A stretch of 56,514 nt of DNA from Bacteroidota bacterium (GTDB lineage Bacteria > Bacteroidota > Bacteroidia > NS11-12g > UBA9320). Every line of letters starts with the position of its first letter. The stretch's first letter is position 1. The position numbers and the translations under genes were made by a program. The stretch is from the NCBI GenBank assembly GCA_013359235.1, contig JABWCE010000017.1, positions 1-56,514 of the forward strand. The letters are read 5' to 3'. The notes under the pieces are model-generated. The model did not search any database and was not told the DNA's origin. It saw only the letters and a list, made by a program, of their open reading frames with translations. Below, piece after piece: positions 1 to 56,514 of this stretch.

Positions 1-82
1 CATTTTCAGCATCAATCAAAGAATCTAAGCAATCGGGTATCAGCACCATTTGTTCCCTGCATTGTCCTTGAATAAAATTCAT
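1..82 (-). CDS. IS1182-family transposase, N-terminal fragment (runs off left edge)
   Basis: The minus strand from the ATG at 82 reads MNFIQGQCREQM and then a VLIPDCLDSLIDAEN stretch, 27 codons up to the window edge. This matches the well-conserved N-terminus of IS1182-group DDE transposases, which start with MNFIQGxxREQ and an LPDCLDxxI segment before the DDE core. Only the start is visible, so intactness of the transposase cannot be judged. The gene would continue to the left of the window. Family assignment rests on motif memory over a short stretch but is quite specific. Confidence 0.8.
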   Translation of the reverse strand, partial: MNFIQGQCREQMVLIPDCLDSLIDAEN

Positions 83-130
83 GATGTAAAGATAGGTTAA
101 CGCTAATAATCACACAATGTTTCAGCCTCA
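1..130 (-). mobile_element. Right-hand end of an IS1182-like insertion sequence
   Basis: The transposase start at 82 leaves 48 bases of noncoding sequence before the point (about 130) where homology to a second repeat copy at 1644 begins abruptly. That breakpoint is the natural place for the IS end. The terminal inverted repeat cannot be confirmed because the other IS end lies outside the window. The exact boundary is inferred. Confidence 0.5.
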
Positions 131-235
131 AACTAATGCACATTTTATAAAGAAACGTGATGAGTTTTTAGACAGTCTGACGGTTTGGGTATTGCCGAAG
201 GCGGGGCGTTTCAGCATCCCGAAGCTTCGGGATTG
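130..235 (+). repeat. 106-bp direct repeat, copy A, left of the Fic gene
   Basis: Positions 130-235 align without gaps to 1644-1749 at a constant offset of 1514, with about 14 mismatches, ten of them clustered in 199-212. Shared landmarks are a TGCACATTTTATAAAG segment, a GAGTTTTTAGACAG segment and an 18-bp palindrome at the right end. The two copies flank the Fic gene and its promoter. The left part of copy A may be cut off by the insertion sequence. Confidence 0.85.
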
Positions 236-296
236 ATTTGAAAAACTAATGTTTGATTAACCTCAAAACTGTCTTTGGAACACGAAACCCCGCCTT
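198..296 (+). repeat. Long imperfect hairpin between copy A and the Fic gene
   Basis: AAGGCGGGG (198-206) can pair with CCCCGCCTT (288-296), and after a two-base bulge TTTC (209-212) pairs with GAAA (284-287). This makes a 13-bp stem enclosing about 71 bases, including the 18-bp palindrome. The arms are strikingly GC-rich for this genome. This resembles recombination-site hairpins such as integron attC, but no integrase is in the window. Confidence 0.6.
216..233. repeat. 18-bp perfect palindrome, first copy
   Basis: ATCCCGAAGCTTCGGGAT is self-complementary with no loop. The identical sequence occurs again at 1730-1747 at the same place within the second direct repeat. It has no U-tract directly after it, so it is not a typical terminator. 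Confidence 0.85.
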
Positions 297-309
297 TTGG
301 GTAGGTGCT

Positions 310-318
310 GTTAGTAGC
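310..318 (+). repeat. GTTAGTAGC boundary, inverted partner of 1560-1568
   Basis: GTTAGTAGC here is the exact reverse complement of GCTACTAAC at 1560-1568. The pair brackets a 1.26-kb unit that contains only the Fic gene and its control region. The arrangement fits a mobile cassette with inverted core sites, but nine bases could also recur by chance, so this is a suggestion supported mainly by the flanking direct repeats. Confidence 0.45.
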
Positions 319-367
319 TGGGCGATTTTAATATTTGTTTGGTCATTGGTTCTATTAATTTTCATTG

Positions 368-1408
368 TTATTTTATCGTGTAACTCACATTGCGTCCGCT
401 TCCTTGTTTTTCAATAAATCCTTTGTTGAGCAACTCAGACAAAATGCGTTTTACGGTTGGTGCAGGTATCGCCAACTTTTCGGCAATTTCTCCCGACTGG
501 ATGTTCGGACGGTTTTGAATAATAGATAAAATTGATTTTTCTTTGGGCGAAAGCTGTGTTTCCATTCCACTTTTTTGCAATTTCGTCAGCAGTTGCGATT
601 GGATATTTGACAAGCAATTCAAAAAGAACTGTATCCAAACGGTTACATCTTCGTTTGGGCGTTGTGCCTGACAACTTCTAAGCACCTGATAATATTCGTT
701 TTTTCGGTTTTCTATTTCGTGTTCAAAACTCACGTATTGTATCCATTTATATCCGTTTTTGAGTAGCAAAAGCGTTGAAATCAAACGGCTTAACCTGCCG
801 TTTCCGTCTTGAAATGGGTGAACGCTCAAAAAATCATAGACAAAAGACGCTACTTTGATTAACGTGTGTACTTCCGTTTCGGAATTATACCAATTGAGCA
901 AAGCCCTTATGGCATCTTCGGTGGCAAATCCCGCTTCGGTGGTTTGAAAAATGATTTGTCGTGTGCCGTCAGGAAATGAGGCTTCAACCGCATTACTATG
1001 CAGCTTATAATTGCCTTTATGCCATTCGTCTTTGGCACTGTATTTCATCAAACTATTATGTAAACTTTTGATATGGCTTTCGGTAACGCTTATGTTTTCA
1101 TAAGATTCCGAAATCAAGTCCAGTACTTCAAAATAACCGACTACTTCCTGCGAGTCTCTGTCAGTAAGCTTGGTAATATCAATTTTTTGAAGCAACACAT
1201 CAACTTCTTCATCGCTCATTCTGTTGCCTTCAATACGGTTTGAAGCCCCTACGCTTCGCACGGTAGCAATGCTTTTCAACTCTTTAAGGCTTTGTCCTTC
1301 TCTGCGTTCAATAGCTGTCCAATTTGCATCAAAACGGTCTATTTCACTGATTAAGTTAATCAGCTTCCAATCAATTTTTAGTTTAAAATTATATACTCCG
1401 TTGTTCAT
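368..1408 (-). CDS. Fic-family protein adenylyltransferase with C-terminal winged helix
   Basis: Fic enzymes transfer AMP (or a related group) from a nucleotide to hydroxyl side chains of target proteins. The catalytic motif HPFQDGNGRLSR lies at residues 197-208 with the active histidine at 197. An inhibitory motif of the (S/T)xxxE(G/N) type, SNRIEG, is at 56-61, so the enzyme carries its own N-terminal brake and needs no separate antitoxin. Residues from about 285 to 346 look like a winged helix-turn-helix (PNIQSGEIAEKL and a following recognition helix), which suggests DNA binding or self-regulation. The gene stands alone between two direct repeats, is more GC-rich than its surroundings and sits next to an IS, all signs of horizontal transfer. 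The target protein is unknown. Confidence 0.93.
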   Translation of the reverse strand: MNNGVYNFKLKIDWKLINLISEIDRFDANWTAIERREGQSLKELKSIATVRSVGASNRIEGNRMSDEEVDVLLQKIDITKLTDRDSQEVVGYFEVLDLISESYENISVTESHIKSLHNSLMKYSAKDEWHKGNYKLHSNAVEASFPDGTRQIIFQTTEAGFATEDAIRALLNWYNSETEVHTLIKVASFVYDFLSVHPFQDGNGRLSRLISTLLLLKNGYKWIQYVSFEHEIENRKNEYYQVLRSCQAQRPNEDVTVWIQFFLNCLSNIQSQLLTKLQKSGMETQLSPKEKSILSIIQNRPNIQSGEIAEKLAIPAPTVKRILSELLNKGFIEKQGSGRNVSYTIK

Positions 1409-1411
1409 TTT

Positions 1412-1503
1412 GATACGATTTGATACGCAAAGATACGTTTAAAATTTGAAACCGCAAATAATAAATGATACGTTTTGATACGTTTAGATTTGATTATGAT
1501 ACG
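1412..1503 (-). promoter_or_regulatory. Fic promoter overlaid with six phased GATACG/CGTATC repeats
   Basis: On the coding (minus) strand a TTTG (1458-1455) is followed after exactly 19 bases by TATCTTTG (1435-1428), matching the Bacteroidota -33/-7 promoter (TTTG and TAnnTTTG). GATACG (plus strand) occurs at 1412, 1422, 1432, 1467, 1477 and 1498. Spacing is 10, 10, 35, 10 and 21 bases, so most copies lie on one helix face. One copy overlaps the -7 box, two lie between it and the start codon and three lie upstream of -33. This is the layout of an operator array for a repressor, plausibly the Fic protein's own winged helix. Confidence 0.7.
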
Positions 1504-1559
1504 AAAAATGTCATTGTTTTCAGTCGTGCGGTTGTCGTGTTGTTGGTTCGTCACGCCTT

Positions 1560-1568
1560 GCTACTAAC
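1560..1568 (+). repeat. GCTACTAAC boundary, inverted partner of 310-318
   Basis: Exact reverse complement of 310-318. It forms the left end of the hairpin site at 1564-1728 and closes the Fic unit on its right. Confidence 0.45.
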
Positions 1569-1728
1569 GTCAGTTTGTCTAAAAACTCAAAAGTAAAATT
1601 AAAATATTCAAGCGGCAAGGCTTATTGGAAGAAAAAAAGGGATAAACTAATGCACATTTTATAAAGAAACGTGAAGAGTTTTTAGACAGTTTGACGGTTT
1701 GCGTATTGACGATGTGACGTATTGTTAG
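1564..1728 (+). repeat. attC-like hairpin site between Fic and CopD-like genes
   Basis: CTAAC (1564-1568) pairs with GTTAG (1724-1728). The adjacent 20 bases 1569-1588 pair with 1676-1695 at 17 of 20 positions, with the three mismatches together in the middle. The outer and inner stems are separated by an asymmetric 28-base segment, and the loop is about 87 bases. Outer CTAAC/GTTAG ends with an imperfect inner stem recall integron attC sites, but the site is longer than usual (165 bases), departs from the RYYYAAC/GTTRRRY core and has no visible integrase. Confidence 0.45.
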
Positions 1729-1749
1729 CATCCCGAAGCTTCGGGATTC
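1644..1749 (+). repeat. 106-bp direct repeat, copy B, right of the Fic gene
   Basis: Same orientation and gap-free alignment to 130-235. Unlike copy A it keeps a left inverted partner (1569-1588) for its GAGTTTTTAGACAG segment, so it looks like the more complete site. It ends with the 18-bp palindrome and is followed within about 26 bases by the end of the CopD-like gene. Confidence 0.85.
1730..1747. repeat. 18-bp perfect palindrome, second copy
   Basis: Identical to 216-233. It lies 28 bases beyond the stop codon of the minus-strand CopD-like gene, so it could also act as a weak RNA hairpin at the end of that transcript, although no T-run follows on the minus strand. Confidence 0.85.
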
Positions 1750-1775
1750 AATCGAAGAACTGCACTTGAACCAAA

Positions 1776-2291
1776 CTAAATATATCTTGCCAAGCCCATA
1801 AGTATAAGGCAAAGAGAAAGTAAAACTGCCTCAAAGTTTGTTGCTTTAACAATTTGGTTACTCAATGAATTAATTTTATCAATATCCTCATTAGATGGAG
1901 GATTGTTTGACTGTGCAATTTTATTTGCTATTTCATCAATTTTATTGCCTTTGGGTTTTATATAAAACACTCCATTTAAAAAAGCTATTACAGCAAGTAT
2001 TCCACCAATAAGAATGCACATGCCGAATGAACTTGTAAAATATACCCATCTGAATTCTGACATGTAGTAAATAACCCAAACGCCTGTAACTATGGTTATA
2101 AATCCTGAAATGGTCATAGCAGCAGGCATATTATTGGTTTTGGGCAAATATGACATAAACTGCCCGCCAATACTGCCACTGCGTTTTACAGCAGGATATA
2201 TAAACAATGCCATAAATATGTTTGAACCTACCCAAATAGTACCAAACACAATATGCAGCAGTCTTATATATGTTATTATTTCAGTGCTCAT
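1776..2291 (-). CDS. CopD-like / DUF2269-type membrane protein
   Basis: The protein of 171 residues has about four hydrophobic segments (roughly 7-30, 48-75, 80-105 and 148-168). The first contains RLLHIVFGTIWVGSN, the histidine-bearing first helix typical of CopD/DUF2269 family membrane proteins, some of which are linked to copper handling or haem binding. A hydrophilic loop with a predicted helical character (about 112-145) separates helices three and four. It is the last gene of a minus-strand run and follows a 51-residue membrane peptide by 15 bases. The start is the ATG at 2291. Copper involvement is only a family-level guess. Confidence 0.75.
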   Translation of the reverse strand: MSTEIITYIRLLHIVFGTIWVGSNIFMALFIYPAVKRSGSIGGQFMSYLPKTNNMPAAMTISGFITIVTGVWVIYYMSEFRWVYFTSSFGMCILIGGILAVIAFLNGVFYIKPKGNKIDEIANKIAQSNNPPSNEDIDKINSLSNQIVKATNFEAVLLSLCLILMGLARYI

Positions 2292-2306
2292 TTTTTTATT
2301 ATAATT

Positions 2307-2462
2307 TTAATTTGAATTTTTCTTGTCCTTTTCCTTTTTTTCGGCTTCTTGTTTGCGTTTAAAATCTTTGAAAATAAAGTAAACTCCAATAAATACAATA
2401 GTTGTAATTACTATTTCTGATAAAAGCAGTTGGTTGAATAGTTCTTGTTTTGTGTTTGCCAA
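2307..2462 (-). CDS. Small single-span membrane protein (51 aa), TTG start
   Basis: A frame starting with TTG at 2462 encodes 51 residues. It has a short N-terminal part with NTKQELFNQLLL, one hydrophobic span (about residues 14-31, EIVITTIVFIGVYFIF), and a strongly basic/acidic tail (KRKQEAEKKEKDKK). It ends 15 bases before the start of the CopD-like gene and begins 7 bases after the stop of the secreted protein upstream, so it fills an otherwise empty gap in the operon. The composition with a charged coiled tail is typical of small membrane proteins that assist a partner. No family was recognised. The lack of an ATG start lowers confidence. Confidence 0.55.
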   Translation of the reverse strand: MANTKQELFNQLLLSEIVITTIVFIGVYFIFKDFKRKQEAEKKEKDKKNSN

Positions 2463-2469
2463 TTATTTT

Positions 2470-4848
2470 TTAATTTTTTATAAAAACAAAATTATATGTT
2501 TTATTTTCAAATGTAATATTTAAAAAATAATAACCAATTTTAAGTTCAGAAATATCAATAATCCGGGATGTGTAAAATTCTGTATCTAATATGTTTCTTC
2601 CGGTGTAGTCGTTTATTTTTACTAATAATTTGCTTTTTGAAAAGTATTCAGATTTTATGTTTATAAAATTATTTGAAGGATTGGGAAATACCGAAAATGG
2701 CAATTTTTTTAAAATTGAAATTTCGGTTGGTCTTTTAAAATTAAATGTATCTGAAGTGTTGTAGCACATCATATTATTCGAAACCTTTACTATAATCATA
2801 TCTGTAGAATCAGGTTGCGAAATTTGGATAAATGTATCGTTCAAATTGCCATTGTATGCTGCTTTGTTTATTTTAATAATCTCAAAGTTGTAATTATACT
2901 TGTTATTGAAATTTAATACCCGAACACTGTAATTGTCTATTTGTTTCAGCAATGGTTTGTCGGGTATTTCAAAATTTGAAATTTTACAACTTAGGCTGTC
3001 TTTACATTGTGTGAAAGTGTCAGTAAATATTAGTTTGTACACAAAGTTTGTATCTTTGTTTGTATTAAATTTAAAAGTTGTTGATTTTTTGTAAGCGTCA
3101 TTCAAATTTTGCTGTGGACTCCAGTAAAATCTGATATTTTGAGTATCGCCATCCACATAAACCGGATTTATGAAAATTGAATTTGCGGTGCATACTTTGT
3201 AAATGGTATCTTCAAGCGAATAATGCGGAATGTTTTTATAGAAGAGATAAATGTCTTTTTCGGCGGTACATTCGGCTATTGTTGATTTTACTTTTGCAGT
3301 AAAAATTTTGTTTGAATTTCCGGTTTTCCAATATTCTGTAAATTTGAAATGTTTTCCGTAATCTTGGCTTGTTGTTTTATCAATCCAAGTAATTGTAGTA
3401 TTTGCAATGCTGTCGCCGCCAATAATTGCATCAGATTTGCGGCATACCTGTAGGGTGTCATTAAATGGAATTTCAATTTTTATATATTCAATTAAAGTTA
3501 CTGAATCTTTAGCAATGCAACCTCCTGTTTTTGGTATTGCACTAAGCAAAAACTTGTGATTTCCGGTACCTGAATATTGGTAGGTTGTTTTATTTTCTTG
3601 AATAATTTTTCCGTTTTTATATAGTTTGTAATTGCATAATTGTGTGTCGGCTGATATTATTTTTTTGCCTAATGAAACTGTATTTGAGCTACAGTAATTT
3701 ATAGTGTCTTTATCAAAAAAATCTGATGAGGGAACGTAAGGAATCACAACATCTATTTCATTTAGGCTATAAAAAACCGGATTTGTACTTTTTATTCTCA
3801 ACTTGTATGAAGTGCCATAAAACCTGAATTTTTCGGGTAATGAAATTTTGTATGAATTTGGCTCTGAGGTTGTAACTATTTCACCGGTTTTTACAGGAGA
3901 AGTAAATTTTCCATTGCCGTCAGAAAGTTCAACAATAAATGAATTTGATTGGTTATATGTACCAATTCCCTTGTACATAATATTGGTGTTTACATAAAAA
4001 CTGTCGCCAGGGCACTTGGCTGTATCAGCATAATCAATATATATCATGTGGAGTTTATAAAATTCTACTTTATTGCAATTTGAGCACGCAATGCCAAGCA
4101 CATCGTACATTTTATTAAAAATTAATCCTGTGGGTTTGCTGTAACCTATAAGTGATTTTGCATTTTTAAAATCTTTACCAAGCCTGTAAACATAGCTATC
4201 GCCCCAACTTGTGGCATAAAAATTTCCTTCAAGGTCTTCTACAATAGAGTTAATATAATCAATAGTAGTGGTTTGAAGCAATGATTTGTACCCATTTGAT
4301 GTATTTACAATATAAACTTGCGAATTTGTAGTATCAGAAGTACATAATAAGCGGTTTTTACTGTCAAAAAGTAATGCTTTTGCATTCCTAAAATTACAAA
4401 GTGTAGAAAAAGTAGGTATATAAAAAGGAGCACCTCCAACTTCAACTTTAAAAATTTTATGTGCTTTTGAGTCGCTCATGTAAAAAATATTTGATTTTGT
4501 TTTGTCAATTTCGCAATCTTCAAGGTCTATTGCTCCATTTACATCAAAACTTGCAATTAGTTTAAAACTATCAGCATCATAAACCTTTACTGCATTGCTG
4601 TCTAAAATTAGTAAACCTTTGTATGGTCCGAAAACAGAAAAAATCAAATCTTTGGGGCTTGTCAAACCTGTAATTATTTCTTTTTTGTTAAAGTTAGAAT
4701 CCAATCGGGTAATTGTTTTTCCTTTGTTGTTTGAAATATAGTACGATTTTGATTTTGAATCAAAAGCTATACTGTTTGGTTTATCATAGCCCTTTGAAAT
4801 ATTAGTTAAAAGAATTACAATCGGAAAAAGGATTAATTTTATTTTCAT
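2470..4848 (-). CDS. T9SS-secreted protein with N-terminal beta-propeller
   Basis: Starting at the ATG at 4848 gives a clean signal peptide (MKIKLILFPIVILLTNISKG). A longer frame from 4899 overlaps the previous stop as TAATG and would add 17 residues before it, so coupling from there cannot be excluded. Residues from about 24 to 270 resemble NHL/SMP-30-type propeller blades (PNSIAFDS, PKDLIFS, INSIVEDLEGNFY). A long middle region has repeated beta-sandwich-like segments with paired cysteines. The last 75 or so residues (FSVFPNPSNNFINI to the end) are a type A T9SS C-terminal sorting domain, so the protein should cross the outer membrane and be anchored on the surface or released. Total length is 792 residues from the chosen start. 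Ligand is unknown. Confidence 0.85.
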   Translation of the reverse strand: MKIKLILFPIVILLTNISKGYDKPNSIAFDSKSKSYYISNNKGKTITRLDSNFNKKEIITGLTSPKDLIFSVFGPYKGLLILDSNAVKVYDADSFKLIASFDVNGAIDLEDCEIDKTKSNIFYMSDSKAHKIFKVEVGGAPFYIPTFSTLCNFRNAKALLFDSKNRLLCTSDTTNSQVYIVNTSNGYKSLLQTTTIDYINSIVEDLEGNFYATSWGDSYVYRLGKDFKNAKSLIGYSKPTGLIFNKMYDVLGIACSNCNKVEFYKLHMIYIDYADTAKCPGDSFYVNTNIMYKGIGTYNQSNSFIVELSDGNGKFTSPVKTGEIVTTSEPNSYKISLPEKFRFYGTSYKLRIKSTNPVFYSLNEIDVVIPYVPSSDFFDKDTINYCSSNTVSLGKKIISADTQLCNYKLYKNGKIIQENKTTYQYSGTGNHKFLLSAIPKTGGCIAKDSVTLIEYIKIEIPFNDTLQVCRKSDAIIGGDSIANTTITWIDKTTSQDYGKHFKFTEYWKTGNSNKIFTAKVKSTIAECTAEKDIYLFYKNIPHYSLEDTIYKVCTANSIFINPVYVDGDTQNIRFYWSPQQNLNDAYKKSTTFKFNTNKDTNFVYKLIFTDTFTQCKDSLSCKISNFEIPDKPLLKQIDNYSVRVLNFNNKYNYNFEIIKINKAAYNGNLNDTFIQISQPDSTDMIIVKVSNNMMCYNTSDTFNFKRPTEISILKKLPFSVFPNPSNNFINIKSEYFSKSKLLVKINDYTGRNILDTEFYTSRIIDISELKIGYYFLNITFENKTYNFVFIKN

Positions 4849-4898
4849 ATTAAGTTTTTTTATAACTTTTAAGATTGAAATAAGTTTAATACGTTGCA

Positions 4899-5813
4899 TT
4901 ATTTTTTCGAATATTTTTCAAATTGTTTATTTATAATTTCAATTCCCTGTTCAAAACTATGAGGCTTGTAACCAAGTTCTTTAATGGCTTTTTCAATCAC
5001 AAAACCTGTTATTGGAGGTCGTTTTGCAGGTTGATTAAGAGTTTTGCTGCTTACAATTTCAACATTATCCAAACTTAATTTAAAGAAATCTCCTACTCTT
5101 TTTACAAGTTGAAATATATTCATAAAATCTTTTCCCGAAATGTTGAATATACCTTCGGCATTATTTTTTTCAATCAATCTGCATCCTATTGCAAGGTCTT
5201 CGGCAAGTGTTGGGGTGCGGTATTGGTCGTCAACAACCTTTATTTTTTTATTATTTTCAAGGGCATCTTTTGCCCACAGTACAATATTGCTTCGGCTCAT
5301 ATCGGCTACAAGTCCATAAACAAGCACTGTGCGGGCTATTGCCCATTTTTTTGCTTTTGATGAAACTGTTTTTTCTGCAAGCAATTTTGTTTCGCCATAA
5401 AAACTCAGCGGGTTGGGTTGGGCTGTTTCGGTATATGGGCCATTTTTACCATCAAAAATAAAATCGGTTGAAATATGAATTAAATGTGCATTTACGGCGT
5501 TTGCAGCTTCTACAATGTTTTCAACTGCTTCAACATTTTGTAGGGTACATTCGTTTTTTTTCAATTCACACTCGTCAACATTTGTCATAGCTGCGGTGTG
5601 TATTATACAATCAGGTTTGTATTTGTTTATTGTATTTAAAACTTCGTCTTTGTCTGTAATATCAAGCATTTCATAAAGGTATCCGCTTTTTGATAGGTTT
5701 CGGTTGTTGCCACGTCCGGTTGCTATTAGTTTACAGTTGGTTTCTTTTAGGTAAAGTTCGGTTAACTTTTGCCCTAAAAGTCCGTTGCTTCCGGTAACGA
5801 GTATTTTTTTCAT
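4899..5813 (-). CDS. RmlD-like dTDP-4-dehydrorhamnose reductase family protein
   Basis: An extended short-chain dehydrogenase of 304 residues. The NAD(P)-binding glycines are G8, G11 and G14 (TGSNGLLG). The catalytic threonine lies in HISTDF (T116), and the Y139-x3-K143 pair is in SFYGETK. The DGKNGPYTE segment after the STD motif is characteristic of the RmlD/RfbD branch (PF04321), which makes dTDP-L-rhamnose by reducing the 4-keto sugar. No other rhamnose genes are adjacent, so the true substrate may be another nucleotide sugar or, as in related proteins, not a sugar at all. Its start overlaps the preceding GSCFA gene by four bases (ATGA), indicating translational coupling. Confidence 0.8.
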   Translation of the reverse strand: MKKILVTGSNGLLGQKLTELYLKETNCKLIATGRGNNRNLSKSGYLYEMLDITDKDEVLNTINKYKPDCIIHTAAMTNVDECELKKNECTLQNVEAVENIVEAANAVNAHLIHISTDFIFDGKNGPYTETAQPNPLSFYGETKLLAEKTVSSKAKKWAIARTVLVYGLVADMSRSNIVLWAKDALENNKKIKVVDDQYRTPTLAEDLAIGCRLIEKNNAEGIFNISGKDFMNIFQLVKRVGDFFKLSLDNVEIVSSKTLNQPAKRPPITGFVIEKAIKELGYKPHSFEQGIEIINKQFEKYSKK

Positions 5814-6751
5814 TTTTGTTTTTTGTAGGTTTCCAAAAATAGTTTGATTCTTTCAAAAATATCAGGGTTAGGTTCGTTTCCTTCAACAATTTGCCTGTGA
5901 TTAAGCATTTTATTTAGTTTCATTGCATCATCTACTTTTTTTGTTGCACTTTCGGTAAAACATGTATTTACAAATCTTTGCCATACGTATTCAGTTGCTT
6001 GCAATGTTGGGTGTGCATGGTCGTTTTCGTAAAAGCGGTAATCTCTCAGTTCGTCAGTTACAATTTCGTAAGATGGAAAGTAGTAGTTATTTTCGGGTAA
6101 TTCATCCAAGATTTCTTTTATTGAAAGCAAAAGTACAGATTTGCTTTGCAGATTTTCAACTATGCCGTCAGCCAGGTGTTTTACAGGACTTACGGTAAAA
6201 ATTATTTTTATATTTTTATTAAAATTTCTTAGGTTTTCAATGGTTAAAACAAGGTTTTGACAAATTGTATCAATACTCAAAAGTTCTTTTGCAAATTGGT
6301 TGTTTGGTACTTTGTGGCAATTTGCCACAATTTTATTATTATTTTTTAAACGGTAAGCCCAAGCTGTTCCAAGTGTAATTACAATACACGAGGCGTTTTT
6401 CAGAAAAAAATGAGCATTTTGTATATTGCCATTTATATTTTTTAAAACTTTTGAAATTTCGTTACCCGAAAATTTTCCGTGATGTTCAAACGAAACATAG
6501 CGTTTTTCGTGAGTTAGAAACAAATCGTTTTGGTTGTATATTCTGTTTTCAATTACACTATTTATCGAATTTGAAATTGAAATGGGATTGTAAATTATGC
6601 CAAAAGGGTTTATAAAAGTGTTAAAGCCCGATTTTTTTAAGTATTCGCCAATTTTTTCAGTAAAACATGAGCCTGTAAGCAAAATTGAGTTTTGGGCTTC
6701 AATTATCTTAAATGGTTTTATATTGAATTTTAGGGAAAAACTTAAGCTCAT
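5810..6751 (-). CDS. GSCFA domain protein (putative SGNH-like hydrolase)
   Basis: The motif GSCF at residues 27-30 (LLTGSCFTEKIGEYL) gives this bacterial family its name. Downstream, VITLGTAWAY and YENDHAHPTLQATEYVW fit an SGNH-hydrolase-like fold, the DxxH near the C-terminus being the likely catalytic dyad. Length is 313 residues, normal for the family. There is no signal peptide, so it should be cytoplasmic. Its biochemical role is not established. The family is frequent in Bacteroidota. It is coupled by a four-base overlap to the RmlD-like gene and lies 12 bases after yraN, within a seven-gene minus-strand run. Confidence 0.88.
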   Translation of the reverse strand: MSLSFSLKFNIKPFKIIEAQNSILLTGSCFTEKIGEYLKKSGFNTFINPFGIIYNPISISNSINSVIENRIYNQNDLFLTHEKRYVSFEHHGKFSGNEISKVLKNINGNIQNAHFFLKNASCIVITLGTAWAYRLKNNNKIVANCHKVPNNQFAKELLSIDTICQNLVLTIENLRNFNKNIKIIFTVSPVKHLADGIVENLQSKSVLLLSIKEILDELPENNYYFPSYEIVTDELRDYRFYENDHAHPTLQATEYVWQRFVNTCFTESATKKVDDAMKLNKMLNHRQIVEGNEPNPDIFERIKLFLETYKKQK

Positions 6752-6763
6752 TTTTCTATTATT

Positions 6764-7120
6764 TTATGGAGTAAAAGCATCTTCGATATGGGTAATTTGA
6801 TACTTGTCATTTTTAAAAATAACCGAAATAATATCGAATCTTATTTCAGTAAAACTTGAGTTTTGTTCAATAAATTGCTCTGCGGCTTTTGACATCATTT
6901 CTATTTTTTTATCGGTCACAAATTCTTCCGGAAATCCAAAAAAATCTGATGTTCGGGTTTTTACTTCAACAAATACAATTTCTGTATCTTTTTTTGCAAT
7001 AATATCAATTTCTGCTTTGCCAAACCGCTTGTTTGTACTAATTATTTGATAACCCTTTTTTATAAGGTATTCAACGGCTGCTTCTTCGCCTTTTTTACCG
7101 GTAATGCTTTTTTCAGTCAT
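6764..7120 (-). CDS. yraN: YraN family (UPF0102) putative endonuclease
   Basis: This 118-residue protein shows the family landmarks: GKKGEEAAVEYL near the N-terminus, AEID (residues 37-40) and VEVKTR (51-56). These place E38, D40, E52 and K54 in the pattern of a Holliday-junction-resolvase/restriction-like nuclease core (D/E-x-K). The family is almost universal in bacteria but its cellular task is unclear. The gene starts eight bases inside the end of the M20 peptidase gene. Confidence 0.92.
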   Translation of the reverse strand: MTEKSITGKKGEEAAVEYLIKKGYQIISTNKRFGKAEIDIIAKKDTEIVFVEVKTRTSDFFGFPEEFVTDKKIEMMSKAAEQFIEQNSSFTEIRFDIISVIFKNDKYQITHIEDAFTP

Positions 7121-8297
7121 TTAGTTCGCATACTGCAAGCCATGTCATAAGTCCAATACCTGTTTGTATTGCATCTTCATCAATATCAAAAGTTGAAGTA
7201 TGCACATTCGAAATTATTTTTTTTGATTCGTTTCTTGTTCCAAGCCTGTAAAAGCAAGCAGGTACAATCTGGCTGTAATAGGCAAAATCTTCGGCAGCCA
7301 TCCAAATATCAAGTTCTTTTACATTTTCATTACCCATGTAGTTTTTGGCATAGGATATCAATTTTTCGGTTAGTATTTCGTCATTTTTTAGAAAAGGATA
7401 ACCCTTTTTTATTTCAATTTCGCATTTGCAACCAAAACTCTCGGCAATGCCGGTAGATATTTTAAATATAGATTCATGTGCTTTTTCACGCCATTTTTCA
7501 TCAAGAGTTCTAAAAGTTCCTTCAATATATACTCTGTCGGGAATAATATTGGTAGCACCTTTAGCTTCAATTTTTCCGAATGATAACACAGAGGGGATTA
7601 TTGGATGTGCAATGCGACTTACTACTTGTTGCAAAGCTGTAATTATCTGGGCACTTGCAGTTATAGGGTCAATATTTTGCTGTGGTTGGGCACCATGTCC
7701 ACCTCGTCCTATAATGCTCATGTATATTTCGTCAGTACTTGCCATATACAATCCTTTTCTGAAACCTACAGTGCCTGTAGGGAGCAGTGGCATTACATGT
7801 TGCCCTATAATACTTGTAACATCAGGATTTTTTAAACCACCATCTTTTATAACGATAGAAGCTCCACCTGGCAGTTTTTCTTCACCGGGCTGAAAAATCA
7901 CTTTTACGGTTCCCTCAAATTTATCTTTCAAATTATTTAAAAGTTTACAAACACCAAGCATACAACTTGTGTGTACATCGTGTCCGCAGGCATGCATTAC
8001 ACCCGTGTTTTTTGATTTGTATTTCACTTCATTGGTTTCGGTTATAGGCAGTGCATCAATATCAGCCCTAAGTGCAATAGTTTTTTTTTCGGGATTTTTT
8101 CCTTTAATCAAAACTAAAACCCCGGTTCCGGCAATGGTTGATATTTCATTCAGTCCAAATTCTTCAAGTTTTTGAATGATAAATTTTTGTGTATTGAACT
8201 CTTCAAACGAAAGTTCCGGATTTTGATGTAAATGTTGCCTTATTTCAACTATTTCTTTTGAAATGCCCGATGCAAGATTTTTAATTTCGTTTATCAT
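7113..8297 (-). CDS. M20 family amidohydrolase / aminoacylase
   Basis: The protein has 394 residues, the usual length for the M20D subfamily (hippurate/N-acyl-amino-acid hydrolases, IAA-conjugate hydrolases). The metal site is visible as MHACGHDVH (101-109), with C104 and H106 as expected for this cysteine-containing subfamily, and FQPGEEKLPGG provides the catalytic glutamate. GGHGAQP and the dimerisation domain follow in the middle, and WMAAEDFAYY near the end carries another ligand region. It likely cleaves N-acyl or peptide amide bonds of small molecules in the cytoplasm, as no signal peptide is present. It is the first gene of the minus-strand run that reads down to 1776. Confidence 0.92.
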   Translation of the reverse strand: MINEIKNLASGISKEIVEIRQHLHQNPELSFEEFNTQKFIIQKLEEFGLNEISTIAGTGVLVLIKGKNPEKKTIALRADIDALPITETNEVKYKSKNTGVMHACGHDVHTSCMLGVCKLLNNLKDKFEGTVKVIFQPGEEKLPGGASIVIKDGGLKNPDVTSIIGQHVMPLLPTGTVGFRKGLYMASTDEIYMSIIGRGGHGAQPQQNIDPITASAQIITALQQVVSRIAHPIIPSVLSFGKIEAKGATNIIPDRVYIEGTFRTLDEKWREKAHESIFKISTGIAESFGCKCEIEIKKGYPFLKNDEILTEKLISYAKNYMGNENVKELDIWMAAEDFAYYSQIVPACFYRLGTRNESKKIISNVHTSTFDIDEDAIQTGIGLMTWLAVCELND

Positions 8298-8325
8298 TTA
8301 ACTAATATTACAAATTCTATAAGGG

Positions 8326-8333
8326 CAAAGTTA
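8326..8333 (-). promoter_or_regulatory. -7 box for the M20/yraN/GSCFA run
   Basis: TAACTTTG on the minus strand fits TAnnTTTG and lies 28 bases before the ATG at 8297. A -33 TTTG at the ideal distance is not seen. The rest of 8298-8556 is AT-rich with no other structure noticed. Confidence 0.5.
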
Positions 8334-8508
8334 TACAAATGGTTTTTAATAAAAATCGCAATCCAATCATTTTATCAAATTTAAAGATTACATACAAAAT
8401 TTTACTGGTTTATTATTCTATTTATGAAGTGTAGTAATTTTTTATGCGATTAAAGTAATTTGTATTTTTTACGACATAACTTTTAATTTTAATTTATTTT
8501 TTAGAATA

Positions 8509-8535
8509 TTGAAACAGGCATAATTTTTATCTTTG
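8509..8535 (+). promoter_or_regulatory. Promoter of dnaG
   Basis: TATCTTTG at 8528-8535 matches the Bacteroidota -7 box, with a TTG at 8509-8511 in the -33 area, although the 16-base gap is a little short. The box lies 21 bases upstream of the dnaG ATG, giving a short leader. Confidence 0.55.
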
Positions 8536-8556
8536 TAGAAGAGAAAAAAACATAGA

Positions 8557-10485
8557 ATGATAAATCAGTCAACAATCGAAAAAATATTAGATACAGCAGA
8601 TATTGCTGAGGTTGTTGGCGAATATGTAAATCTCAAAAGACGTGGAGTAAATTTAATAGGAAATTGCCCGTTTCATGACGAAAAAACTCCATCATTTGTG
8701 GTTTCGCCTACAAAAGGTATTTTTAAATGTTTTGGTTGTGGTAAAGCTGGCAATTCAGTAGGATTTGTAATGGAACAAAACCGTATGAGCTATCCTGAAG
8801 CCTTACGTTGGCTTGCCGAAAAATACCAAATTGAAATAATTGAAGAAAAGTATGAACAAAATGAAATTTTAAAACAAAAATCAGATAGAGAGGCATTGCT
8901 TGCTGCGTATTTGTTTGCATCAAAATATTTTAAAGATAACCTCGAAAACAGCGAAGAGGGTAAGCTTATAGCAAAATCATATCTTGCCGAAAGAGGAATT
9001 AGAGATGACAGTATGGTAAAATTTGAACTGGGATACTGCAAAAAGGGTTGGACGGACTTTTACGATTATGCAATAAAAAATGGCTACAATCCCGAAATTT
9101 TAGAAAACGCTGGCTTGATTAAGCAAAAAGAGAAAAAAAACGAAACCGAAAAAGATGAATATTTTGATATTTACAGAGAAAGAATAATATTTCCTATACA
9201 CGACATTACTGGTAGAATTATAGCATTTGGAGCAAGAATACTCAAAAAAGACGATAAAATATCGAAATACATTAACTCGCCCGAAAATGAAGTTTACCAC
9301 AAATCAAAAGTACTTTACGGAATGTTTCAGGCAAAAAAGGCTATCAGAGAAAAAGATTTTTGCTTACTCACCGAAGGCTATCTTGATGTTATAACGCTTT
9401 CGCAAAACGGAATAGAAAATGTTGTAGCATCAGCCGGAACAGCACTTACACATGACCAGGTAAAACTGATAAGCCGTTTTACCGAAAATATTACAATGCT
9501 ATATGATGGCGATAAAGCAGGAATAAATGCAGCATTAAAGGGTACTGACATAATTCTTGAAAACAACCTGAATGTGAAAATTGTAATATTGCCCGATGGC
9601 GAAGACCCCGATAGTTATTGCAAAAAAACCGGAGGAGCAGAGTTTGAAAATTACATACAAAAAAACGAAACAGATTTTATAATTTTTAAAACAAACTTTC
9701 TGCTAAAAGAAGGACAAGGTGACCCAATTAAAAAAGCTAATGCCATTAGAGAAATTGTAGAGAGTATTGCAAAAATACCCGACCCTATAAAAAGAAGCGT
9801 TTTTATTAAACAAACAGCTTCTATGTTAGATACCGATGAACAAATACTTCATACTGAATGCAATCGTATTAGGTATAAAGACGATGAAAAAAACTTTAAA
9901 AGAGCAAATATCGAACTCGAAAACCTAATTGATAACCAAGAAACCGATACCGAAAAATTATATAATTCTGACGAAGAGAGAGAAAAATCAGTAATACGTT
10001 CGCTAATTTTATATGGCAATTTGCCCTTGCAAGATGAGCTTTTGGTTGTAAAGTTTATACTCGAAGAAATAGAAGCCGATAATCTTGAGTTTTTAAATGA
10101 AGTTTTTAGCAAGGTGATATCCGAAACCAAAACTTTTTATGAGGCAAATGGATATATTGATGAATATTTCTTTAAAAATAATATGATAACTACCCAAATA
10201 GCATCTGATGTTATCATTGATTCGCAAAAACATTTACTTAGCCCACGATGGCTAAGCGATGCCGAAATAAATGTAAAATCTGAAACTGATAATTACAGAA
10301 AAGAAGTTGTAAATAATATAAACTACCTGAAATTTGCCCATCTTAACAGGCTATTAAAAGCTAATGCTGAAAAGATTAAAATTACTGAAAACGAAGAAGA
10401 ACTTACCGAACTTTTAGAAATACAAAAAAACATCCTTGACGTAAAAGCAAAATTAGCTTCAATACATGGGATTATTGTGCATTGA
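8557..10485 (+). CDS. dnaG: DNA primase DnaG
   Basis: DnaG makes RNA primers for DNA replication. Residues 37-61 form the CHC2 zinc finger (C37, H40, C58, C61). The catalytic TOPRIM domain is in the centre, with E273 in LLTEGYLD and D317/D319 in YDGDKAG as metal ligands. An EKYQIEI region and the RNA-polymerase basic patch (IFPIHDITGRIIAFGAR) lie between. The C-terminal third is the helicase-binding domain. Length of 642 is typical of Bacteroidota. It is followed after 12 bases by an acyltransferase gene on the same strand. Confidence 0.97.
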   Translation: MINQSTIEKILDTADIAEVVGEYVNLKRRGVNLIGNCPFHDEKTPSFVVSPTKGIFKCFGCGKAGNSVGFVMEQNRMSYPEALRWLAEKYQIEIIEEKYEQNEILKQKSDREALLAAYLFASKYFKDNLENSEEGKLIAKSYLAERGIRDDSMVKFELGYCKKGWTDFYDYAIKNGYNPEILENAGLIKQKEKKNETEKDEYFDIYRERIIFPIHDITGRIIAFGARILKKDDKISKYINSPENEVYHKSKVLYGMFQAKKAIREKDFCLLTEGYLDVITLSQNGIENVVASAGTALTHDQVKLISRFTENITMLYDGDKAGINAALKGTDIILENNLNVKIVILPDGEDPDSYCKKTGGAEFENYIQKNETDFIIFKTNFLLKEGQGDPIKKANAIREIVESIAKIPDPIKRSVFIKQTASMLDTDEQILHTECNRIRYKDDEKNFKRANIELENLIDNQETDTEKLYNSDEEREKSVIRSLILYGNLPLQDELLVVKFILEEIEADNLEFLNEVFSKVISETKTFYEANGYIDEYFFKNNMITTQIASDVIIDSQKHLLSPRWLSDAEINVKSETDNYRKEVVNNINYLKFAHLNRLLKANAEKIKITENEEELTELLEIQKNILDVKAKLASIHGIIVH

Positions 10486-10497
10486 GAAATTACAATT

Positions 10498-11838
10498 TTG
10501 TTTAGGTTTTTTTTTACCGTTTATTCGCAGGTTGTGATTGCATATTGGCTTTTATTAAATAATTTTTATATCGGCTTTAGAACTTATTTCAGAAGAATTT
10601 ATTTAATAAATTTAAATAACATTCCTAAAAGCAAAGCCGTTATTTTAGCTCCAAATCATGGAAGTGCCTTTATTGATGGGGTGTTGCTATCGGTTCTGCT
10701 AAGGCGAAATGTATTCTTTTATGTGAGAGGTGATGTATTTAAAAACAAATATGCAAATGCAGTTTTGCGAAGCTTAAGATTATTGCCCATTTACCGTGTG
10801 CAAGATATTGACAGTAGAAATAATCAGTCAAACTTTAATAAAAAAACCCTTGAAGAAAGTACTGAAATATTAAAAAGAAAAGGTACGCTTGTAATTTTTG
10901 CCGAAGGAAATTGTGTAAGCGAAAGACGGCTAAGACCATTAAAAAATGGAGTTATAAGGCAATGTTTTGAAATTATTGAAAAACACCCCGAAATTGACCT
11001 TGATGTAGTGCCGGTAGGAATTAATTATTCAAAACCGGGTACTTTCAGGCAAGAAGTATGTATAAACTTTGGGTTGCCTATTAGCATAAAAAAAATTGAA
11101 AATCTTATCAAATTCAAAAAGCATACAGAAGTAATTGCCGAATTTAATAATGAATTGTACAATGCCATAGAAAAAGAAATGGTGATTATAAAAAACCCTT
11201 CAAATGATATACTTGCCGAGCAATATCTTACAATGGCACGAAACCATTACAAACCTTCATTTTTTGGATTTTTTAAGAAAAATAAAAAGCGTTTTATAGC
11301 CGAAAAAAGAGCTGCAAATGATTTAAACAATTTATCGGAAAACGACCCTGAAAAATTTGAGCTCTTCAGAAAAAATGTTAGCGATTATTTTTTTAAACTT
11401 AAAATGTATAAGTTAGATGACAAATTTTTTTCGCTAAATGTAGCCGAAAAAATATTTTATGTTTTTTTCACTATATTGTTTGCAGTTCCGTCAGTAGTTG
11501 GATTTTTAATGAACTACCCCAGAGTTTTTATTACAAATTATATTACCCAAACCAAAGTGAAAAAAATAGAATTTGTAGATTCTGTAATGATAGCTACAGG
11601 AGTGTTTTCGGGCATTATATATTTTTTAATTTTGTTTTTAATTTTATTGCCATTTTTTGGGTTTAAAGCATTGTATGTTGTAATATTTATAAGGCTTTTA
11701 GGGTTTTTGTATTGGTTTTGGAAAGAAACTGCAAATATTATGATAGATATATTAAAGATAAATTTTACAGCTTGGGGCAAAAGCATGAAAAGTACTATGA
11801 AAAGTCAAAGAAAATTCATTTTAAATTTTTTTGGTTAG
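10498..11838 (+). CDS. PlsC-type glycerol-3-phosphate/1-acylglycerol-phosphate acyltransferase
   Basis: The frame starts with TTG at 10498 and encodes 446 residues. The acyltransferase motif is NHGSAFID (53-60), with five rather than four residues between histidine 54 and aspartate 60, as in the Gpt/Gat-like branch (NHPNxxID). FAEGNCVSERRLRPLKNG supplies the phosphate-binding EG motif and VVPVGINY a later block. Two strongly hydrophobic segments near the C-terminus (roughly 327-345 and 367-406) anchor it in the inner membrane. It should acylate a glycerophosphate-type lipid precursor. It lies directly behind dnaG and is probably cotranscribed with it. Confidence 0.85.
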   Translation: MFRFFFTVYSQVVIAYWLLLNNFYIGFRTYFRRIYLINLNNIPKSKAVILAPNHGSAFIDGVLLSVLLRRNVFFYVRGDVFKNKYANAVLRSLRLLPIYRVQDIDSRNNQSNFNKKTLEESTEILKRKGTLVIFAEGNCVSERRLRPLKNGVIRQCFEIIEKHPEIDLDVVPVGINYSKPGTFRQEVCINFGLPISIKKIENLIKFKKHTEVIAEFNNELYNAIEKEMVIIKNPSNDILAEQYLTMARNHYKPSFFGFFKKNKKRFIAEKRAANDLNNLSENDPEKFELFRKNVSDYFFKLKMYKLDDKFFSLNVAEKIFYVFFTILFAVPSVVGFLMNYPRVFITNYITQTKVKKIEFVDSVMIATGVFSGIIYFLILFLILLPFFGFKALYVVIFIRLLGFLYWFWKETANIMIDILKINFTAWGKSMKSTMKSQRKFILNFFG

Positions 11839-11930
11839 ATTTTAGAAATTTTTCAAAAAAAATGTATTTTTTTTGAAACTATTAAGATGTTTTATCGTCA
11901 TAACAATTAAAAAATTAAAACTCACTTTTT

Positions 11931-12155
11931 ATGAAATGGTTAAAATTATCAAAGTCAAAAAAAATTATAATTACACTGCTTTTAATTAATATAATTGCAT
12001 TTGCATCAGCCCAGTCTTATGCACAGAAATTTTCGACAGGGCAAAATACAAATCAGGAAATAGAGAAAGTAGATTACTTGCAAAAAGGTTGGCAAATAAT
12101 AAACTGGAGTTATAATCTTTTGAGGTATTTCAAAAAACCCAATACCAATATTTGA
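11931..12155 (+). CDS. Small secreted protein upstream of the LytS kinase (74 aa)
   Basis: A 74-residue protein with a basic start (MKWLKLSKSKK), a hydrophobic core and an AFASAQSYAQ cleavage region, so a mature part of about 43 residues would be exported. The mature part carries QEIEKVDYLQKGWQIINWSYNLLRYFKK, amphipathic in character. Its stop overlaps the TTG start of the sensor kinase by four bases (TTGA), indicating coupled translation. No family was recognised. The position invites a role as partner or ligand of the kinase, which is inference only. Confidence 0.7.
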   Translation: MKWLKLSKSKKIIITLLLINIIAFASAQSYAQKFSTGQNTNQEIEKVDYLQKGWQIINWSYNLLRYFKKPNTNI

Positions 12156-13198
12156 ATTTAAAATACAATTCTACTTCGTTAATCTTAAAAATTTTAAAAT
12201 ATAAAATTCATCATTTTTTATTTTGGATTTTATACTTTCTTTTTTGGATATTTTTATACGAGCCTGTATTGGGTACAACCCAAGCTATCGAAAATGCCTT
12301 TATTATTATTGTTTTGCATAGTTCGGCATCGTATTTCAACAATTATTTTCTTATCCCCAATCTTCTTCATTTTCGCAAGTATTTTCAGTACTTTTTATCA
12401 GTAATTCTTACAATTTCTTTCGTGTGTTTTATTCATATTGTCTTTTTGCTTTGGGCTGATACAATAGAAAATTCTGAAAAATATAGTCTTTGGAGTTTTG
12501 AGTTTTTTATAAATGATGCTATAAGTGTAAGCTATACACTTGCTATAACAATGGCTTTGCTCTTTTTTAAACAATGGTTTGAGAAAGAAAGGCTTGCTGT
12601 TCGCTTAGAAAAACTTAATGTCGAAACAGAACTAAAATATCTCAAAAGCCAAATAAATCCTCATTTTTTGTTCAACAGTCTGAACAGTATATATGCTTTA
12701 ACATTGAGCAAAAATGATAAAGCACCCGAAGTGATACTTCAATTATCAGAAATACTTAGATATATACTTTACGAAGGAGGTGAAAAAACTGTTAAACTCA
12801 AAAAGGAAATAGATTATATAAAAAATTACCTCGAACTTGAAAAAGTAAGGTTTGGCGAAAGGTTAGATTTAACAATTGAAGTACATGGAGATTATTCGGG
12901 AAAAGAGATTTCACCAATGATTTTACTTCCTTTTATCGAAAATAGTTTTAAACATGGAGTAAACTCAACAGTTGAAAAATCATTTATTCACATCAAAATT
13001 TCGGTAGAAAAAAATGTTTTGTTATTTGAAATTGAAAACAATAAAAATGCCGAACACAGCAACGAACCTTCATTGAGCAGCGGAATTGGAATAAATAATG
13101 TGTTGAAAAGGCTTAGTCTTATCTATCCAGAAAAATACGACATTAAACTGGATGATAAAGGCAATACATATAAAGTAAAATTAATATTGCATCTTTGA
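12152..13198 (+). CDS. LytS/YehU-type sensor histidine kinase
   Basis: The N-terminal 140 residues contain four hydrophobic segments (about 21-40, 45-67, 81-101, 122-141) with little periplasmic sequence, then a short coiled linker. The His_kinase domain (PF06580) follows, with H171 in SQINPHFLFNSLN. The ATP-binding domain shows FIENSFKHG (N264) and SGIGINNV (G310, G312). The family phosphorylates a LytTR regulator, encoded here 27 bases downstream. The start is a TTG overlapping the stop of the small secreted protein. The signal sensed is unknown, and the small upstream protein is one candidate. Confidence 0.93.
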   Translation: MNLKYNSTSLILKILKYKIHHFLFWILYFLFWIFLYEPVLGTTQAIENAFIIIVLHSSASYFNNYFLIPNLLHFRKYFQYFLSVILTISFVCFIHIVFLLWADTIENSEKYSLWSFEFFINDAISVSYTLAITMALLFFKQWFEKERLAVRLEKLNVETELKYLKSQINPHFLFNSLNSIYALTLSKNDKAPEVILQLSEILRYILYEGGEKTVKLKKEIDYIKNYLELEKVRFGERLDLTIEVHGDYSGKEISPMILLPFIENSFKHGVNSTVEKSFIHIKISVEKNVLLFEIENNKNAEHSNEPSLSSGIGINNVLKRLSLIYPEKYDIKLDDKGNTYKVKLILHL

Positions 13199-13225
13199 TT
13201 TTTAAAATTTAATAAAATATAAACA

Positions 13226-13936
13226 ATGAAATGTATAATAGTAGATGATGAACCATTAGCGTTAGATGTACTTGAAAATTACATAAAAAAAACGCCTGAA
13301 ATAGAACTTGCTACACGCTGTAACAATGCTCTTGAAGCTTCGGAATATTTAAAGTCAAACAAAGTTGATTTAATGTTTATTGATATTCAAATGCCTGAAA
13401 TTACAGGATTAGATTTTGTAAGAGGCTTGTCAGAGCCGCCGCTAATAGTATTTTGTACTGCACATCCTGATTTTGCTGTTGAAGGATTTGAATTAAATGC
13501 AATTGATTATTTGTTGAAACCGGTTGCATACGAACGTTTTTGCAAAACAATTGAAAGAGTAAAAGAATACCTTTTGCTAAAATTGAGCAAAACTGTTGAA
13601 CAATCTGATATAGAAAACGACTATATTTTTATAAAATCAAATCAAAAACAAATAAAACTAAGCCTTGACCAGATTTTATACATTGAAGCATTTGCCGATT
13701 ATATAAAACTATATACAGCCGAGAAACGATACATAACATTGCAAACCATGAAAAACATGGAACAAAAAATGCCTAAAGATAAATTTATAAGAGTACACCG
13801 TTCGTTTATTGCAGGAATAAAAAACATTACAAGTTTCAATAGCACCGAACTTGAAATAAATGGCACAAAAATACCTGTTGGAAAAAGCTATAAAGACGAT
13901 TTTTTAGCAATAATGAAAGGTAAAAACCTCATTTAG
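13226..13936 (+). CDS. LytTR-family response regulator
   Basis: The protein has 236 residues. Its receiver domain has acidic residues D7 and D8, phosphoacceptor D53 (FIDIQMPE), T78 and K98 (LLKPV). From about 135 to 232 a LytTR DNA-binding domain follows (DYIFIKSNQKQIKL, ILYIEAFADYIKLY, FIRVHRSFI). It pairs with the kinase just upstream. LytTR proteins usually bind direct repeats near promoters. No convincing target repeat was found in the 108 bases after this gene. Confidence 0.95.
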   Translation: MKCIIVDDEPLALDVLENYIKKTPEIELATRCNNALEASEYLKSNKVDLMFIDIQMPEITGLDFVRGLSEPPLIVFCTAHPDFAVEGFELNAIDYLLKPVAYERFCKTIERVKEYLLLKLSKTVEQSDIENDYIFIKSNQKQIKLSLDQILYIEAFADYIKLYTAEKRYITLQTMKNMEQKMPKDKFIRVHRSFIAGIKNITSFNSTELEINGTKIPVGKSYKDDFLAIMKGKNLI

Positions 13937-14044
13937 ATTTTATAATTAAAAACTACATTTCTATTACTGAATTTTTGTGAAAATCAAATTAAATGATAAT
14001 AGTCATTTACATAAAAGCTATTATTAATTTAATTCGCATAATAT

Positions 14045-14653
14045 TTGAAAACATCTGCTAAAGACAACACAAGTGTAATTATTTTATGTGGTGGCAATTC
14101 AGAAAGGATGAATTTTCCCAAATGCTTTTTGAGTGTTGGTAATAAAACACTTGTTGAACAAATTGCTGAGAAATATTGCCATGCTCAAATTGATAAACCA
14201 ATTATTGTTTTAAATTCAAAATTCAACACATCAAAATACGCAGAAATATTGGACAGATTGAGCAAATACACTGTAAAAGTTGTAAATACCAAACCACAAA
14301 ACGGAAGAGTTTTTTCAATAAAGCTCGGTTTAAAAAAATTAAAAAATAAAAACTTTTGTTTTATACATAATGTAGATAACCCTAATATTTGCACCACTTT
14401 GATTGACAATATGCTCAAAAATGCAGATTCAAATACTTATGTATCGCCTGTATTCAATGGAAAAAACGGTCATCCGGTGCTTATAGGTAAAAAAATAATA
14501 TTCGAAATTTTAAATGCAGAAGATGAAAAGCAAACATTACGAGAAATTTTGAGTTCTTTCAAAAAAAATGATGTAGATTCGGGCAGTTTAAATGTGTTGG
14601 AAAATATAAACACACTACAAGATTGGGAAAGTTATTTATCAAAAAATAATTAG
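14045..14653 (+). CDS. MocA-like molybdenum cofactor nucleotidyltransferase
   Basis: The protein of 202 residues starts at TTG 14045. Any later start would remove the nucleotide-binding signature GGNSERM (16-22) and P25/K26. The fold and the HNVDNPNICTTLIDN and GHPVLIGKK segments fit the MobA/MocA branch that attaches CMP or GMP to molybdopterin for insertion into xanthine-oxidase-family enzymes. It opens a packed operon with XdhC and molybdenum hydroxylase subunits, which favours the cytidylyltransferase (MCD cofactor) role. The next gene starts three bases after its stop. Confidence 0.82.
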   Translation: MKTSAKDNTSVIILCGGNSERMNFPKCFLSVGNKTLVEQIAEKYCHAQIDKPIIVLNSKFNTSKYAEILDRLSKYTVKVVNTKPQNGRVFSIKLGLKKLKNKNFCFIHNVDNPNICTTLIDNMLKNADSNTYVSPVFNGKNGHPVLIGKKIIFEILNAEDEKQTLREILSSFKKNDVDSGSLNVLENINTLQDWESYLSKNN

Positions 14654-14656
14654 AAA

Positions 14657-15484
14657 ATGCAAAGTGTAACAGAAATACCCGAATTGCTTAAAAAAGAAAA
14701 AATGTCGGCTGCACTTTGCACCGTAATAAGCACCAAAGGCTCAACACCGCGAAAAATTGGAGCAAAAATGCTCGTTTTCGAAAATGGTAAAATTTATGGA
14801 ACAATAGGTGGCGGAAACCTCGAAAAACAGGTAATTGAAAATGCAATTTTAAGTATTCAAACAAAAACGACTAAACTTCATAAATTTGAACTTTTGCAGC
14901 AACTTGGTATGTGTTGTGGCGGTACTGTTGAAATTTTTATAGAACCAGTAATGGAAAAAAGCAAATTGTATATTTTCGGTGCAGGACATGTAGGAACTGC
15001 TTTGGCTCATTTTGCCTCAAAAACAGGTTTTGAAGTAACTGTAATTGACGACCGAAAAGAATACATAAGCAATTTGGTAAACGATAGTGTAACTTGTGTT
15101 TTTTCGCCATTTGAAAGTGCAATAGAAAAACTTTTATTTGATAACCAAACCTATATTGTAGTAGTTACATACAGCCATCCGTCTGACCGCACCATACTTT
15201 CGGCATGTATAAACAAACCAAACGCATATCTTGGCATGATAGGCAGCCGAAGAAAAATAGAAGTAACCAAAAAAAAATTTTTAGAAAACAAAATAGCTAC
15301 AAAAACGCAATTAGAAAATGTAGATATGCCCATAGGGCTTGATATAAACCCCGATACACCTTCAGAAATTGCCGTGAGTATTTTGGCAAAACTTATAAGT
15401 GTGAAAAATGGAGCAAAAGTTAGAAAAACTTCTAAAAACGATATTAAAAACGAAGCTTTTTGCTTTGATGCAGAATGTAGTTAA
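14657..15484 (+). CDS. XdhC/CoxI family molybdenum cofactor insertion factor
   Basis: XdhC-type chaperones bind molybdenum cofactor, promote its sulfuration and hand it to xanthine-dehydrogenase-like enzymes. Visible features are STKGSTPRKIGAKMLV near residue 25, YGTIGGGNLE, CCGGTVEIFIEP, and then an XdhC Rossmann domain beginning at LYIFGAGHVGTAL (about 107-119) with GSRRK near the end. Length of 275 is normal. It sits directly before the enzyme genes, as in other Mo-hydroxylase operons. Confidence 0.93.
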   Translation: MQSVTEIPELLKKEKMSAALCTVISTKGSTPRKIGAKMLVFENGKIYGTIGGGNLEKQVIENAILSIQTKTTKLHKFELLQQLGMCCGGTVEIFIEPVMEKSKLYIFGAGHVGTALAHFASKTGFEVTVIDDRKEYISNLVNDSVTCVFSPFESAIEKLLFDNQTYIVVVTYSHPSDRTILSACINKPNAYLGMIGSRRKIEVTKKKFLENKIATKTQLENVDMPIGLDINPDTPSEIAVSILAKLISVKNGAKVRKTSKNDIKNEAFCFDAECS

Positions 15485-15497
15485 ACAATAAAAAATA

Positions 15498-16232
15498 ATG
15501 AAAAAGACAGCAATAGTTACAGGAGCTGCAAAAGGCATTGGAAAAGCAATTACTACAAGACTTGTAAGCGAAAATTACTTTGTTTTGGCAATAGACAACG
15601 ATAATGAATTTGGCAAAAAATTAGAAATTGAGTTTGGAAAAGAAAATGTAAATTTTGCAAAAGCCGATATCTGCAATGAAAATGATGTTAATAGTGTTTT
15701 TGAGCACTTTTCCGAAAAGCAAAATAAGCTCGATTTGCTTGTAAACAATGCAGGAATTATTAAAGACAACATGATTTGGAATATGCCAATTACAGATTTT
15801 GATGATGTGATAAATATAAACCTGAAGGGAACATGGCTGATGTGCAAAAAAGCAGCATCAATAATGAAAACACAAAACAATGGCAGAATAGTAAATATAG
15901 CCTCAAGGGCATGGCTTGGCAACAAAGGGCAAAGTAATTATTCAGCTTCAAAAGCCGGAATCATCGGACTTACAAGAGTTCTTGCTCTTGAACTTGGCAA
16001 ATACAATGTATTGGTAAATGCAGTTGCACCTGGCCTAATAAATACACCACTTACTCAAAAACTTGAAAAAGATGTTTTGCAAAAGCTAATTGATGCACAA
16101 CCAACCCGCACAATGGGAAACCCTGAAGATATTGCTAATGTTGTAGCTTTTTTGGCTGATGAAAATACAAAATTTATAACCGGGCAAACCATTTATGTGG
16201 ATGGAGGCAAAAGCATTGGAGCAGGAATTTAA
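15498..16232 (+). CDS. Short-chain dehydrogenase/reductase (FabG-like)
   Basis: A classical SDR of 244 residues. TGAAKGIG (8-15) binds the nicotinamide cofactor, NNAG is at 83-86, and the catalytic S136, Y148 and K152 (NYSASKAG) are all present. D33 after the second strand (AIDND) suggests NAD(H) rather than NADP(H). It resembles 3-oxoacyl-ACP reductase FabG and 3-hydroxyacyl-CoA dehydrogenases. Location between the XdhC chaperone and the Mo-enzyme genes suggests it acts on the same substrate series, for example oxidising or reducing a hydroxyl on an acyl-CoA or cyclic compound. That is inference from context. Confidence 0.9.
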   Translation: MKKTAIVTGAAKGIGKAITTRLVSENYFVLAIDNDNEFGKKLEIEFGKENVNFAKADICNENDVNSVFEHFSEKQNKLDLLVNNAGIIKDNMIWNMPITDFDDVININLKGTWLMCKKAASIMKTQNNGRIVNIASRAWLGNKGQSNYSASKAGIIGLTRVLALELGKYNVLVNAVAPGLINTPLTQKLEKDVLQKLIDAQPTRTMGNPEDIANVVAFLADENTKFITGQTIYVDGGKSIGAGI

Positions 16233-16255
16233 AATAATTTAAAAAAAAGATAAAA

Positions 16256-16642
16256 ATGAGTTATTATTTTACCAAAAAACTTAATTTGGATTTTGATGAA
16301 GCCATAAGCCGAGTTACAGAAGAACTGAAAAAAGAAGGTTTTGGCATTCTTACAGAAATAGATGTAAAAGACACTCTAAAAAAGAAAATAGATGTAGATT
16401 TTAGAAAATACAAAATACTTGGTGCCTGCAATCCTGTTTTTGCCCACAAAGCCTTATCAGCCGAGCCACATATAGGTACAATGTTGCCATGTAATGTAAT
16501 AGTGCAACAAAGCGATAACAATATGACCGAAGTAAGTGCAATAGACCCTGTAGCAAGTATGATGGCAATACAAAACGAAAAACTTGGCGATACAGCAATG
16601 CAGGTAAGACAAAAATTAAAAAATGTTATAGAAAATCTTTAG
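16256..16642 (+). CDS. DUF302 domain protein
   Basis: This 128-residue protein has the DUF302 pattern: DEAISRVTEELKKEGFGILTEIDV at the N-terminal half, YKILGACNPVFAHKAL in the middle and PCNVIVQQ. No signal peptide is present. The family's biochemistry is not settled. Members are often seen near redox and stress genes. Here it is embedded in the molybdenum-enzyme operon with 23 and 9 bases to its neighbours, so it is very likely cotranscribed. Confidence 0.9.
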   Translation: MSYYFTKKLNLDFDEAISRVTEELKKEGFGILTEIDVKDTLKKKIDVDFRKYKILGACNPVFAHKALSAEPHIGTMLPCNVIVQQSDNNMTEVSAIDPVASMMAIQNEKLGDTAMQVRQKLKNVIENL

Positions 16643-16651
16643 AAAAGTAAA

Positions 16652-19447
16652 ATGAAAAAAATTTCGTTAAATATAAACGGAGCTATACACGAATTACTTG
16701 TTGCAGAACACGAAATGCTTTCAAATGTTATACGTGAAAAAGCTGGTCTTACCGGAACTAAAATAGGATGCGAACAAGGCAGTTGCGGAGCATGTACAGT
16801 GCTTGTAAATAATGTTCCAAAACTCAGTTGTATTACTCCGGCACTGAAATGCGAAGATGCCGAAATTACTACTATAGAAGCCTTAGCTGTAAATGGTAAA
16901 CTCCACAATTTGCAACAAAAGTTTGTTGACAAAGGTGCAATACAATGTGGGTTTTGTACACCTGGTATGGTAATGACATCACTTAGCCTTGTAAATTCTA
17001 TTGACAAAAACACAGATGAAAAACAATTAAAGAACCATATAAAAGAAGGCTTATCGGGTAATTTGTGCAGATGCACAGGCTATAAAAAAATTATTGAAGC
17101 AGTTTCAGAATTTGCAATAGAAAACAAAAATGAAACACATAAACTAACCCAAAACAACAAATCTGCTTCTGTCGGAGTTTCAAGACCATACATTGAAGCA
17201 GCCAAAAAAGTAAGCGGAACAGCCGATTATGCCGATGATATAAAAATAAAAAATGCACTACATTGCAGGTTTGTAAGAAGCACCGTGCCACACGCTTATA
17301 TTCAAAAAATTGATATTAGCGAAGCTGAAAAAATCAATGGAGTAAAACACATAGCCTTAGGAAACGAATTTACTGAAAAATTTGGGGTATTACCCATTTC
17401 GCAAGATGAAACTGCAATGGCTGTTGAAAAAGTGAGATATATTGGCGAAATAGTTGCAGCAGTTGCTGCTACTACTGACGAGGCAGCCCTTGAAGCATGC
17501 AAATTGATAAAGGTACATTACAAACCTATTAAACCTTTTTTAAATATTGATGAATCATTAAACGATATAGGTGAAAATGAAAAAATTCACGAACATGTAA
17601 AGTTTAACAATAATGTACACAAAAAAGCAGAATTGCGTTTTGGCGACCAGCAAGCCGGTTTGAAAGAAGCCGATATTACTGCTAAAATGGAATTTGAATT
17701 TGAAGGGATAAATCATGGATTTACCGAACCTCATGCAGCTACTGCCTGGTGGGACGAAAATGGACTAACAATTATCACCGCAACACAAGTTCCTCATTAT
17801 CTACATAGAGCTTTAGCCAAAGTTATGAAACTTCCATTAAACAGGGTAAGAGTAATAAAACCATACATAGGCGGAGGTTTTGGTGGCAAAAGCGATCCAT
17901 TTCCCCACGAAATAATTATTTCTAACATTGCACGAGTTACCGGCAAACCAGTGAGAACAAAACTAAACCGCGAAGAAGTTTTTCTCACTAATCATGGCCG
18001 TCATCCATCAAAAATGAAAGTAGAAATGGGAGTTTCGAATGATGGAATTTTGCAAGTGCTTGATGCCGATATAGCTATTGATGGCGGAGCTTATGGCAGT
18101 TTTGGAGTTGTTACTTCGTATTACAATGGTGTTTTACTTCAAGCGCCATACAAACTCAATAATTTTGGTTTCAAAACATACAGGGTTTATACCAATAAGC
18201 CCCAGTGTGGTGCTATGAGAGGTCATGGTGCTGTCAATTCAAGATTTGCTGTTGAGTGCATTATTGATGAATTAGCACATAAAATAAAGATGGACCCTTG
18301 CAAGTTGAGGATGAAAAATTTTCTCGATTCAAATACACTTACAGTAGGTCAATACAGAGTTACTTCAAACGGCAGCAGAGAATCTTTGCAAAAAGTTATG
18401 GAACTTTCCGGATGGGAAAAAAGATATGGAAATCTTGAAAAAGGACATGGGCTTGGTGTAGGTTGCGGTTTTTTTATTAGCGGAAGTGCATTGCCAATAA
18501 TCTGGAACGAGTTGCCACAATCTGTAGTTCACCTCAAAGTAGATTTTGACGGCAGGGTTGTAATTTCGTCAGGAGCAAGTGATATAGGGCAGGGGAGCGA
18601 TACAATGCTCGCTATAATTGTTGGCGAAGTGTTGGGAATAGATATGGAATATCTTTATGTACTTGCTGCCGATACATTACTTACACCTGTAGATTTGGGA
18701 AGTTATTCAAGCCGGGTTACATTTATGGCGGGTAATGCAGCAAAAGATGCTGCCGAAAAACTAAAAGGCGAAATTGTTGATGCTATTTCATTAAAATTTG
18801 ATATTGATAAAAGTGAATTGATTTTTGAAAATGCTAAAGTTTACAGCAACGATAAAAAAGTAGATTTAACGTGGGTACAGGCAATAGAAATACTCACAGC
18901 CAAACGCGGTGCTGTTAGTGTTAGCGGCAAATACATTTCCCCAAAACTCGGTGGAGATTTTAAAGGTGCAGGTGCCGGTTTAAGCCCCTCATATAGTTTT
19001 GGTGCTTGCATTGCCGAGGTAAAGGTTGATTTGGAAACCGGTTTTGTAAAAGTTTTAAATGTTTGGGGAGCACACGATTGCGGCAAAGCTCTTAACCCAC
19101 TTGCCGTAGAGGGTCAACTTGAAGGCTCATGGCACATGGGCTTAGGACAGGCTCTGTCTGAACAAATGAAATATTACAATGGTTTGCTTGTAAACAATAA
19201 TTTTTTAGATTATAAAATTCCTACAACGCTTGATACCCCCGAAATTCATACGAGCATTATTGAAACAATAGATCCCGAAGGTCCATTTGGTGCAAAAGAA
19301 TGTGGCGAAGGAGCTATACATCCTATAATTCCTGCTGTGGCAAATGCAATTTTTGATGCTGTAGGCGTAAGAATTAATAAATTGCCAATTAGTGCCGAAG
19401 AAATTTTAAATAAAATGAAGCAAAACGCAGTATTGACAAATAATTAA
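16652..19447 (+). CDS. Fused [2Fe-2S]/molybdopterin subunit of a xanthine-oxidase-family enzyme
   Basis: Residues 1-155 are the iron-sulfur subunit. The plant-ferredoxin type cluster has C40, C45, C48 and C60 (CEQGSCGAC), and the second cluster has C99, C102, C139 and C141 (CGFCTPG, CRCTGY). All eight ligands are present. From about residue 170 the molybdopterin domain follows (RPYIEAAKKVSGTADYADD, GGGFGGK). The essential glutamate is E886 in FGAKECGEGA. Total length of 931 equals the sum of separate small (about 160) and large (about 770) subunits of enzymes such as 4-hydroxybenzoyl-CoA reductase. The FAD subunit is encoded separately four bases downstream. Substrate is unknown. A purine dehydrogenase or aldehyde oxidoreductase are alternatives. 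Confidence 0.92.
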   Translation: MKKISLNINGAIHELLVAEHEMLSNVIREKAGLTGTKIGCEQGSCGACTVLVNNVPKLSCITPALKCEDAEITTIEALAVNGKLHNLQQKFVDKGAIQCGFCTPGMVMTSLSLVNSIDKNTDEKQLKNHIKEGLSGNLCRCTGYKKIIEAVSEFAIENKNETHKLTQNNKSASVGVSRPYIEAAKKVSGTADYADDIKIKNALHCRFVRSTVPHAYIQKIDISEAEKINGVKHIALGNEFTEKFGVLPISQDETAMAVEKVRYIGEIVAAVAATTDEAALEACKLIKVHYKPIKPFLNIDESLNDIGENEKIHEHVKFNNNVHKKAELRFGDQQAGLKEADITAKMEFEFEGINHGFTEPHAATAWWDENGLTIITATQVPHYLHRALAKVMKLPLNRVRVIKPYIGGGFGGKSDPFPHEIIISNIARVTGKPVRTKLNREEVFLTNHGRHPSKMKVEMGVSNDGILQVLDADIAIDGGAYGSFGVVTSYYNGVLLQAPYKLNNFGFKTYRVYTNKPQCGAMRGHGAVNSRFAVECIIDELAHKIKMDPCKLRMKNFLDSNTLTVGQYRVTSNGSRESLQKVMELSGWEKRYGNLEKGHGLGVGCGFFISGSALPIIWNELPQSVVHLKVDFDGRVVISSGASDIGQGSDTMLAIIVGEVLGIDMEYLYVLAADTLLTPVDLGSYSSRVTFMAGNAAKDAAEKLKGEIVDAISLKFDIDKSELIFENAKVYSNDKKVDLTWVQAIEILTAKRGAVSVSGKYISPKLGGDFKGAGAGLSPSYSFGACIAEVKVDLETGFVKVLNVWGAHDCGKALNPLAVEGQLEGSWHMGLGQALSEQMKYYNGLLVNNNFLDYKIPTTLDTPEIHTSIIETIDPEGPFGAKECGEGAIHPIIPAVANAIFDAVGVRINKLPISAEEILNKMKQNAVLTNN

Positions 19448-19451
19448 AAAA

Positions 19452-20393
19452 ATGATAAGAACAGAAAAATTATATTTAAAACCAAATACTGCAAACGAAG
19501 CTGTAAACGCAGCCTTGCAACACATTGAGAGTTTCAGGTACATAGCCGGCGGTACTGATGCTATTGTAAATAAATTTCAGGGAAACGATTTTTTTGATTG
19601 CATAATAGATATTTCGCAAATTAGAGATTTAAAAGATATAAAAACCGATATTGATTATTTAAAAATCGGAGCTTTGAACACTCTTGACGATTTACAGAAA
19701 AATGAAATCATAAGAAGTAAATTTCAAGCATTTGCTGAATCGCTCAATGCTGTAGCTTCGCCTGTTATTAGAAAAAGCGCTACGATAGGCGGCAATTTAC
19801 TTTGCGAAAACCGATGTTCGTTTTACAACCAAACAGAGTGGTGGAGAGAATCAGTAGGGTATTGCCTCAAATGCGATGGAGATATTTGCATTGCAACCGG
19901 CGGTAAAAAAAACTGTTTCTCAAAATTTGTGTCTGATACGGCTGTTGCTTTGATAAGTTTAAATGCCGAAATTGAATTTTTTGACGAAGATGGTGAAAAG
20001 ACCTTGCCATTAAACTCAATATATACAGGCGATGGAGTAACACCCCGCAATTTTAAAAACACTTCATTAATAAAATCAGTAAATCTAAAAATAAATCAAA
20101 ATTTTAAATCAGTATTTTATAAGTTAAGACAACGCGAATCTCTTGAATTCAGTTCACTATCTACTGCGGTTTCAATAGATGAAAATGGAATAATAAGAAT
20201 TGTTTTAGGGGCTGTAGATCCAATGCCAATTTTAGTTGAAGGTAAAATAGGTGATGATATAAATGAACTTATTAATAAAGCTGTAAAAAAAGCGAGGATA
20301 GTAGAAAACGATGTTTACTCAAGGCAATACCGCAAAGAAATGATTAGTGTATTTTTAAAAAGGAGTTTTAATAAATTAGGAGAAAAAATTTAG
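19452..20393 (+). CDS. FAD subunit with extra [4Fe-4S] insertion, 4-hydroxybenzoyl-CoA reductase beta type
   Basis: A 313-residue FAD-binding subunit with IAGGTDAIV (31-39) and ATIGGNLL (110-117) for flavin binding. After the second motif it carries RCSFYNQTEWWR and GYCLK, then more cysteines. C122, C138, C146 and C155 have the spacing C-x15-C-x7-C-x8-C known for the additional [4Fe-4S] cluster in the beta subunit of 4-hydroxybenzoyl-CoA reductase. C118 and C141 are further cysteines in the loop. Ordinary xanthine dehydrogenase and CO dehydrogenase FAD subunits lack this loop. In the reductase, the cluster lets ferredoxin electrons flow toward molybdenum. The stop codon abuts the ATG of the pyruvate:ferredoxin oxidoreductase gene. 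Confidence 0.9.
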   Translation: MIRTEKLYLKPNTANEAVNAALQHIESFRYIAGGTDAIVNKFQGNDFFDCIIDISQIRDLKDIKTDIDYLKIGALNTLDDLQKNEIIRSKFQAFAESLNAVASPVIRKSATIGGNLLCENRCSFYNQTEWWRESVGYCLKCDGDICIATGGKKNCFSKFVSDTAVALISLNAEIEFFDEDGEKTLPLNSIYTGDGVTPRNFKNTSLIKSVNLKINQNFKSVFYKLRQRESLEFSSLSTAVSIDENGIIRIVLGAVDPMPILVEGKIGDDINELINKAVKKARIVENDVYSRQYRKEMISVFLKRSFNKLGEKI

Positions 20394-23300
20394 ATGAGCA
20401 ATTTGATTAAAATAATGGATGGCAACGAAGCGGCTGCTTATATTGCCTACAAAACCAATGAAGTATGTGCTATATATCCAATTACACCATCGTCAACCAT
20501 GGGCGAACTATGCGATGAATGGGCGGCAAATCAGAAAAAAAATATTTACGGACAAATACCCAAAGTTATAGAAATGCAAAGCGAGGCAGGTGCTGCCGGT
20601 GCCATACATGGCTCTTTGCAGGGGGGGGCACTCTCATCTACTTTTACATGCTCTCAGGGTTTGCTGCTGATGATACCAAATATGTACAAAATTGCTGGTG
20701 AACTATTGCCGGTAGTTTTTCATATTGCGGCACGAACTTTGGCTACTCATGCACTTTCTATTTTTGGCGACCACTCCGATGTAATGTCGGTAAGACAAAC
20801 TGGCTGGGCTTTTTTATTTTCGAAAAACGCACAGGAATCAATGGATATGGCTCTTATTTCGCAAGCATCTACTCTTAGGTCGAGAATTCCTTTTCTTAAT
20901 ATTTTTGATGGTTTCAGAACATCACACGAACTAATGAAAGTAAAAGTAATAAGTGATGAAATAATCAGTTCTATGATTGACGAAAAAGATGTAGCGAGAT
21001 TCAGGCAAAACGCCATGTCAACTGATAACCCCACGATAAGGGGAACTGCTCAAAATCCAGATGTTTTTTTTCAAAGTAGAGAAGCAGCAAACAAATACTA
21101 TCTTAATCTGCCATTGGTAGTAAAACAAATGATGAAAACCTTTGAAGAATTAACCGGTAGAAAATACAAACCTTATGAATATTTTGGTCACCCAAACCCT
21201 GATAGAATAATAATTATAATGGGATCGGGAGCAGGTACTGTAGAAGAAACTGTAGAATATTTGAACGAGCAAAAAGGCGAAAAAACCGGATATGTTTATA
21301 TAAGACTTTTCCGCCCGTTTATAGTTGCCGATTTTATTGATGAAATTCCTCAATCGGTTGATAAAATTGCAGTTTTAGACCGTTGCAAAGAGCCCGGAAA
21401 CATTGGCGAGCCTCTTTACATGGATGTTGTAAATGCTTTTGCCGAAAGCAACAGAAAAAAACCTGTAATAATTGGCGGACGTTATGGGTTGGCTTCAAAA
21501 GAGTTTACACCCTCAATGGTTTTATCTGTTTTTGATGAATTGAAAAAAGAAACACCTAAAAATCACTTTACAATTGGTATAGATGATGATATTACAAACA
21601 CAAGCCTTGAATACGATAAAAGATTTTCCCTTGACAAACAACATTTGTTCAGAGGCTTATTTTACGGCTTAGGTGCTGATGGAACTGTAAGTGCCAACAA
21701 AAATTCCATTAAAATAATAGGCGATACAACCGAAAATTTTGTTCAGGGATATTTTGTTTACGATTCAAAAAAATCAGGTTCATTAACGGTTTCTCATTTA
21801 AGGTTTGGAAGCAAGCCAATAAAATCAACCTATTTGATTAATTCAGCAAACTTTGTTGCAGTGCATCAGTTCAATTTTATATTAAAATACGATATTTTAA
21901 AAAATGTGGAAAACGGTGCTGTTTTCTTGTTGAACTCGCCTTATAACAGCGAACAAACATGGAATAATATTCCCCAAAAAGTACAGGAAGAAATTTGCGA
22001 CAAAAAAATTAAACTATACATTATAAATGCAACATCAGTGGCAAGGCAAACAGGCATGGGATCGAGGGTAAACACTATTTTACAAACCTGTTTTTTTGCC
22101 ATTTCGGGTATTTTGCCCAAAAATGAAGCGATAAATAAAATAAAAGATGCTATAAGAAAAACATACTCTTCAAAAGGCGAAACAGTGATAAACAAAAACT
22201 TTGAAGCAGTAGATAAAACCCTCGAAAACCTTATAGAAATAGATTATTCATCATTTAATAAAAGTAATTTGGAACTCGATAAAACAGTTTCTGATGAATC
22301 GCCACAATTTGTAAGAGAAATACTATCAAAAATTATAAAATTTGAAGGAGATGATCTTCCGGTGAGTTCATTCCCGGTTGATGGAACGTATCCTGTAGCT
22401 ACTGCCAAATGGGAAAAGAGAAATATTGCAGATATGGTTCCGGTTTGGGACGAGCAACTGTGTTCGCAATGCGGCAAATGTTATTTGATTTGCCCTCATG
22501 CTGCTATAAGACCCAAAGTATATGACAATGATATTTTAAAAAATGCACCTCCCGCTTTTAAACACGTGCCTCCAGTAGGAAAAGAATTTTCAAAAGACAA
22601 AGAATCTTATACACTTCAGGTATCAGTTGAAGATTGTACCGGTTGTAATTTGTGTTATGAATATTGCCCGATGGAAAGCAAACTTGACCCACGCATCAAG
22701 GCACTGAACATGAAACCTCAGCTTGATAATAAAGAAAATGAAATAGCAAACTGGGAATTTTTCTTGTCAATTCCCGAAATGGATAGGCTTAAAATAAATA
22801 AGAATACTGTAAAGGGCACCCAATTTTTACAACCCTTGTTTGAATTTTCGGGGGCTTGTTCGGGTTGTGGCGAAACACCTTATGTAAAACTGCTTTCGCA
22901 ATTGTATGGCGATAGAATGATAGTAGCAAATGCTACAGGATGTTCATCAATTTATGGGGGTAACCTGCCTACTACACCTTGGACAAAAAACAGTGAGGGT
23001 TGTGGTACGGCATGGGCAAATTCGCTTTTTGAAGACAATGCCGAGTTTGGTCTTGGTATAAAATTAGCTTACGACCAGAAAGCCGAAACAGCACGTTATT
23101 TAGTAAAAAAACTTGAAGAAAATATAGGTTTTCAATTAGCCGAAAATATTCTCAATTGCCCACAAAATGATGAAGCAGAAATAAAAAATCAAAGAGAAAA
23201 TATTAAACTGCTCAAAAACAAATTACGGGAATTTAATACACCTGAATCTGTAAAATTAAGTCTTTTAGCTGATAGTTTACTTAAAAAATCGCACTGGATA

Positions 23301-23921
23301 ATAGGCGGTGATGGCTGGGCTTACGATATTGGTTTTGGAGGGCTTGATCATGTTCTCTCTGTTGGAGAAGACATAAACATTATAGTACTTGATACCGAAG
23401 TGTATTCTAATACAGGCGGACAAAAAGCAAAATCAACACCACTTGGAGCAAGTGCAAAATTTGCAGTAAACGGAAAATCAACTGCAAAAAAAGACCTCGC
23501 AATGCAGGCAATAGCACATGGTTCGGCTTATGTTGCCCAAATTGCCATGGGAGCAAATGATGCTCATACTGTTAGAACTATACAAGAAGCCGAAGCTTTT
23601 CCGGGTACATCTATTATAATTGCTTATAGCCATTGCATAGCTCATGGATATGATATGGCAAATGGAGCTAATCAGCAGCAAAATGCAGTAAAATCAGGCT
23701 ATTGGCCACTTTTCAGATACAACCCTTTGAAACCAAGAGGTGAGAGATTTACTATTGATTCTAAAGAGCCTACATTGCCGGTTAAAGATTTTTTATATAA
23801 TGAAACGAGATTTAGCAATATAGTACGCCAAAATCCCGAAAATGCAGAACGCTTGCTCAATCAAGCCCAGGCTGGTGTTGATGAGCATTGGGATAAACTG
23901 TTATCATTAAAAGACCTGTAA
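20394..23921 (+). CDS. nifJ: Pyruvate:ferredoxin (flavodoxin) oxidoreductase
   Basis: A single-chain enzyme of 1175 residues, the normal length for NifJ/Por. It converts pyruvate and CoA to acetyl-CoA and CO2 and reduces ferredoxin. Domain I begins with AIYPITPSSTMGE, domain VI is a two-cluster ferredoxin (C690, C693, C696, C700; C748, C751, C754, C758), and the thiamine pyrophosphate domain holds the proximal cluster (C822, C825 and further cysteines such as in ATGCSS) and GGDGWAYDIGFGGLDH. The gene follows the FAD subunit with no intergenic base, so it is in the same operon as the Mo enzyme. It could supply that enzyme with low-potential electrons besides serving central metabolism. Confidence 0.97.
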   Translation: MSNLIKIMDGNEAAAYIAYKTNEVCAIYPITPSSTMGELCDEWAANQKKNIYGQIPKVIEMQSEAGAAGAIHGSLQGGALSSTFTCSQGLLLMIPNMYKIAGELLPVVFHIAARTLATHALSIFGDHSDVMSVRQTGWAFLFSKNAQESMDMALISQASTLRSRIPFLNIFDGFRTSHELMKVKVISDEIISSMIDEKDVARFRQNAMSTDNPTIRGTAQNPDVFFQSREAANKYYLNLPLVVKQMMKTFEELTGRKYKPYEYFGHPNPDRIIIIMGSGAGTVEETVEYLNEQKGEKTGYVYIRLFRPFIVADFIDEIPQSVDKIAVLDRCKEPGNIGEPLYMDVVNAFAESNRKKPVIIGGRYGLASKEFTPSMVLSVFDELKKETPKNHFTIGIDDDITNTSLEYDKRFSLDKQHLFRGLFYGLGADGTVSANKNSIKIIGDTTENFVQGYFVYDSKKSGSLTVSHLRFGSKPIKSTYLINSANFVAVHQFNFILKYDILKNVENGAVFLLNSPYNSEQTWNNIPQKVQEEICDKKIKLYIINATSVARQTGMGSRVNTILQTCFFAISGILPKNEAINKIKDAIRKTYSSKGETVINKNFEAVDKTLENLIEIDYSSFNKSNLELDKTVSDESPQFVREILSKIIKFEGDDLPVSSFPVDGTYPVATAKWEKRNIADMVPVWDEQLCSQCGKCYLICPHAAIRPKVYDNDILKNAPPAFKHVPPVGKEFSKDKESYTLQVSVEDCTGCNLCYEYCPMESKLDPRIKALNMKPQLDNKENEIANWEFFLSIPEMDRLKINKNTVKGTQFLQPLFEFSGACSGCGETPYVKLLSQLYGDRMIVANATGCSSIYGGNLPTTPWTKNSEGCGTAWANSLFEDNAEFGLGIKLAYDQKAETARYLVKKLEENIGFQLAENILNCPQNDEAEIKNQRENIKLLKNKLREFNTPESVKLSLLADSLLKKSHWIIGGDGWAYDIGFGGLDHVLSVGEDINIIVLDTEVYSNTGGQKAKSTPLGASAKFAVNGKSTAKKDLAMQAIAHGSAYVAQIAMGANDAHTVRTIQEAEAFPGTSIIIAYSHCIAHGYDMANGANQQQNAVKSGYWPLFRYNPLKPRGERFTIDSKEPTLPVKDFLYNETRFSNIVRQNPENAERLLNQAQAGVDEHWDKLLSLKDL

Positions 23922-23940
23922 TTTTCTCTTTTAAAAACTG

Positions 23941-24726
23941 ATGATAGTTGATTCTATTTTTATTTACCCTGTTAAATCTTTAGGTGGAATTGAACTTGAT
24001 GAATGTGAAATTACAGAGTTTGGATTAAAGTTTGACAGATGGTGGATGCTCATTGATGACGAAGGAAAATTTTTAACACAACGTCAAATTCACAAATTGT
24101 GTTTATTCAAATTGCAAATAACCAGTTTAGGTTTTGAAGTAAATTTAAACAATGATAAACTTCTGATACCATTTTATGAAAAAACCAGTGAAAATGCCGA
24201 AGTAGTAATATGGAATGACAAAGTAAAAGCTTCGCTGATGGGTATAAAATACGATAAGTGGTTTTCAGAGAGAATTGGTATAAATTGCCGTTTGGTGAGA
24301 ATTAACGAAAATACTCAACGAAAAACAGACCCTGACTATGCTAAAAATAACGAATTGCTTGCATTTTCTGATGCCTTTCAGGCTTTGGTTATCAGCAGTG
24401 AAACTATTGATGATTTGAATTTAAAATTAAGAGTAAAAGTTCCGGTAAATCGTTTCAGACCTAATATTGTAATTAGAGGGAAAAAAGCGTTTAGCGAAGA
24501 TGAAATAAAAAATTTTAAAATTAACGATGCTTTATTTTCGTTAGTAAAACCATGTGCAAGATGTATTGTTCCCTCAATAAATCAAGAAACTTCAGTAATA
24601 GAAAACGAAATAATTACTGAATTAAAAAAATACAGATTGTTTAATGGCAAAATTTTGTTCGGACAGAATGCTTTGATTATAAAAACCGGTAAAATTTTCA
24701 AAAGCTCAAAAGTTGAAATTTTTTAA
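23941..24726 (+). CDS. MOSC domain protein (mARC-like)
   Basis: Residues 1-110 are a MOSC N-terminal beta-barrel (IYPVKSLGG, FDRWWMLIDDEGKFLTQRQ). The MOSC domain follows with VNRFRPNIVIRG and KPCARC at about 203-208. The cysteine there coordinates molybdenum in mARC/YcbX-type enzymes and is the sulfur-handling residue in other MOSC proteins. YcbX-like enzymes reduce N-hydroxylated compounds. Alternatively it may assist sulfuration of molybdenum cofactor for the enzyme encoded upstream. It closes the molybdenum operon, 19 bases after nifJ, and is followed by a 225-base gap with no gene or clear motif. Confidence 0.88.
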   Translation: MIVDSIFIYPVKSLGGIELDECEITEFGLKFDRWWMLIDDEGKFLTQRQIHKLCLFKLQITSLGFEVNLNNDKLLIPFYEKTSENAEVVIWNDKVKASLMGIKYDKWFSERIGINCRLVRINENTQRKTDPDYAKNNELLAFSDAFQALVISSETIDDLNLKLRVKVPVNRFRPNIVIRGKKAFSEDEIKNFKINDALFSLVKPCARCIVPSINQETSVIENEIITELKKYRLFNGKILFGQNALIIKTGKIFKSSKVEIF

Positions 24727-24951
24727 AAATCGCTAAAAAATCACAACATTTCTTTCAAAATATATAAATAATTTATACTTTAGTATTGAAAATTTATAAA
24801 CAGATTTTCAGTGCTTTAGTGGTGGTTTTTTTAAATTTAATTAAAAAATGACATTTAAAATTTTGAATTAAGGATTTGATTGTATTTTTTTACAATGTTA
24901 TTAACTCAAAAAATTAATAACAATTGATTTAAAATTCTTAAAATTCGATAT

Positions 24952-27900
24952 ATGAAAAAAAATGTACATTCTAATTTAATCAGGTTTTGTTTAACCTTAT
25001 TTTCAATTACTTTATTTTTAACTGTATTTAATCTTAAAAGTGCTAAGGCACAACTTACAGGAACAAAAACAGTTTGTTCTTCGGGTTGTGATTACTCTAC
25101 CATAGCAGCAGCAGTAACAGATTTGAATACTTATGGCGTTGGTTCAGGCGGTGTGGTAATTCAGGTAAGTGCCGGTCATACCGAAACATTGAGTTCTATG
25201 ATAAACCTCACAGCAACCGGAACCGCTGCAAACCCTATAAGGTTTGAAAATAACGGGGGGGCGCCCAATCCAAAAATTACTGCATACAGCGGTACGGGTA
25301 CTTATGATGGTATTTTTGTGCTTTCTGGCTCCGATTATGTAACTATAGACGGAATTGACCTTGAAGAAAGTTCATCAAATTCAAGCACAACTACCAGAAT
25401 GGAATGGGGTTATTGCTTATTTAAGAAAAATGCTTCAAGCACAAGTGACGGCTGCAGATACAATGTTATAAAAAATTGTAATATATCATTAAATAAAGCC
25501 CATACAGGTTTTGCCGGTTTAACGTCGGGATGTAAAGGTATATACATGGCAAACCATGTTTATAATTCAACTTCACAATACAGTCCTACTGATACCATAA
25601 ATCACACTAATAACTACAATCAGTTTTTAAACAATAGTATTTCTAATGTTTATATAGGTATTGTTTTGTATGGTTATTCAAGTTCAAATTCTACTTATGA
25701 TGTAGGGAACAGAGTTGGAGATTTTGGTCAGGGAAATAGTATTTCAAATTTTGGAGGCAGCAGTACTACTTGTTACGGAATGTTTATTTATGCCCAAAAC
25801 AGGGCATTGATTGACGGTAACACTATAAGCGGTGGCGACCTAACTACCAGTACCTTTTACGGTATATACACTGCTGCAGGTGCAAATTCAACGATAAGAA
25901 TAAGAAAAAACACTATAACATTGACTCCTATATTGGCTTCGCCGAGTTCGTCAAACTATGGCACAGTTTATGGTTTGTATAATAGCATTGGTGCATCAGG
26001 AACAAACAATATTGTGGAGATAAGCGAAAACGAAATAAAAAATGGAAATTTTGCAAATTCTATAAGTTCAATTTATTTGTTTTATAATACAGGCAATGGT
26101 TTCAATGTGAAAATTAATAATAACAAGATTATTAATAACACTATTGGTTCTTCTTCAATAAATCCAACGGGCACACATTATTTATTTTACAACGGTACCT
26201 ATAATACAAATATTGGAAGTGTTTTAGATATTTCAAATAATTTAATTAAAAACAATCAAAGAATAACATCAGGTACTTCAGGAGGAGCAACATATTCGTT
26301 TTATTGTACAGGAGGAAATATGTCAACTGATATATATAACGACACTATACAGTCAAACGTGTATAGGGGGACAAGTACTACTTACGATGTGTATATTTCA
26401 ACAAGTGGTTCACCTGTTTTCAATGTACACAATATTTATGTAAACGGCAATAGCAGATCAGCAGGAACATCAGGAACACACTATGGCGTTTATTGGGGTG
26501 GTTCGGCAACTTCAATTAACAAATTTTACAATAATTCAATTGGAAATTTTGCAGTTCCTACAAGTTTTACAGGAACAATATATGGAGTTTATTTCTATGG
26601 CAGTACAGACCAAAATTATATCTTCAGAAACAAAATTCATGATATTGATGTAAAATCAGGTTATTTATATGGAATTTACAACACTTATGGCACTTCAAAT
26701 ATTTACAATAACATTATTGGCAATTTAAAAGCTACAACATCAAACTATAATCCCGCAATAAGAGGTATAGATGTATCAGCAGGAACCGGTGCAAACGTAA
26801 ACTACAACACTGTATATATTCCATCTTTCAGCAGCAGTGGTTCAAGTTTTAGTTCGGCAGCTTTATACACAAGTACTTCAGTAAAAACAACAATAAACAA
26901 TAATATTTTTATAAATCTTGCAACACCAGGTTCATCAGGCAGAACTGTTGCACACTGGAGAAATGGAATAAGCACTGACAATATTTTAAACTATAGCCAA
27001 AACAATATTTATTATGCAGGCAGCCCTTCGTCAACAAAGTTGTTGTATTGGGATGGTGTTTTGGGATGCCAGACAATGGAAACCTACCGCCGAAGAATGA
27101 AAATAGCCGAAATGGGTTCGGTAAGCGAAAATGTATCTTTTGCCAGTACTACCGGAAGCGATACAAACTTTTTGCATATTGATGCTACTTCGCAAACAAA
27201 TGTAGAGAGCAATGGAACAAATATTATAGGCATAACTGATGATTGTGACGGAAAAATTAGATATGGCAATACCGGCTACACCGGTTCAGGATCAGCACCA
27301 GATATAGGAGCTGATGAAGGAAACTTTACAACTACATCATCTGATGTTTTTCCACCTTCATTTTTCGATGTTTTTTCTCCTATTAGTTGCAGTAGCAGTT
27401 CGAGAACAGTAAAAGCCCGAATTGTTGACCAGGTAGGAATGCCTGCATCAGGTTCAAATTTACCAAGGTTATATTATAAAAAAGGCAAGGCAGGTTCATT
27501 CCAGTCATCTCAAGGATCATTGAGCACTGGTACAAGATTTAACGGTGTGTGGAGTTTTAATGTAGATTACAGCACTATGAGTGGTTTTTCAGTTGGCGAT
27601 ACTTGCTATATGTTTTGTATAGTACAAGACAGTGCTACAAATATATCATCTTTTCCTGCCGGGGTTACTGCATCAAGTGTAAACTCGGTTTCAGTTACAC
27701 CACGCGATACATTTAGGTTTATAAACGGAGGAGCGGGTATGGGTGGTACATATACTATCGGTGGTTCGGGGGCCGATTACAGCACTATAACCGCTGCAGT
27801 TGCCGACCTAACCAGCAAAGGATTATGCGGACCGGCTATATTTAATATAAATACAGGTACATATCGCGAAAAGATAAGCGTAGGTGCAATTGCCGGCTCG

Positions 27901-30900
27901 TCAAAAGAAAATTATGTTATTTTTCAATCAGCCACCGGTAATGCTAATGATGTTGTAATTATTGATTCAGCATTGACTATTACTGATCCTCATGTTTGGA
28001 GATTTAATACATCAATGTATATGACTTTGAGAAGGGTTACACTTTTGCAAACTTCAAGAAGTTCTTATGGATGGGGTTTGAATATTATGGGTACAGGTAC
28101 AAGAAATATTAAAATTATAGGTTGTACAATTATGATTGAAGATTCTACCTCAACAAGTTCATATAAAATACCATTGGTAATAAATGGTTCAAACTCATCT
28201 TATTATTCAGGTGCAAAAATTGATAGTCTTGAGATAGATTCAAACATTATTAAATATGGTTATTTTGGGGTAGTAGCTTATGGTACAAATACAACATCAA
28301 GGCAAGATAATAACTTTTTCAGAAATAATATTTTCTATGGTGCTTATTATTATGGAACATATTTCTATTATCAGTCGGGGTTGAGATTTTTGAATAATAC
28401 TGTTTTGCCAAAAAATTATAATACACAAACTTATGGCATGTACTTACACTATATAGGTCAATATATGACATCAGCCCCAAGCGAAATTTCAAACAATTAT
28501 TTTAATACGGGAAGTTCATATACAATTTATATGAATGTATGCGATAATCCATATAGTCCGGGCTCTATCAGCAATAATATTATAAATAATCTTACAAATG
28601 GTTCTTATGTAATATATGCAAGTAGCTGTAATAACTGGAATATGAATAATAATTTAATTTGGGGACAGGGTACTTATGGAGCTTACCTTCCATCGTGTAA
28701 TTTTTGGAATGTATATCATAATACAATAAATATGTTTAATGCATCAAGCAATTATACAAGTTACAACATTTACTCTAATACTGCAACCAATCTTATTAAA
28801 AACAATATTTTAACAAATACCAATACATGGGGAAATACAGGTGGATATTTAGTATATCAAACAACGGCAAATGCACCGGGCAATATTGATAATAATATCT
28901 ATTGGCACCCCTATGGAAGTTCACCTATATACAACGGAGCAGCATATTCGGCTTCGCAATCATTAACAAGTACTACGGGTGGTGCAGGTTCTAAGTTTTT
29001 TAAACCTGTATATTATAGTTTTTCTGATTTGCGTGTTAATTTCAATTGCAACCTTACAGGTCCATTTATTTCAAGTATAACAAAAGATAAATATGGCACC
29101 ACAAGAAGTGTAAGCAAACCAATTATTGGAGCACACGAAGCAACTCCGCTAACAAGAGATGCAGCAATTGTATCAGTATTAAGTCCGGCTCCACCAATTA
29201 TTGCAGGTACACAAAATGTAAGAGTGAGATTTTTGAATAATGGTTTAAATCCTATAGATACTATTACTTTAAGTTATTCAATAAATAATGGAACTCCTGT
29301 ATCGCAAACATTTATATTATCATCACCACTTGCATTGTGCGATACAACATCAGTAATGTTTACAACAGGTTATTCTCATACATCAGGTTGTGTTTCATTT
29401 AAAGCATGGACATCAAATCCTGATAATTCAACAGATATGAACACTCTAAACGATACTACGGTATTTAATATTGGTGTTGCATTGAGCGGTACTTATACAG
29501 TAGGTGGTTCATCGCCTGATTTTGCTACGATAAACGAAGCTGTAAGTACACTTGTTTGCGGTGGTGTTATTGGTCCTGTTACATTCAATATACGTCCAGG
29601 CAGGTATATTGAAAAAGTTACAGTTCCAAATATTATGGGTGCATCAGATATTAACTGGATAACATTTCAATCAAGTACCGGTAATGCAAACGATGTTTTA
29701 ATTATTGATTCTACACTTTCTACAAGTTTTACAGGTCTTCATTACGTTTGGAGATTTGATAATACCAAGTATATTACCTTACGCAATGTTTCACTCCATG
29801 TAAAAGGTGTTTATGGTTGGGCAGCACATATAAACGGGTCTTATTCTAAAAAAATAAAAATTAAAGGTTGCAATTTGGTAATCTTAGGCGACTCTGTATC
29901 AAGTAGCACATTTAATATTCCGCTTGTAATAAATAATTCATTAACTTCTTTTAGTGTCCAAACAATAGCTGATAGTCTTGAGATAGATTCAAATTATTTC
30001 GGTTATGGATATGCTAATTTAGCTTTTTATAGCAATACATCAACAAGAAGCGATAATATTTTTATCAGAAACAATTATTTTTATGGGGGAAGATCAATCA
30101 ACACTTATTTATATTACCTCTCAGGATTGGTATTTAAAAACAACATAGTAAATGCTAAATATGCTACAAGTTATGCGGTTTATCTATATTATTTAGCACA
30201 GAGAACACCTACATCTTATAATGAATTTTCGGGTAATAAGATTTTATACTCTAGCTCATCATATAGCATGTATTTTTATTATTGCACAAACAGTTCGGCT
30301 CTCAGAGGATTATTTGCAAACAATATGATAGCTTTTGAAAATACGAGCTATGGAATATATGCACTTGGTAGCGATTTTTGGGATTTTTACCACAATAGCT
30401 TTAATCAATATGCCGGAGCAGCTAGTATTGGATTGTACACTACAACAACTAATAACGTATTTAAAAATAATATATTTGCTATGAGTAGTCCTACAGCTTC
30501 TACCACAGGTTATGCACTTTATTGCTCATCAAATGTAGGTTCGGGCAATGTTGATTACAATGTTTATTGGAATCCGCGTAGTTCTTATTTATTAAGAAAT
30601 GGAGGAGCATATTCTTCTTCAACTTTTCAAACTGCAACAGGTGGTGGTGTGAACTCAAAAAATGTTCAGCCAACATTTTACAGCAAATACGATTTGCGTT
30701 TGCTAAATGTATGTCATGGTACAGGTACTCCACTTGCGACTGTTACTACAGATATTTTTGGTACTACACGCAGTGGCACAGCACCTATTATTGGAGCACA
30801 TGAGGTTCAGCCTCCTACTTACAGTGCATCTGCTGCACGTATTATCACTCCTTCGTCTTCAAATATCACACCAAGCACACCTTACGATATTGAAGTAGAA

Positions 30901-33900
30901 GTAATAAATTCAGGCACAGCAACTATTACCAGCCTTGAAGTAAATTACAATTTGAACGGCACAACAGTTTCAGAAACATTTACAGGGTTGAATATACCAG
31001 CTTGTGGTTTAGATACATTCAAATTTACGGGAAGCAAAGCGGCAACTTTCGGCTATGGTTATAACGAAATGAGAGCATTTACCGGCAATGTAAACTCAAA
31101 TACAGATGGTCAACATAATGACGATACAAGTGCATACTATGGATTTTGTGCAAAATTATCAGGTAATTATACCATTAACCCTTCTGGCTCTGGAACAACA
31201 AACTTTAAAACATTTACAAAAGCTGTTACTGCACTTTACACTTGCGGTGTAGATGGTCCTGTAACTTTTACTGCTTCAGAAGGCACGTACATTGAACAGG
31301 GAAGTTTTCCCGGGTTAATTGATGGTGCATCAAAAACAAATACTGTTACATTTAACGGTGTTGACCCAACAAAATGTAAAATAGTTTGGAATACTACAAC
31401 CAGCGACCCAAGACATGTCGTTCAGTTCATAGGTGTAAAACATGTAAGATTTTTGAATATAGGAATTCAAAATACAGGCACAACTTATGGATGGGGTATA
31501 AGTTTAAAGGCAAATGGAAATCAAGGATGCGACTCGATGCTTATAAAAGGTTGTATTATTACAGTTGACCAAACAAGTACAAGTTCAAATTTTGTGGGTA
31601 TTGCAATCTCAAATTCTAACACATCTTATAATTCTTTAGGTTATAATGCTAATTATACAACAATAGATAGTAATACTATTAATGGAGGTTATGTTGGTAT
31701 TTCATTGTATGGTAATTCTTATACTTATATGAGTCATAAAAATAAGATTACCAGAAATGCCTTTAACAATCAGTATTTATATGGGATGTATTTGCATTAT
31801 CAAGATACTGTGGAGATTTCTGGCAACAGAATAAATAATCTCGGTAGAGGTATAAGTACAGGAGGATATGGAATTTATTCTCAGTACTCAGCTTTTTATA
31901 AAATAACCCGTAACCGTATTTGCGGACAGGTTGGAGGCTATGGAATATTTCAGCAATACAGTTACGGTAGTTCAACATTACATTGCGAAGTATCAAACAA
32001 TATGATAAATATTGGCACCATAGGGTCATCAAATATGGCTTATGGTATTTATGCATCAAGTTGTTCTTATCATGACTGGGTTTACAACAGTGTACACGTA
32101 GAAGGCATTAGCACTACAAATACAACTCCATTCTATGGATATTTTTATTATGGAACAACCTATAATAACAACAGAATTTATAATAATAATTTTATAAATA
32201 ATGGCTTAGGATATGCAATTAATGTATATGGAAATGACTCTACCGATATACAGAATGCTGTAAGTGGTGGTATTGATTATAACAATTACCTAACAAAAGG
32301 AAGTAATTTGTTTAATTTTAATGGGTCTTTAATTAATTCATTTTCTACTTGGTCTTCATCAACATACATGGGAGCAAATAATGATACAAATTCTATTAGT
32401 ATAGATCCTGAGTATTTTTCGCCATGCGATATGCACACGCTTTCGTTGGCATTAGACTCAACCGGAAAGGCATTAGCCGGATACACAACAGATATAGATG
32501 GTGAAACCAGAAGTACAAGTAAAACAGATATTGGATGCGATGAATATACACCACCTACAAACAATATAGGTCCGCTTGTAATATTAAAACCTGTTGCTCC
32601 TGCAGCGGCTGGTTATACTGATGTTTGGGTTAATTTCAAAAACTTTGGATCCAATAATGTTACTTCTGCTAAAATAAATTACAAGATAGGTAAAAAAGGC
32701 ACAGTAAAAACTATTAGCTGGAGCGGAACACTAGTTTCGTTAGCCCAGGATACAGCCAAGTTTACAGGAAGCAATCAATATCTTTTAACCATTGCTGCTA
32801 AAGATACATTGTATGTATTTACATCAGAGCCAAATGGAGTTACCGATGGATACACATTGAATGATACAATCTGGAAAACAACCTGTGGCGCAATGAGTGG
32901 TACATTCACAATAGGCTCAACACCTTCATCAACAAATTATGCAACATGGCAAGAAGCAGTTACTACAATATCGAGTTGTGGTATTTCGGCTCCGGTAGTA
33001 TTCAATGTGGCAGCAGGTACCTATACCGAACAAGTATTAATAAATACAATACCCGGAGCAACGGGCAGCAATACTGTAACTTTCCGTTCGGCTAATGGAA
33101 ACCCGGCAAGTGTTGTTTTGCAATATGCACCACCTACAGTACTTGCCGATAATTATACAATAAAACTAAAAGGTGCAAAAAGAGTTATTTTAAGAGATTT
33201 AACTCTTCAAACAACATCTACCAATTATTTAACTAATTACGCCACAGTAATATATTTTGATATGAACGGAGCAATTACTTCGGATAGTAACGAAATTTAT
33301 AACAATATAGTAAATGGTATGAACACAAACCAAACATCTGGTGTGTGGAGTCCGATTTTTTCAACTGTTCAGTTTAACAATTACAATAGAATTGTAAAAA
33401 ACACTATAAATTACGGTTCGTATGGTATATTCTGGAACGGAGTAGCACCTTCACCTCCAAATTTAATGATGCCAACAGGTTTGGTTATTGACTCAAACAA
33501 GTTTTTAAATTTCTATTACATAGGTATAGTAGCACAATATCTTGAAAATGCTACCATAACCAATAATACAATAATCAGCAATTCGTATCACGGCAGCAAA
33601 AGAGGTATTCATTTTGTTTACGGAGCAAAAGGAGGTAATATAAGTAACAATATAATAAAACTTACAGAAGATGCACAGTATGGTATTTTTGTTCAATATC
33701 CTTCATATTACATTACCAGTTATGGAACTTACATGGTTGATAGCGGATATAAGAAATTTTATATATCAAATAATAGTATAAGTTGCCTTGGTACTACTTC
33801 AACCGGTAAGTATGGTATGTATGTATATTACCCAACAAATACTTATTTATACCATAATAGCGTAAATATGGGTGGACAGGGAATGGCGCTATATACATAC

Positions 33901-36900
33901 GCTTACACTGATACTTCATACAGAATTATGAACAATAATTTTGTATCGCAAATGGGAACTACAGCTTCATTTAATGGGCTAAGAACAGGTTATAGCATGG
34001 TTGATAATAATAATTATTTCAATTTAACCTCAGGTGGAATTATTGCCAATATAACAGGTTCGAGCTATGGAAATGTTGCAGGTATGTTAGGTGCTTTTTA
34101 TTCAGTTCCCACCAAGAGTGACCAAAATTCTGTTTCTGTTAATCCGAATTATTTTTCATCAAGCGATTTGCATATTAAAAATTCGGCACTTTCTGTAGCC
34201 GGTACAAATGTGGGGGTGAATTTTGATATTGAAAACACAATGAGAAATCCATCAACACCAACAATTGGTGCTTATGAATTTACGGGTGATATAAAAGTTA
34301 CACAATTAATAAGTCCACTTACAATTTGTAAGACAAATGATTTGAATTCTATTACAATTAGAGTAAAAAATGTAGGATTTACACAAGCGAGTAATTTTTA
34401 TGTAAACTATAAATTAAACAATGGAACTTATTATTCTCATCTTGTTACAAGCACACTTAATGCTGGCGATTCAATAGATGTTGTGCATAGTGTTCAAACA
34501 CCATTTACACAAGCCGGTACAAATACTCTTAGGGCTTATACAAGTTGGGCTTTTGATAACTTTACAAACGATACATTTACCGGAACAATAGAAGTTTATT
34601 ATTTACCTTCAGTTTCGTTTACATACTCTGACACTTGCGCTGGTAATTCATTAATGCTTACTTCTACTTCAACTGTAATGGGAAGTACAATAGCAGGAAA
34701 TAATTGGAAATACGGAGACGGCAGTACAGGAAGCGGCACAACAACAAGTCACATATATACAACTACCGGAATGGCTTACTACGTAAGGCTTATATCAACT
34801 TCAGCATATAATTGTGTTGATAGCTTTACACGACAAATTTTGATTTTGCCAGAACTTAATCCGGGAAAAATTGGAGCAGACCAAACAATTTGTTATAATA
34901 CAGTACCAGCTTTGGTTTACAATATTACAAGTGCATCAGGCAGCCAGGCTCCATATATTTACCAATGGCAATCTTCAAACGATAATGTAACATATAGCGA
35001 TATAAGCGGAGCTACAGGGCTCGACTATCAGCCACCATCATTAACAGTAACAAAATATTACCGTAGAATGGTAAAAACCGTTTCAGGTTGTGGACCTCGT
35101 TATTCAAATGTTGTAAAAGTTACAACCAATGCTTTGTTGAATGCAGGAGTTATAGGTTCACCACAAACTATTTGTTACAATGGTACAGGTTCGGCATTAT
35201 CTTTCAGCACTACACCTACCGGAGCTTATGGAACTTATACTTATCAATGGCAGCAATCACCCGATTCTGCAACTTGGAGTAATATTTCAGGCTCAACCTC
35301 AAATACCCATACACCATCAAATATTACAAGTGTTACTTATTTCAGAGCATTGGTAACATCAGGCAATTGTCCTTCGGAAGGTACAAATGGAATTAAAATA
35401 AAACTATACTCTCCAATTACAGGGGGAACAATAGGAAGTGGTCAGGTGATTTGTGCGGGATATACACCGGCACCATTTACCCAATTAACCGGACCAACAG
35501 GCGGACCAGGTTCATACTCGTTCCAGTGGCAATCTTCTACAGATAGTATCAACTGGTCAGATATTAGCGGAGCTACATCTTCAACTTATGCTTCACCGTC
35601 ATTATTACAATTGACGTATTTCAAGAGATTAACTACAAGCCCGGGTTGCCCAAGTGGTGTAAGTAATGCAATAAAAGTTCGTACTCTACCCAAACCAAAT
35701 ATTGTTTATACCGCAGCAAACCATTGCTACAACGACCCAATGCCAATAACTAACAGTTCTTGGATTTCATCTGGTACTTTGACATATCTTTGGAAATTTG
35801 GAGATGGTACAACAAGTACATCAAGTGTACCAAACAAAACTTATGCTTCAAGCGGAACTTATACAGTTACACTTGTTGGAACAAGTAACTTAGGTTGCAA
35901 AGATTCGGTTTCAAAATCTGTATTAGTAGCTACATCACCCACTCCGGCATATTCATTTGTTTTAAAATGTCAGGGAGATTCAGTTATATTTACTGACGAA
36001 ACAATTTATGCTTGCGGAGCAGGTTCTAGTCTTCAGTTCTACTGGAACTTTGGCGATGGAAAAACTTCAAATCAGCAACATGCCAGACATCATTATGCCA
36101 GTTCAGGAACTTATAATGTGAAGTTCAGAATTTCATTGCCTGGTGGATTTAAAGATTCGATAACTAAAGTTGTAGTGTTTAATATTCGTTCAACACCTGC
36201 ATTTACTGCTACTAACGAATGTTATCCAAGTTCTAATACAATTAATAACAGTTCGTCTAACTATGCAAGTTTGAAATGGGATTTTGGTGATGGAACAACA
36301 AGTACAACCACATCTTCTACGTTTACAAAAACATATTCAACAGCAGGTTCTTACAATGTAAAACTTGTTTCTACATCTTCATTCGGATGCAAAGACTCTG
36401 TAATTAAAGTTGTAGAATTATACAGCAAACCAAGCGCTAAATTCAATACTGCAAACAATTGTGTTGGCACAACCACATCATTCAACAATTTATCAAGCGG
36501 TGCAGTTTCTTACGCATGGAAATTTGGCGACGGTGGTACCTCTACATCTGTAAATCCAACTCATACTTATGCTTCTGCCGGAACATATAATATTACCTTA
36601 GTTGTAAAATCAATCAACAATTGCATTGATTCTATAACCAAGAGTGTTACTATTTATCCAAATCCTACAGCCGGATTTACAGCAAGCAATGTTTGTCATG
36701 GTTTTGCAACTTCATTCACTAATACCTCAACCGGAGCAACTTCTTATTTATGGAATTTCGGTAATGGTACTACATCTACTATGGCAAACCCGGTATATTC
36801 ATATCCAAATCCCGGAAATTATACAGTTACACTCACAGCAACCACATCTTTTGGATGTACAAATACTGTAAGTAGCAGCTATACAGTTTATAGCTCGCCT

Positions 36901-39825
36901 GTAGCAGCATTCAGCGGATACAATGTATGTATTGGAACAGGTATAACATTTACAAATACAAGTACAGGAGCAAGTACAAATATGTGGGACTTTGGCGATG
37001 CCACTACATCTACGGCAACAAATCCTTCAAAAACATATTCGAATGCAGGCTCTTATAATGTGAAACTTGTAATTACAAATGTTTATGGATGTAAAGATTC
37101 TGTTACAAATACAGTAACAGTTTATCCAAAACCATCAGTAGCATTTAATGCAAACAACCAATGTCTTGGCACATTTATAAGTTTTGATAACCAAACAACC
37201 GGAGCATATTCGCAAATATGGCATTTTGGTGATGGAAACAGCAGTGCTGCAAAATCTCCCGATTACAAATATGCAAGTTCAGGAACTTATAATGTAAAAC
37301 TTGTATCAATGACCAATTACGGTTGCAAAGATTCATTATCAAAGACAATTACAGTGTATCCTCGTCCTAATGTTTCATTTAACGCTTCGCCCAATCCTAT
37401 TTGTCGCGGAGGTTTGATGAGTTTCACAAATACATCAACCGGAGGAGCTTCATATTTCTGGTCATTTGGCAATGGAAACACAAGTACACTAACAAGCCCT
37501 ACCAATATTTATACTAAGGAAGGAAACTACAATGTAAAACTTGTAGTTAAAAGCTCAAACAACTGTATTGATTCAACCTATAAAACAGTTACAGTTTGGC
37601 CCCGACCAAAGGCTTCATTTAGTGTAAACAACGGCTGCACAAACGATAATTTGTCATTTGCTACAAACTCTGTAGGTGCTGTAAGCCATGCATGGACATT
37701 TGGCGACGGAAATTCATCAAGTGCTACCAACCCCGTAAAAGCTTATAATGCACCTGGAACATATTCGGTAACTCTAATTGTTACATCAATAAATGGTTGT
37801 TTTGATACAACAAAATCTGATGTAACCGTTCATCCACGTGCTTCAGTTTCATTTACAAACCCAAGCAATTTCTGTGTAGGAACAAGTGCTACATTTACCA
37901 ATACTTCAACATTAAGTGCTGGCACTATGACTTATCAATGGAAATTTGGAGATGGCAATACAAGCAGTGCAACAAACCCAACTTATACATATACTTCAAG
38001 CGGTAATTACATTGTAAATCTAACTGCAATTACTGATAAAGGTTGTATAAATTCTTACACAAGCAATGTTGTAGTATTTGGTAAACCAACAGCAAACTTC
38101 AATGCTGCTAATGCATGTCAGGGAGTTACTATCACATTCAACAACACATCAACAAGTGGTTCAACTTATTCTTGGGATTTTGGTGATGGTGGTACTTCAA
38201 CATCTGCATCGCCAACTCATTCATATACAAATGCAGGAACATATAATGTGAAACTCACTGTTACTAACTCAAACAACTGTACTGATGTAATAACCAAACA
38301 AGTTACAGTTTATGCTAATCCGGTAGCAAACTTCACATTTGTTGAACGTTGTAAAGGTCTTGCAACAAGCTTTACAAATACATCTTCAGGGGCAAATGAC
38401 GTATATTGGCAATTTGGTGACGGAGGCAGTTCAAACAGTTTGAATCCTAATTATACTTATACAAATTCAGGACAGTACAATGTAACTCTTAGCGTAGAAA
38501 CAATATACGGGTGTGCTAATTCTGTTTCTAAACTCGTTAATGTATTTGCTCTTCCCAAAGCTGCATTTAGTATTAATGATGACAGACAATGTATAACAGG
38601 AAACACATTTAATTATACTGATAATTCAACAATTTCATCAGGTTCTTATACCAGAATGTGGACCCTGGGAGATGGCAGCACTTCAACAATTGCTACTCCG
38701 AGCAAAACTTACGCTTCGGCAGCCACTTATAATGTAAAACTTGTAGTTACAAGTAACAATGGTTGCAAAGATTCGTCAAGTGCTCCGGTAATGGTATATC
38801 CAAAACCAACTGCTAATTTCAATATTAATAGTGCTGTTCAGTGCTTCAAAGGTCATCAGTTTAATTTTACTGACGCATCGAGCATAAGCGATGGTTCTTT
38901 ATTCAGATTATGGAACTTTGGCGATGGTTCTACAAGTGGAGGTATAAATGCTGTAAAAAATTATGATGCAATTGGTACATACACGGTTTCACTTACAGTA
39001 ACTTCTGATTTTGGTTGTTCTGATAACATCAGCAAAACAGTTACATTAAACGAAAGTCCATCAGCATCATTTACAACTAATGACGAAATACAGTGCCAGA
39101 ACGGAAATATGTTTACATTTACAAATACTACATCAGGTGTAACAACTTTCAACAGCACATGGACACTTGGCGATGGTACAACCATTACAACAAAAGATGC
39201 AGCACGTACATATACAACTGCAGGTAATTACACAGTAAAACTCGTTGTTTCTACGTCTGCCGGTTGCAAAGATTCAGCATACTATACAATGCGTGTACTT
39301 GCAAACCCTGTTAATGCTGTAATTACAGGACCTACAAATATTCCAAACGAAAGTATTCAAACATACTCTGTGCCTTACAATGCAGGTTCTTCGTACAATT
39401 GGGTAGCTGTAAATGGTGCAGTTTTGTCAAACGGAGCTAATACTGTACAAGTAAAATGGAATGCAAAACCAACCACCACAGGTTCATTAACTGTTATAGA
39501 AAAAGGTGCAAATGGTTGCATTGGAAATCCAGCTAATTATAATGTAACTCTGTACGACGCAGCTACGGTAAACAGTATAAAACGCAATGCTTTTGCTGCT
39601 AATATTTACCCAAATCCTGCAAAAGATGTGTTTACAGTAGAAGTTAATACAGGTGATAATGTAATTATGACAGTTTATGACCAATTAGGCAAAGCAGTAA
39701 TCAGCAATGTTGAATTTAATAATAAGATTACTATTTCAAATCATTATCTTGCTTCAGGCATATATAACATCAAACTAAGTTCAAAACAAGGTATAACCAT
39801 GTTGAGATTTGAAGTAAGTAACTGA
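24952..39825 (+). CDS. Giant T9SS surface protein: beta-helix modules, CARDB-like linkers and PKD array
   Basis: At 4957 residues this single gene covers a quarter of the window. A signal peptide ends near residue 34 (SAKAQ). Five right-handed beta-helix modules start at about residues 35, 930, 1511, 2070 and 2648, each opening with an SGTYTIGG-like strand, a YSTI(T/N)xAV helix and a TYxEK/Q segment. Each closes with a DxxGTTRS...IGAHE-like motif. CARDB-like domains link later modules. A PKD domain (about 3220), three Ig-like QWQSS domains (about 3302-3580), fifteen tandem PKD domains (3581-4783), a PKD-like domain and a type A sorting domain (4883-4957, NIYPNPAKDVF) follow. Such proteins act as surface adhesins, polysaccharide binders or gliding components like SprB. 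The long tail projects the helix modules outward. No cleavage activity is evident. Confidence 0.9.
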   Translation: MKKNVHSNLIRFCLTLFSITLFLTVFNLKSAKAQLTGTKTVCSSGCDYSTIAAAVTDLNTYGVGSGGVVIQVSAGHTETLSSMINLTATGTAANPIRFENNGGAPNPKITAYSGTGTYDGIFVLSGSDYVTIDGIDLEESSSNSSTTTRMEWGYCLFKKNASSTSDGCRYNVIKNCNISLNKAHTGFAGLTSGCKGIYMANHVYNSTSQYSPTDTINHTNNYNQFLNNSISNVYIGIVLYGYSSSNSTYDVGNRVGDFGQGNSISNFGGSSTTCYGMFIYAQNRALIDGNTISGGDLTTSTFYGIYTAAGANSTIRIRKNTITLTPILASPSSSNYGTVYGLYNSIGASGTNNIVEISENEIKNGNFANSISSIYLFYNTGNGFNVKINNNKIINNTIGSSSINPTGTHYLFYNGTYNTNIGSVLDISNNLIKNNQRITSGTSGGATYSFYCTGGNMSTDIYNDTIQSNVYRGTSTTYDVYISTSGSPVFNVHNIYVNGNSRSAGTSGTHYGVYWGGSATSINKFYNNSIGNFAVPTSFTGTIYGVYFYGSTDQNYIFRNKIHDIDVKSGYLYGIYNTYGTSNIYNNIIGNLKATTSNYNPAIRGIDVSAGTGANVNYNTVYIPSFSSSGSSFSSAALYTSTSVKTTINNNIFINLATPGSSGRTVAHWRNGISTDNILNYSQNNIYYAGSPSSTKLLYWDGVLGCQTMETYRRRMKIAEMGSVSENVSFASTTGSDTNFLHIDATSQTNVESNGTNIIGITDDCDGKIRYGNTGYTGSGSAPDIGADEGNFTTTSSDVFPPSFFDVFSPISCSSSSRTVKARIVDQVGMPASGSNLPRLYYKKGKAGSFQSSQGSLSTGTRFNGVWSFNVDYSTMSGFSVGDTCYMFCIVQDSATNISSFPAGVTASSVNSVSVTPRDTFRFINGGAGMGGTYTIGGSGADYSTITAAVADLTSKGLCGPAIFNINTGTYREKISVGAIAGSSKENYVIFQSATGNANDVVIIDSALTITDPHVWRFNTSMYMTLRRVTLLQTSRSSYGWGLNIMGTGTRNIKIIGCTIMIEDSTSTSSYKIPLVINGSNSSYYSGAKIDSLEIDSNIIKYGYFGVVAYGTNTTSRQDNNFFRNNIFYGAYYYGTYFYYQSGLRFLNNTVLPKNYNTQTYGMYLHYIGQYMTSAPSEISNNYFNTGSSYTIYMNVCDNPYSPGSISNNIINNLTNGSYVIYASSCNNWNMNNNLIWGQGTYGAYLPSCNFWNVYHNTINMFNASSNYTSYNIYSNTATNLIKNNILTNTNTWGNTGGYLVYQTTANAPGNIDNNIYWHPYGSSPIYNGAAYSASQSLTSTTGGAGSKFFKPVYYSFSDLRVNFNCNLTGPFISSITKDKYGTTRSVSKPIIGAHEATPLTRDAAIVSVLSPAPPIIAGTQNVRVRFLNNGLNPIDTITLSYSINNGTPVSQTFILSSPLALCDTTSVMFTTGYSHTSGCVSFKAWTSNPDNSTDMNTLNDTTVFNIGVALSGTYTVGGSSPDFATINEAVSTLVCGGVIGPVTFNIRPGRYIEKVTVPNIMGASDINWITFQSSTGNANDVLIIDSTLSTSFTGLHYVWRFDNTKYITLRNVSLHVKGVYGWAAHINGSYSKKIKIKGCNLVILGDSVSSSTFNIPLVINNSLTSFSVQTIADSLEIDSNYFGYGYANLAFYSNTSTRSDNIFIRNNYFYGGRSINTYLYYLSGLVFKNNIVNAKYATSYAVYLYYLAQRTPTSYNEFSGNKILYSSSSYSMYFYYCTNSSALRGLFANNMIAFENTSYGIYALGSDFWDFYHNSFNQYAGAASIGLYTTTTNNVFKNNIFAMSSPTASTTGYALYCSSNVGSGNVDYNVYWNPRSSYLLRNGGAYSSSTFQTATGGGVNSKNVQPTFYSKYDLRLLNVCHGTGTPLATVTTDIFGTTRSGTAPIIGAHEVQPPTYSASAARIITPSSSNITPSTPYDIEVEVINSGTATITSLEVNYNLNGTTVSETFTGLNIPACGLDTFKFTGSKAATFGYGYNEMRAFTGNVNSNTDGQHNDDTSAYYGFCAKLSGNYTINPSGSGTTNFKTFTKAVTALYTCGVDGPVTFTASEGTYIEQGSFPGLIDGASKTNTVTFNGVDPTKCKIVWNTTTSDPRHVVQFIGVKHVRFLNIGIQNTGTTYGWGISLKANGNQGCDSMLIKGCIITVDQTSTSSNFVGIAISNSNTSYNSLGYNANYTTIDSNTINGGYVGISLYGNSYTYMSHKNKITRNAFNNQYLYGMYLHYQDTVEISGNRINNLGRGISTGGYGIYSQYSAFYKITRNRICGQVGGYGIFQQYSYGSSTLHCEVSNNMINIGTIGSSNMAYGIYASSCSYHDWVYNSVHVEGISTTNTTPFYGYFYYGTTYNNNRIYNNNFINNGLGYAINVYGNDSTDIQNAVSGGIDYNNYLTKGSNLFNFNGSLINSFSTWSSSTYMGANNDTNSISIDPEYFSPCDMHTLSLALDSTGKALAGYTTDIDGETRSTSKTDIGCDEYTPPTNNIGPLVILKPVAPAAAGYTDVWVNFKNFGSNNVTSAKINYKIGKKGTVKTISWSGTLVSLAQDTAKFTGSNQYLLTIAAKDTLYVFTSEPNGVTDGYTLNDTIWKTTCGAMSGTFTIGSTPSSTNYATWQEAVTTISSCGISAPVVFNVAAGTYTEQVLINTIPGATGSNTVTFRSANGNPASVVLQYAPPTVLADNYTIKLKGAKRVILRDLTLQTTSTNYLTNYATVIYFDMNGAITSDSNEIYNNIVNGMNTNQTSGVWSPIFSTVQFNNYNRIVKNTINYGSYGIFWNGVAPSPPNLMMPTGLVIDSNKFLNFYYIGIVAQYLENATITNNTIISNSYHGSKRGIHFVYGAKGGNISNNIIKLTEDAQYGIFVQYPSYYITSYGTYMVDSGYKKFYISNNSISCLGTTSTGKYGMYVYYPTNTYLYHNSVNMGGQGMALYTYAYTDTSYRIMNNNFVSQMGTTASFNGLRTGYSMVDNNNYFNLTSGGIIANITGSSYGNVAGMLGAFYSVPTKSDQNSVSVNPNYFSSSDLHIKNSALSVAGTNVGVNFDIENTMRNPSTPTIGAYEFTGDIKVTQLISPLTICKTNDLNSITIRVKNVGFTQASNFYVNYKLNNGTYYSHLVTSTLNAGDSIDVVHSVQTPFTQAGTNTLRAYTSWAFDNFTNDTFTGTIEVYYLPSVSFTYSDTCAGNSLMLTSTSTVMGSTIAGNNWKYGDGSTGSGTTTSHIYTTTGMAYYVRLISTSAYNCVDSFTRQILILPELNPGKIGADQTICYNTVPALVYNITSASGSQAPYIYQWQSSNDNVTYSDISGATGLDYQPPSLTVTKYYRRMVKTVSGCGPRYSNVVKVTTNALLNAGVIGSPQTICYNGTGSALSFSTTPTGAYGTYTYQWQQSPDSATWSNISGSTSNTHTPSNITSVTYFRALVTSGNCPSEGTNGIKIKLYSPITGGTIGSGQVICAGYTPAPFTQLTGPTGGPGSYSFQWQSSTDSINWSDISGATSSTYASPSLLQLTYFKRLTTSPGCPSGVSNAIKVRTLPKPNIVYTAANHCYNDPMPITNSSWISSGTLTYLWKFGDGTTSTSSVPNKTYASSGTYTVTLVGTSNLGCKDSVSKSVLVATSPTPAYSFVLKCQGDSVIFTDETIYACGAGSSLQFYWNFGDGKTSNQQHARHHYASSGTYNVKFRISLPGGFKDSITKVVVFNIRSTPAFTATNECYPSSNTINNSSSNYASLKWDFGDGTTSTTTSSTFTKTYSTAGSYNVKLVSTSSFGCKDSVIKVVELYSKPSAKFNTANNCVGTTTSFNNLSSGAVSYAWKFGDGGTSTSVNPTHTYASAGTYNITLVVKSINNCIDSITKSVTIYPNPTAGFTASNVCHGFATSFTNTSTGATSYLWNFGNGTTSTMANPVYSYPNPGNYTVTLTATTSFGCTNTVSSSYTVYSSPVAAFSGYNVCIGTGITFTNTSTGASTNMWDFGDATTSTATNPSKTYSNAGSYNVKLVITNVYGCKDSVTNTVTVYPKPSVAFNANNQCLGTFISFDNQTTGAYSQIWHFGDGNSSAAKSPDYKYASSGTYNVKLVSMTNYGCKDSLSKTITVYPRPNVSFNASPNPICRGGLMSFTNTSTGGASYFWSFGNGNTSTLTSPTNIYTKEGNYNVKLVVKSSNNCIDSTYKTVTVWPRPKASFSVNNGCTNDNLSFATNSVGAVSHAWTFGDGNSSSATNPVKAYNAPGTYSVTLIVTSINGCFDTTKSDVTVHPRASVSFTNPSNFCVGTSATFTNTSTLSAGTMTYQWKFGDGNTSSATNPTYTYTSSGNYIVNLTAITDKGCINSYTSNVVVFGKPTANFNAANACQGVTITFNNTSTSGSTYSWDFGDGGTSTSASPTHSYTNAGTYNVKLTVTNSNNCTDVITKQVTVYANPVANFTFVERCKGLATSFTNTSSGANDVYWQFGDGGSSNSLNPNYTYTNSGQYNVTLSVETIYGCANSVSKLVNVFALPKAAFSINDDRQCITGNTFNYTDNSTISSGSYTRMWTLGDGSTSTIATPSKTYASAATYNVKLVVTSNNGCKDSSSAPVMVYPKPTANFNINSAVQCFKGHQFNFTDASSISDGSLFRLWNFGDGSTSGGINAVKNYDAIGTYTVSLTVTSDFGCSDNISKTVTLNESPSASFTTNDEIQCQNGNMFTFTNTTSGVTTFNSTWTLGDGTTITTKDAARTYTTAGNYTVKLVVSTSAGCKDSAYYTMRVLANPVNAVITGPTNIPNESIQTYSVPYNAGSSYNWVAVNGAVLSNGANTVQVKWNAKPTTTGSLTVIEKGANGCIGNPANYNVTLYDAATVNSIKRNAFAANIYPNPAKDVFTVEVNTGDNVIMTVYDQLGKAVISNVEFNNKITISNHYLASGIYNIKLSSKQGITMLRFEVSN
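35692..39300 (+). repeat. Tandem PKD-encoding repeats (15 copies of about 240 bp)
   Basis: Fifteen adjacent units of about 80 codons each encode PKD domains with F(G)DG or FGNG cores and a (Y/T)xxAGTYNVKL edge strand. DNA identity between units is moderate and local (for example blocks coding GTYNVKLV and GCKDS), so the array is old and not freshly duplicated. It could still recombine and change length. Confidence 0.88.
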
Positions 39826-39841
39826 TAGCAATTAAAACTTT

Positions 39842-39880
39842 AAAAAAATCCCGGTGGAGAAGTCTATCGGGATTTTTTTT
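39842..39880 (+). terminator. Intrinsic terminator after the giant gene
   Basis: The arms AAAAATCCCG and CGGGATTTTT pair around a 14-base loop and the right arm runs into a tract of eight T residues. It lies 17 bases after the stop at 39825 and is the clearest terminator in the window. Confidence 0.85.
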
Positions 39881-39920
39881 ATCTTTTATTTTTCACATTG
39901 ATAAATTGTTTTAATATAGA

Positions 39921-39952
39921 TTTGTCAAAACACAATAAGCACCGTAATTTAG
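39921..39952 (+). promoter_or_regulatory. Promoter of the TPR/DUF4292/EnvC operon
   Basis: TTTG at 39921-39924 is followed after 20 bases by TAATTTAG at 39945-39952, a one-base variant of TAnnTTTG, 15 bases before the ATG at 39968. The same TAATTTAGCnGTTTTAATTTTTA context precedes the gene at 44957. A perfect TAGATTTG at 39917-39924 with TTG at 39898 offers a second, more upstream start. Confidence 0.5.
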
Positions 39953-39967
39953 CTGTTTTAATTTTTA

Positions 39968-41683
39968 ATGAAAATTCATAAGTATTTGTTAATACTTTTA
40001 ATTGTAAATATCCAGATGTTTTACTCGTGCAAAACGGCTAAAACTTCAAAATCAAAAACAATTGATGAAATCAGCTACAACGCACTGAAACTTTTCAATC
40101 AGAGCTATTACGAGGGAGCAAAACAAAAATCATTAGGAAATTATGAAAAAGCTCTTGTTGAGTTTAAAAACGCTTTGGATATTGTTCCCACTCATCATGA
40201 AACTATGTATCAAATAGCTAATATCTACCTAAAACAAAGCAAAATGGAAGAAGCAGTATATTGGGCAGAAAAAGCTGTGAATACAAATAAAAAATATAAT
40301 TTCTGGTACTACGAGCAACTTGCAAAAATTTATAACCTTACAAACAAATTTGAAAAATCATCAGAAATGTATGCAAAAATTATTGAAATAGAACCTACAC
40401 GAAAAGAAATATACGAAAAAGCAGCCGATCAATTTTTAAATATAAACAACAAACCGGAAGCAATTAAATACTTGAAAAAGTATATAGAATTGTTTGGACT
40501 TGAAGAAAGTGTATGCCGCAAACTCGAAACACTTTATCGAAACACAAATCAGCCAGATGAAGCCTACAAAATTATTAAACAATTGTCTGATGCCTATCCT
40601 ACGGATACCAAATTCCTTGCCCTGCTTGCAGAAGCACAAGTTAAAAACAAATATTACAACGAAGCTCGCTTTACATATTATCGGATATTAAAAATAGACG
40701 AAAACAATGGTTATGCTTGCTTTGGATTGGCAGATGTTTTTAATAAAACCGGAAATTTAGATTCTTCGTTTTATTTTTTAAGTAAAGGCTTTGAGAATAA
40801 TAAAATAAATATTCAACATAAAATAAAGGTAATTTCTACCTACTATTTTATGATGACAAGAGATGAAAAAAGCAAAAATCAAGCATTAGACCTCGCCCAA
40901 AAACTTATTAAGGCACATCCTCGTGAAGCCGTGTCATATCAGGTTTACAGCGATATGCTAATTACAGCAGAAAACTATCTTGAAGCGAGAAATTACCTGT
41001 TAAAAAGCCTCGAAATTGACGGAAGCGACTACCGCTATTGGCAAAAATTATTTAGCATTGACATAAAACTAAAAAATGACACTTTTCTTTACGAAGACAG
41101 CAAAAAAGCACTCGAGCTTTTTACAACACAACCTGCACTGTATATTACAAACAGTCTTGCAGCATATCATTTAAAAAAATATGACGAGGCTATCGAAATA
41201 TGTAAACAAGGACTTGATATTGCTTTTAAACCTGATGAAAAAATGCAACTTTATATTACTCTTGCCGATTGTTGGTTTGCAAAAGATGATTTTGAAAAAA
41301 CAGATTTTTATTTTGAAAAAGCAATCGAATCAAACGAAAGAAATGCTCTTGCAATGAACAATTACGCTTACAACCTTTTTAAACGCAATACAAAACTTGA
41401 TAAAGCCGAAGAATTAGTTCTAAAAGCATTGCAAGCCGAACCAGAAAGTGGTAGTTATGCTGATACTTACGGCTGTATACTCATGGCAAAAAATAAATTT
41501 GACGAAGCTGAAAAATGGATTAAAAAAGCCCTTGAAAGCGAGCCAAACGATGATGAAATTCTCGAACACCTTGGCGACCTGTACTCTAAGCAGGGTATGG
41601 ACGAAAAGGCAAACGAAATTTATAAAAAAGCACTAAAAATAAACCCTGAAAACAATTCATTAAAGAATAAATTAAAAAAATAA
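39968..41683 (+). CDS. TPR-repeat lipoprotein
   Basis: The signal ends in the lipobox MFYSC with C21 as the lipid-bearing cysteine. The rest of the 571 residues consists of about twelve tetratricopeptide repeats (for example YEKALVEFKNALDIVPTHHETM and DEAEKWIKKALESEPNDDEIL), forming a protein-binding superhelix. It should be anchored in the outer membrane facing the periplasm. Fourteen bases separate it from a DUF4292 lipoprotein gene, and an EnvC-like gene follows. This order is common in Bacteroidota and points to a shared role in envelope assembly. The binding partner is unknown. Confidence 0.9.
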   Translation: MKIHKYLLILLIVNIQMFYSCKTAKTSKSKTIDEISYNALKLFNQSYYEGAKQKSLGNYEKALVEFKNALDIVPTHHETMYQIANIYLKQSKMEEAVYWAEKAVNTNKKYNFWYYEQLAKIYNLTNKFEKSSEMYAKIIEIEPTRKEIYEKAADQFLNINNKPEAIKYLKKYIELFGLEESVCRKLETLYRNTNQPDEAYKIIKQLSDAYPTDTKFLALLAEAQVKNKYYNEARFTYYRILKIDENNGYACFGLADVFNKTGNLDSSFYFLSKGFENNKINIQHKIKVISTYYFMMTRDEKSKNQALDLAQKLIKAHPREAVSYQVYSDMLITAENYLEARNYLLKSLEIDGSDYRYWQKLFSIDIKLKNDTFLYEDSKKALELFTTQPALYITNSLAAYHLKKYDEAIEICKQGLDIAFKPDEKMQLYITLADCWFAKDDFEKTDFYFEKAIESNERNALAMNNYAYNLFKRNTKLDKAEELVLKALQAEPESGSYADTYGCILMAKNKFDEAEKWIKKALESEPNDDEILEHLGDLYSKQGMDEKANEIYKKALKINPENNSLKNKLKK

Positions 41684-41696
41684 AAAACAGAATTAA

Positions 41697-42461
41697 ATGT
41701 ATAAATCAATATATTTTCTTACATTTTTAATAATTACAATAACAAGTTGCCGTACTGTAAAAAAAACTACTATAAAAAAAACACCTAAAATAGTTGCAGA
41801 TACTACAAAACCAATGCTTGCACAAATTAAAAATGTAATTAACAACTCTTTTGAATACGATTATTTAAGTTTTAAATCAAACTGCGATTATAAAGACGAA
41901 AATACCGATCAGTCTTTTACCATGAATTTTAGAATGAAGAAAGACAGCATAATCTGGATTTCTATTACAGCAGTGGGGTTTGAAGTGGCAAGAGTGAAAT
42001 TTGACAAAGATTCGGTAAAAATTTTAAACCGTATTGGAAAAAAATATTACATTTATGATTACAACTATGTAAAGAAAATGCTTGGCACATCTCTAAATAT
42101 TACTCAGATACAAAATTTGCTCACTGCAAACATTATATTTAAACCCGAAAATTATTCCACAATAAATATTGAAAACAGATACAGAGCAAACGAAGGTTAT
42201 GTTGAAAACATAATTGAAATTGACAAAAAATACAAAATATCAGAACAAATTTTGCAGCATTTAGTTGAAAAAACTCAAGCCACGGTTGTTTATACGAATT
42301 ATAAAAAAACAGAAGACCAGTTTTTCCCCGGCGAAACAGAAATAAATGTTACCACTCCTGCAAAAAACCTTAAAATAGTATTGAGGTCAAGCAATCTAAA
42401 CTATAGTGATATCGAATCATTTCCATTTGAAATAAGTTCAAAATATGAAAAGGGCAATTAA
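41697..42461 (+). CDS. DUF4292 lipoprotein
   Basis: The 254-residue protein has a lipobox ITSC with C18 acylated, a short linker rich in lysine and threonine, and a body of alternating strands (SFTMNFRMKKDSIIWISITAVGFEVARVKFDKDSVKILNR) typical of DUF4292. The fold resembles the LolA/LolB lipoprotein carriers, so a role in outer-membrane lipoprotein or lipid handling is possible but unproven. Its last 17 bases overlap the EnvC-like gene in another frame. Confidence 0.88.
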   Translation: MYKSIYFLTFLIITITSCRTVKKTTIKKTPKIVADTTKPMLAQIKNVINNSFEYDYLSFKSNCDYKDENTDQSFTMNFRMKKDSIIWISITAVGFEVARVKFDKDSVKILNRIGKKYYIYDYNYVKKMLGTSLNITQIQNLLTANIIFKPENYSTINIENRYRANEGYVENIIEIDKKYKISEQILQHLVEKTQATVVYTNYKKTEDQFFPGETEINVTTPAKNLKIVLRSSNLNYSDIESFPFEISSKYEKGN

Positions 42462-43722
42462 AATATCAGCAGCTACAATATTTATGGCTGTAATGTTGGT
42501 TTTTACCTTAAATCTCAACGGACAAAGCCGAAAAGAACTTGAAAAACTCAGAAATAAAAAAGAAAAGGAAATAAGACAAACCAAAAAGCAACTTAACGAA
42601 ACAAAAAAGAAAAAAGAAAAATCGGGCGAAGTACTTACAATGCTTCAAAAACAGATAAAGCAAAAAGAAGAACTTGTAGAGGTTTACAATACCGAACTTA
42701 ATAAAATTGACCATGATATAGATGAAATGAGCAAAGATGTAAAGGAATTGAACAGCGAAATTGAAATTTTAAAAAATGAATTTTCGAAACTTGTATTGCA
42801 GGGCTATAAATCAAGACATGCGTCATCAAAAATCAACTTTTTGTTTTCGTCAAAAAACTTTTCGCAAGCATTAAGACGATTTATTTATCTTAAAAAAATC
42901 TTGAATTTCAGAAAAAAACAACTTTTACTTATAAAAAACAAGAAATATGAAAAGAACCGAAATTTAGAGATACTTGAAAAAACGAAAGCCGAAAAACTTG
43001 GAATAGTAAAGCGAAATGAAAAAGTAAAAACAGAATTAGAAGAAGATAAGACTGAAGTTGAAGATTTGCTTGTATCGCTTGGTAAAAAAGAAAAAAATCT
43101 ACAAGATGAACTGAGAAAAAAAGAAAAAGCATATCGAGAGTTAGATGCAGCAATAAAAAGAGCAATTGAAGCCGAAATTGAGATAGCTCGCAAAAAGGCA
43201 GAAGCCGAGAGAAAGAGGAAAATAGAAGAACAAGAGAGAGAAAAGAGAAAAAATAAAAATAAAAATTCAAAACCTGTAAAACCCGAAAAACCATACGAAG
43301 CCCCCCCCGGAACAAAATTTGGCGAAATGAAAAATAGGTTGCAGTGGCCAGTAAACAACGGAAGTATAAGTTTGGGTTTTGGCAATCATCGTCATCCAAC
43401 ATTGCCTGATGTAACTATAATAAACAACGGAATAAATATAAGCGTAATGCCCGAAACCAGTGTAAAAGCTGTTTTTGAAGGCGAAGTTTCGGCAATACTA
43501 AAAATACCCGGTATGAAAAATACAGTACTTATTAAGCATGGTGATTTTTTTACAGTTTACTCAAAACTTGAAAATGTAAGCGTACAAAAGGGCGATAGGG
43601 TAAAAAGCGGCCAAAAAGTTGGTACAATATGGACAGATAATGAAGGGAAATGTGAGCTACACTTTGAAGTTTGGCAAGGCAATCAACGCCTTGACCCACA
43701 AAAATGGCTTGTGATGAAATAA
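42445..43722 (+). CDS. EnvC-like murein hydrolase activator (coiled coil plus degenerate LytM)
   Basis: A signal peptide (ending at LNGQ, about residue 26) is followed by long coiled-coil segments (27-265, many K, E and R) and a proline-rich linker (PVKPEKPYEAPPGT). The C-terminal domain (about 295-425) has the M23/LytM fold, but the zinc ligands are gone. The HxGxD motif reads NNGIN, the YxHL motif reads YSKL, and the HLHFE motif reads ELHFE. It should therefore not cut peptidoglycan itself and instead activate an amidase, as EnvC does for AmiA/AmiB. It ends one base from the stop of the convergent acyl-CoA dehydrogenase gene. Confidence 0.9.
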   Translation: MKRAIKISAATIFMAVMLVFTLNLNGQSRKELEKLRNKKEKEIRQTKKQLNETKKKKEKSGEVLTMLQKQIKQKEELVEVYNTELNKIDHDIDEMSKDVKELNSEIEILKNEFSKLVLQGYKSRHASSKINFLFSSKNFSQALRRFIYLKKILNFRKKQLLLIKNKKYEKNRNLEILEKTKAEKLGIVKRNEKVKTELEEDKTEVEDLLVSLGKKEKNLQDELRKKEKAYRELDAAIKRAIEAEIEIARKKAEAERKRKIEEQEREKRKNKNKNSKPVKPEKPYEAPPGTKFGEMKNRLQWPVNNGSISLGFGNHRHPTLPDVTIINNGINISVMPETSVKAVFEGEVSAILKIPGMKNTVLIKHGDFFTVYSKLENVSVQKGDRVKSGQKVGTIWTDNEGKCELHFEVWQGNQRLDPQKWLVMK

Positions 43723-43723
43723 C

Positions 43724-44863
43724 TTATTTTAAAATATCTCTCGAAATAACGATTCTTTGAATTTCGGAAGTGCCTTCGTATATCTGGGTAATTTTTGCGT
43801 CACGCATCAAACGTTCAACATGATATTCTTTTACATATCCATACCCGCCGTGTATTTGTACAGCTTCTACCGTAGTTTTCATTGCTGTTTCGCTTGCAAA
43901 CAACTTTGCCATACTACTTGCACGGTCATAATTTAAGTGTTTATCTTTAAGCCATGCGGCTTTAATACAAAGCAATCTGGCAGCTTCAATTTCGGTAGCC
44001 ATATCGGCAAGTTTAAACTGTATAGCCTGATGGTGCATAATTTCTTTACCAAAGGCTTTTCTTTCTTTTGAATATTTTAACGAAAGTTCATAAGCCCCCG
44101 ATGCAATACCCAAAGCTTGCGAAGCTATTCCAATTCTACCTCCACTAAGGGTTTTCATTGCAAATGTAAACCCAAAACCATCGTCGCCTATTCTGTTTTC
44201 TTTTGGCACTTTCACATCTTGAAACATTAATGAATGTGTATCGCTGCCTCTAATACCAAGTTTATCTTCTTTTTTGCCTATGGTAAAACCTGGCATATCT
44301 TTAGTTACTATCAAAGCATTAATTCCCTTGTGTTTTAGCTCTGCATGAGTTTGAGCTATTACCAGAAAGGTATCGGCTGTGCCTCCGTTGGTAATCCAGT
44401 TTTTGGTGCCGTTCAGCAAATAATAGTCACCCATATCTATTGCTGTGGTACGTTGCGAAGTGGCATCAGAACCTGCTTCGGGCTCCGAAAGGCAAAAAGC
44501 TCCGTGTATTGTACCCTGTGCAAGTGGTTTGAGGTATTTTTGTTTTTGTTCTTCGGTGCCAAATGTTTCAAGACCCCAGCAAACTAATGAATTATTAACC
44601 GACATTACTACTGAAGCCGAAGCATCAACTTTTGATATTTCTTCCATTGCAAGTACATAAGAAATAGTGTCTAACCCGCTTCCGCCGTACTCTGGCGATA
44701 CCATCATACCCAAAAAACCAAGTTCGCCTAATTTTCTGATTTGTTCTAAAGGAAATTTTTGATGTGTGTCTCTTTCAATTACGCCAGGCAAAAGTTCGTT
44801 TTGTGCAAATTCTCTTGCGGCGTTTCTAATCATTATATGTTCTTCCGTAAACTCAAAGTGCAT
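43724..44863 (-). CDS. Acyl-CoA dehydrogenase
   Basis: The protein of 379 residues is a normal-length member of the family. It oxidises acyl-CoA to trans-2-enoyl-CoA, passing electrons via FAD to electron-transfer flavoprotein. Signatures are AFCLSEPEAGSD (FAD and substrate region), NWITNGG, GGRIGIASQALGIA, and QIYEGTSEIQR near the end. The glutamate at 363 is in the position of the catalytic base of short/medium-chain enzymes such as butyryl-CoA dehydrogenase. It is a single-gene unit with its own promoter. Chain length preference cannot be told from sequence by eye. Confidence 0.95.
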   Translation of the reverse strand: MHFEFTEEHIMIRNAAREFAQNELLPGVIERDTHQKFPLEQIRKLGELGFLGMMVSPEYGGSGLDTISYVLAMEEISKVDASASVVMSVNNSLVCWGLETFGTEEQKQKYLKPLAQGTIHGAFCLSEPEAGSDATSQRTTAIDMGDYYLLNGTKNWITNGGTADTFLVIAQTHAELKHKGINALIVTKDMPGFTIGKKEDKLGIRGSDTHSLMFQDVKVPKENRIGDDGFGFTFAMKTLSGGRIGIASQALGIASGAYELSLKYSKERKAFGKEIMHHQAIQFKLADMATEIEAARLLCIKAAWLKDKHLNYDRASSMAKLFASETAMKTTVEAVQIHGGYGYVKEYHVERLMRDAKITQIYEGTSEIQRIVISRDILK

Positions 44864-44884
44864 TTTTTTAAAAAAATTTTAGTG

Positions 44885-44892
44885 CAAAAATA
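44885..44892 (-). promoter_or_regulatory. -7 box of the acyl-CoA dehydrogenase gene
   Basis: TATTTTTG on the minus strand fits TAnnTTTG and is followed by CAC, the same as before prfA. It lies 21 bases before the ATG at 44863. No -33 TTTG at 19 bases was found. Confidence 0.5.
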
Positions 44893-44929
44893 ATTATTAA
44901 AATCGGTTAAAAATACGTTTTGGAAATTC

Positions 44930-44937
44930 TAATTTAG
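44930..44937 (+). promoter_or_regulatory. -7-like box of the threonine dehydrogenase gene
   Basis: TAATTTAG followed by CAGTTTTAATTTTTA repeats almost exactly the sequence upstream of 39968. The ATG is 19 bases downstream. It is divergent from the acyl-CoA dehydrogenase promoter 37 bases away. Confidence 0.45.
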
Positions 44938-44956
44938 CAGTTTTAATTTTTAAAAT

Positions 44957-45907
44957 ATGGGTAAAGAAAAAGTGCTTATTATTGGTTCTTGCGGGCAAGT
45001 AGGGACTGAACTCAGCGAAGAGTTGCGAAAAATTTACGGAAATGATAATGTCATTTCATCGGATATTAAAAAGCCGCAAAGTGATTTTTGGAACGATAGT
45101 CCGTTCGAAATACTTGATGTACTTGATAAAAAACGCATTTCAGAGATATTTAGCAAATATAAACCAAGCCATATTTATCATCTTGCTGCATTGCTATCGG
45201 CTACTGCCGAGAAAAATCCTAAACTTGGGTGGCAATTAAATATGGATGGGCTTTTCAATATTTTTGATGCTTCATTAGAATTTGGCGTTAAAAGAATTTT
45301 TTGGCCCAGTTCTATTGCAGTATTTGGTCCTACAACACCTAAGAAAAATACACCACAACAATGTGTGATAGAACCAAACACAGTTTATGGTATTACAAAA
45401 TTTACCGGAGAAAGATATTGCGAATATTACCATAGAAGATATGGCTTAGATGTAAGAAGCATAAGATATCCTGGGCTTATAGGCTACAAATCAGAACCTG
45501 GCGGGGGTACTACCGATTATGCCGTTGAGATTTTTCATGAAGCATTAAAAAACAATAAATATTCATGTTTTTTAAATTCGGATACTACATTGCCTATGCT
45601 CTATATGCCCGATGCAATAAAAGCCACTTTAGATATTACACATGCCGAAACTGATAAAATTAAAACGCGATCATCTTATAATTTAGCAGGTTTTAGTTTT
45701 TCGCCTGAGTTGTTGTCTGATAAAATTAAAAATCATTTACCTGATTTTAAAATTTCATACAAACCAGACGAACGCCAAAAAATAGCCGATTCGTGGCCCG
45801 AAAGTATTGACGATAGCTTTGCCCGAAAAGACTGGGGTTGGCAAAATCAGTTTTCTTTAGAAGAAATGGTAAGCGATATGATAAAAAATCTTAAAGAAAG
45901 GTATTAG
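44957..45907 (+). CDS. SDR-type L-threonine 3-dehydrogenase
   Basis: An extended short-chain dehydrogenase of 316 residues. G10, G13 and G16 (IIGSCGQVG) bind NAD, and the catalytic pair is Y144-x3-K148 (YGITKFTGERYC). VRSIRYPGLIGYKSEPGGGTTDYAVEIF and TLPMLYMPDAIKATLDI (shown only in part here) are hallmark segments of the UDP-galactose-epimerase-like L-threonine dehydrogenase branch, which oxidises threonine to 2-amino-3-ketobutyrate. The partner ligase (Kbl) is not in the window. A sugar epimerase role is less likely given these segments. Confidence 0.87.
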   Translation: MGKEKVLIIGSCGQVGTELSEELRKIYGNDNVISSDIKKPQSDFWNDSPFEILDVLDKKRISEIFSKYKPSHIYHLAALLSATAEKNPKLGWQLNMDGLFNIFDASLEFGVKRIFWPSSIAVFGPTTPKKNTPQQCVIEPNTVYGITKFTGERYCEYYHRRYGLDVRSIRYPGLIGYKSEPGGGTTDYAVEIFHEALKNNKYSCFLNSDTTLPMLYMPDAIKATLDITHAETDKIKTRSSYNLAGFSFSPELLSDKIKNHLPDFKISYKPDERQKIADSWPESIDDSFARKDWGWQNQFSLEEMVSDMIKNLKERY

Positions 45908-45909
45908 GA

Positions 45910-46362
45910 TTATTTAACTGCAATTGCCGAAATTTCAACATTTGCACCTTTGGGCAAAGCTGTTACTTGTACGGTTTCTCTGGCGGGGTAATTATCTTTG
46001 AAAAAACTGCCGTAAACAGCATTTATTTTAGCAAAATTTGCAAGGTCTGTTACAAAAATTGTAGATTTTACAATATTTGAGTAATCCATTCCTGCGGCTT
46101 TTAGTATTTCGCCCAGGTTTTTCATTACTTGCTTTGTTTCTGCTTCTATATCTGTTTGAATCATATTGTTTGTTGCAGGATCTAAAGCTATTGCTCCTGA
46201 AATGTACAAAGTGTTGCCATGCATTACTGCCTGATTATATGGACCTATTGGAGCAGGGGCATTTGGTGTATTAATTACTGTTTTCATTGATGTTGTTTTG
46301 CAGTTTGATAAAAAAACTTGTAATATTATTATTAAATAAAAAATTCTGAAAAATTGTTTCAT
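45910..46362 (-). CDS. RidA-family enamine/imine deaminase with lipoprotein signal
   Basis: The RidA core runs from M26 to 150 (VINTPNAPAPIGPYNQAV, LYISGAIALDP). R128 and E143 (PARETVQV, NVEIS) mark the active site that hydrolyses reactive enamines such as 2-aminoacrylate. Before it lies MKQFFRIFYLIIILQVFLSNC, a full lipoprotein signal with lipobox LSNC at C21. The usual family members are cytoplasmic and start at the equivalent of M26. Start at 46362 follows prfA by only six bases. If the ATG at 46287 were used, a cytoplasmic form would result. Both forms might be made. Confidence 0.88.
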   Translation of the reverse strand: MKQFFRIFYLIIILQVFLSNCKTTSMKTVINTPNAPAPIGPYNQAVMHGNTLYISGAIALDPATNNMIQTDIEAETKQVMKNLGEILKAAGMDYSNIVKSTIFVTDLANFAKINAVYGSFFKDNYPARETVQVTALPKGANVEISAIAVK

Positions 46363-46368
46363 TTTATA

Positions 46369-47442
46369 TTAGTTTACTCCGCCTTCTTTAAGTCTTTCGG
46401 CATTTTCGGCTATCTGAAGTTGTTCAATAATATGTTGAATATCTCCATTCATTACATCTTGCAGGTTGTATAAAGTAAGACCTATGCGATGATCGGTAAT
46501 TCTACCTTGCGGATAATTGTAAGTTCTTATCTTTGCACTTCGGTCGCCTGTACTTACCATTGTTTTGCGTTTGCCGGCTATTTCTTCTTCGTGCTTTCTA
46601 ACTTCTTCTTCATAAAGTTTTGAACGCAACATATCCATAGCTTTTTCGCGGTTTTTCAATTGTGTTCTTTCTGTTTGGCAAACTACTACAACACCTGTAG
46701 GAATATGAGTAAGCTGTACTTTTGTTTCAACTTTATTTACATTTTGTCCGCCGGCACCTCCGCTTCGCGATGTTTCCATTTTTACATCGGCTGGGTTTAA
46801 GAAAAAATCAACCTCTTCTGCCTCCGGAAGTACGGCTACTGTAGCAGCCGAAGTATGTACCCTACCACTTGCTTCGGTATCGGGAACACGCTGTACACGA
46901 TGTACGCCGCTTTCAAATTTCAAAGTTCCATAAACGTCTTTTCCTTTAACTTCTACTATAACTTCTTTGTAACCACCCACCGTACCTTCGTTTTCATCTA
47001 AAATTATACCTTGCCAGCCTTTTTTTTCAAAATATTTTAAGTACATTCTAAGCAAATCTCCGGCAAAAATACTCGCTTCGTCACCACCTGTTCCTGCTCT
47101 TATTTCAAGTATAGCGTCTTTGCTATCTTCAGGATCTTTGGGCAATAGCAAAGTTTTTAATTCTTTTTCAAAGTTTAGTTGTTGTGCTGTTTTTTCTTCA
47201 AGTTCAGATTTTGCAAGGTCTTTCAGTTCTTCATCTTTTTCGGTGTTTAAAATTTGTTTTGCTTCATCAATGTTTTTAATTATCAAACGGTATTTGTGAT
47301 AAATTTCATCAATTTCTTTGAGGTCAACATATTCTTTGTTCAATTGAGTGAACTTTTTCATGTCAGACATTATATCGGCGCTGCTCAAAAGCAACTCAAT
47401 TTCCTTAAACCTTGCGTGTATTGCTTCAAGCTTATCAAGCAT
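46369..47442 (-). CDS. prfA: Peptide chain release factor 1
   Basis: RF1 recognises UAA and UAG stops. The 357-residue frame from the ATG at 47442 is chosen over a TTG three codons upstream. GGQ is at 231-233 ([11 protein letters not shown]) for peptidyl-tRNA hydrolysis, and the stop-reading tripeptide is PDT at 187-189 in [13 protein letters not shown]1-specific segments [13 protein letters not shown] and [15 protein letters not shown] are present. A TATTTTTG box ends seven bases before the ATG, so the transcript may be leaderless. The lipoprotein RidA gene follows. Confidence 0.96.
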
Positions 47443-47448
47443 AAGGTG

Positions 47449-47456
47449 CAAAAATA
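47449..47456 (-). promoter_or_regulatory. -7 box immediately before prfA
   Basis: TATTTTTG on the minus strand is separated from the ATG at 47442 by six bases (CACCTT). Transcription start would fall at or within a base or two of the start codon. A -33 element is not apparent. Confidence 0.45.
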
Positions 47457-47484
47457 ATTAAAATTTAAAGCTTGTTTTAATAAT

Positions 47485-48276
47485 TTAATTTGTTGTTTCT
47501 ACTACTTTTATAGATTGATTGTCTTGTAAATAAAGTAGATTTCCTTCGGTGCGTATGTTTAAATATGTTTTTTCAAAATTGTAATTAAAAATAGTTTTTT
47601 CAAAAGAAACAGTATTGTAAACCCAAAAACCTTCGTTTGATTTGTAAAAAATATTTTCGTCTTTCACTTGAAAAGTTGAAAAATTTTCGAGTGTAATTGT
47701 GTTTAAGTAATTTGCCAGAATATCAAATTTCATAAGGCTTTTGCTGTTTATTTTGAGGTAAACAAATTTTCCGTCATCTAAAATCATTTGTGGCGATATT
47801 GCAGTGTCTGAAAAATTTGAAATAATTACAGATTCGGTAAGTAAATTGCCTTTTTTATCACATTTTCGAAGTTTTAAATTAATAGGGTCTAAGAACCAAA
47901 TACCATTATCGTAGCTTCGGCATATTACCTGAATATTATTTAAGTCATAAGTTTTGAAAAGATTTGTTTCGCCTAGTGTATTCAAATTATTGTCAAAATA
48001 CTTTATTATGCCTTGGTCTTGATAATAAACATATATTTCTAAAGGGTTTGAGGCATCAATAAGAGAAACATTCCCTAAAACTTTCAAATTTATTTCTGCT
48101 TTTTTTATACCTTTTTTATCGTATTTAATTATATCGTTTTTATGGGTAACAGCATAAATATTGCCGATATTATCTGTTGTAAACATTTTAAATTCACCAT
48201 TTATCACAATTTCGGTTGGTTTAAAACTTGCAGAAATTAAAAAAATGATAATTAATATGTACTTATTAGTTTTCAA
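47485..48276 (-). CDS. Secreted or periplasmic beta-propeller-like protein
   Basis: The 263-residue protein has an N-terminal hydrophobic signal (MKTNKYILIIIFLISASF). Repeated segments of the type NIGNIYAVTHKNDIIKYDKKG, then NNLNTLGE and YDNGIWFLDP, suggest four to five propeller blades as in NHL or related beta-propellers. No T9SS sorting domain is present, so it probably stays in the periplasm. It overlaps the end of lpxH by 11 bases. No specific family name was recognised. Confidence 0.75.
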   Translation of the reverse strand: MKTNKYILIIIFLISASFKPTEIVINGEFKMFTTDNIGNIYAVTHKNDIIKYDKKGIKKAEINLKVLGNVSLIDASNPLEIYVYYQDQGIIKYFDNNLNTLGETNLFKTYDLNNIQVICRSYDNGIWFLDPINLKLRKCDKKGNLLTESVIISNFSDTAISPQMILDDGKFVYLKINSKSLMKFDILANYLNTITLENFSTFQVKDENIFYKSNEGFWVYNTVSFEKTIFNYNFEKTYLNIRTEGNLLYLQDNQSIKVVETTN

Positions 48277-49009
48277 ATCTTTTTAACTCTAAATCATTGC
48301 CATTAAATACAGCATAAGTACAAAATTTGAACCAATCGCCAAGATTTATATATCGCGATTTTTCGTTCAATTTTATATCAAGTGCCAGATGTCTATGTCC
48401 AAAAATTAAATAATCAAAAAAATCATTTTTTAAAATTTCGTTACAGTATTGTACAAGCCATTCTTTTTCTACAACTATGTTTTCGTTTTCGTATTTTTCT
48501 TGAGCAAGACGGCTTTTTGACGAAAGGTAATTGCCAATTGAAAGCCCAATAGAAGGGTGCAGAAATGCAAAAGATGTTTGGCAAATTTTACTTCTGAAAA
48601 ATTTTTTAAGAAATTTAAAAAGGTAATCGCCATTGCCAAGCCCGTCACCATGGTGAACATAGAATTTTTTACCTGATTTTTCGAAAATATACTCATTGCT
48701 GTACAATGTAGCTCCAAATTCCGACTCGAAATAGTCAAACATCCACATATCGTGATTACCTCTGAAAAATCTTAACTTTACACCCGCATCGCTTACTTTT
48801 GCAAGACACCCAAGTAATCGGGAAAACCCTTTGGGAACCACGTATTTATATTCAAACCAAAAATCGAAAATATCACCAACAAGAAATATTTCATCTGCAT
48901 CAGTAGCTGAATTTTCGAGCCATTTTACTATTTTTTTTTCTCTTAAAAGACTTTCTTTAGCATTGGGTATGCCAAGATGAAAATCAGACGCAAAGTATAT
49001 ATTGCCCAC
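48266..49009 (-). CDS. lpxH: UDP-2,3-diacylglucosamine diphosphatase
   Basis: This metallophosphoesterase hydrolyses UDP-2,3-diacylglucosamine to lipid X in lipid A synthesis. Motifs are D9 and H11 (SDFHLG), D46 (GDIFDFW), N85/H86 (RGNHDMW), the VHHGDGLG block and the final FGHRH. From the GTG at 49009 the protein has 247 residues. A longer TTG frame (from 49018) would place its start codon inside the -7 box TAAGTTTG (49023-49016), so the GTG is preferred. The reader should note that the resulting transcript would be leaderless. It heads a run that continues into the propeller gene and probably prfA. Confidence 0.9.
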   Translation of the reverse strand: MGNIYFASDFHLGIPNAKESLLREKKIVKWLENSATDADEIFLVGDIFDFWFEYKYVVPKGFSRLLGCLAKVSDAGVKLRFFRGNHDMWMFDYFESEFGATLYSNEYIFEKSGKKFYVHHGDGLGNGDYLFKFLKKFFRSKICQTSFAFLHPSIGLSIGNYLSSKSRLAQEKYENENIVVEKEWLVQYCNEILKNDFFDYLIFGHRHLALDIKLNEKSRYINLGDWFKFCTYAVFNGNDLELKRFEN

Positions 49010-49015
49010 AGAATG

Positions 49016-49023
49016 CAAACTTA
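49016..49023 (-). promoter_or_regulatory. -7 box immediately before lpxH
   Basis: TAAGTTTG on the minus strand fits TAnnTTTG and ends six bases before the GTG at 49009. This repeats the prfA layout. Confidence 0.45.
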
Positions 49024-49122
49024 ATTTATTTTGAGCTATTTGTGTTGTTTTGCAACTTGCGTATGTATTTTTTTATTTTATATTGTGAATAAATGTTTTT
49101 GTTTTCAAATGTAATATTCAAT

Positions 49123-49130
49123 TAGTTTAG
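49123..49130 (+). promoter_or_regulatory. -7-like box of the lipoprotein gene
   Basis: TAGTTTAG followed by CCGTTTG is the third occurrence of a TAnnTTAGCnGTTT pattern in the window. It lies 19 bases upstream of the ATG at 49150. Confidence 0.4.
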
Positions 49131-49149
49131 CCGTTTGAAAATATTAAAT

Positions 49150-49701
49150 ATGATAAAAAAAATAAATTTAATTTTAACTGCTTTTGTGTTTATTTTGCTT
49201 GTATCGTGCAATTCAAACAGCAACGACGACCCTCCGAAAAATGACAATGACACAACGAATAATGGAGGGGGTGGCAACAATGTTACAGGAATAAATCTTA
49301 ACCCTGATTTCAGTTTTTCGTTTAACGGAAAAAAAATTTCTTTTTCAAAAATTGAAGCACTTTACGGTGGTAAAATTTACTTTACAGGGTATGACAACCT
49401 TGGCGAATACAGTCTTGATATGGGTTTGCCTGCATTGAAAGGGGTGCTTATAAAAGACAAGCCATTTACAATAGGCGAATATCAATATACAGGACGAAGT
49501 TTGTATCTTGAGAGTGAAGAGAAAAAATGGTATTTTGATGGTGGGAAAATTAACATTACAAAAAACACTTCGAATACAGTTTCGGGAACATTTAATGCAA
49601 AAGCGTATTTGCTCGATTTTACAAACCCTGATAAACCAGAGAGATTAGATTCTGTAACAGTTACTGACGGAGTTTTCAATAATATTAAAGTTAAGGGTTA
49701 A
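49150..49701 (+). CDS. Lipoprotein of unknown function
   Basis: The ATG at 49150 gives 183 residues with lipobox LVSC (C20). A TTG five codons upstream would fall where transcription probably starts. After the cysteine comes a flexible acidic and asparagine/glycine-rich stretch (NSNDDPPKNDND, GGGGNN), then a compact beta-rich domain (FSFSFNGKKISF, ITKNTSNTVSGTFNAKAY). This overall pattern is common in Bacteroidota outer-membrane lipoproteins. The GTFNAK-type strand recalls the DUF6252-like proteins but the match is uncertain. The acidic residues after the cysteine could act as a surface export signal. Confidence 0.78.
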   Translation: MIKKINLILTAFVFILLVSCNSNSNDDPPKNDNDTTNNGGGGNNVTGINLNPDFSFSFNGKKISFSKIEALYGGKIYFTGYDNLGEYSLDMGLPALKGVLIKDKPFTIGEYQYTGRSLYLESEEKKWYFDGGKINITKNTSNTVSGTFNAKAYLLDFTNPDKPERLDSVTVTDGVFNNIKVKG

Positions 49702-49706
49702 TTGAT

Positions 49707-50363
49707 TTAAAACCTATAATCGATGCCGTAAGATAGTATCTGCGGAATGCCAAGGCTTAGTTCAAATCCTAACCCGAAATTTTTATTAATCAGGTATCTG
49801 TAACCCAAATCAACTGCCGGAAACATAGAGCCTGGAAAACTTGCATTAAGTTTACTGTCTAAATCGGTATCGGTTACCGAAGGTGAAATTTTCCAAAAAA
49901 CAGCCCCAAACCGTATTCCTCCATATAAATCATGATTTTCATGTTTTAAAAAGTGGTAGTTTGCAAAAATTCCTGCATAACGTCTTTTAGCCGAAATACT
50001 AATATCATTAAATCTACGTGTAATAAAATCAGCATTTTTAAAGACCATATAGCTTATGTCTAAACCTAATTTTTGGGTAGAAAGCAATATGCCTGCCGAA
50101 AATTTATCGCTGAACTTATAACTATATCCTATTTGAATAGCCGGCAATGAATGCCCTTTGAATTGGCATGTATCAGATTTGAGTTTAAAATTCACATTGC
50201 TTTTTTTTAAAATAATACCCCAAGTACTAAGCGAACCATTAAGATATATCTGATGTTTTTTATATATTTTTTCATCATTAAATCTATATTGTGAGTATGA
50301 ATTAATGCTTGAAAAAGCAATAAAAATAGCGATGTAAAATGTTTTGAATTTGAGTTTATTCAT
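49707..50363 (-). CDS. Outer-membrane beta-barrel-like protein, second of a tandem pair
   Basis: The ATG at 50363 gives 218 residues with a signal peptide (MNKLKFKTFYIAIFIAFSSINSYSQ). Strands with alternating hydrophobic and polar residues (IQIGYSYKFSDKFSAGILLST, GYRYLINKNFGLGFELSLG) and a terminal YRF, an aromatic C-terminal residue, fit a small eight- to ten-strand barrel. It overlaps the paralogous gene upstream by eight bases. Function is unknown. Confidence 0.75.
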   Translation of the reverse strand: MNKLKFKTFYIAIFIAFSSINSYSQYRFNDEKIYKKHQIYLNGSLSTWGIILKKSNVNFKLKSDTCQFKGHSLPAIQIGYSYKFSDKFSAGILLSTQKLGLDISYMVFKNADFITRRFNDISISAKRRYAGIFANYHFLKHENHDLYGGIRFGAVFWKISPSVTDTDLDSKLNASFPGSMFPAVDLGYRYLINKNFGLGFELSLGIPQILSYGIDYRF

Positions 50364-51024
50364 TAATTGTATATGTAATGCCACCTGTTATAAAATTTGG
50401 AGCACCTAAAATTGTTTCGGAGATAAATGAAATGTTATCTTTTACTTTAATTCTGAAACCTAATGGAATTAATCCAATAGCCGGGCGATTAAGGTAAATT
50501 AGGTCACTCAAAATCTGGCTTTGCAGTTCGGGTTCGGATTTATCGAGTTTTATTGACCATTTAACTATACCCACTTTAATTCCCGAAAACAAATCAACAC
50601 GATTGTTATTTAAATAATGATATAAAAATTTTCCACCAAAATAGCTTCTTCGTAAAACAGCTTTATTGTCTAAGCTAATTAATTGGAAATTGTATTTTGA
50701 GTCATAAACCCAATAATCAATATCCATTTTTAAGGTTTGCAAAGTAAAATTTAAGCCACAACTTACTTTTTTTGACAAAAAACCATCAGCCGCAAAGCCA
50801 AAAACAGGTGTACTTTTTCCGAAATATTTATAATGTCCGAGTGTTGAATCATCTTGTTCGTTCATACCTTTGTTTAAAATGCCTACAAGGCTTACACCCA
50901 GGTTTAATCCAAGATAAATTTCTTTTTTGTTTGTTTCATTTTCGTTTTTTGGTTTTACTTTTTTTTGAGCAAATACAGGCAATAATATGCAGAGGGCAAT
51001 TGTTGAAATTAATATTTTTTTCAT
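50356..51024 (-). CDS. Outer-membrane beta-barrel-like protein, first of a tandem pair
   Basis: The 222-residue protein has signal peptide MKKILISTIALCILLPVFA and strands parallel to those of the next gene. Compare FGFAADGFLSKKVSCGLNF here with IQIGYSYKFSDKFSAGILL there, and LFSGIKVGIVKWSI with LYGGIRFGAVFWKI. The shared order of blocks shows the two arose by duplication, though they have diverged widely. It starts ten bases after the dihydrolipoyl dehydrogenase gene. Confidence 0.75.
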   Translation of the reverse strand: MKKILISTIALCILLPVFAQKKVKPKNENETNKKEIYLGLNLGVSLVGILNKGMNEQDDSTLGHYKYFGKSTPVFGFAADGFLSKKVSCGLNFTLQTLKMDIDYWVYDSKYNFQLISLDNKAVLRRSYFGGKFLYHYLNNNRVDLFSGIKVGIVKWSIKLDKSEPELQSQILSDLIYLNRPAIGLIPLGFRIKVKDNISFISETILGAPNFITGGITYTINE

Positions 51025-51033
51025 TTTTAAAAA

Positions 51034-52428
51034 TTAATAATGTATTGGTCTTTTTTCAAAAGTATCAAGGGCGGCTTCTTTAAGGGCTTCGCTATATGTG
51101 GGGTGAGCATGGCTTGTACGGGCAATATCTTCGGCACTTGCTCTGTACTCCATAGCCAAAACAGCTTCACCGATTATATCGGCAGCACGTGGACCTATGA
51201 TATGTACTCCTAAAATTTCATCGGTTTTTGTGTTTGCAATAATTTTTACAAAACCATCAGTATCTGTGCTTGCAATTGCTCTGCCGTTTGATTTATAGCT
51301 GCAAGTGCCGGTTTTGTAACCAATGTTTTCAGATTTTAGTTGTTCTTCGGTTTTTCCTACTGCTGCTACTTCGGGCCAAGTGTACACTACTGAAGGAATA
51401 AGGTTGTAATTTATGTGAGGTTTTTGTCCGGCAATGCGTTCGACAACAAATACACCTTCTTCTTCGGCTTTATGTGCAAGCATAGCTCCGCGTATCACAT
51501 CACCTATTGCATAAATTCCATCTACATTGGTTTGTAAATTTTCATCAACCATTACTCTGCCTTTTTCGTCAAGTTTTACACCTGTATTTTCTAAAGCTAA
51601 ATTATTGGTATATGGTATTCTGCCTACGCTCACCAAACAATAATCACCTTCAATATTTATAGTTTCGCCTTTGGCATTTTCGGCGGTAAGAACAACGGAT
51701 TTACCAGTATTTTTTACTGATTTTACCTTGTGTTTTAAATAAAACTCAAAACCTTGTTTTTTTAATACTCTTGCAAGTTCTTTGCTTAATGAACCATCCA
51801 TTGCAGGGATAATTGTATCCATAAATTCAACAACAGATACTTTTGAACCCAAGCGTTTATATACCGAACCAAGTTCTAATCCGATTGCACCGCCACCAAT
51901 AACAATGAGGTGTTTTGGTATTTCACTAAGGCTTAATGCTTCGGTACTTGTAATTATACGTTTTTTGTCAATTTCAATTCCTTTTATTATTGCCGGTTTG
52001 CTTCCGGTTGCTATAATTGTTTTATTTGTTTCTATTAATTTTTCGTTGCCGTTTGAAACTATTTTTATTTTATTTTTTGATAAAAACGAACCTTCGCCTT
52101 CTATCACATCAATTTTATGTTTTTTCATCAGATATGAAATGCCACTGTTCAATTGTTTTACAACTTCATTTTTGCGTAAAATCATTTTAGTTAAATCTAT
52201 ATTTATGTTTGTTGCAGAAATACCATGCTTTTCAAATGATGAAACGGCATTGTGATAAATTTCGCTGCTGTCTAACAATGCTTTGCTTGGAATACATCCC
52301 ACATTTAGGCATGTACCACCCAATACACTGTATTTTTCTATAATTGCAGTTTTAAACCCAAGTTGAGCTGCTCTTATAGCAGCTACATAACCTCCGGGAC
52401 CGCTTCCTATAACTGTTATGTCGTACAT
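51034..52428 (-). CDS. lpdA: Dihydrolipoyl dehydrogenase
   Basis: The E3 component of 2-oxo acid dehydrogenase and glycine cleavage complexes, reoxidising dihydrolipoamide with NAD. FAD binds at GSGPGGY (8-14), and the redox cysteines are C40 and C45 (GGTCLNVGCIPSK). NAD binds at VIGGGAIGLELG. The second FAD motif is YAIGDVIRGAMLAHKA. The interface catalytic pair is HAHPTYSE near the end. Length of 464 is standard. It stands between gldH and two barrel genes rather than near E1/E2 genes. Confidence 0.97.
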   Translation of the reverse strand: MYDITVIGSGPGGYVAAIRAAQLGFKTAIIEKYSVLGGTCLNVGCIPSKALLDSSEIYHNAVSSFEKHGISATNINIDLTKMILRKNEVVKQLNSGISYLMKKHKIDVIEGEGSFLSKNKIKIVSNGNEKLIETNKTIIATGSKPAIIKGIEIDKKRIITSTEALSLSEIPKHLIVIGGGAIGLELGSVYKRLGSKVSVVEFMDTIIPAMDGSLSKELARVLKKQGFEFYLKHKVKSVKNTGKSVVLTAENAKGETINIEGDYCLVSVGRIPYTNNLALENTGVKLDEKGRVMVDENLQTNVDGIYAIGDVIRGAMLAHKAEEEGVFVVERIAGQKPHINYNLIPSVVYTWPEVAAVGKTEEQLKSENIGYKTGTCSYKSNGRAIASTDTDGFVKIIANTKTDEILGVHIIGPRAADIIGEAVLAMEYRASAEDIARTSHAHPTYSEALKEAALDTFEKRPIHY

Positions 52429-52435
52429 CTGATAT

Positions 52436-52906
52436 TTATTTTAAAATTTCCTGAACTTTTTCAAGTTTTATACCTACACTCACAACTTCTTTTAAAACAG
52501 TATCTCTCATATTTTGTTCGAGTTCGAAACGATATTTGCCACTTTTGCCAAATACTTTATTTTTTAAAGCTGGTAGCCTGAAACTAATTATATGCCCAAG
52601 AGTATTGCCAATCCATTTGCCGCGGTGGTCGGCAAGTGTAAGCATGAGGTCATTTTCAAGATTAGTGCTATCAGGGTAAATAATATTTAATTTCAACCAT
52701 AAATTACTGTATTTGTAATCATTGCTAACTCTTAAATTTACATAAAGATTGTAGTAATAGCCGGTATCGTGTATTTCTACAGGTATTGATATTTTGTTGT
52801 TTTTGTTCCACTGGCTGTTTTTGATATTTTTCCATTGGTCAATAACCGGAACTACTGTACAAGCCGCAAAAATTATAATAAAAATGTAAAATGCGATTTT
52901 TTTCAA
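52436..52906 (-). CDS. gldH: Gliding motility lipoprotein GldH
   Basis: GldH is one of the Gld lipoproteins needed for gliding in Flavobacterium and is found widely beyond gliding species. Starting at the TTG at 52906 gives a compact lipoprotein signal MKKIAFYIFIIIFAAC. A TTG ten codons upstream (52936) is an alternative and would make a longer N-terminus. The body shows family segments: DTGYYYNLYVNLRVSNDYKYSNLWL, DHRGKWIGNTLGHI and YRFELEQNMRDTVLKEVVSVGI (quoted in part). It sits between the C1 peptidase and lpdA genes. Presence of T9SS-sorted proteins in the same window agrees with it. Confidence 0.88.
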   Translation of the reverse strand: MKKIAFYIFIIIFAACTVVPVIDQWKNIKNSQWNKNNKISIPVEIHDTGYYYNLYVNLRVSNDYKYSNLWLKLNIIYPDSTNLENDLMLTLADHRGKWIGNTLGHIISFRLPALKNKVFGKSGKYRFELEQNMRDTVLKEVVSVGIKLEKVQEILK

Positions 52907-52941
52907 TGTAGCTTGATGAATTATTGAAAATTGCAAAATAC

Positions 52942-54147
52942 TTAGTTAATACCGAGTTTCTTTTTAATATCTGACGGAAGTGCATCTTTATGAACCATTA
53001 TATCCATGGTTTTGTATTTTACATAAGTTTCTGATGCAAAAAGATAGCCGTCACAATCGTTGTGTTTTACACCCCACGAATTTTTTACACGATAAAACAC
53101 TTTGCCTGTTTGGTCTTTGTAAATACCGGTAATATGCATACCATGATCGTCAGTGGTTTGAAAATTGTCAAATGCATCTTGACGGTCTTGCTGTGTTATG
53201 CTTTTTTCTGTACATGGAGCATCAAACGGAGTGCCGGTTTTATCAGCTCCGGCATTATTAAAATGTTTGTTATCTTCTCCTTTTTTACTAACGTTTGTTT
53301 CGTCTTCGGGTACAATTGCCAAACCATTTTTAAATGAAAATCCTTTTTCGGATACATCAGTTGCCCAGGCAATGGTATATCCGGTTTTCAAGGCATTGTT
53401 TACTATACTCATCATTTCGTCTGCCGGCACATTGTAAACACTTTGCGAAGCCCAATTGTCTTCTACTTCCAAAATAAATTTTTGATAAAAAGGATGATGA
53501 GTAAATGATGTAATGGTAATATAATCATCCATGTTTAAGCCCATATTTGCTGCAAAACTTATTGGTGTATATTTTTTGCCTTGAAATGTGAAATTGTCGG
53601 GTACATTGCCAAGATATGCGTCAACAACAGAGGTATAAGCTTTTTTCCAGCTTGTGGTAAGAGTTTTTTGGGGATTTTCTGATATTACTTTTACTATTGC
53701 TCCAAGTATAGCTTCGAGTTCGGCATGATTGTGTTTTTCGCCTCCACCATAGTTTTTTCCACTGTAAACCTCTTCGGGAACTATACCGTAATTTTTAATG
53801 ATATATGGTATATCCCAAAACGAACCGCCTTGTCCAAAATTGCTTTTGCCGTGCATTCTCACATATTTTTGAGCTTTGTCAATATAGGCATTTCTCACTA
53901 CAAACATTTCACTTAGATTGAAATTTCCTTTACCTTTTCTTAGCAATTCTGATTCGAAAAATGAAAGTGCTGAAAATGACCAGCAAGTGCCTGTATTGCT
54001 TTGGTCCTGAACAGGTGTGGCATCGTAGTTTACAACTTTGGTAAACAAATAACCACCACCTTTTTTGTTTCGGATGGTATCTTGAGAAAAACTTATAGTA
54101 ACCAAACTAAAAGTTAAAATAAATACAACTAAAATTTTTTTCTTCAT
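52942..54147 (-). CDS. Exported C1-family cysteine peptidase (bleomycin hydrolase-like)
   Basis: A papain-fold peptidase of 401 residues from the ATG at 54147. A longer TTG frame would begin inside the -7 box at 54176-54169. Signal peptide MKKKILVVFILTFSLVTISFS shows export. Catalytic C55 is in QSNTGTCWSF with the oxyanion glutamine Q48 just before it. DDHGMHITGI supplies the histidine and VKNSWGVKHND the asparagine. The long insertions and overall length match the PepC/bleomycin hydrolase branch, whose classic members are cytoplasmic aminopeptidases. It heads the operon with gldH and lpdA. Confidence 0.9.
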   Translation of the reverse strand: MKKKILVVFILTFSLVTISFSQDTIRNKKGGGYLFTKVVNYDATPVQDQSNTGTCWSFSALSFFESELLRKGKGNFNLSEMFVVRNAYIDKAQKYVRMHGKSNFGQGGSFWDIPYIIKNYGIVPEEVYSGKNYGGGEKHNHAELEAILGAIVKVISENPQKTLTTSWKKAYTSVVDAYLGNVPDNFTFQGKKYTPISFAANMGLNMDDYITITSFTHHPFYQKFILEVEDNWASQSVYNVPADEMMSIVNNALKTGYTIAWATDVSEKGFSFKNGLAIVPEDETNVSKKGEDNKHFNNAGADKTGTPFDAPCTEKSITQQDRQDAFDNFQTTDDHGMHITGIYKDQTGKVFYRVKNSWGVKHNDCDGYLFASETYVKYKTMDIMVHKDALPSDIKKKLGIN

Positions 54148-54168
54148 TTTATTTATTAAATATTTCAG

Positions 54169-54176
54169 CAAACTTA
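54169..54176 (-). promoter_or_regulatory. -7 box of the C1 peptidase/gldH/lpdA operon
   Basis: TAAGTTTG on the minus strand, 21 bases before the ATG at 54147. No -33 TTTG at the ideal distance was seen. Confidence 0.5.
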
Positions 54177-54259
54177 ATTCTATTTAAATAATTTTTTTTT
54201 AAATTCTGTTTGAATTTAATTTTTTAATTTTATTGCTTAGTAAAAAACCTGAAAATAAA

Positions 54260-54290
54260 TTTGTTAATACAAAAAATTGAAATATATTTG
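54260..54290 (+). promoter_or_regulatory. Promoter of the cysteine-rich secreted protein gene
   Basis: TTTG at 54260-54263, a 19-base spacer and TATATTTG at 54283-54290 give a full Bacteroidota promoter, identical in spacing to that of the Fic gene. The ATG lies 23 bases downstream, which argues against a GTG start at 54293. Confidence 0.65.
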
Positions 54291-54313
54291 AAGTGAATAA
54301 AAAAAATAATATT

Positions 54314-54814
54314 ATGAAAACAACAAACATCAAACAACAAAAATCTTATGTACTTATTGTTTTAACAATTTTTCTAATGGGTTTAACCTATAAATCAAAA
54401 GCCCAGTCGTCGTGTTGCCAAATTACTACTACAAGTGAAGTTGATTGCTATCTTGCTATAAAAATTAAATGCAATGGGTCGTATTTAAACTGTACTGATA
54501 CGGCAAATACAAATAATTGTAATCCTTCGCCATGTTATATGGGTGGTTGTTTTGTATCTGACTTTGTAATTCAACCTGGGACATCATTTTATCCCTCTAC
54601 AACTACAGCAACTTTTGATATTACAAAATGCCCATGTGATTTAGAAATAGAGCTTTTTGGAGTTGGATTTGTATTAAATGGTAATACAACTTTTAATTCT
54701 ACCCATACAAACGACCACTTAGGAACATTAGGTTCATGTTGCCCAGGAGGTATAGAAGTTGTTTTTGACCCAGCAGCTTGTACTTTATTGATAACAATGC
54801 CATCATGTCCATAA
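54314..54814 (+). CDS. Cysteine-rich secreted protein of unknown family
   Basis: The 166-residue product begins with a signal peptide ending in YKSKAQ (about residue 31). The mature part of about 135 residues contains 14 cysteines, including CC pairs at SSCCQ and GSCCPGG and a CPCD motif, so several disulfides are likely after export. No T9SS sorting domain is present. The strand-like segments VDCYLAIKIKC and VVFDPAACTLLI suggest a small beta-sandwich. No family was recognised. A second secreted protein gene follows after three bases. Confidence 0.75.
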   Translation: MKTTNIKQQKSYVLIVLTIFLMGLTYKSKAQSSCCQITTTSEVDCYLAIKIKCNGSYLNCTDTANTNNCNPSPCYMGGCFVSDFVIQPGTSFYPSTTTATFDITKCPCDLEIELFGVGFVLNGNTTFNSTHTNDHLGTLGSCCPGGIEVVFDPAACTLLITMPSCP

Positions 54815-54817
54815 TTT

Positions 54818-56514
54818 ATGATTAAATTAAGATTATTTAATATATTAATATTTTTGGAATTTTTAGTTATAAGTCCACAAAGTAATTCGCAACAATTAAA
54901 AGATTATTTTACATACTATATTTCAGATACATCTGCAAAAAGACAAAATATTTTTAATGGAAATGATATTGATTCGGAAAATGATGATAATTTTTTAAAA
55001 TTAGAATCTGATGGAGATAATCTATATTATATAAACAACTTTGCAGGTAATATAAAATTTACATCACTTTACATCGATACTAATTTACACGAAAAACCAT
55101 ATTCAGATATAAAAGAATCACAAATATTGTTTTGCAAATACAATATTAACAGTCATTCATTAAATGTTAAAAAATTTGGGAGTAATTATTTTAATAAAGT
55201 ATGGTTAACAAAAATTGATGAAAAAAAGAGAAATATTTGTACAATAATAAGTACCTGTGACGATACTGTTAGGCTTGACCCCTCAAATCAAAATGATTTT
55301 ATTTCTTTTATAGACAGAAAAGAAAGATTATGGATGCTTGTTATAAATACAGAAGGTAAATTAATTTCAAAATTATTGATTGCAGAATATAATTTACCTA
55401 GTAATATTAGAACATACGATCATCATAAAATTGCTGTATTAAGTAAATTTGAAAATAATGATAATATAATTTTTCCATTCAAATCACAAAACGCATTAAG
55501 AATTTTGCCTGATTATGAGGCAGATAGTTTCAATTTGAAAAATGGAGTTAGATATATTTTGTGTTTTAATATTAAAACCAATAAATTAAAATGGGTAAAA
55601 AAACTTATTGCTACAAACCAGATTTTTGTTTCAAATAATATTAATAATATTAAAATGACTGTTTGTGTGCAGCTATCTAAAAAAGACTCATTATTGATTT
55701 ATTCAGATTTTAATAATAAAAATACAATTTCTTATAATTTTAATTATGAAAATTTATTTGATGACGAAATGATTACATATATTTTTAAATTTGACACTTT
55801 TGGTAATATAACACCACTATTTAATGTAACATCTAAAAAAATATATGAGCCAGAAGACAGAACAATAATTGAAAATATAATTGAAAATAATAGCAAATTA
55901 CTTGTATTATTATCTTCAAATAATGATTCAATTAAAATATTTAATAAATATATTATAGGGAAACCTGACCCATTGTTCCCTTATACAAAGAGTAAGAAGA
56001 AAATATTTTTTTTTGAAATAGATATTAATAACCAAAAAACTAACAATTTATTAAATAATATTAATGATTCTATTATACCTCTTAATTTGATTAAAACAAT
56101 AAATGGATTTTATACTTTATTCAGATATAGCAATACGGCAGTTAATTTCAATTTAAACAAAACCGATACAATTATTAATTTCAAAGATGATGATTATTTT
56201 AAATATCCCGAAAATTTAACTTTTCATACAATATGCAAATATGATACAAATTACGAAATAAAATGGTTAAACAAAGGGTTCGTAAAGAATATATTTGATA
56301 TTAATAATAAAAATATTATTATAAATTATTTTCTTAAATATCCTCGAAGTTTTGACATTGACTTTAGACCCGAACAAATTGGTCAAATAAAACCTGTTCC
56401 TATTATGATGATGGAAGCAATTTACAATTGCAAACCAATATCTTATTACAAAAGCGAGGATATAGGAAAAAACACAGTAAAATTTACCAATTTAGGCGAA
56501 TACAATTGCAGCTA
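54818..56514 (+). CDS. Long secreted protein, 5' part (continues beyond the right edge)
   Basis: An open frame from the ATG at 54818 runs without a stop through 565 codons to the window edge. It starts with a signal peptide (MIKLRLFNILIFLEFLVIS). The rest is extremely rich in asparagine, isoleucine and lysine, with AT-rich codons even for this genome. Segments such as LWMLVINTEGKLISKLLIAEY and YILCFNIKTNKLKWVKKLIA look like propeller-type or PQQ-like blades. It follows the cysteine-rich gene by three bases, so the two are likely cotranscribed. A C-terminal T9SS sorting domain may lie outside the window. No family was recognised. Confidence 0.85.
   Translation, partial: MIKLRLFNILIFLEFLVISPQSNSQQLKDYFTYYISDTSAKRQNIFNGNDIDSENDDNFLKLESDGDNLYYINNFAGNIKFTSLYIDTNLHEKPYSDIKESQILFCKYNINSHSLNVKKFGSNYFNKVWLTKIDEKKRNICTIISTCDDTVRLDPSNQNDFISFIDRKERLWMLVINTEGKLISKLLIAEYNLPSNIRTYDHHKIAVLSKFENNDNIIFPFKSQNALRILPDYEADSFNLKNGVRYILCFNIKTNKLKWVKKLIATNQIFVSNNINNIKMTVCVQLSKKDSLLIYSDFNNKNTISYNFNYENLFDDEMITYIFKFDTFGNITPLFNVTSKKIYEPEDRTIIENIIENNSKLLVLLSSNNDSIKIFNKYIIGKPDPLFPYTKSKKKIFFFEIDINNQKTNNLLNNINDSIIPLNLIKTINGFYTLFRYSNTAVNFNLNKTDTIINFKDDDYFKYPENLTFHTICKYDTNYEIKWLNKGFVKNIFDINNKNIIINYFLKYPRSFDIDFRPEQIGQIKPVPIMMMEAIYNCKPISYYKSEDIGKNTVKFTNLGEYNCS

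Follow-up and report, generated by a model that had tools for sequence, protein, structure and literature searches.

The window, a stretch of 56,514 nucleotides from a Bacteroidota bacterium (source genome G000, 44 contigs), includes close to its left end a fic gene flanked by two direct repeats (Table 1). The first-pass annotation of this DNA described the gene as a cassette with an integron-like layout, lying between 106-bp direct repeats in constant register, bracketed by a 9-bp inverted pair, and with outer CTAAC...GTTAG ends at one junction. The register of the repeats is as described but their length is 118 nt. The inverted pair, GTTAGTAGC (310-318) and GCTACTAAC (1560-1568), is an exact match and the outer ends are present at 1564 and 1724-1728. 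The functional orientation of the repeat unit, as read from its sequence, is the minus strand. On this strand the fic cassette starts with GTTAGTAGC, the exact complement over 9 bp of its own R'' box, GCTACTAAC. Since this is the usual complementarity between a cassette start and R'', fic can be considered an integron cassette in minus orientation, and the cassette layout is borne out by this complementarity and by the attC boxes. The same complementarity was found in other cassettes of the source genome (10 bp in loci L030 and L037, 9 bp in L040, and twice in L041) and is also kept across genomes. Upstream of the fic start codon, nucleotides 1411-1506 include repeated motifs of the TGATACG type, which form a 41-nt direct repeat (73%). 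These motifs could possibly be an operator for the winged helix of the Fic protein itself, which would give the cassette its own regulation.

Table 1. Features of the fic locus. Assignments to attC, IS and MITE are predictions from sequence comparison.
Feature	Coordinates	Strand	Description
Direct repeat D1	130-247 and 1644-1761		118 nt, 85% identity between copies
Left end of putative full-length IS1182-family-like IS	1..182	-	Located in the fic cassette attC; continues beyond the contig end
Terminal repeat of this IS	182-162	-	
Start of its transposase ORF	82-2	-	MNFIQGQCREQMVLIPDCLDSLIDAEN...
attC of the fic cassette up to the insertion point	183..318	-	R'' GCTACTAAC at 318-310, L'' arm, variable loop with ATCCCGAAGCTTCGGGAT, L' arm ending CCCAAAC
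fic cassette body	310..1567	-	Begins at the G|TT crossover (between 1568 and 1567) and extends through R''
fic cassette gene	368..1408	-	346-aa Fic-domain protein with C-terminal winged helix; PF02661 E 4.8e-14, HTH_24 1.1e-9
129-bp MITE of the IS1182-like element	1568..1696	-	Ends CGTCAAACTGTC.../...GACAAACTGACG; between L' and R' of the attC of the upstream cassette
3' half of the upstream attC	1697..1775	-	L' arm GTCACATCGTCAATACGC and loop with ATCCCGAAGCTTCGGGAT at 1730-1747; R''/L'' half missing

The attC of the fic cassette was matched by a covariance model (described below) at C31:175-316 with an E value of 9.6e-9; its R' box lies beyond the IS, off the contig. The outer L'' and L' arms of this attC pair poorly, which gives it the look of a chimera between two types of attC. 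The CACCTACCC type seems to be represented by its 5' arm and the GGCAATACCC type by its 3' arm, so that pairing is confined to the inner stem. The half attC upstream of fic is comparable to other sites: the same 3' half is found in L027, and complete empty sites are found in the source genome. The segment 1697-1775 can be read as the edge of the array, beside a chromosomal gene (1776-2291). The R' box at this locus, GTTAGTA, deviates from the strict GTTRRRY. Several attC loops (at 216-233 and 1730-1747, and in L026, L027 and L043) include the perfect hairpin ATCCCGAAGCTTCGGGAT or a close variant of it, which is perhaps a terminator located within the cassette end.

The occurrence of the repeat is far beyond chance. 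The block 1560-1749 showed 29 matches within the source genome, with a best non-self E value of 1.7e-68, and the 118-bp repeat has about 25 genomic copies located on many contigs and often at contig ends. A search of the whole genome, which had been proposed together with the cassette interpretation, found these copies dispersed beside unrelated genes, and not at a single locus or always next to the same genes. On contig C1 they form a same-strand array with a spacing of about 1-2 kb, and the genes between them code for a HigBA-type toxin-antitoxin pair, a second Fic protein and an OGG-like glycosylase. Rfam searches of window nucleotides 1-3000 gave no match. As the repeat is palindromic and dispersed and borders cassettes of different genes, the 130-165 bp unit could itself be a new recombination site defining a family of cassettes unrelated to integrons, which was the reading of the first-pass annotation. 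We regard this as very improbable, since identical ends flank complete IS1182 transposase genes, cassettes that obey the same core rule occur without the element, and typical attC structure lies just outside of it. The repeat unit is instead best read as a composite of about 53-67 bp of the left end of an IS or MITE and about 50 bp of the 3' half of an attC. An IS1182-family IS, or its MITE, would thus be lodged in attC, and this insertion is the reason for a site length and hairpins that are odd for an attC.

When the copies are aligned on the minus strand the order is gene, R'' (..TAAC), L'' arm, variable loop, L' arm ending ..AAAC or ..AAAA, element, and TTA.. of the next cassette. The element starts with CGTCAGACTGTCTAAAAAC and ends with GTTTTTAGACAAACTG(A/C/G)CG, the terminal ends of both IS and MITE being CGTCAG/CTGACG. 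Complete copies are either MITEs of 114-137 bp or ISs of 1717-1738 bp that include a transposase gene. The former have the characteristics of MITEs as they are short, lack a transposase, and share terminal repeats and the attC target with the IS. The transposases of complete elements with the same ends in a related genome, G037, matched the IS1182 model NF033551 with 329 and 317 bits (cut-off 270) and include DDE_Tnp_1/DUF772 domains; these domains and the model match ruled out that the element belongs to the IS1111-attC group. The IS copy in the window includes only 27 transposase residues, with an N-terminus that resembles MKFIxGxxRxQ, and this short piece gave no match to family models. The G037 transposase had no match in the source genome. 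As the assembly lacks the body of the transposase, we infer the IS1182 family of the window copy, whose ends are those of complete IS1182 elements in related genomes. The transposase N-terminus is found at two contig ends of the source genome, in the window contig and in C17, and the missing body is as expected of a collapsed repeat.

The right end of the element is followed by TT in 53 of the 56 distinct copies from all loci, its left end abuts an attC L' arm in nearly all cases, and its orientation is constant. Complete 1.7-kb ISs with the same ends and attC site were found in G037, Pedobacter and Flavobacterium, and targeting of attC was also seen in Pedobacter puniceum, P. glucosidilyticus, Flavobacterium caseinilyticum, F. 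xueshanense, F. orientale and others. The site statistics together with this recurrence therefore define a targeted IS group. That the element is a MITE or IS with inverted ends would also be expected if the repeats were randomly scattered MITEs and their cassette look a coincidence, an explanation that is hardly credible: nearly all insertions are at a single attC position, with site statistics that refute random insertion, the C1 array has one orientation, and the cassette ends are complementary over exactly 9-10 bp. With respect to the target, a 2-bp duplication of CG and no duplication fit equally. A few copies (L029, L033 and L042) are outside of recognizable attC sites. At L030:1164-1291 and L034:6404-6530 a MITE is located between two facing attC L' arms with R' on neither side. 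This arrangement suggests that the palindromic MITE mediated an inversion or the fusion of two occupied sites, and demands an extra rearrangement if elements insert in attC sites.

Occupied and empty sites, a search for which had been suggested earlier, are both present in the source genome. Empty attC sites read ...AAACC|GTTA and occupied sites AAAC-CGTCA..TGNCG-TTA. An attC without the element on contig C43 has the sequence GTGCATAAC..CCGCCAAACC|GTTACAGGC, with an R'' that is the complement of GTTATGCAC, sited just downstream of an integrase gene. Further empty sites were found in L037 and L040, each of which chains by 9-10 bp to the next cassette. A covariance model made from 20 attC sites, 13 of which were occupied sites with the element removed, identified 27 sites in the source genome, 14 that adjoin an element and 13 that do not. 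The features found are those of attC, namely an imperfect hairpin, the R'', L'', L' and R' boxes, and a bottom-strand fold. The folded bottom strand of attC is the substrate form of IntI. Folding of the bottom strand, another check proposed with the cassette interpretation, showed that the empty attC in L086 forms an R box, an unpaired central spacer and an L box, and is more stable (z -3.8) than the top strand (z -1.9). The possibility that the MITE hairpin leaves the folding of attC intact was rejected: in one MITE-bearing attC the L stem is kept and R' is drawn into the stem of the element, and a second site loses most of its attC fold.

The earlier statement that no integrase is visible holds for the window, but the genome includes on contig C43 an IntI-like integrase gene (L041:3434-4573) with an attI-like core and a chained cassette array behind it. 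The window array and the integrase are on different contigs, and the link to attI is broken by a contig end. The best NCBIfam model for the C43 integrase was NF040815 (XerA/integron integrase) with 198.6 bits (cut-off 220), and the score with TIGR02249 was 190.7 bits (cut-off 265) with model positions 180-245 unmatched. Among solved structures the protein comes nearest to XerA, an archaeal Xer-like protein and IntI4, the closest PDB entry by sequence being 5hxy. Alignments showed that the IntI-specific insertion, of about 37 residues (..DKDLADGWGRV.LPDALDRKYPNA..EWRWQWVFPQ), is present in all 10 canonical IntI proteins of the phylum that were compared and absent from all Bacteroidia integrases that span the region. 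Most of these integrases without the insertion, hereafter patchless integrases, share a C-terminal SPxDxL motif; two Xer-like proteins of the source genome included in the alignment have neither the insertion nor the motif. The patchless integrase is related to IntI, and a tree, which has long branches, did not resolve whether patchless integrases form one clade apart from canonical IntI.

Integrase homologues in related genomes are followed, at a distance of about 130 bp, by a conserved junction such as TATAAACAAGTTATAGGC. At 9 of 13 usable loci the junction 8-mer has its exact complement at the R'' of the downstream attC (1.2 expected from permuted pairs), and at 8 of the 13 the chain extends to a 9-mer (0.37 expected by permutation). 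A simple hairpin scan gave 27 matches, compared to 3 in shuffled sequence. Not all neighboring recombinases are of this kind: the tyrosine recombinase next to a site on contig C5 (L027:17293-18510) belongs to a different type, with an arm domain, and was rejected as the integron enzyme. The two integrase-proximal cassettes of the source genome (L041:4663-18840) are about 5.5 and 8.7 kb long and include type III restriction-modification-like genes and a SIR2 and HerA pair. Because these large cassettes carry such gene sets, whole defence systems may travel as single cassettes. Several contigs of G001 (L050, L073, L074, L075 and L076) include only the last 40-60 codons of the integrase, mostly followed by an attI-like junction and a cassette, which possibly represent several attI copies with a truncated integrase or assembly breaks at a repeat. 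A homologue in G037 (L079:6094-7191) has INTQ in place of the catalytic tyrosine motif YTH and no attI-like junction behind it, and is probably inactive.

In a sample of 149 genomes of the class Bacteroidia, 116 had attC covariance matches and 82 had a patchless integrase, the latter at a threshold better than 1e-70 that was set to separate these proteins from XerC/D-like matches at about 1e-55. Sites were found in 80 of the 82 genomes with a patchless integrase and in 36 of the 67 without it (Fisher p 3e-11, which is only indicative since the genomes are related). A closed record, the plasmid of Chryseobacterium sp. SNU WT5, includes in one array the integrase, annotated as 'site-specific tyrosine recombinase/integron integrase', an attI-like junction and six attC model matches. 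The cassettes carry one gene each and share a common orientation, and the array also contains insertions of the IS110, group II intron and IS1182-like kinds. The same plasmid (L140:15140-22850) includes about four copies between cassettes of a cassette-like unit of about 150 bp that starts with GTTGGGAAAA and has no obvious gene, similar to the gene-less cassettes of Vibrio superintegrons. Relatives of the integrase with about 44% identity are found on Acinetobacter, Bradyrhizobium and Klebsiella plasmids. Real attC arrays could also be mobilized by a canonical IntI from elsewhere, the patchless recombinase being a bystander or having another role. Canonical IntI proteins are common in the phylum's other classes: of 395 Bacteroidota-phylum genomes, 105 have one over the cut-off, and nearly all of these are from outside Bacteroidia. 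As mentioned, 36 genomes have attC without the patchless integrase. However, it is the patchless gene that co-occurs with attC in the class sample and that in many genomes precedes, by the distance given above, an attI-like core chaining with the first cassette, and only one genome of the same class, G094, was seen over the IntI cut-off. We therefore consider the mobilization by canonical IntI unlikely.

The best explanation, to which we assign a probability of roughly 0.9, is that nucleotides 1-1775 of the window are a piece of an integron cassette array in which attC has been invaded at the L'-R' junction by an IS1182-type element or its MITE, with a patchless integrase encoded elsewhere in the genome. 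Recombination at G|TT, between attI and the bottom strand of attC in its folded form, would be catalyzed by the patchless integrase in the manner of IntI. The attC hairpin would be recognized by the IS1182-type transposase, which would insert the element in the central spacer. Such an insertion would pull R' into the element's own stem and, as judged from folding alone, probably hinder the later excision of the occupied cassette. Recognition of a hairpin is plausible since IS1272, of the IS1182 family, was reported to target inverted repeats with no target duplication (PMC5678879). Points that weigh against this explanation are an integrase without the insertion held essential for IntI, the missing window transposase, and two attC sites of which one is chimeric-looking and the other a half site. 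The separate contigs of window array and integrase, the departure of R' from its strict form, the MITEs between facing L' arms and the few element copies outside recognizable attC sites count against it as well. It also seems fairly likely that Bacteroidia hold a major overlooked integron branch, with an integrase in which the IntI-specific insertion is lacking and would then not be required for recombination of folded attC, and with arrays parasitized by an attC-targeting IS1182 branch and its own MITEs.

Bacteroidota are listed in reviews among the holders of integrons (PMC8618304), and IntegronFinder 2.0 identified in Bacteroidetes proper one complete integron, in Salinibacter, only In0 elements having been known earlier (PMC9024848). 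The IntI-specific domain has been described as defining or essential (PMC9668308; PMC8138268), and within an integron-like subgroup the insertion was found not fully conserved (PMC8138268). In the open literature, subscription journals and bioRxiv being outside the search, we found no paper that describes integrons of Bacteroidia with a patchless integrase, and none that describes IS1182 elements within attC. The fic unit is an ordinary-looking cassette, and it is the integron type, widespread in Bacteroidia, that is apparently unreported. Within the literature searched, the patchless-integrase integron and the attC-targeting IS1182 branch would be new, and the cassette family itself would not. 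Because the IntI domain is lacking, the system can be classified as integron-like by function and yet as a new variant. The insertion has served as a mechanistic hallmark of integron integrases and as a filter to find integrons in genomes. If Bacteroidia integrases work without it, one of the commonest bacterial classes holds integrons that have escaped notice, and the grip of the enzyme on folded attC DNA could be tested by comparison. The IS1182 branch would represent a second, unrelated solution to the targeting of attC beside IS1111-attC, and a handle on hairpin-targeted DDE transposition.

The system shares with integrons (sedentary chromosomal or CALIN) the cassettes, the R''/R' complementarity, the position of the G|TT crossover, bottom-strand hairpin attC sites with L and R boxes, an attI beside a tyrosine recombinase, and a cargo of toxin-antitoxin and defence genes. 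It differs in that the Bacteroidia recombinase has no IntI-specific insertion, the integrase gene is on the cassette strand with attI at its 3' end, attC measures about 120-130 bp with a core GTT(A/G)NNN, and the arrays are spread across many contigs. While XerA and the NF040815 recombinases are the closest relatives by PDB sequence and NCBIfam model, the C43-type integrase has the IntI-type C-terminus SPxDxL and a linked attI/attC array. The fixed position and orientation of the IS in attC are shared with the IS1111-attC elements ISKpn4 and ISPst6 (cited in PMC11187229), which have a DEDD enzyme and subterminal repeats, whereas the element described here has a DDE transposase of the IS1182 family and terminal inverted repeats. 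Staphylococcus IS1272 (PMC5678879) has in common with it the IS1182 family and inverted-repeat (hairpin) targets, but IS1272 replaces the target inverted repeat, while here both halves of attC stay and the element is located in the spacer.
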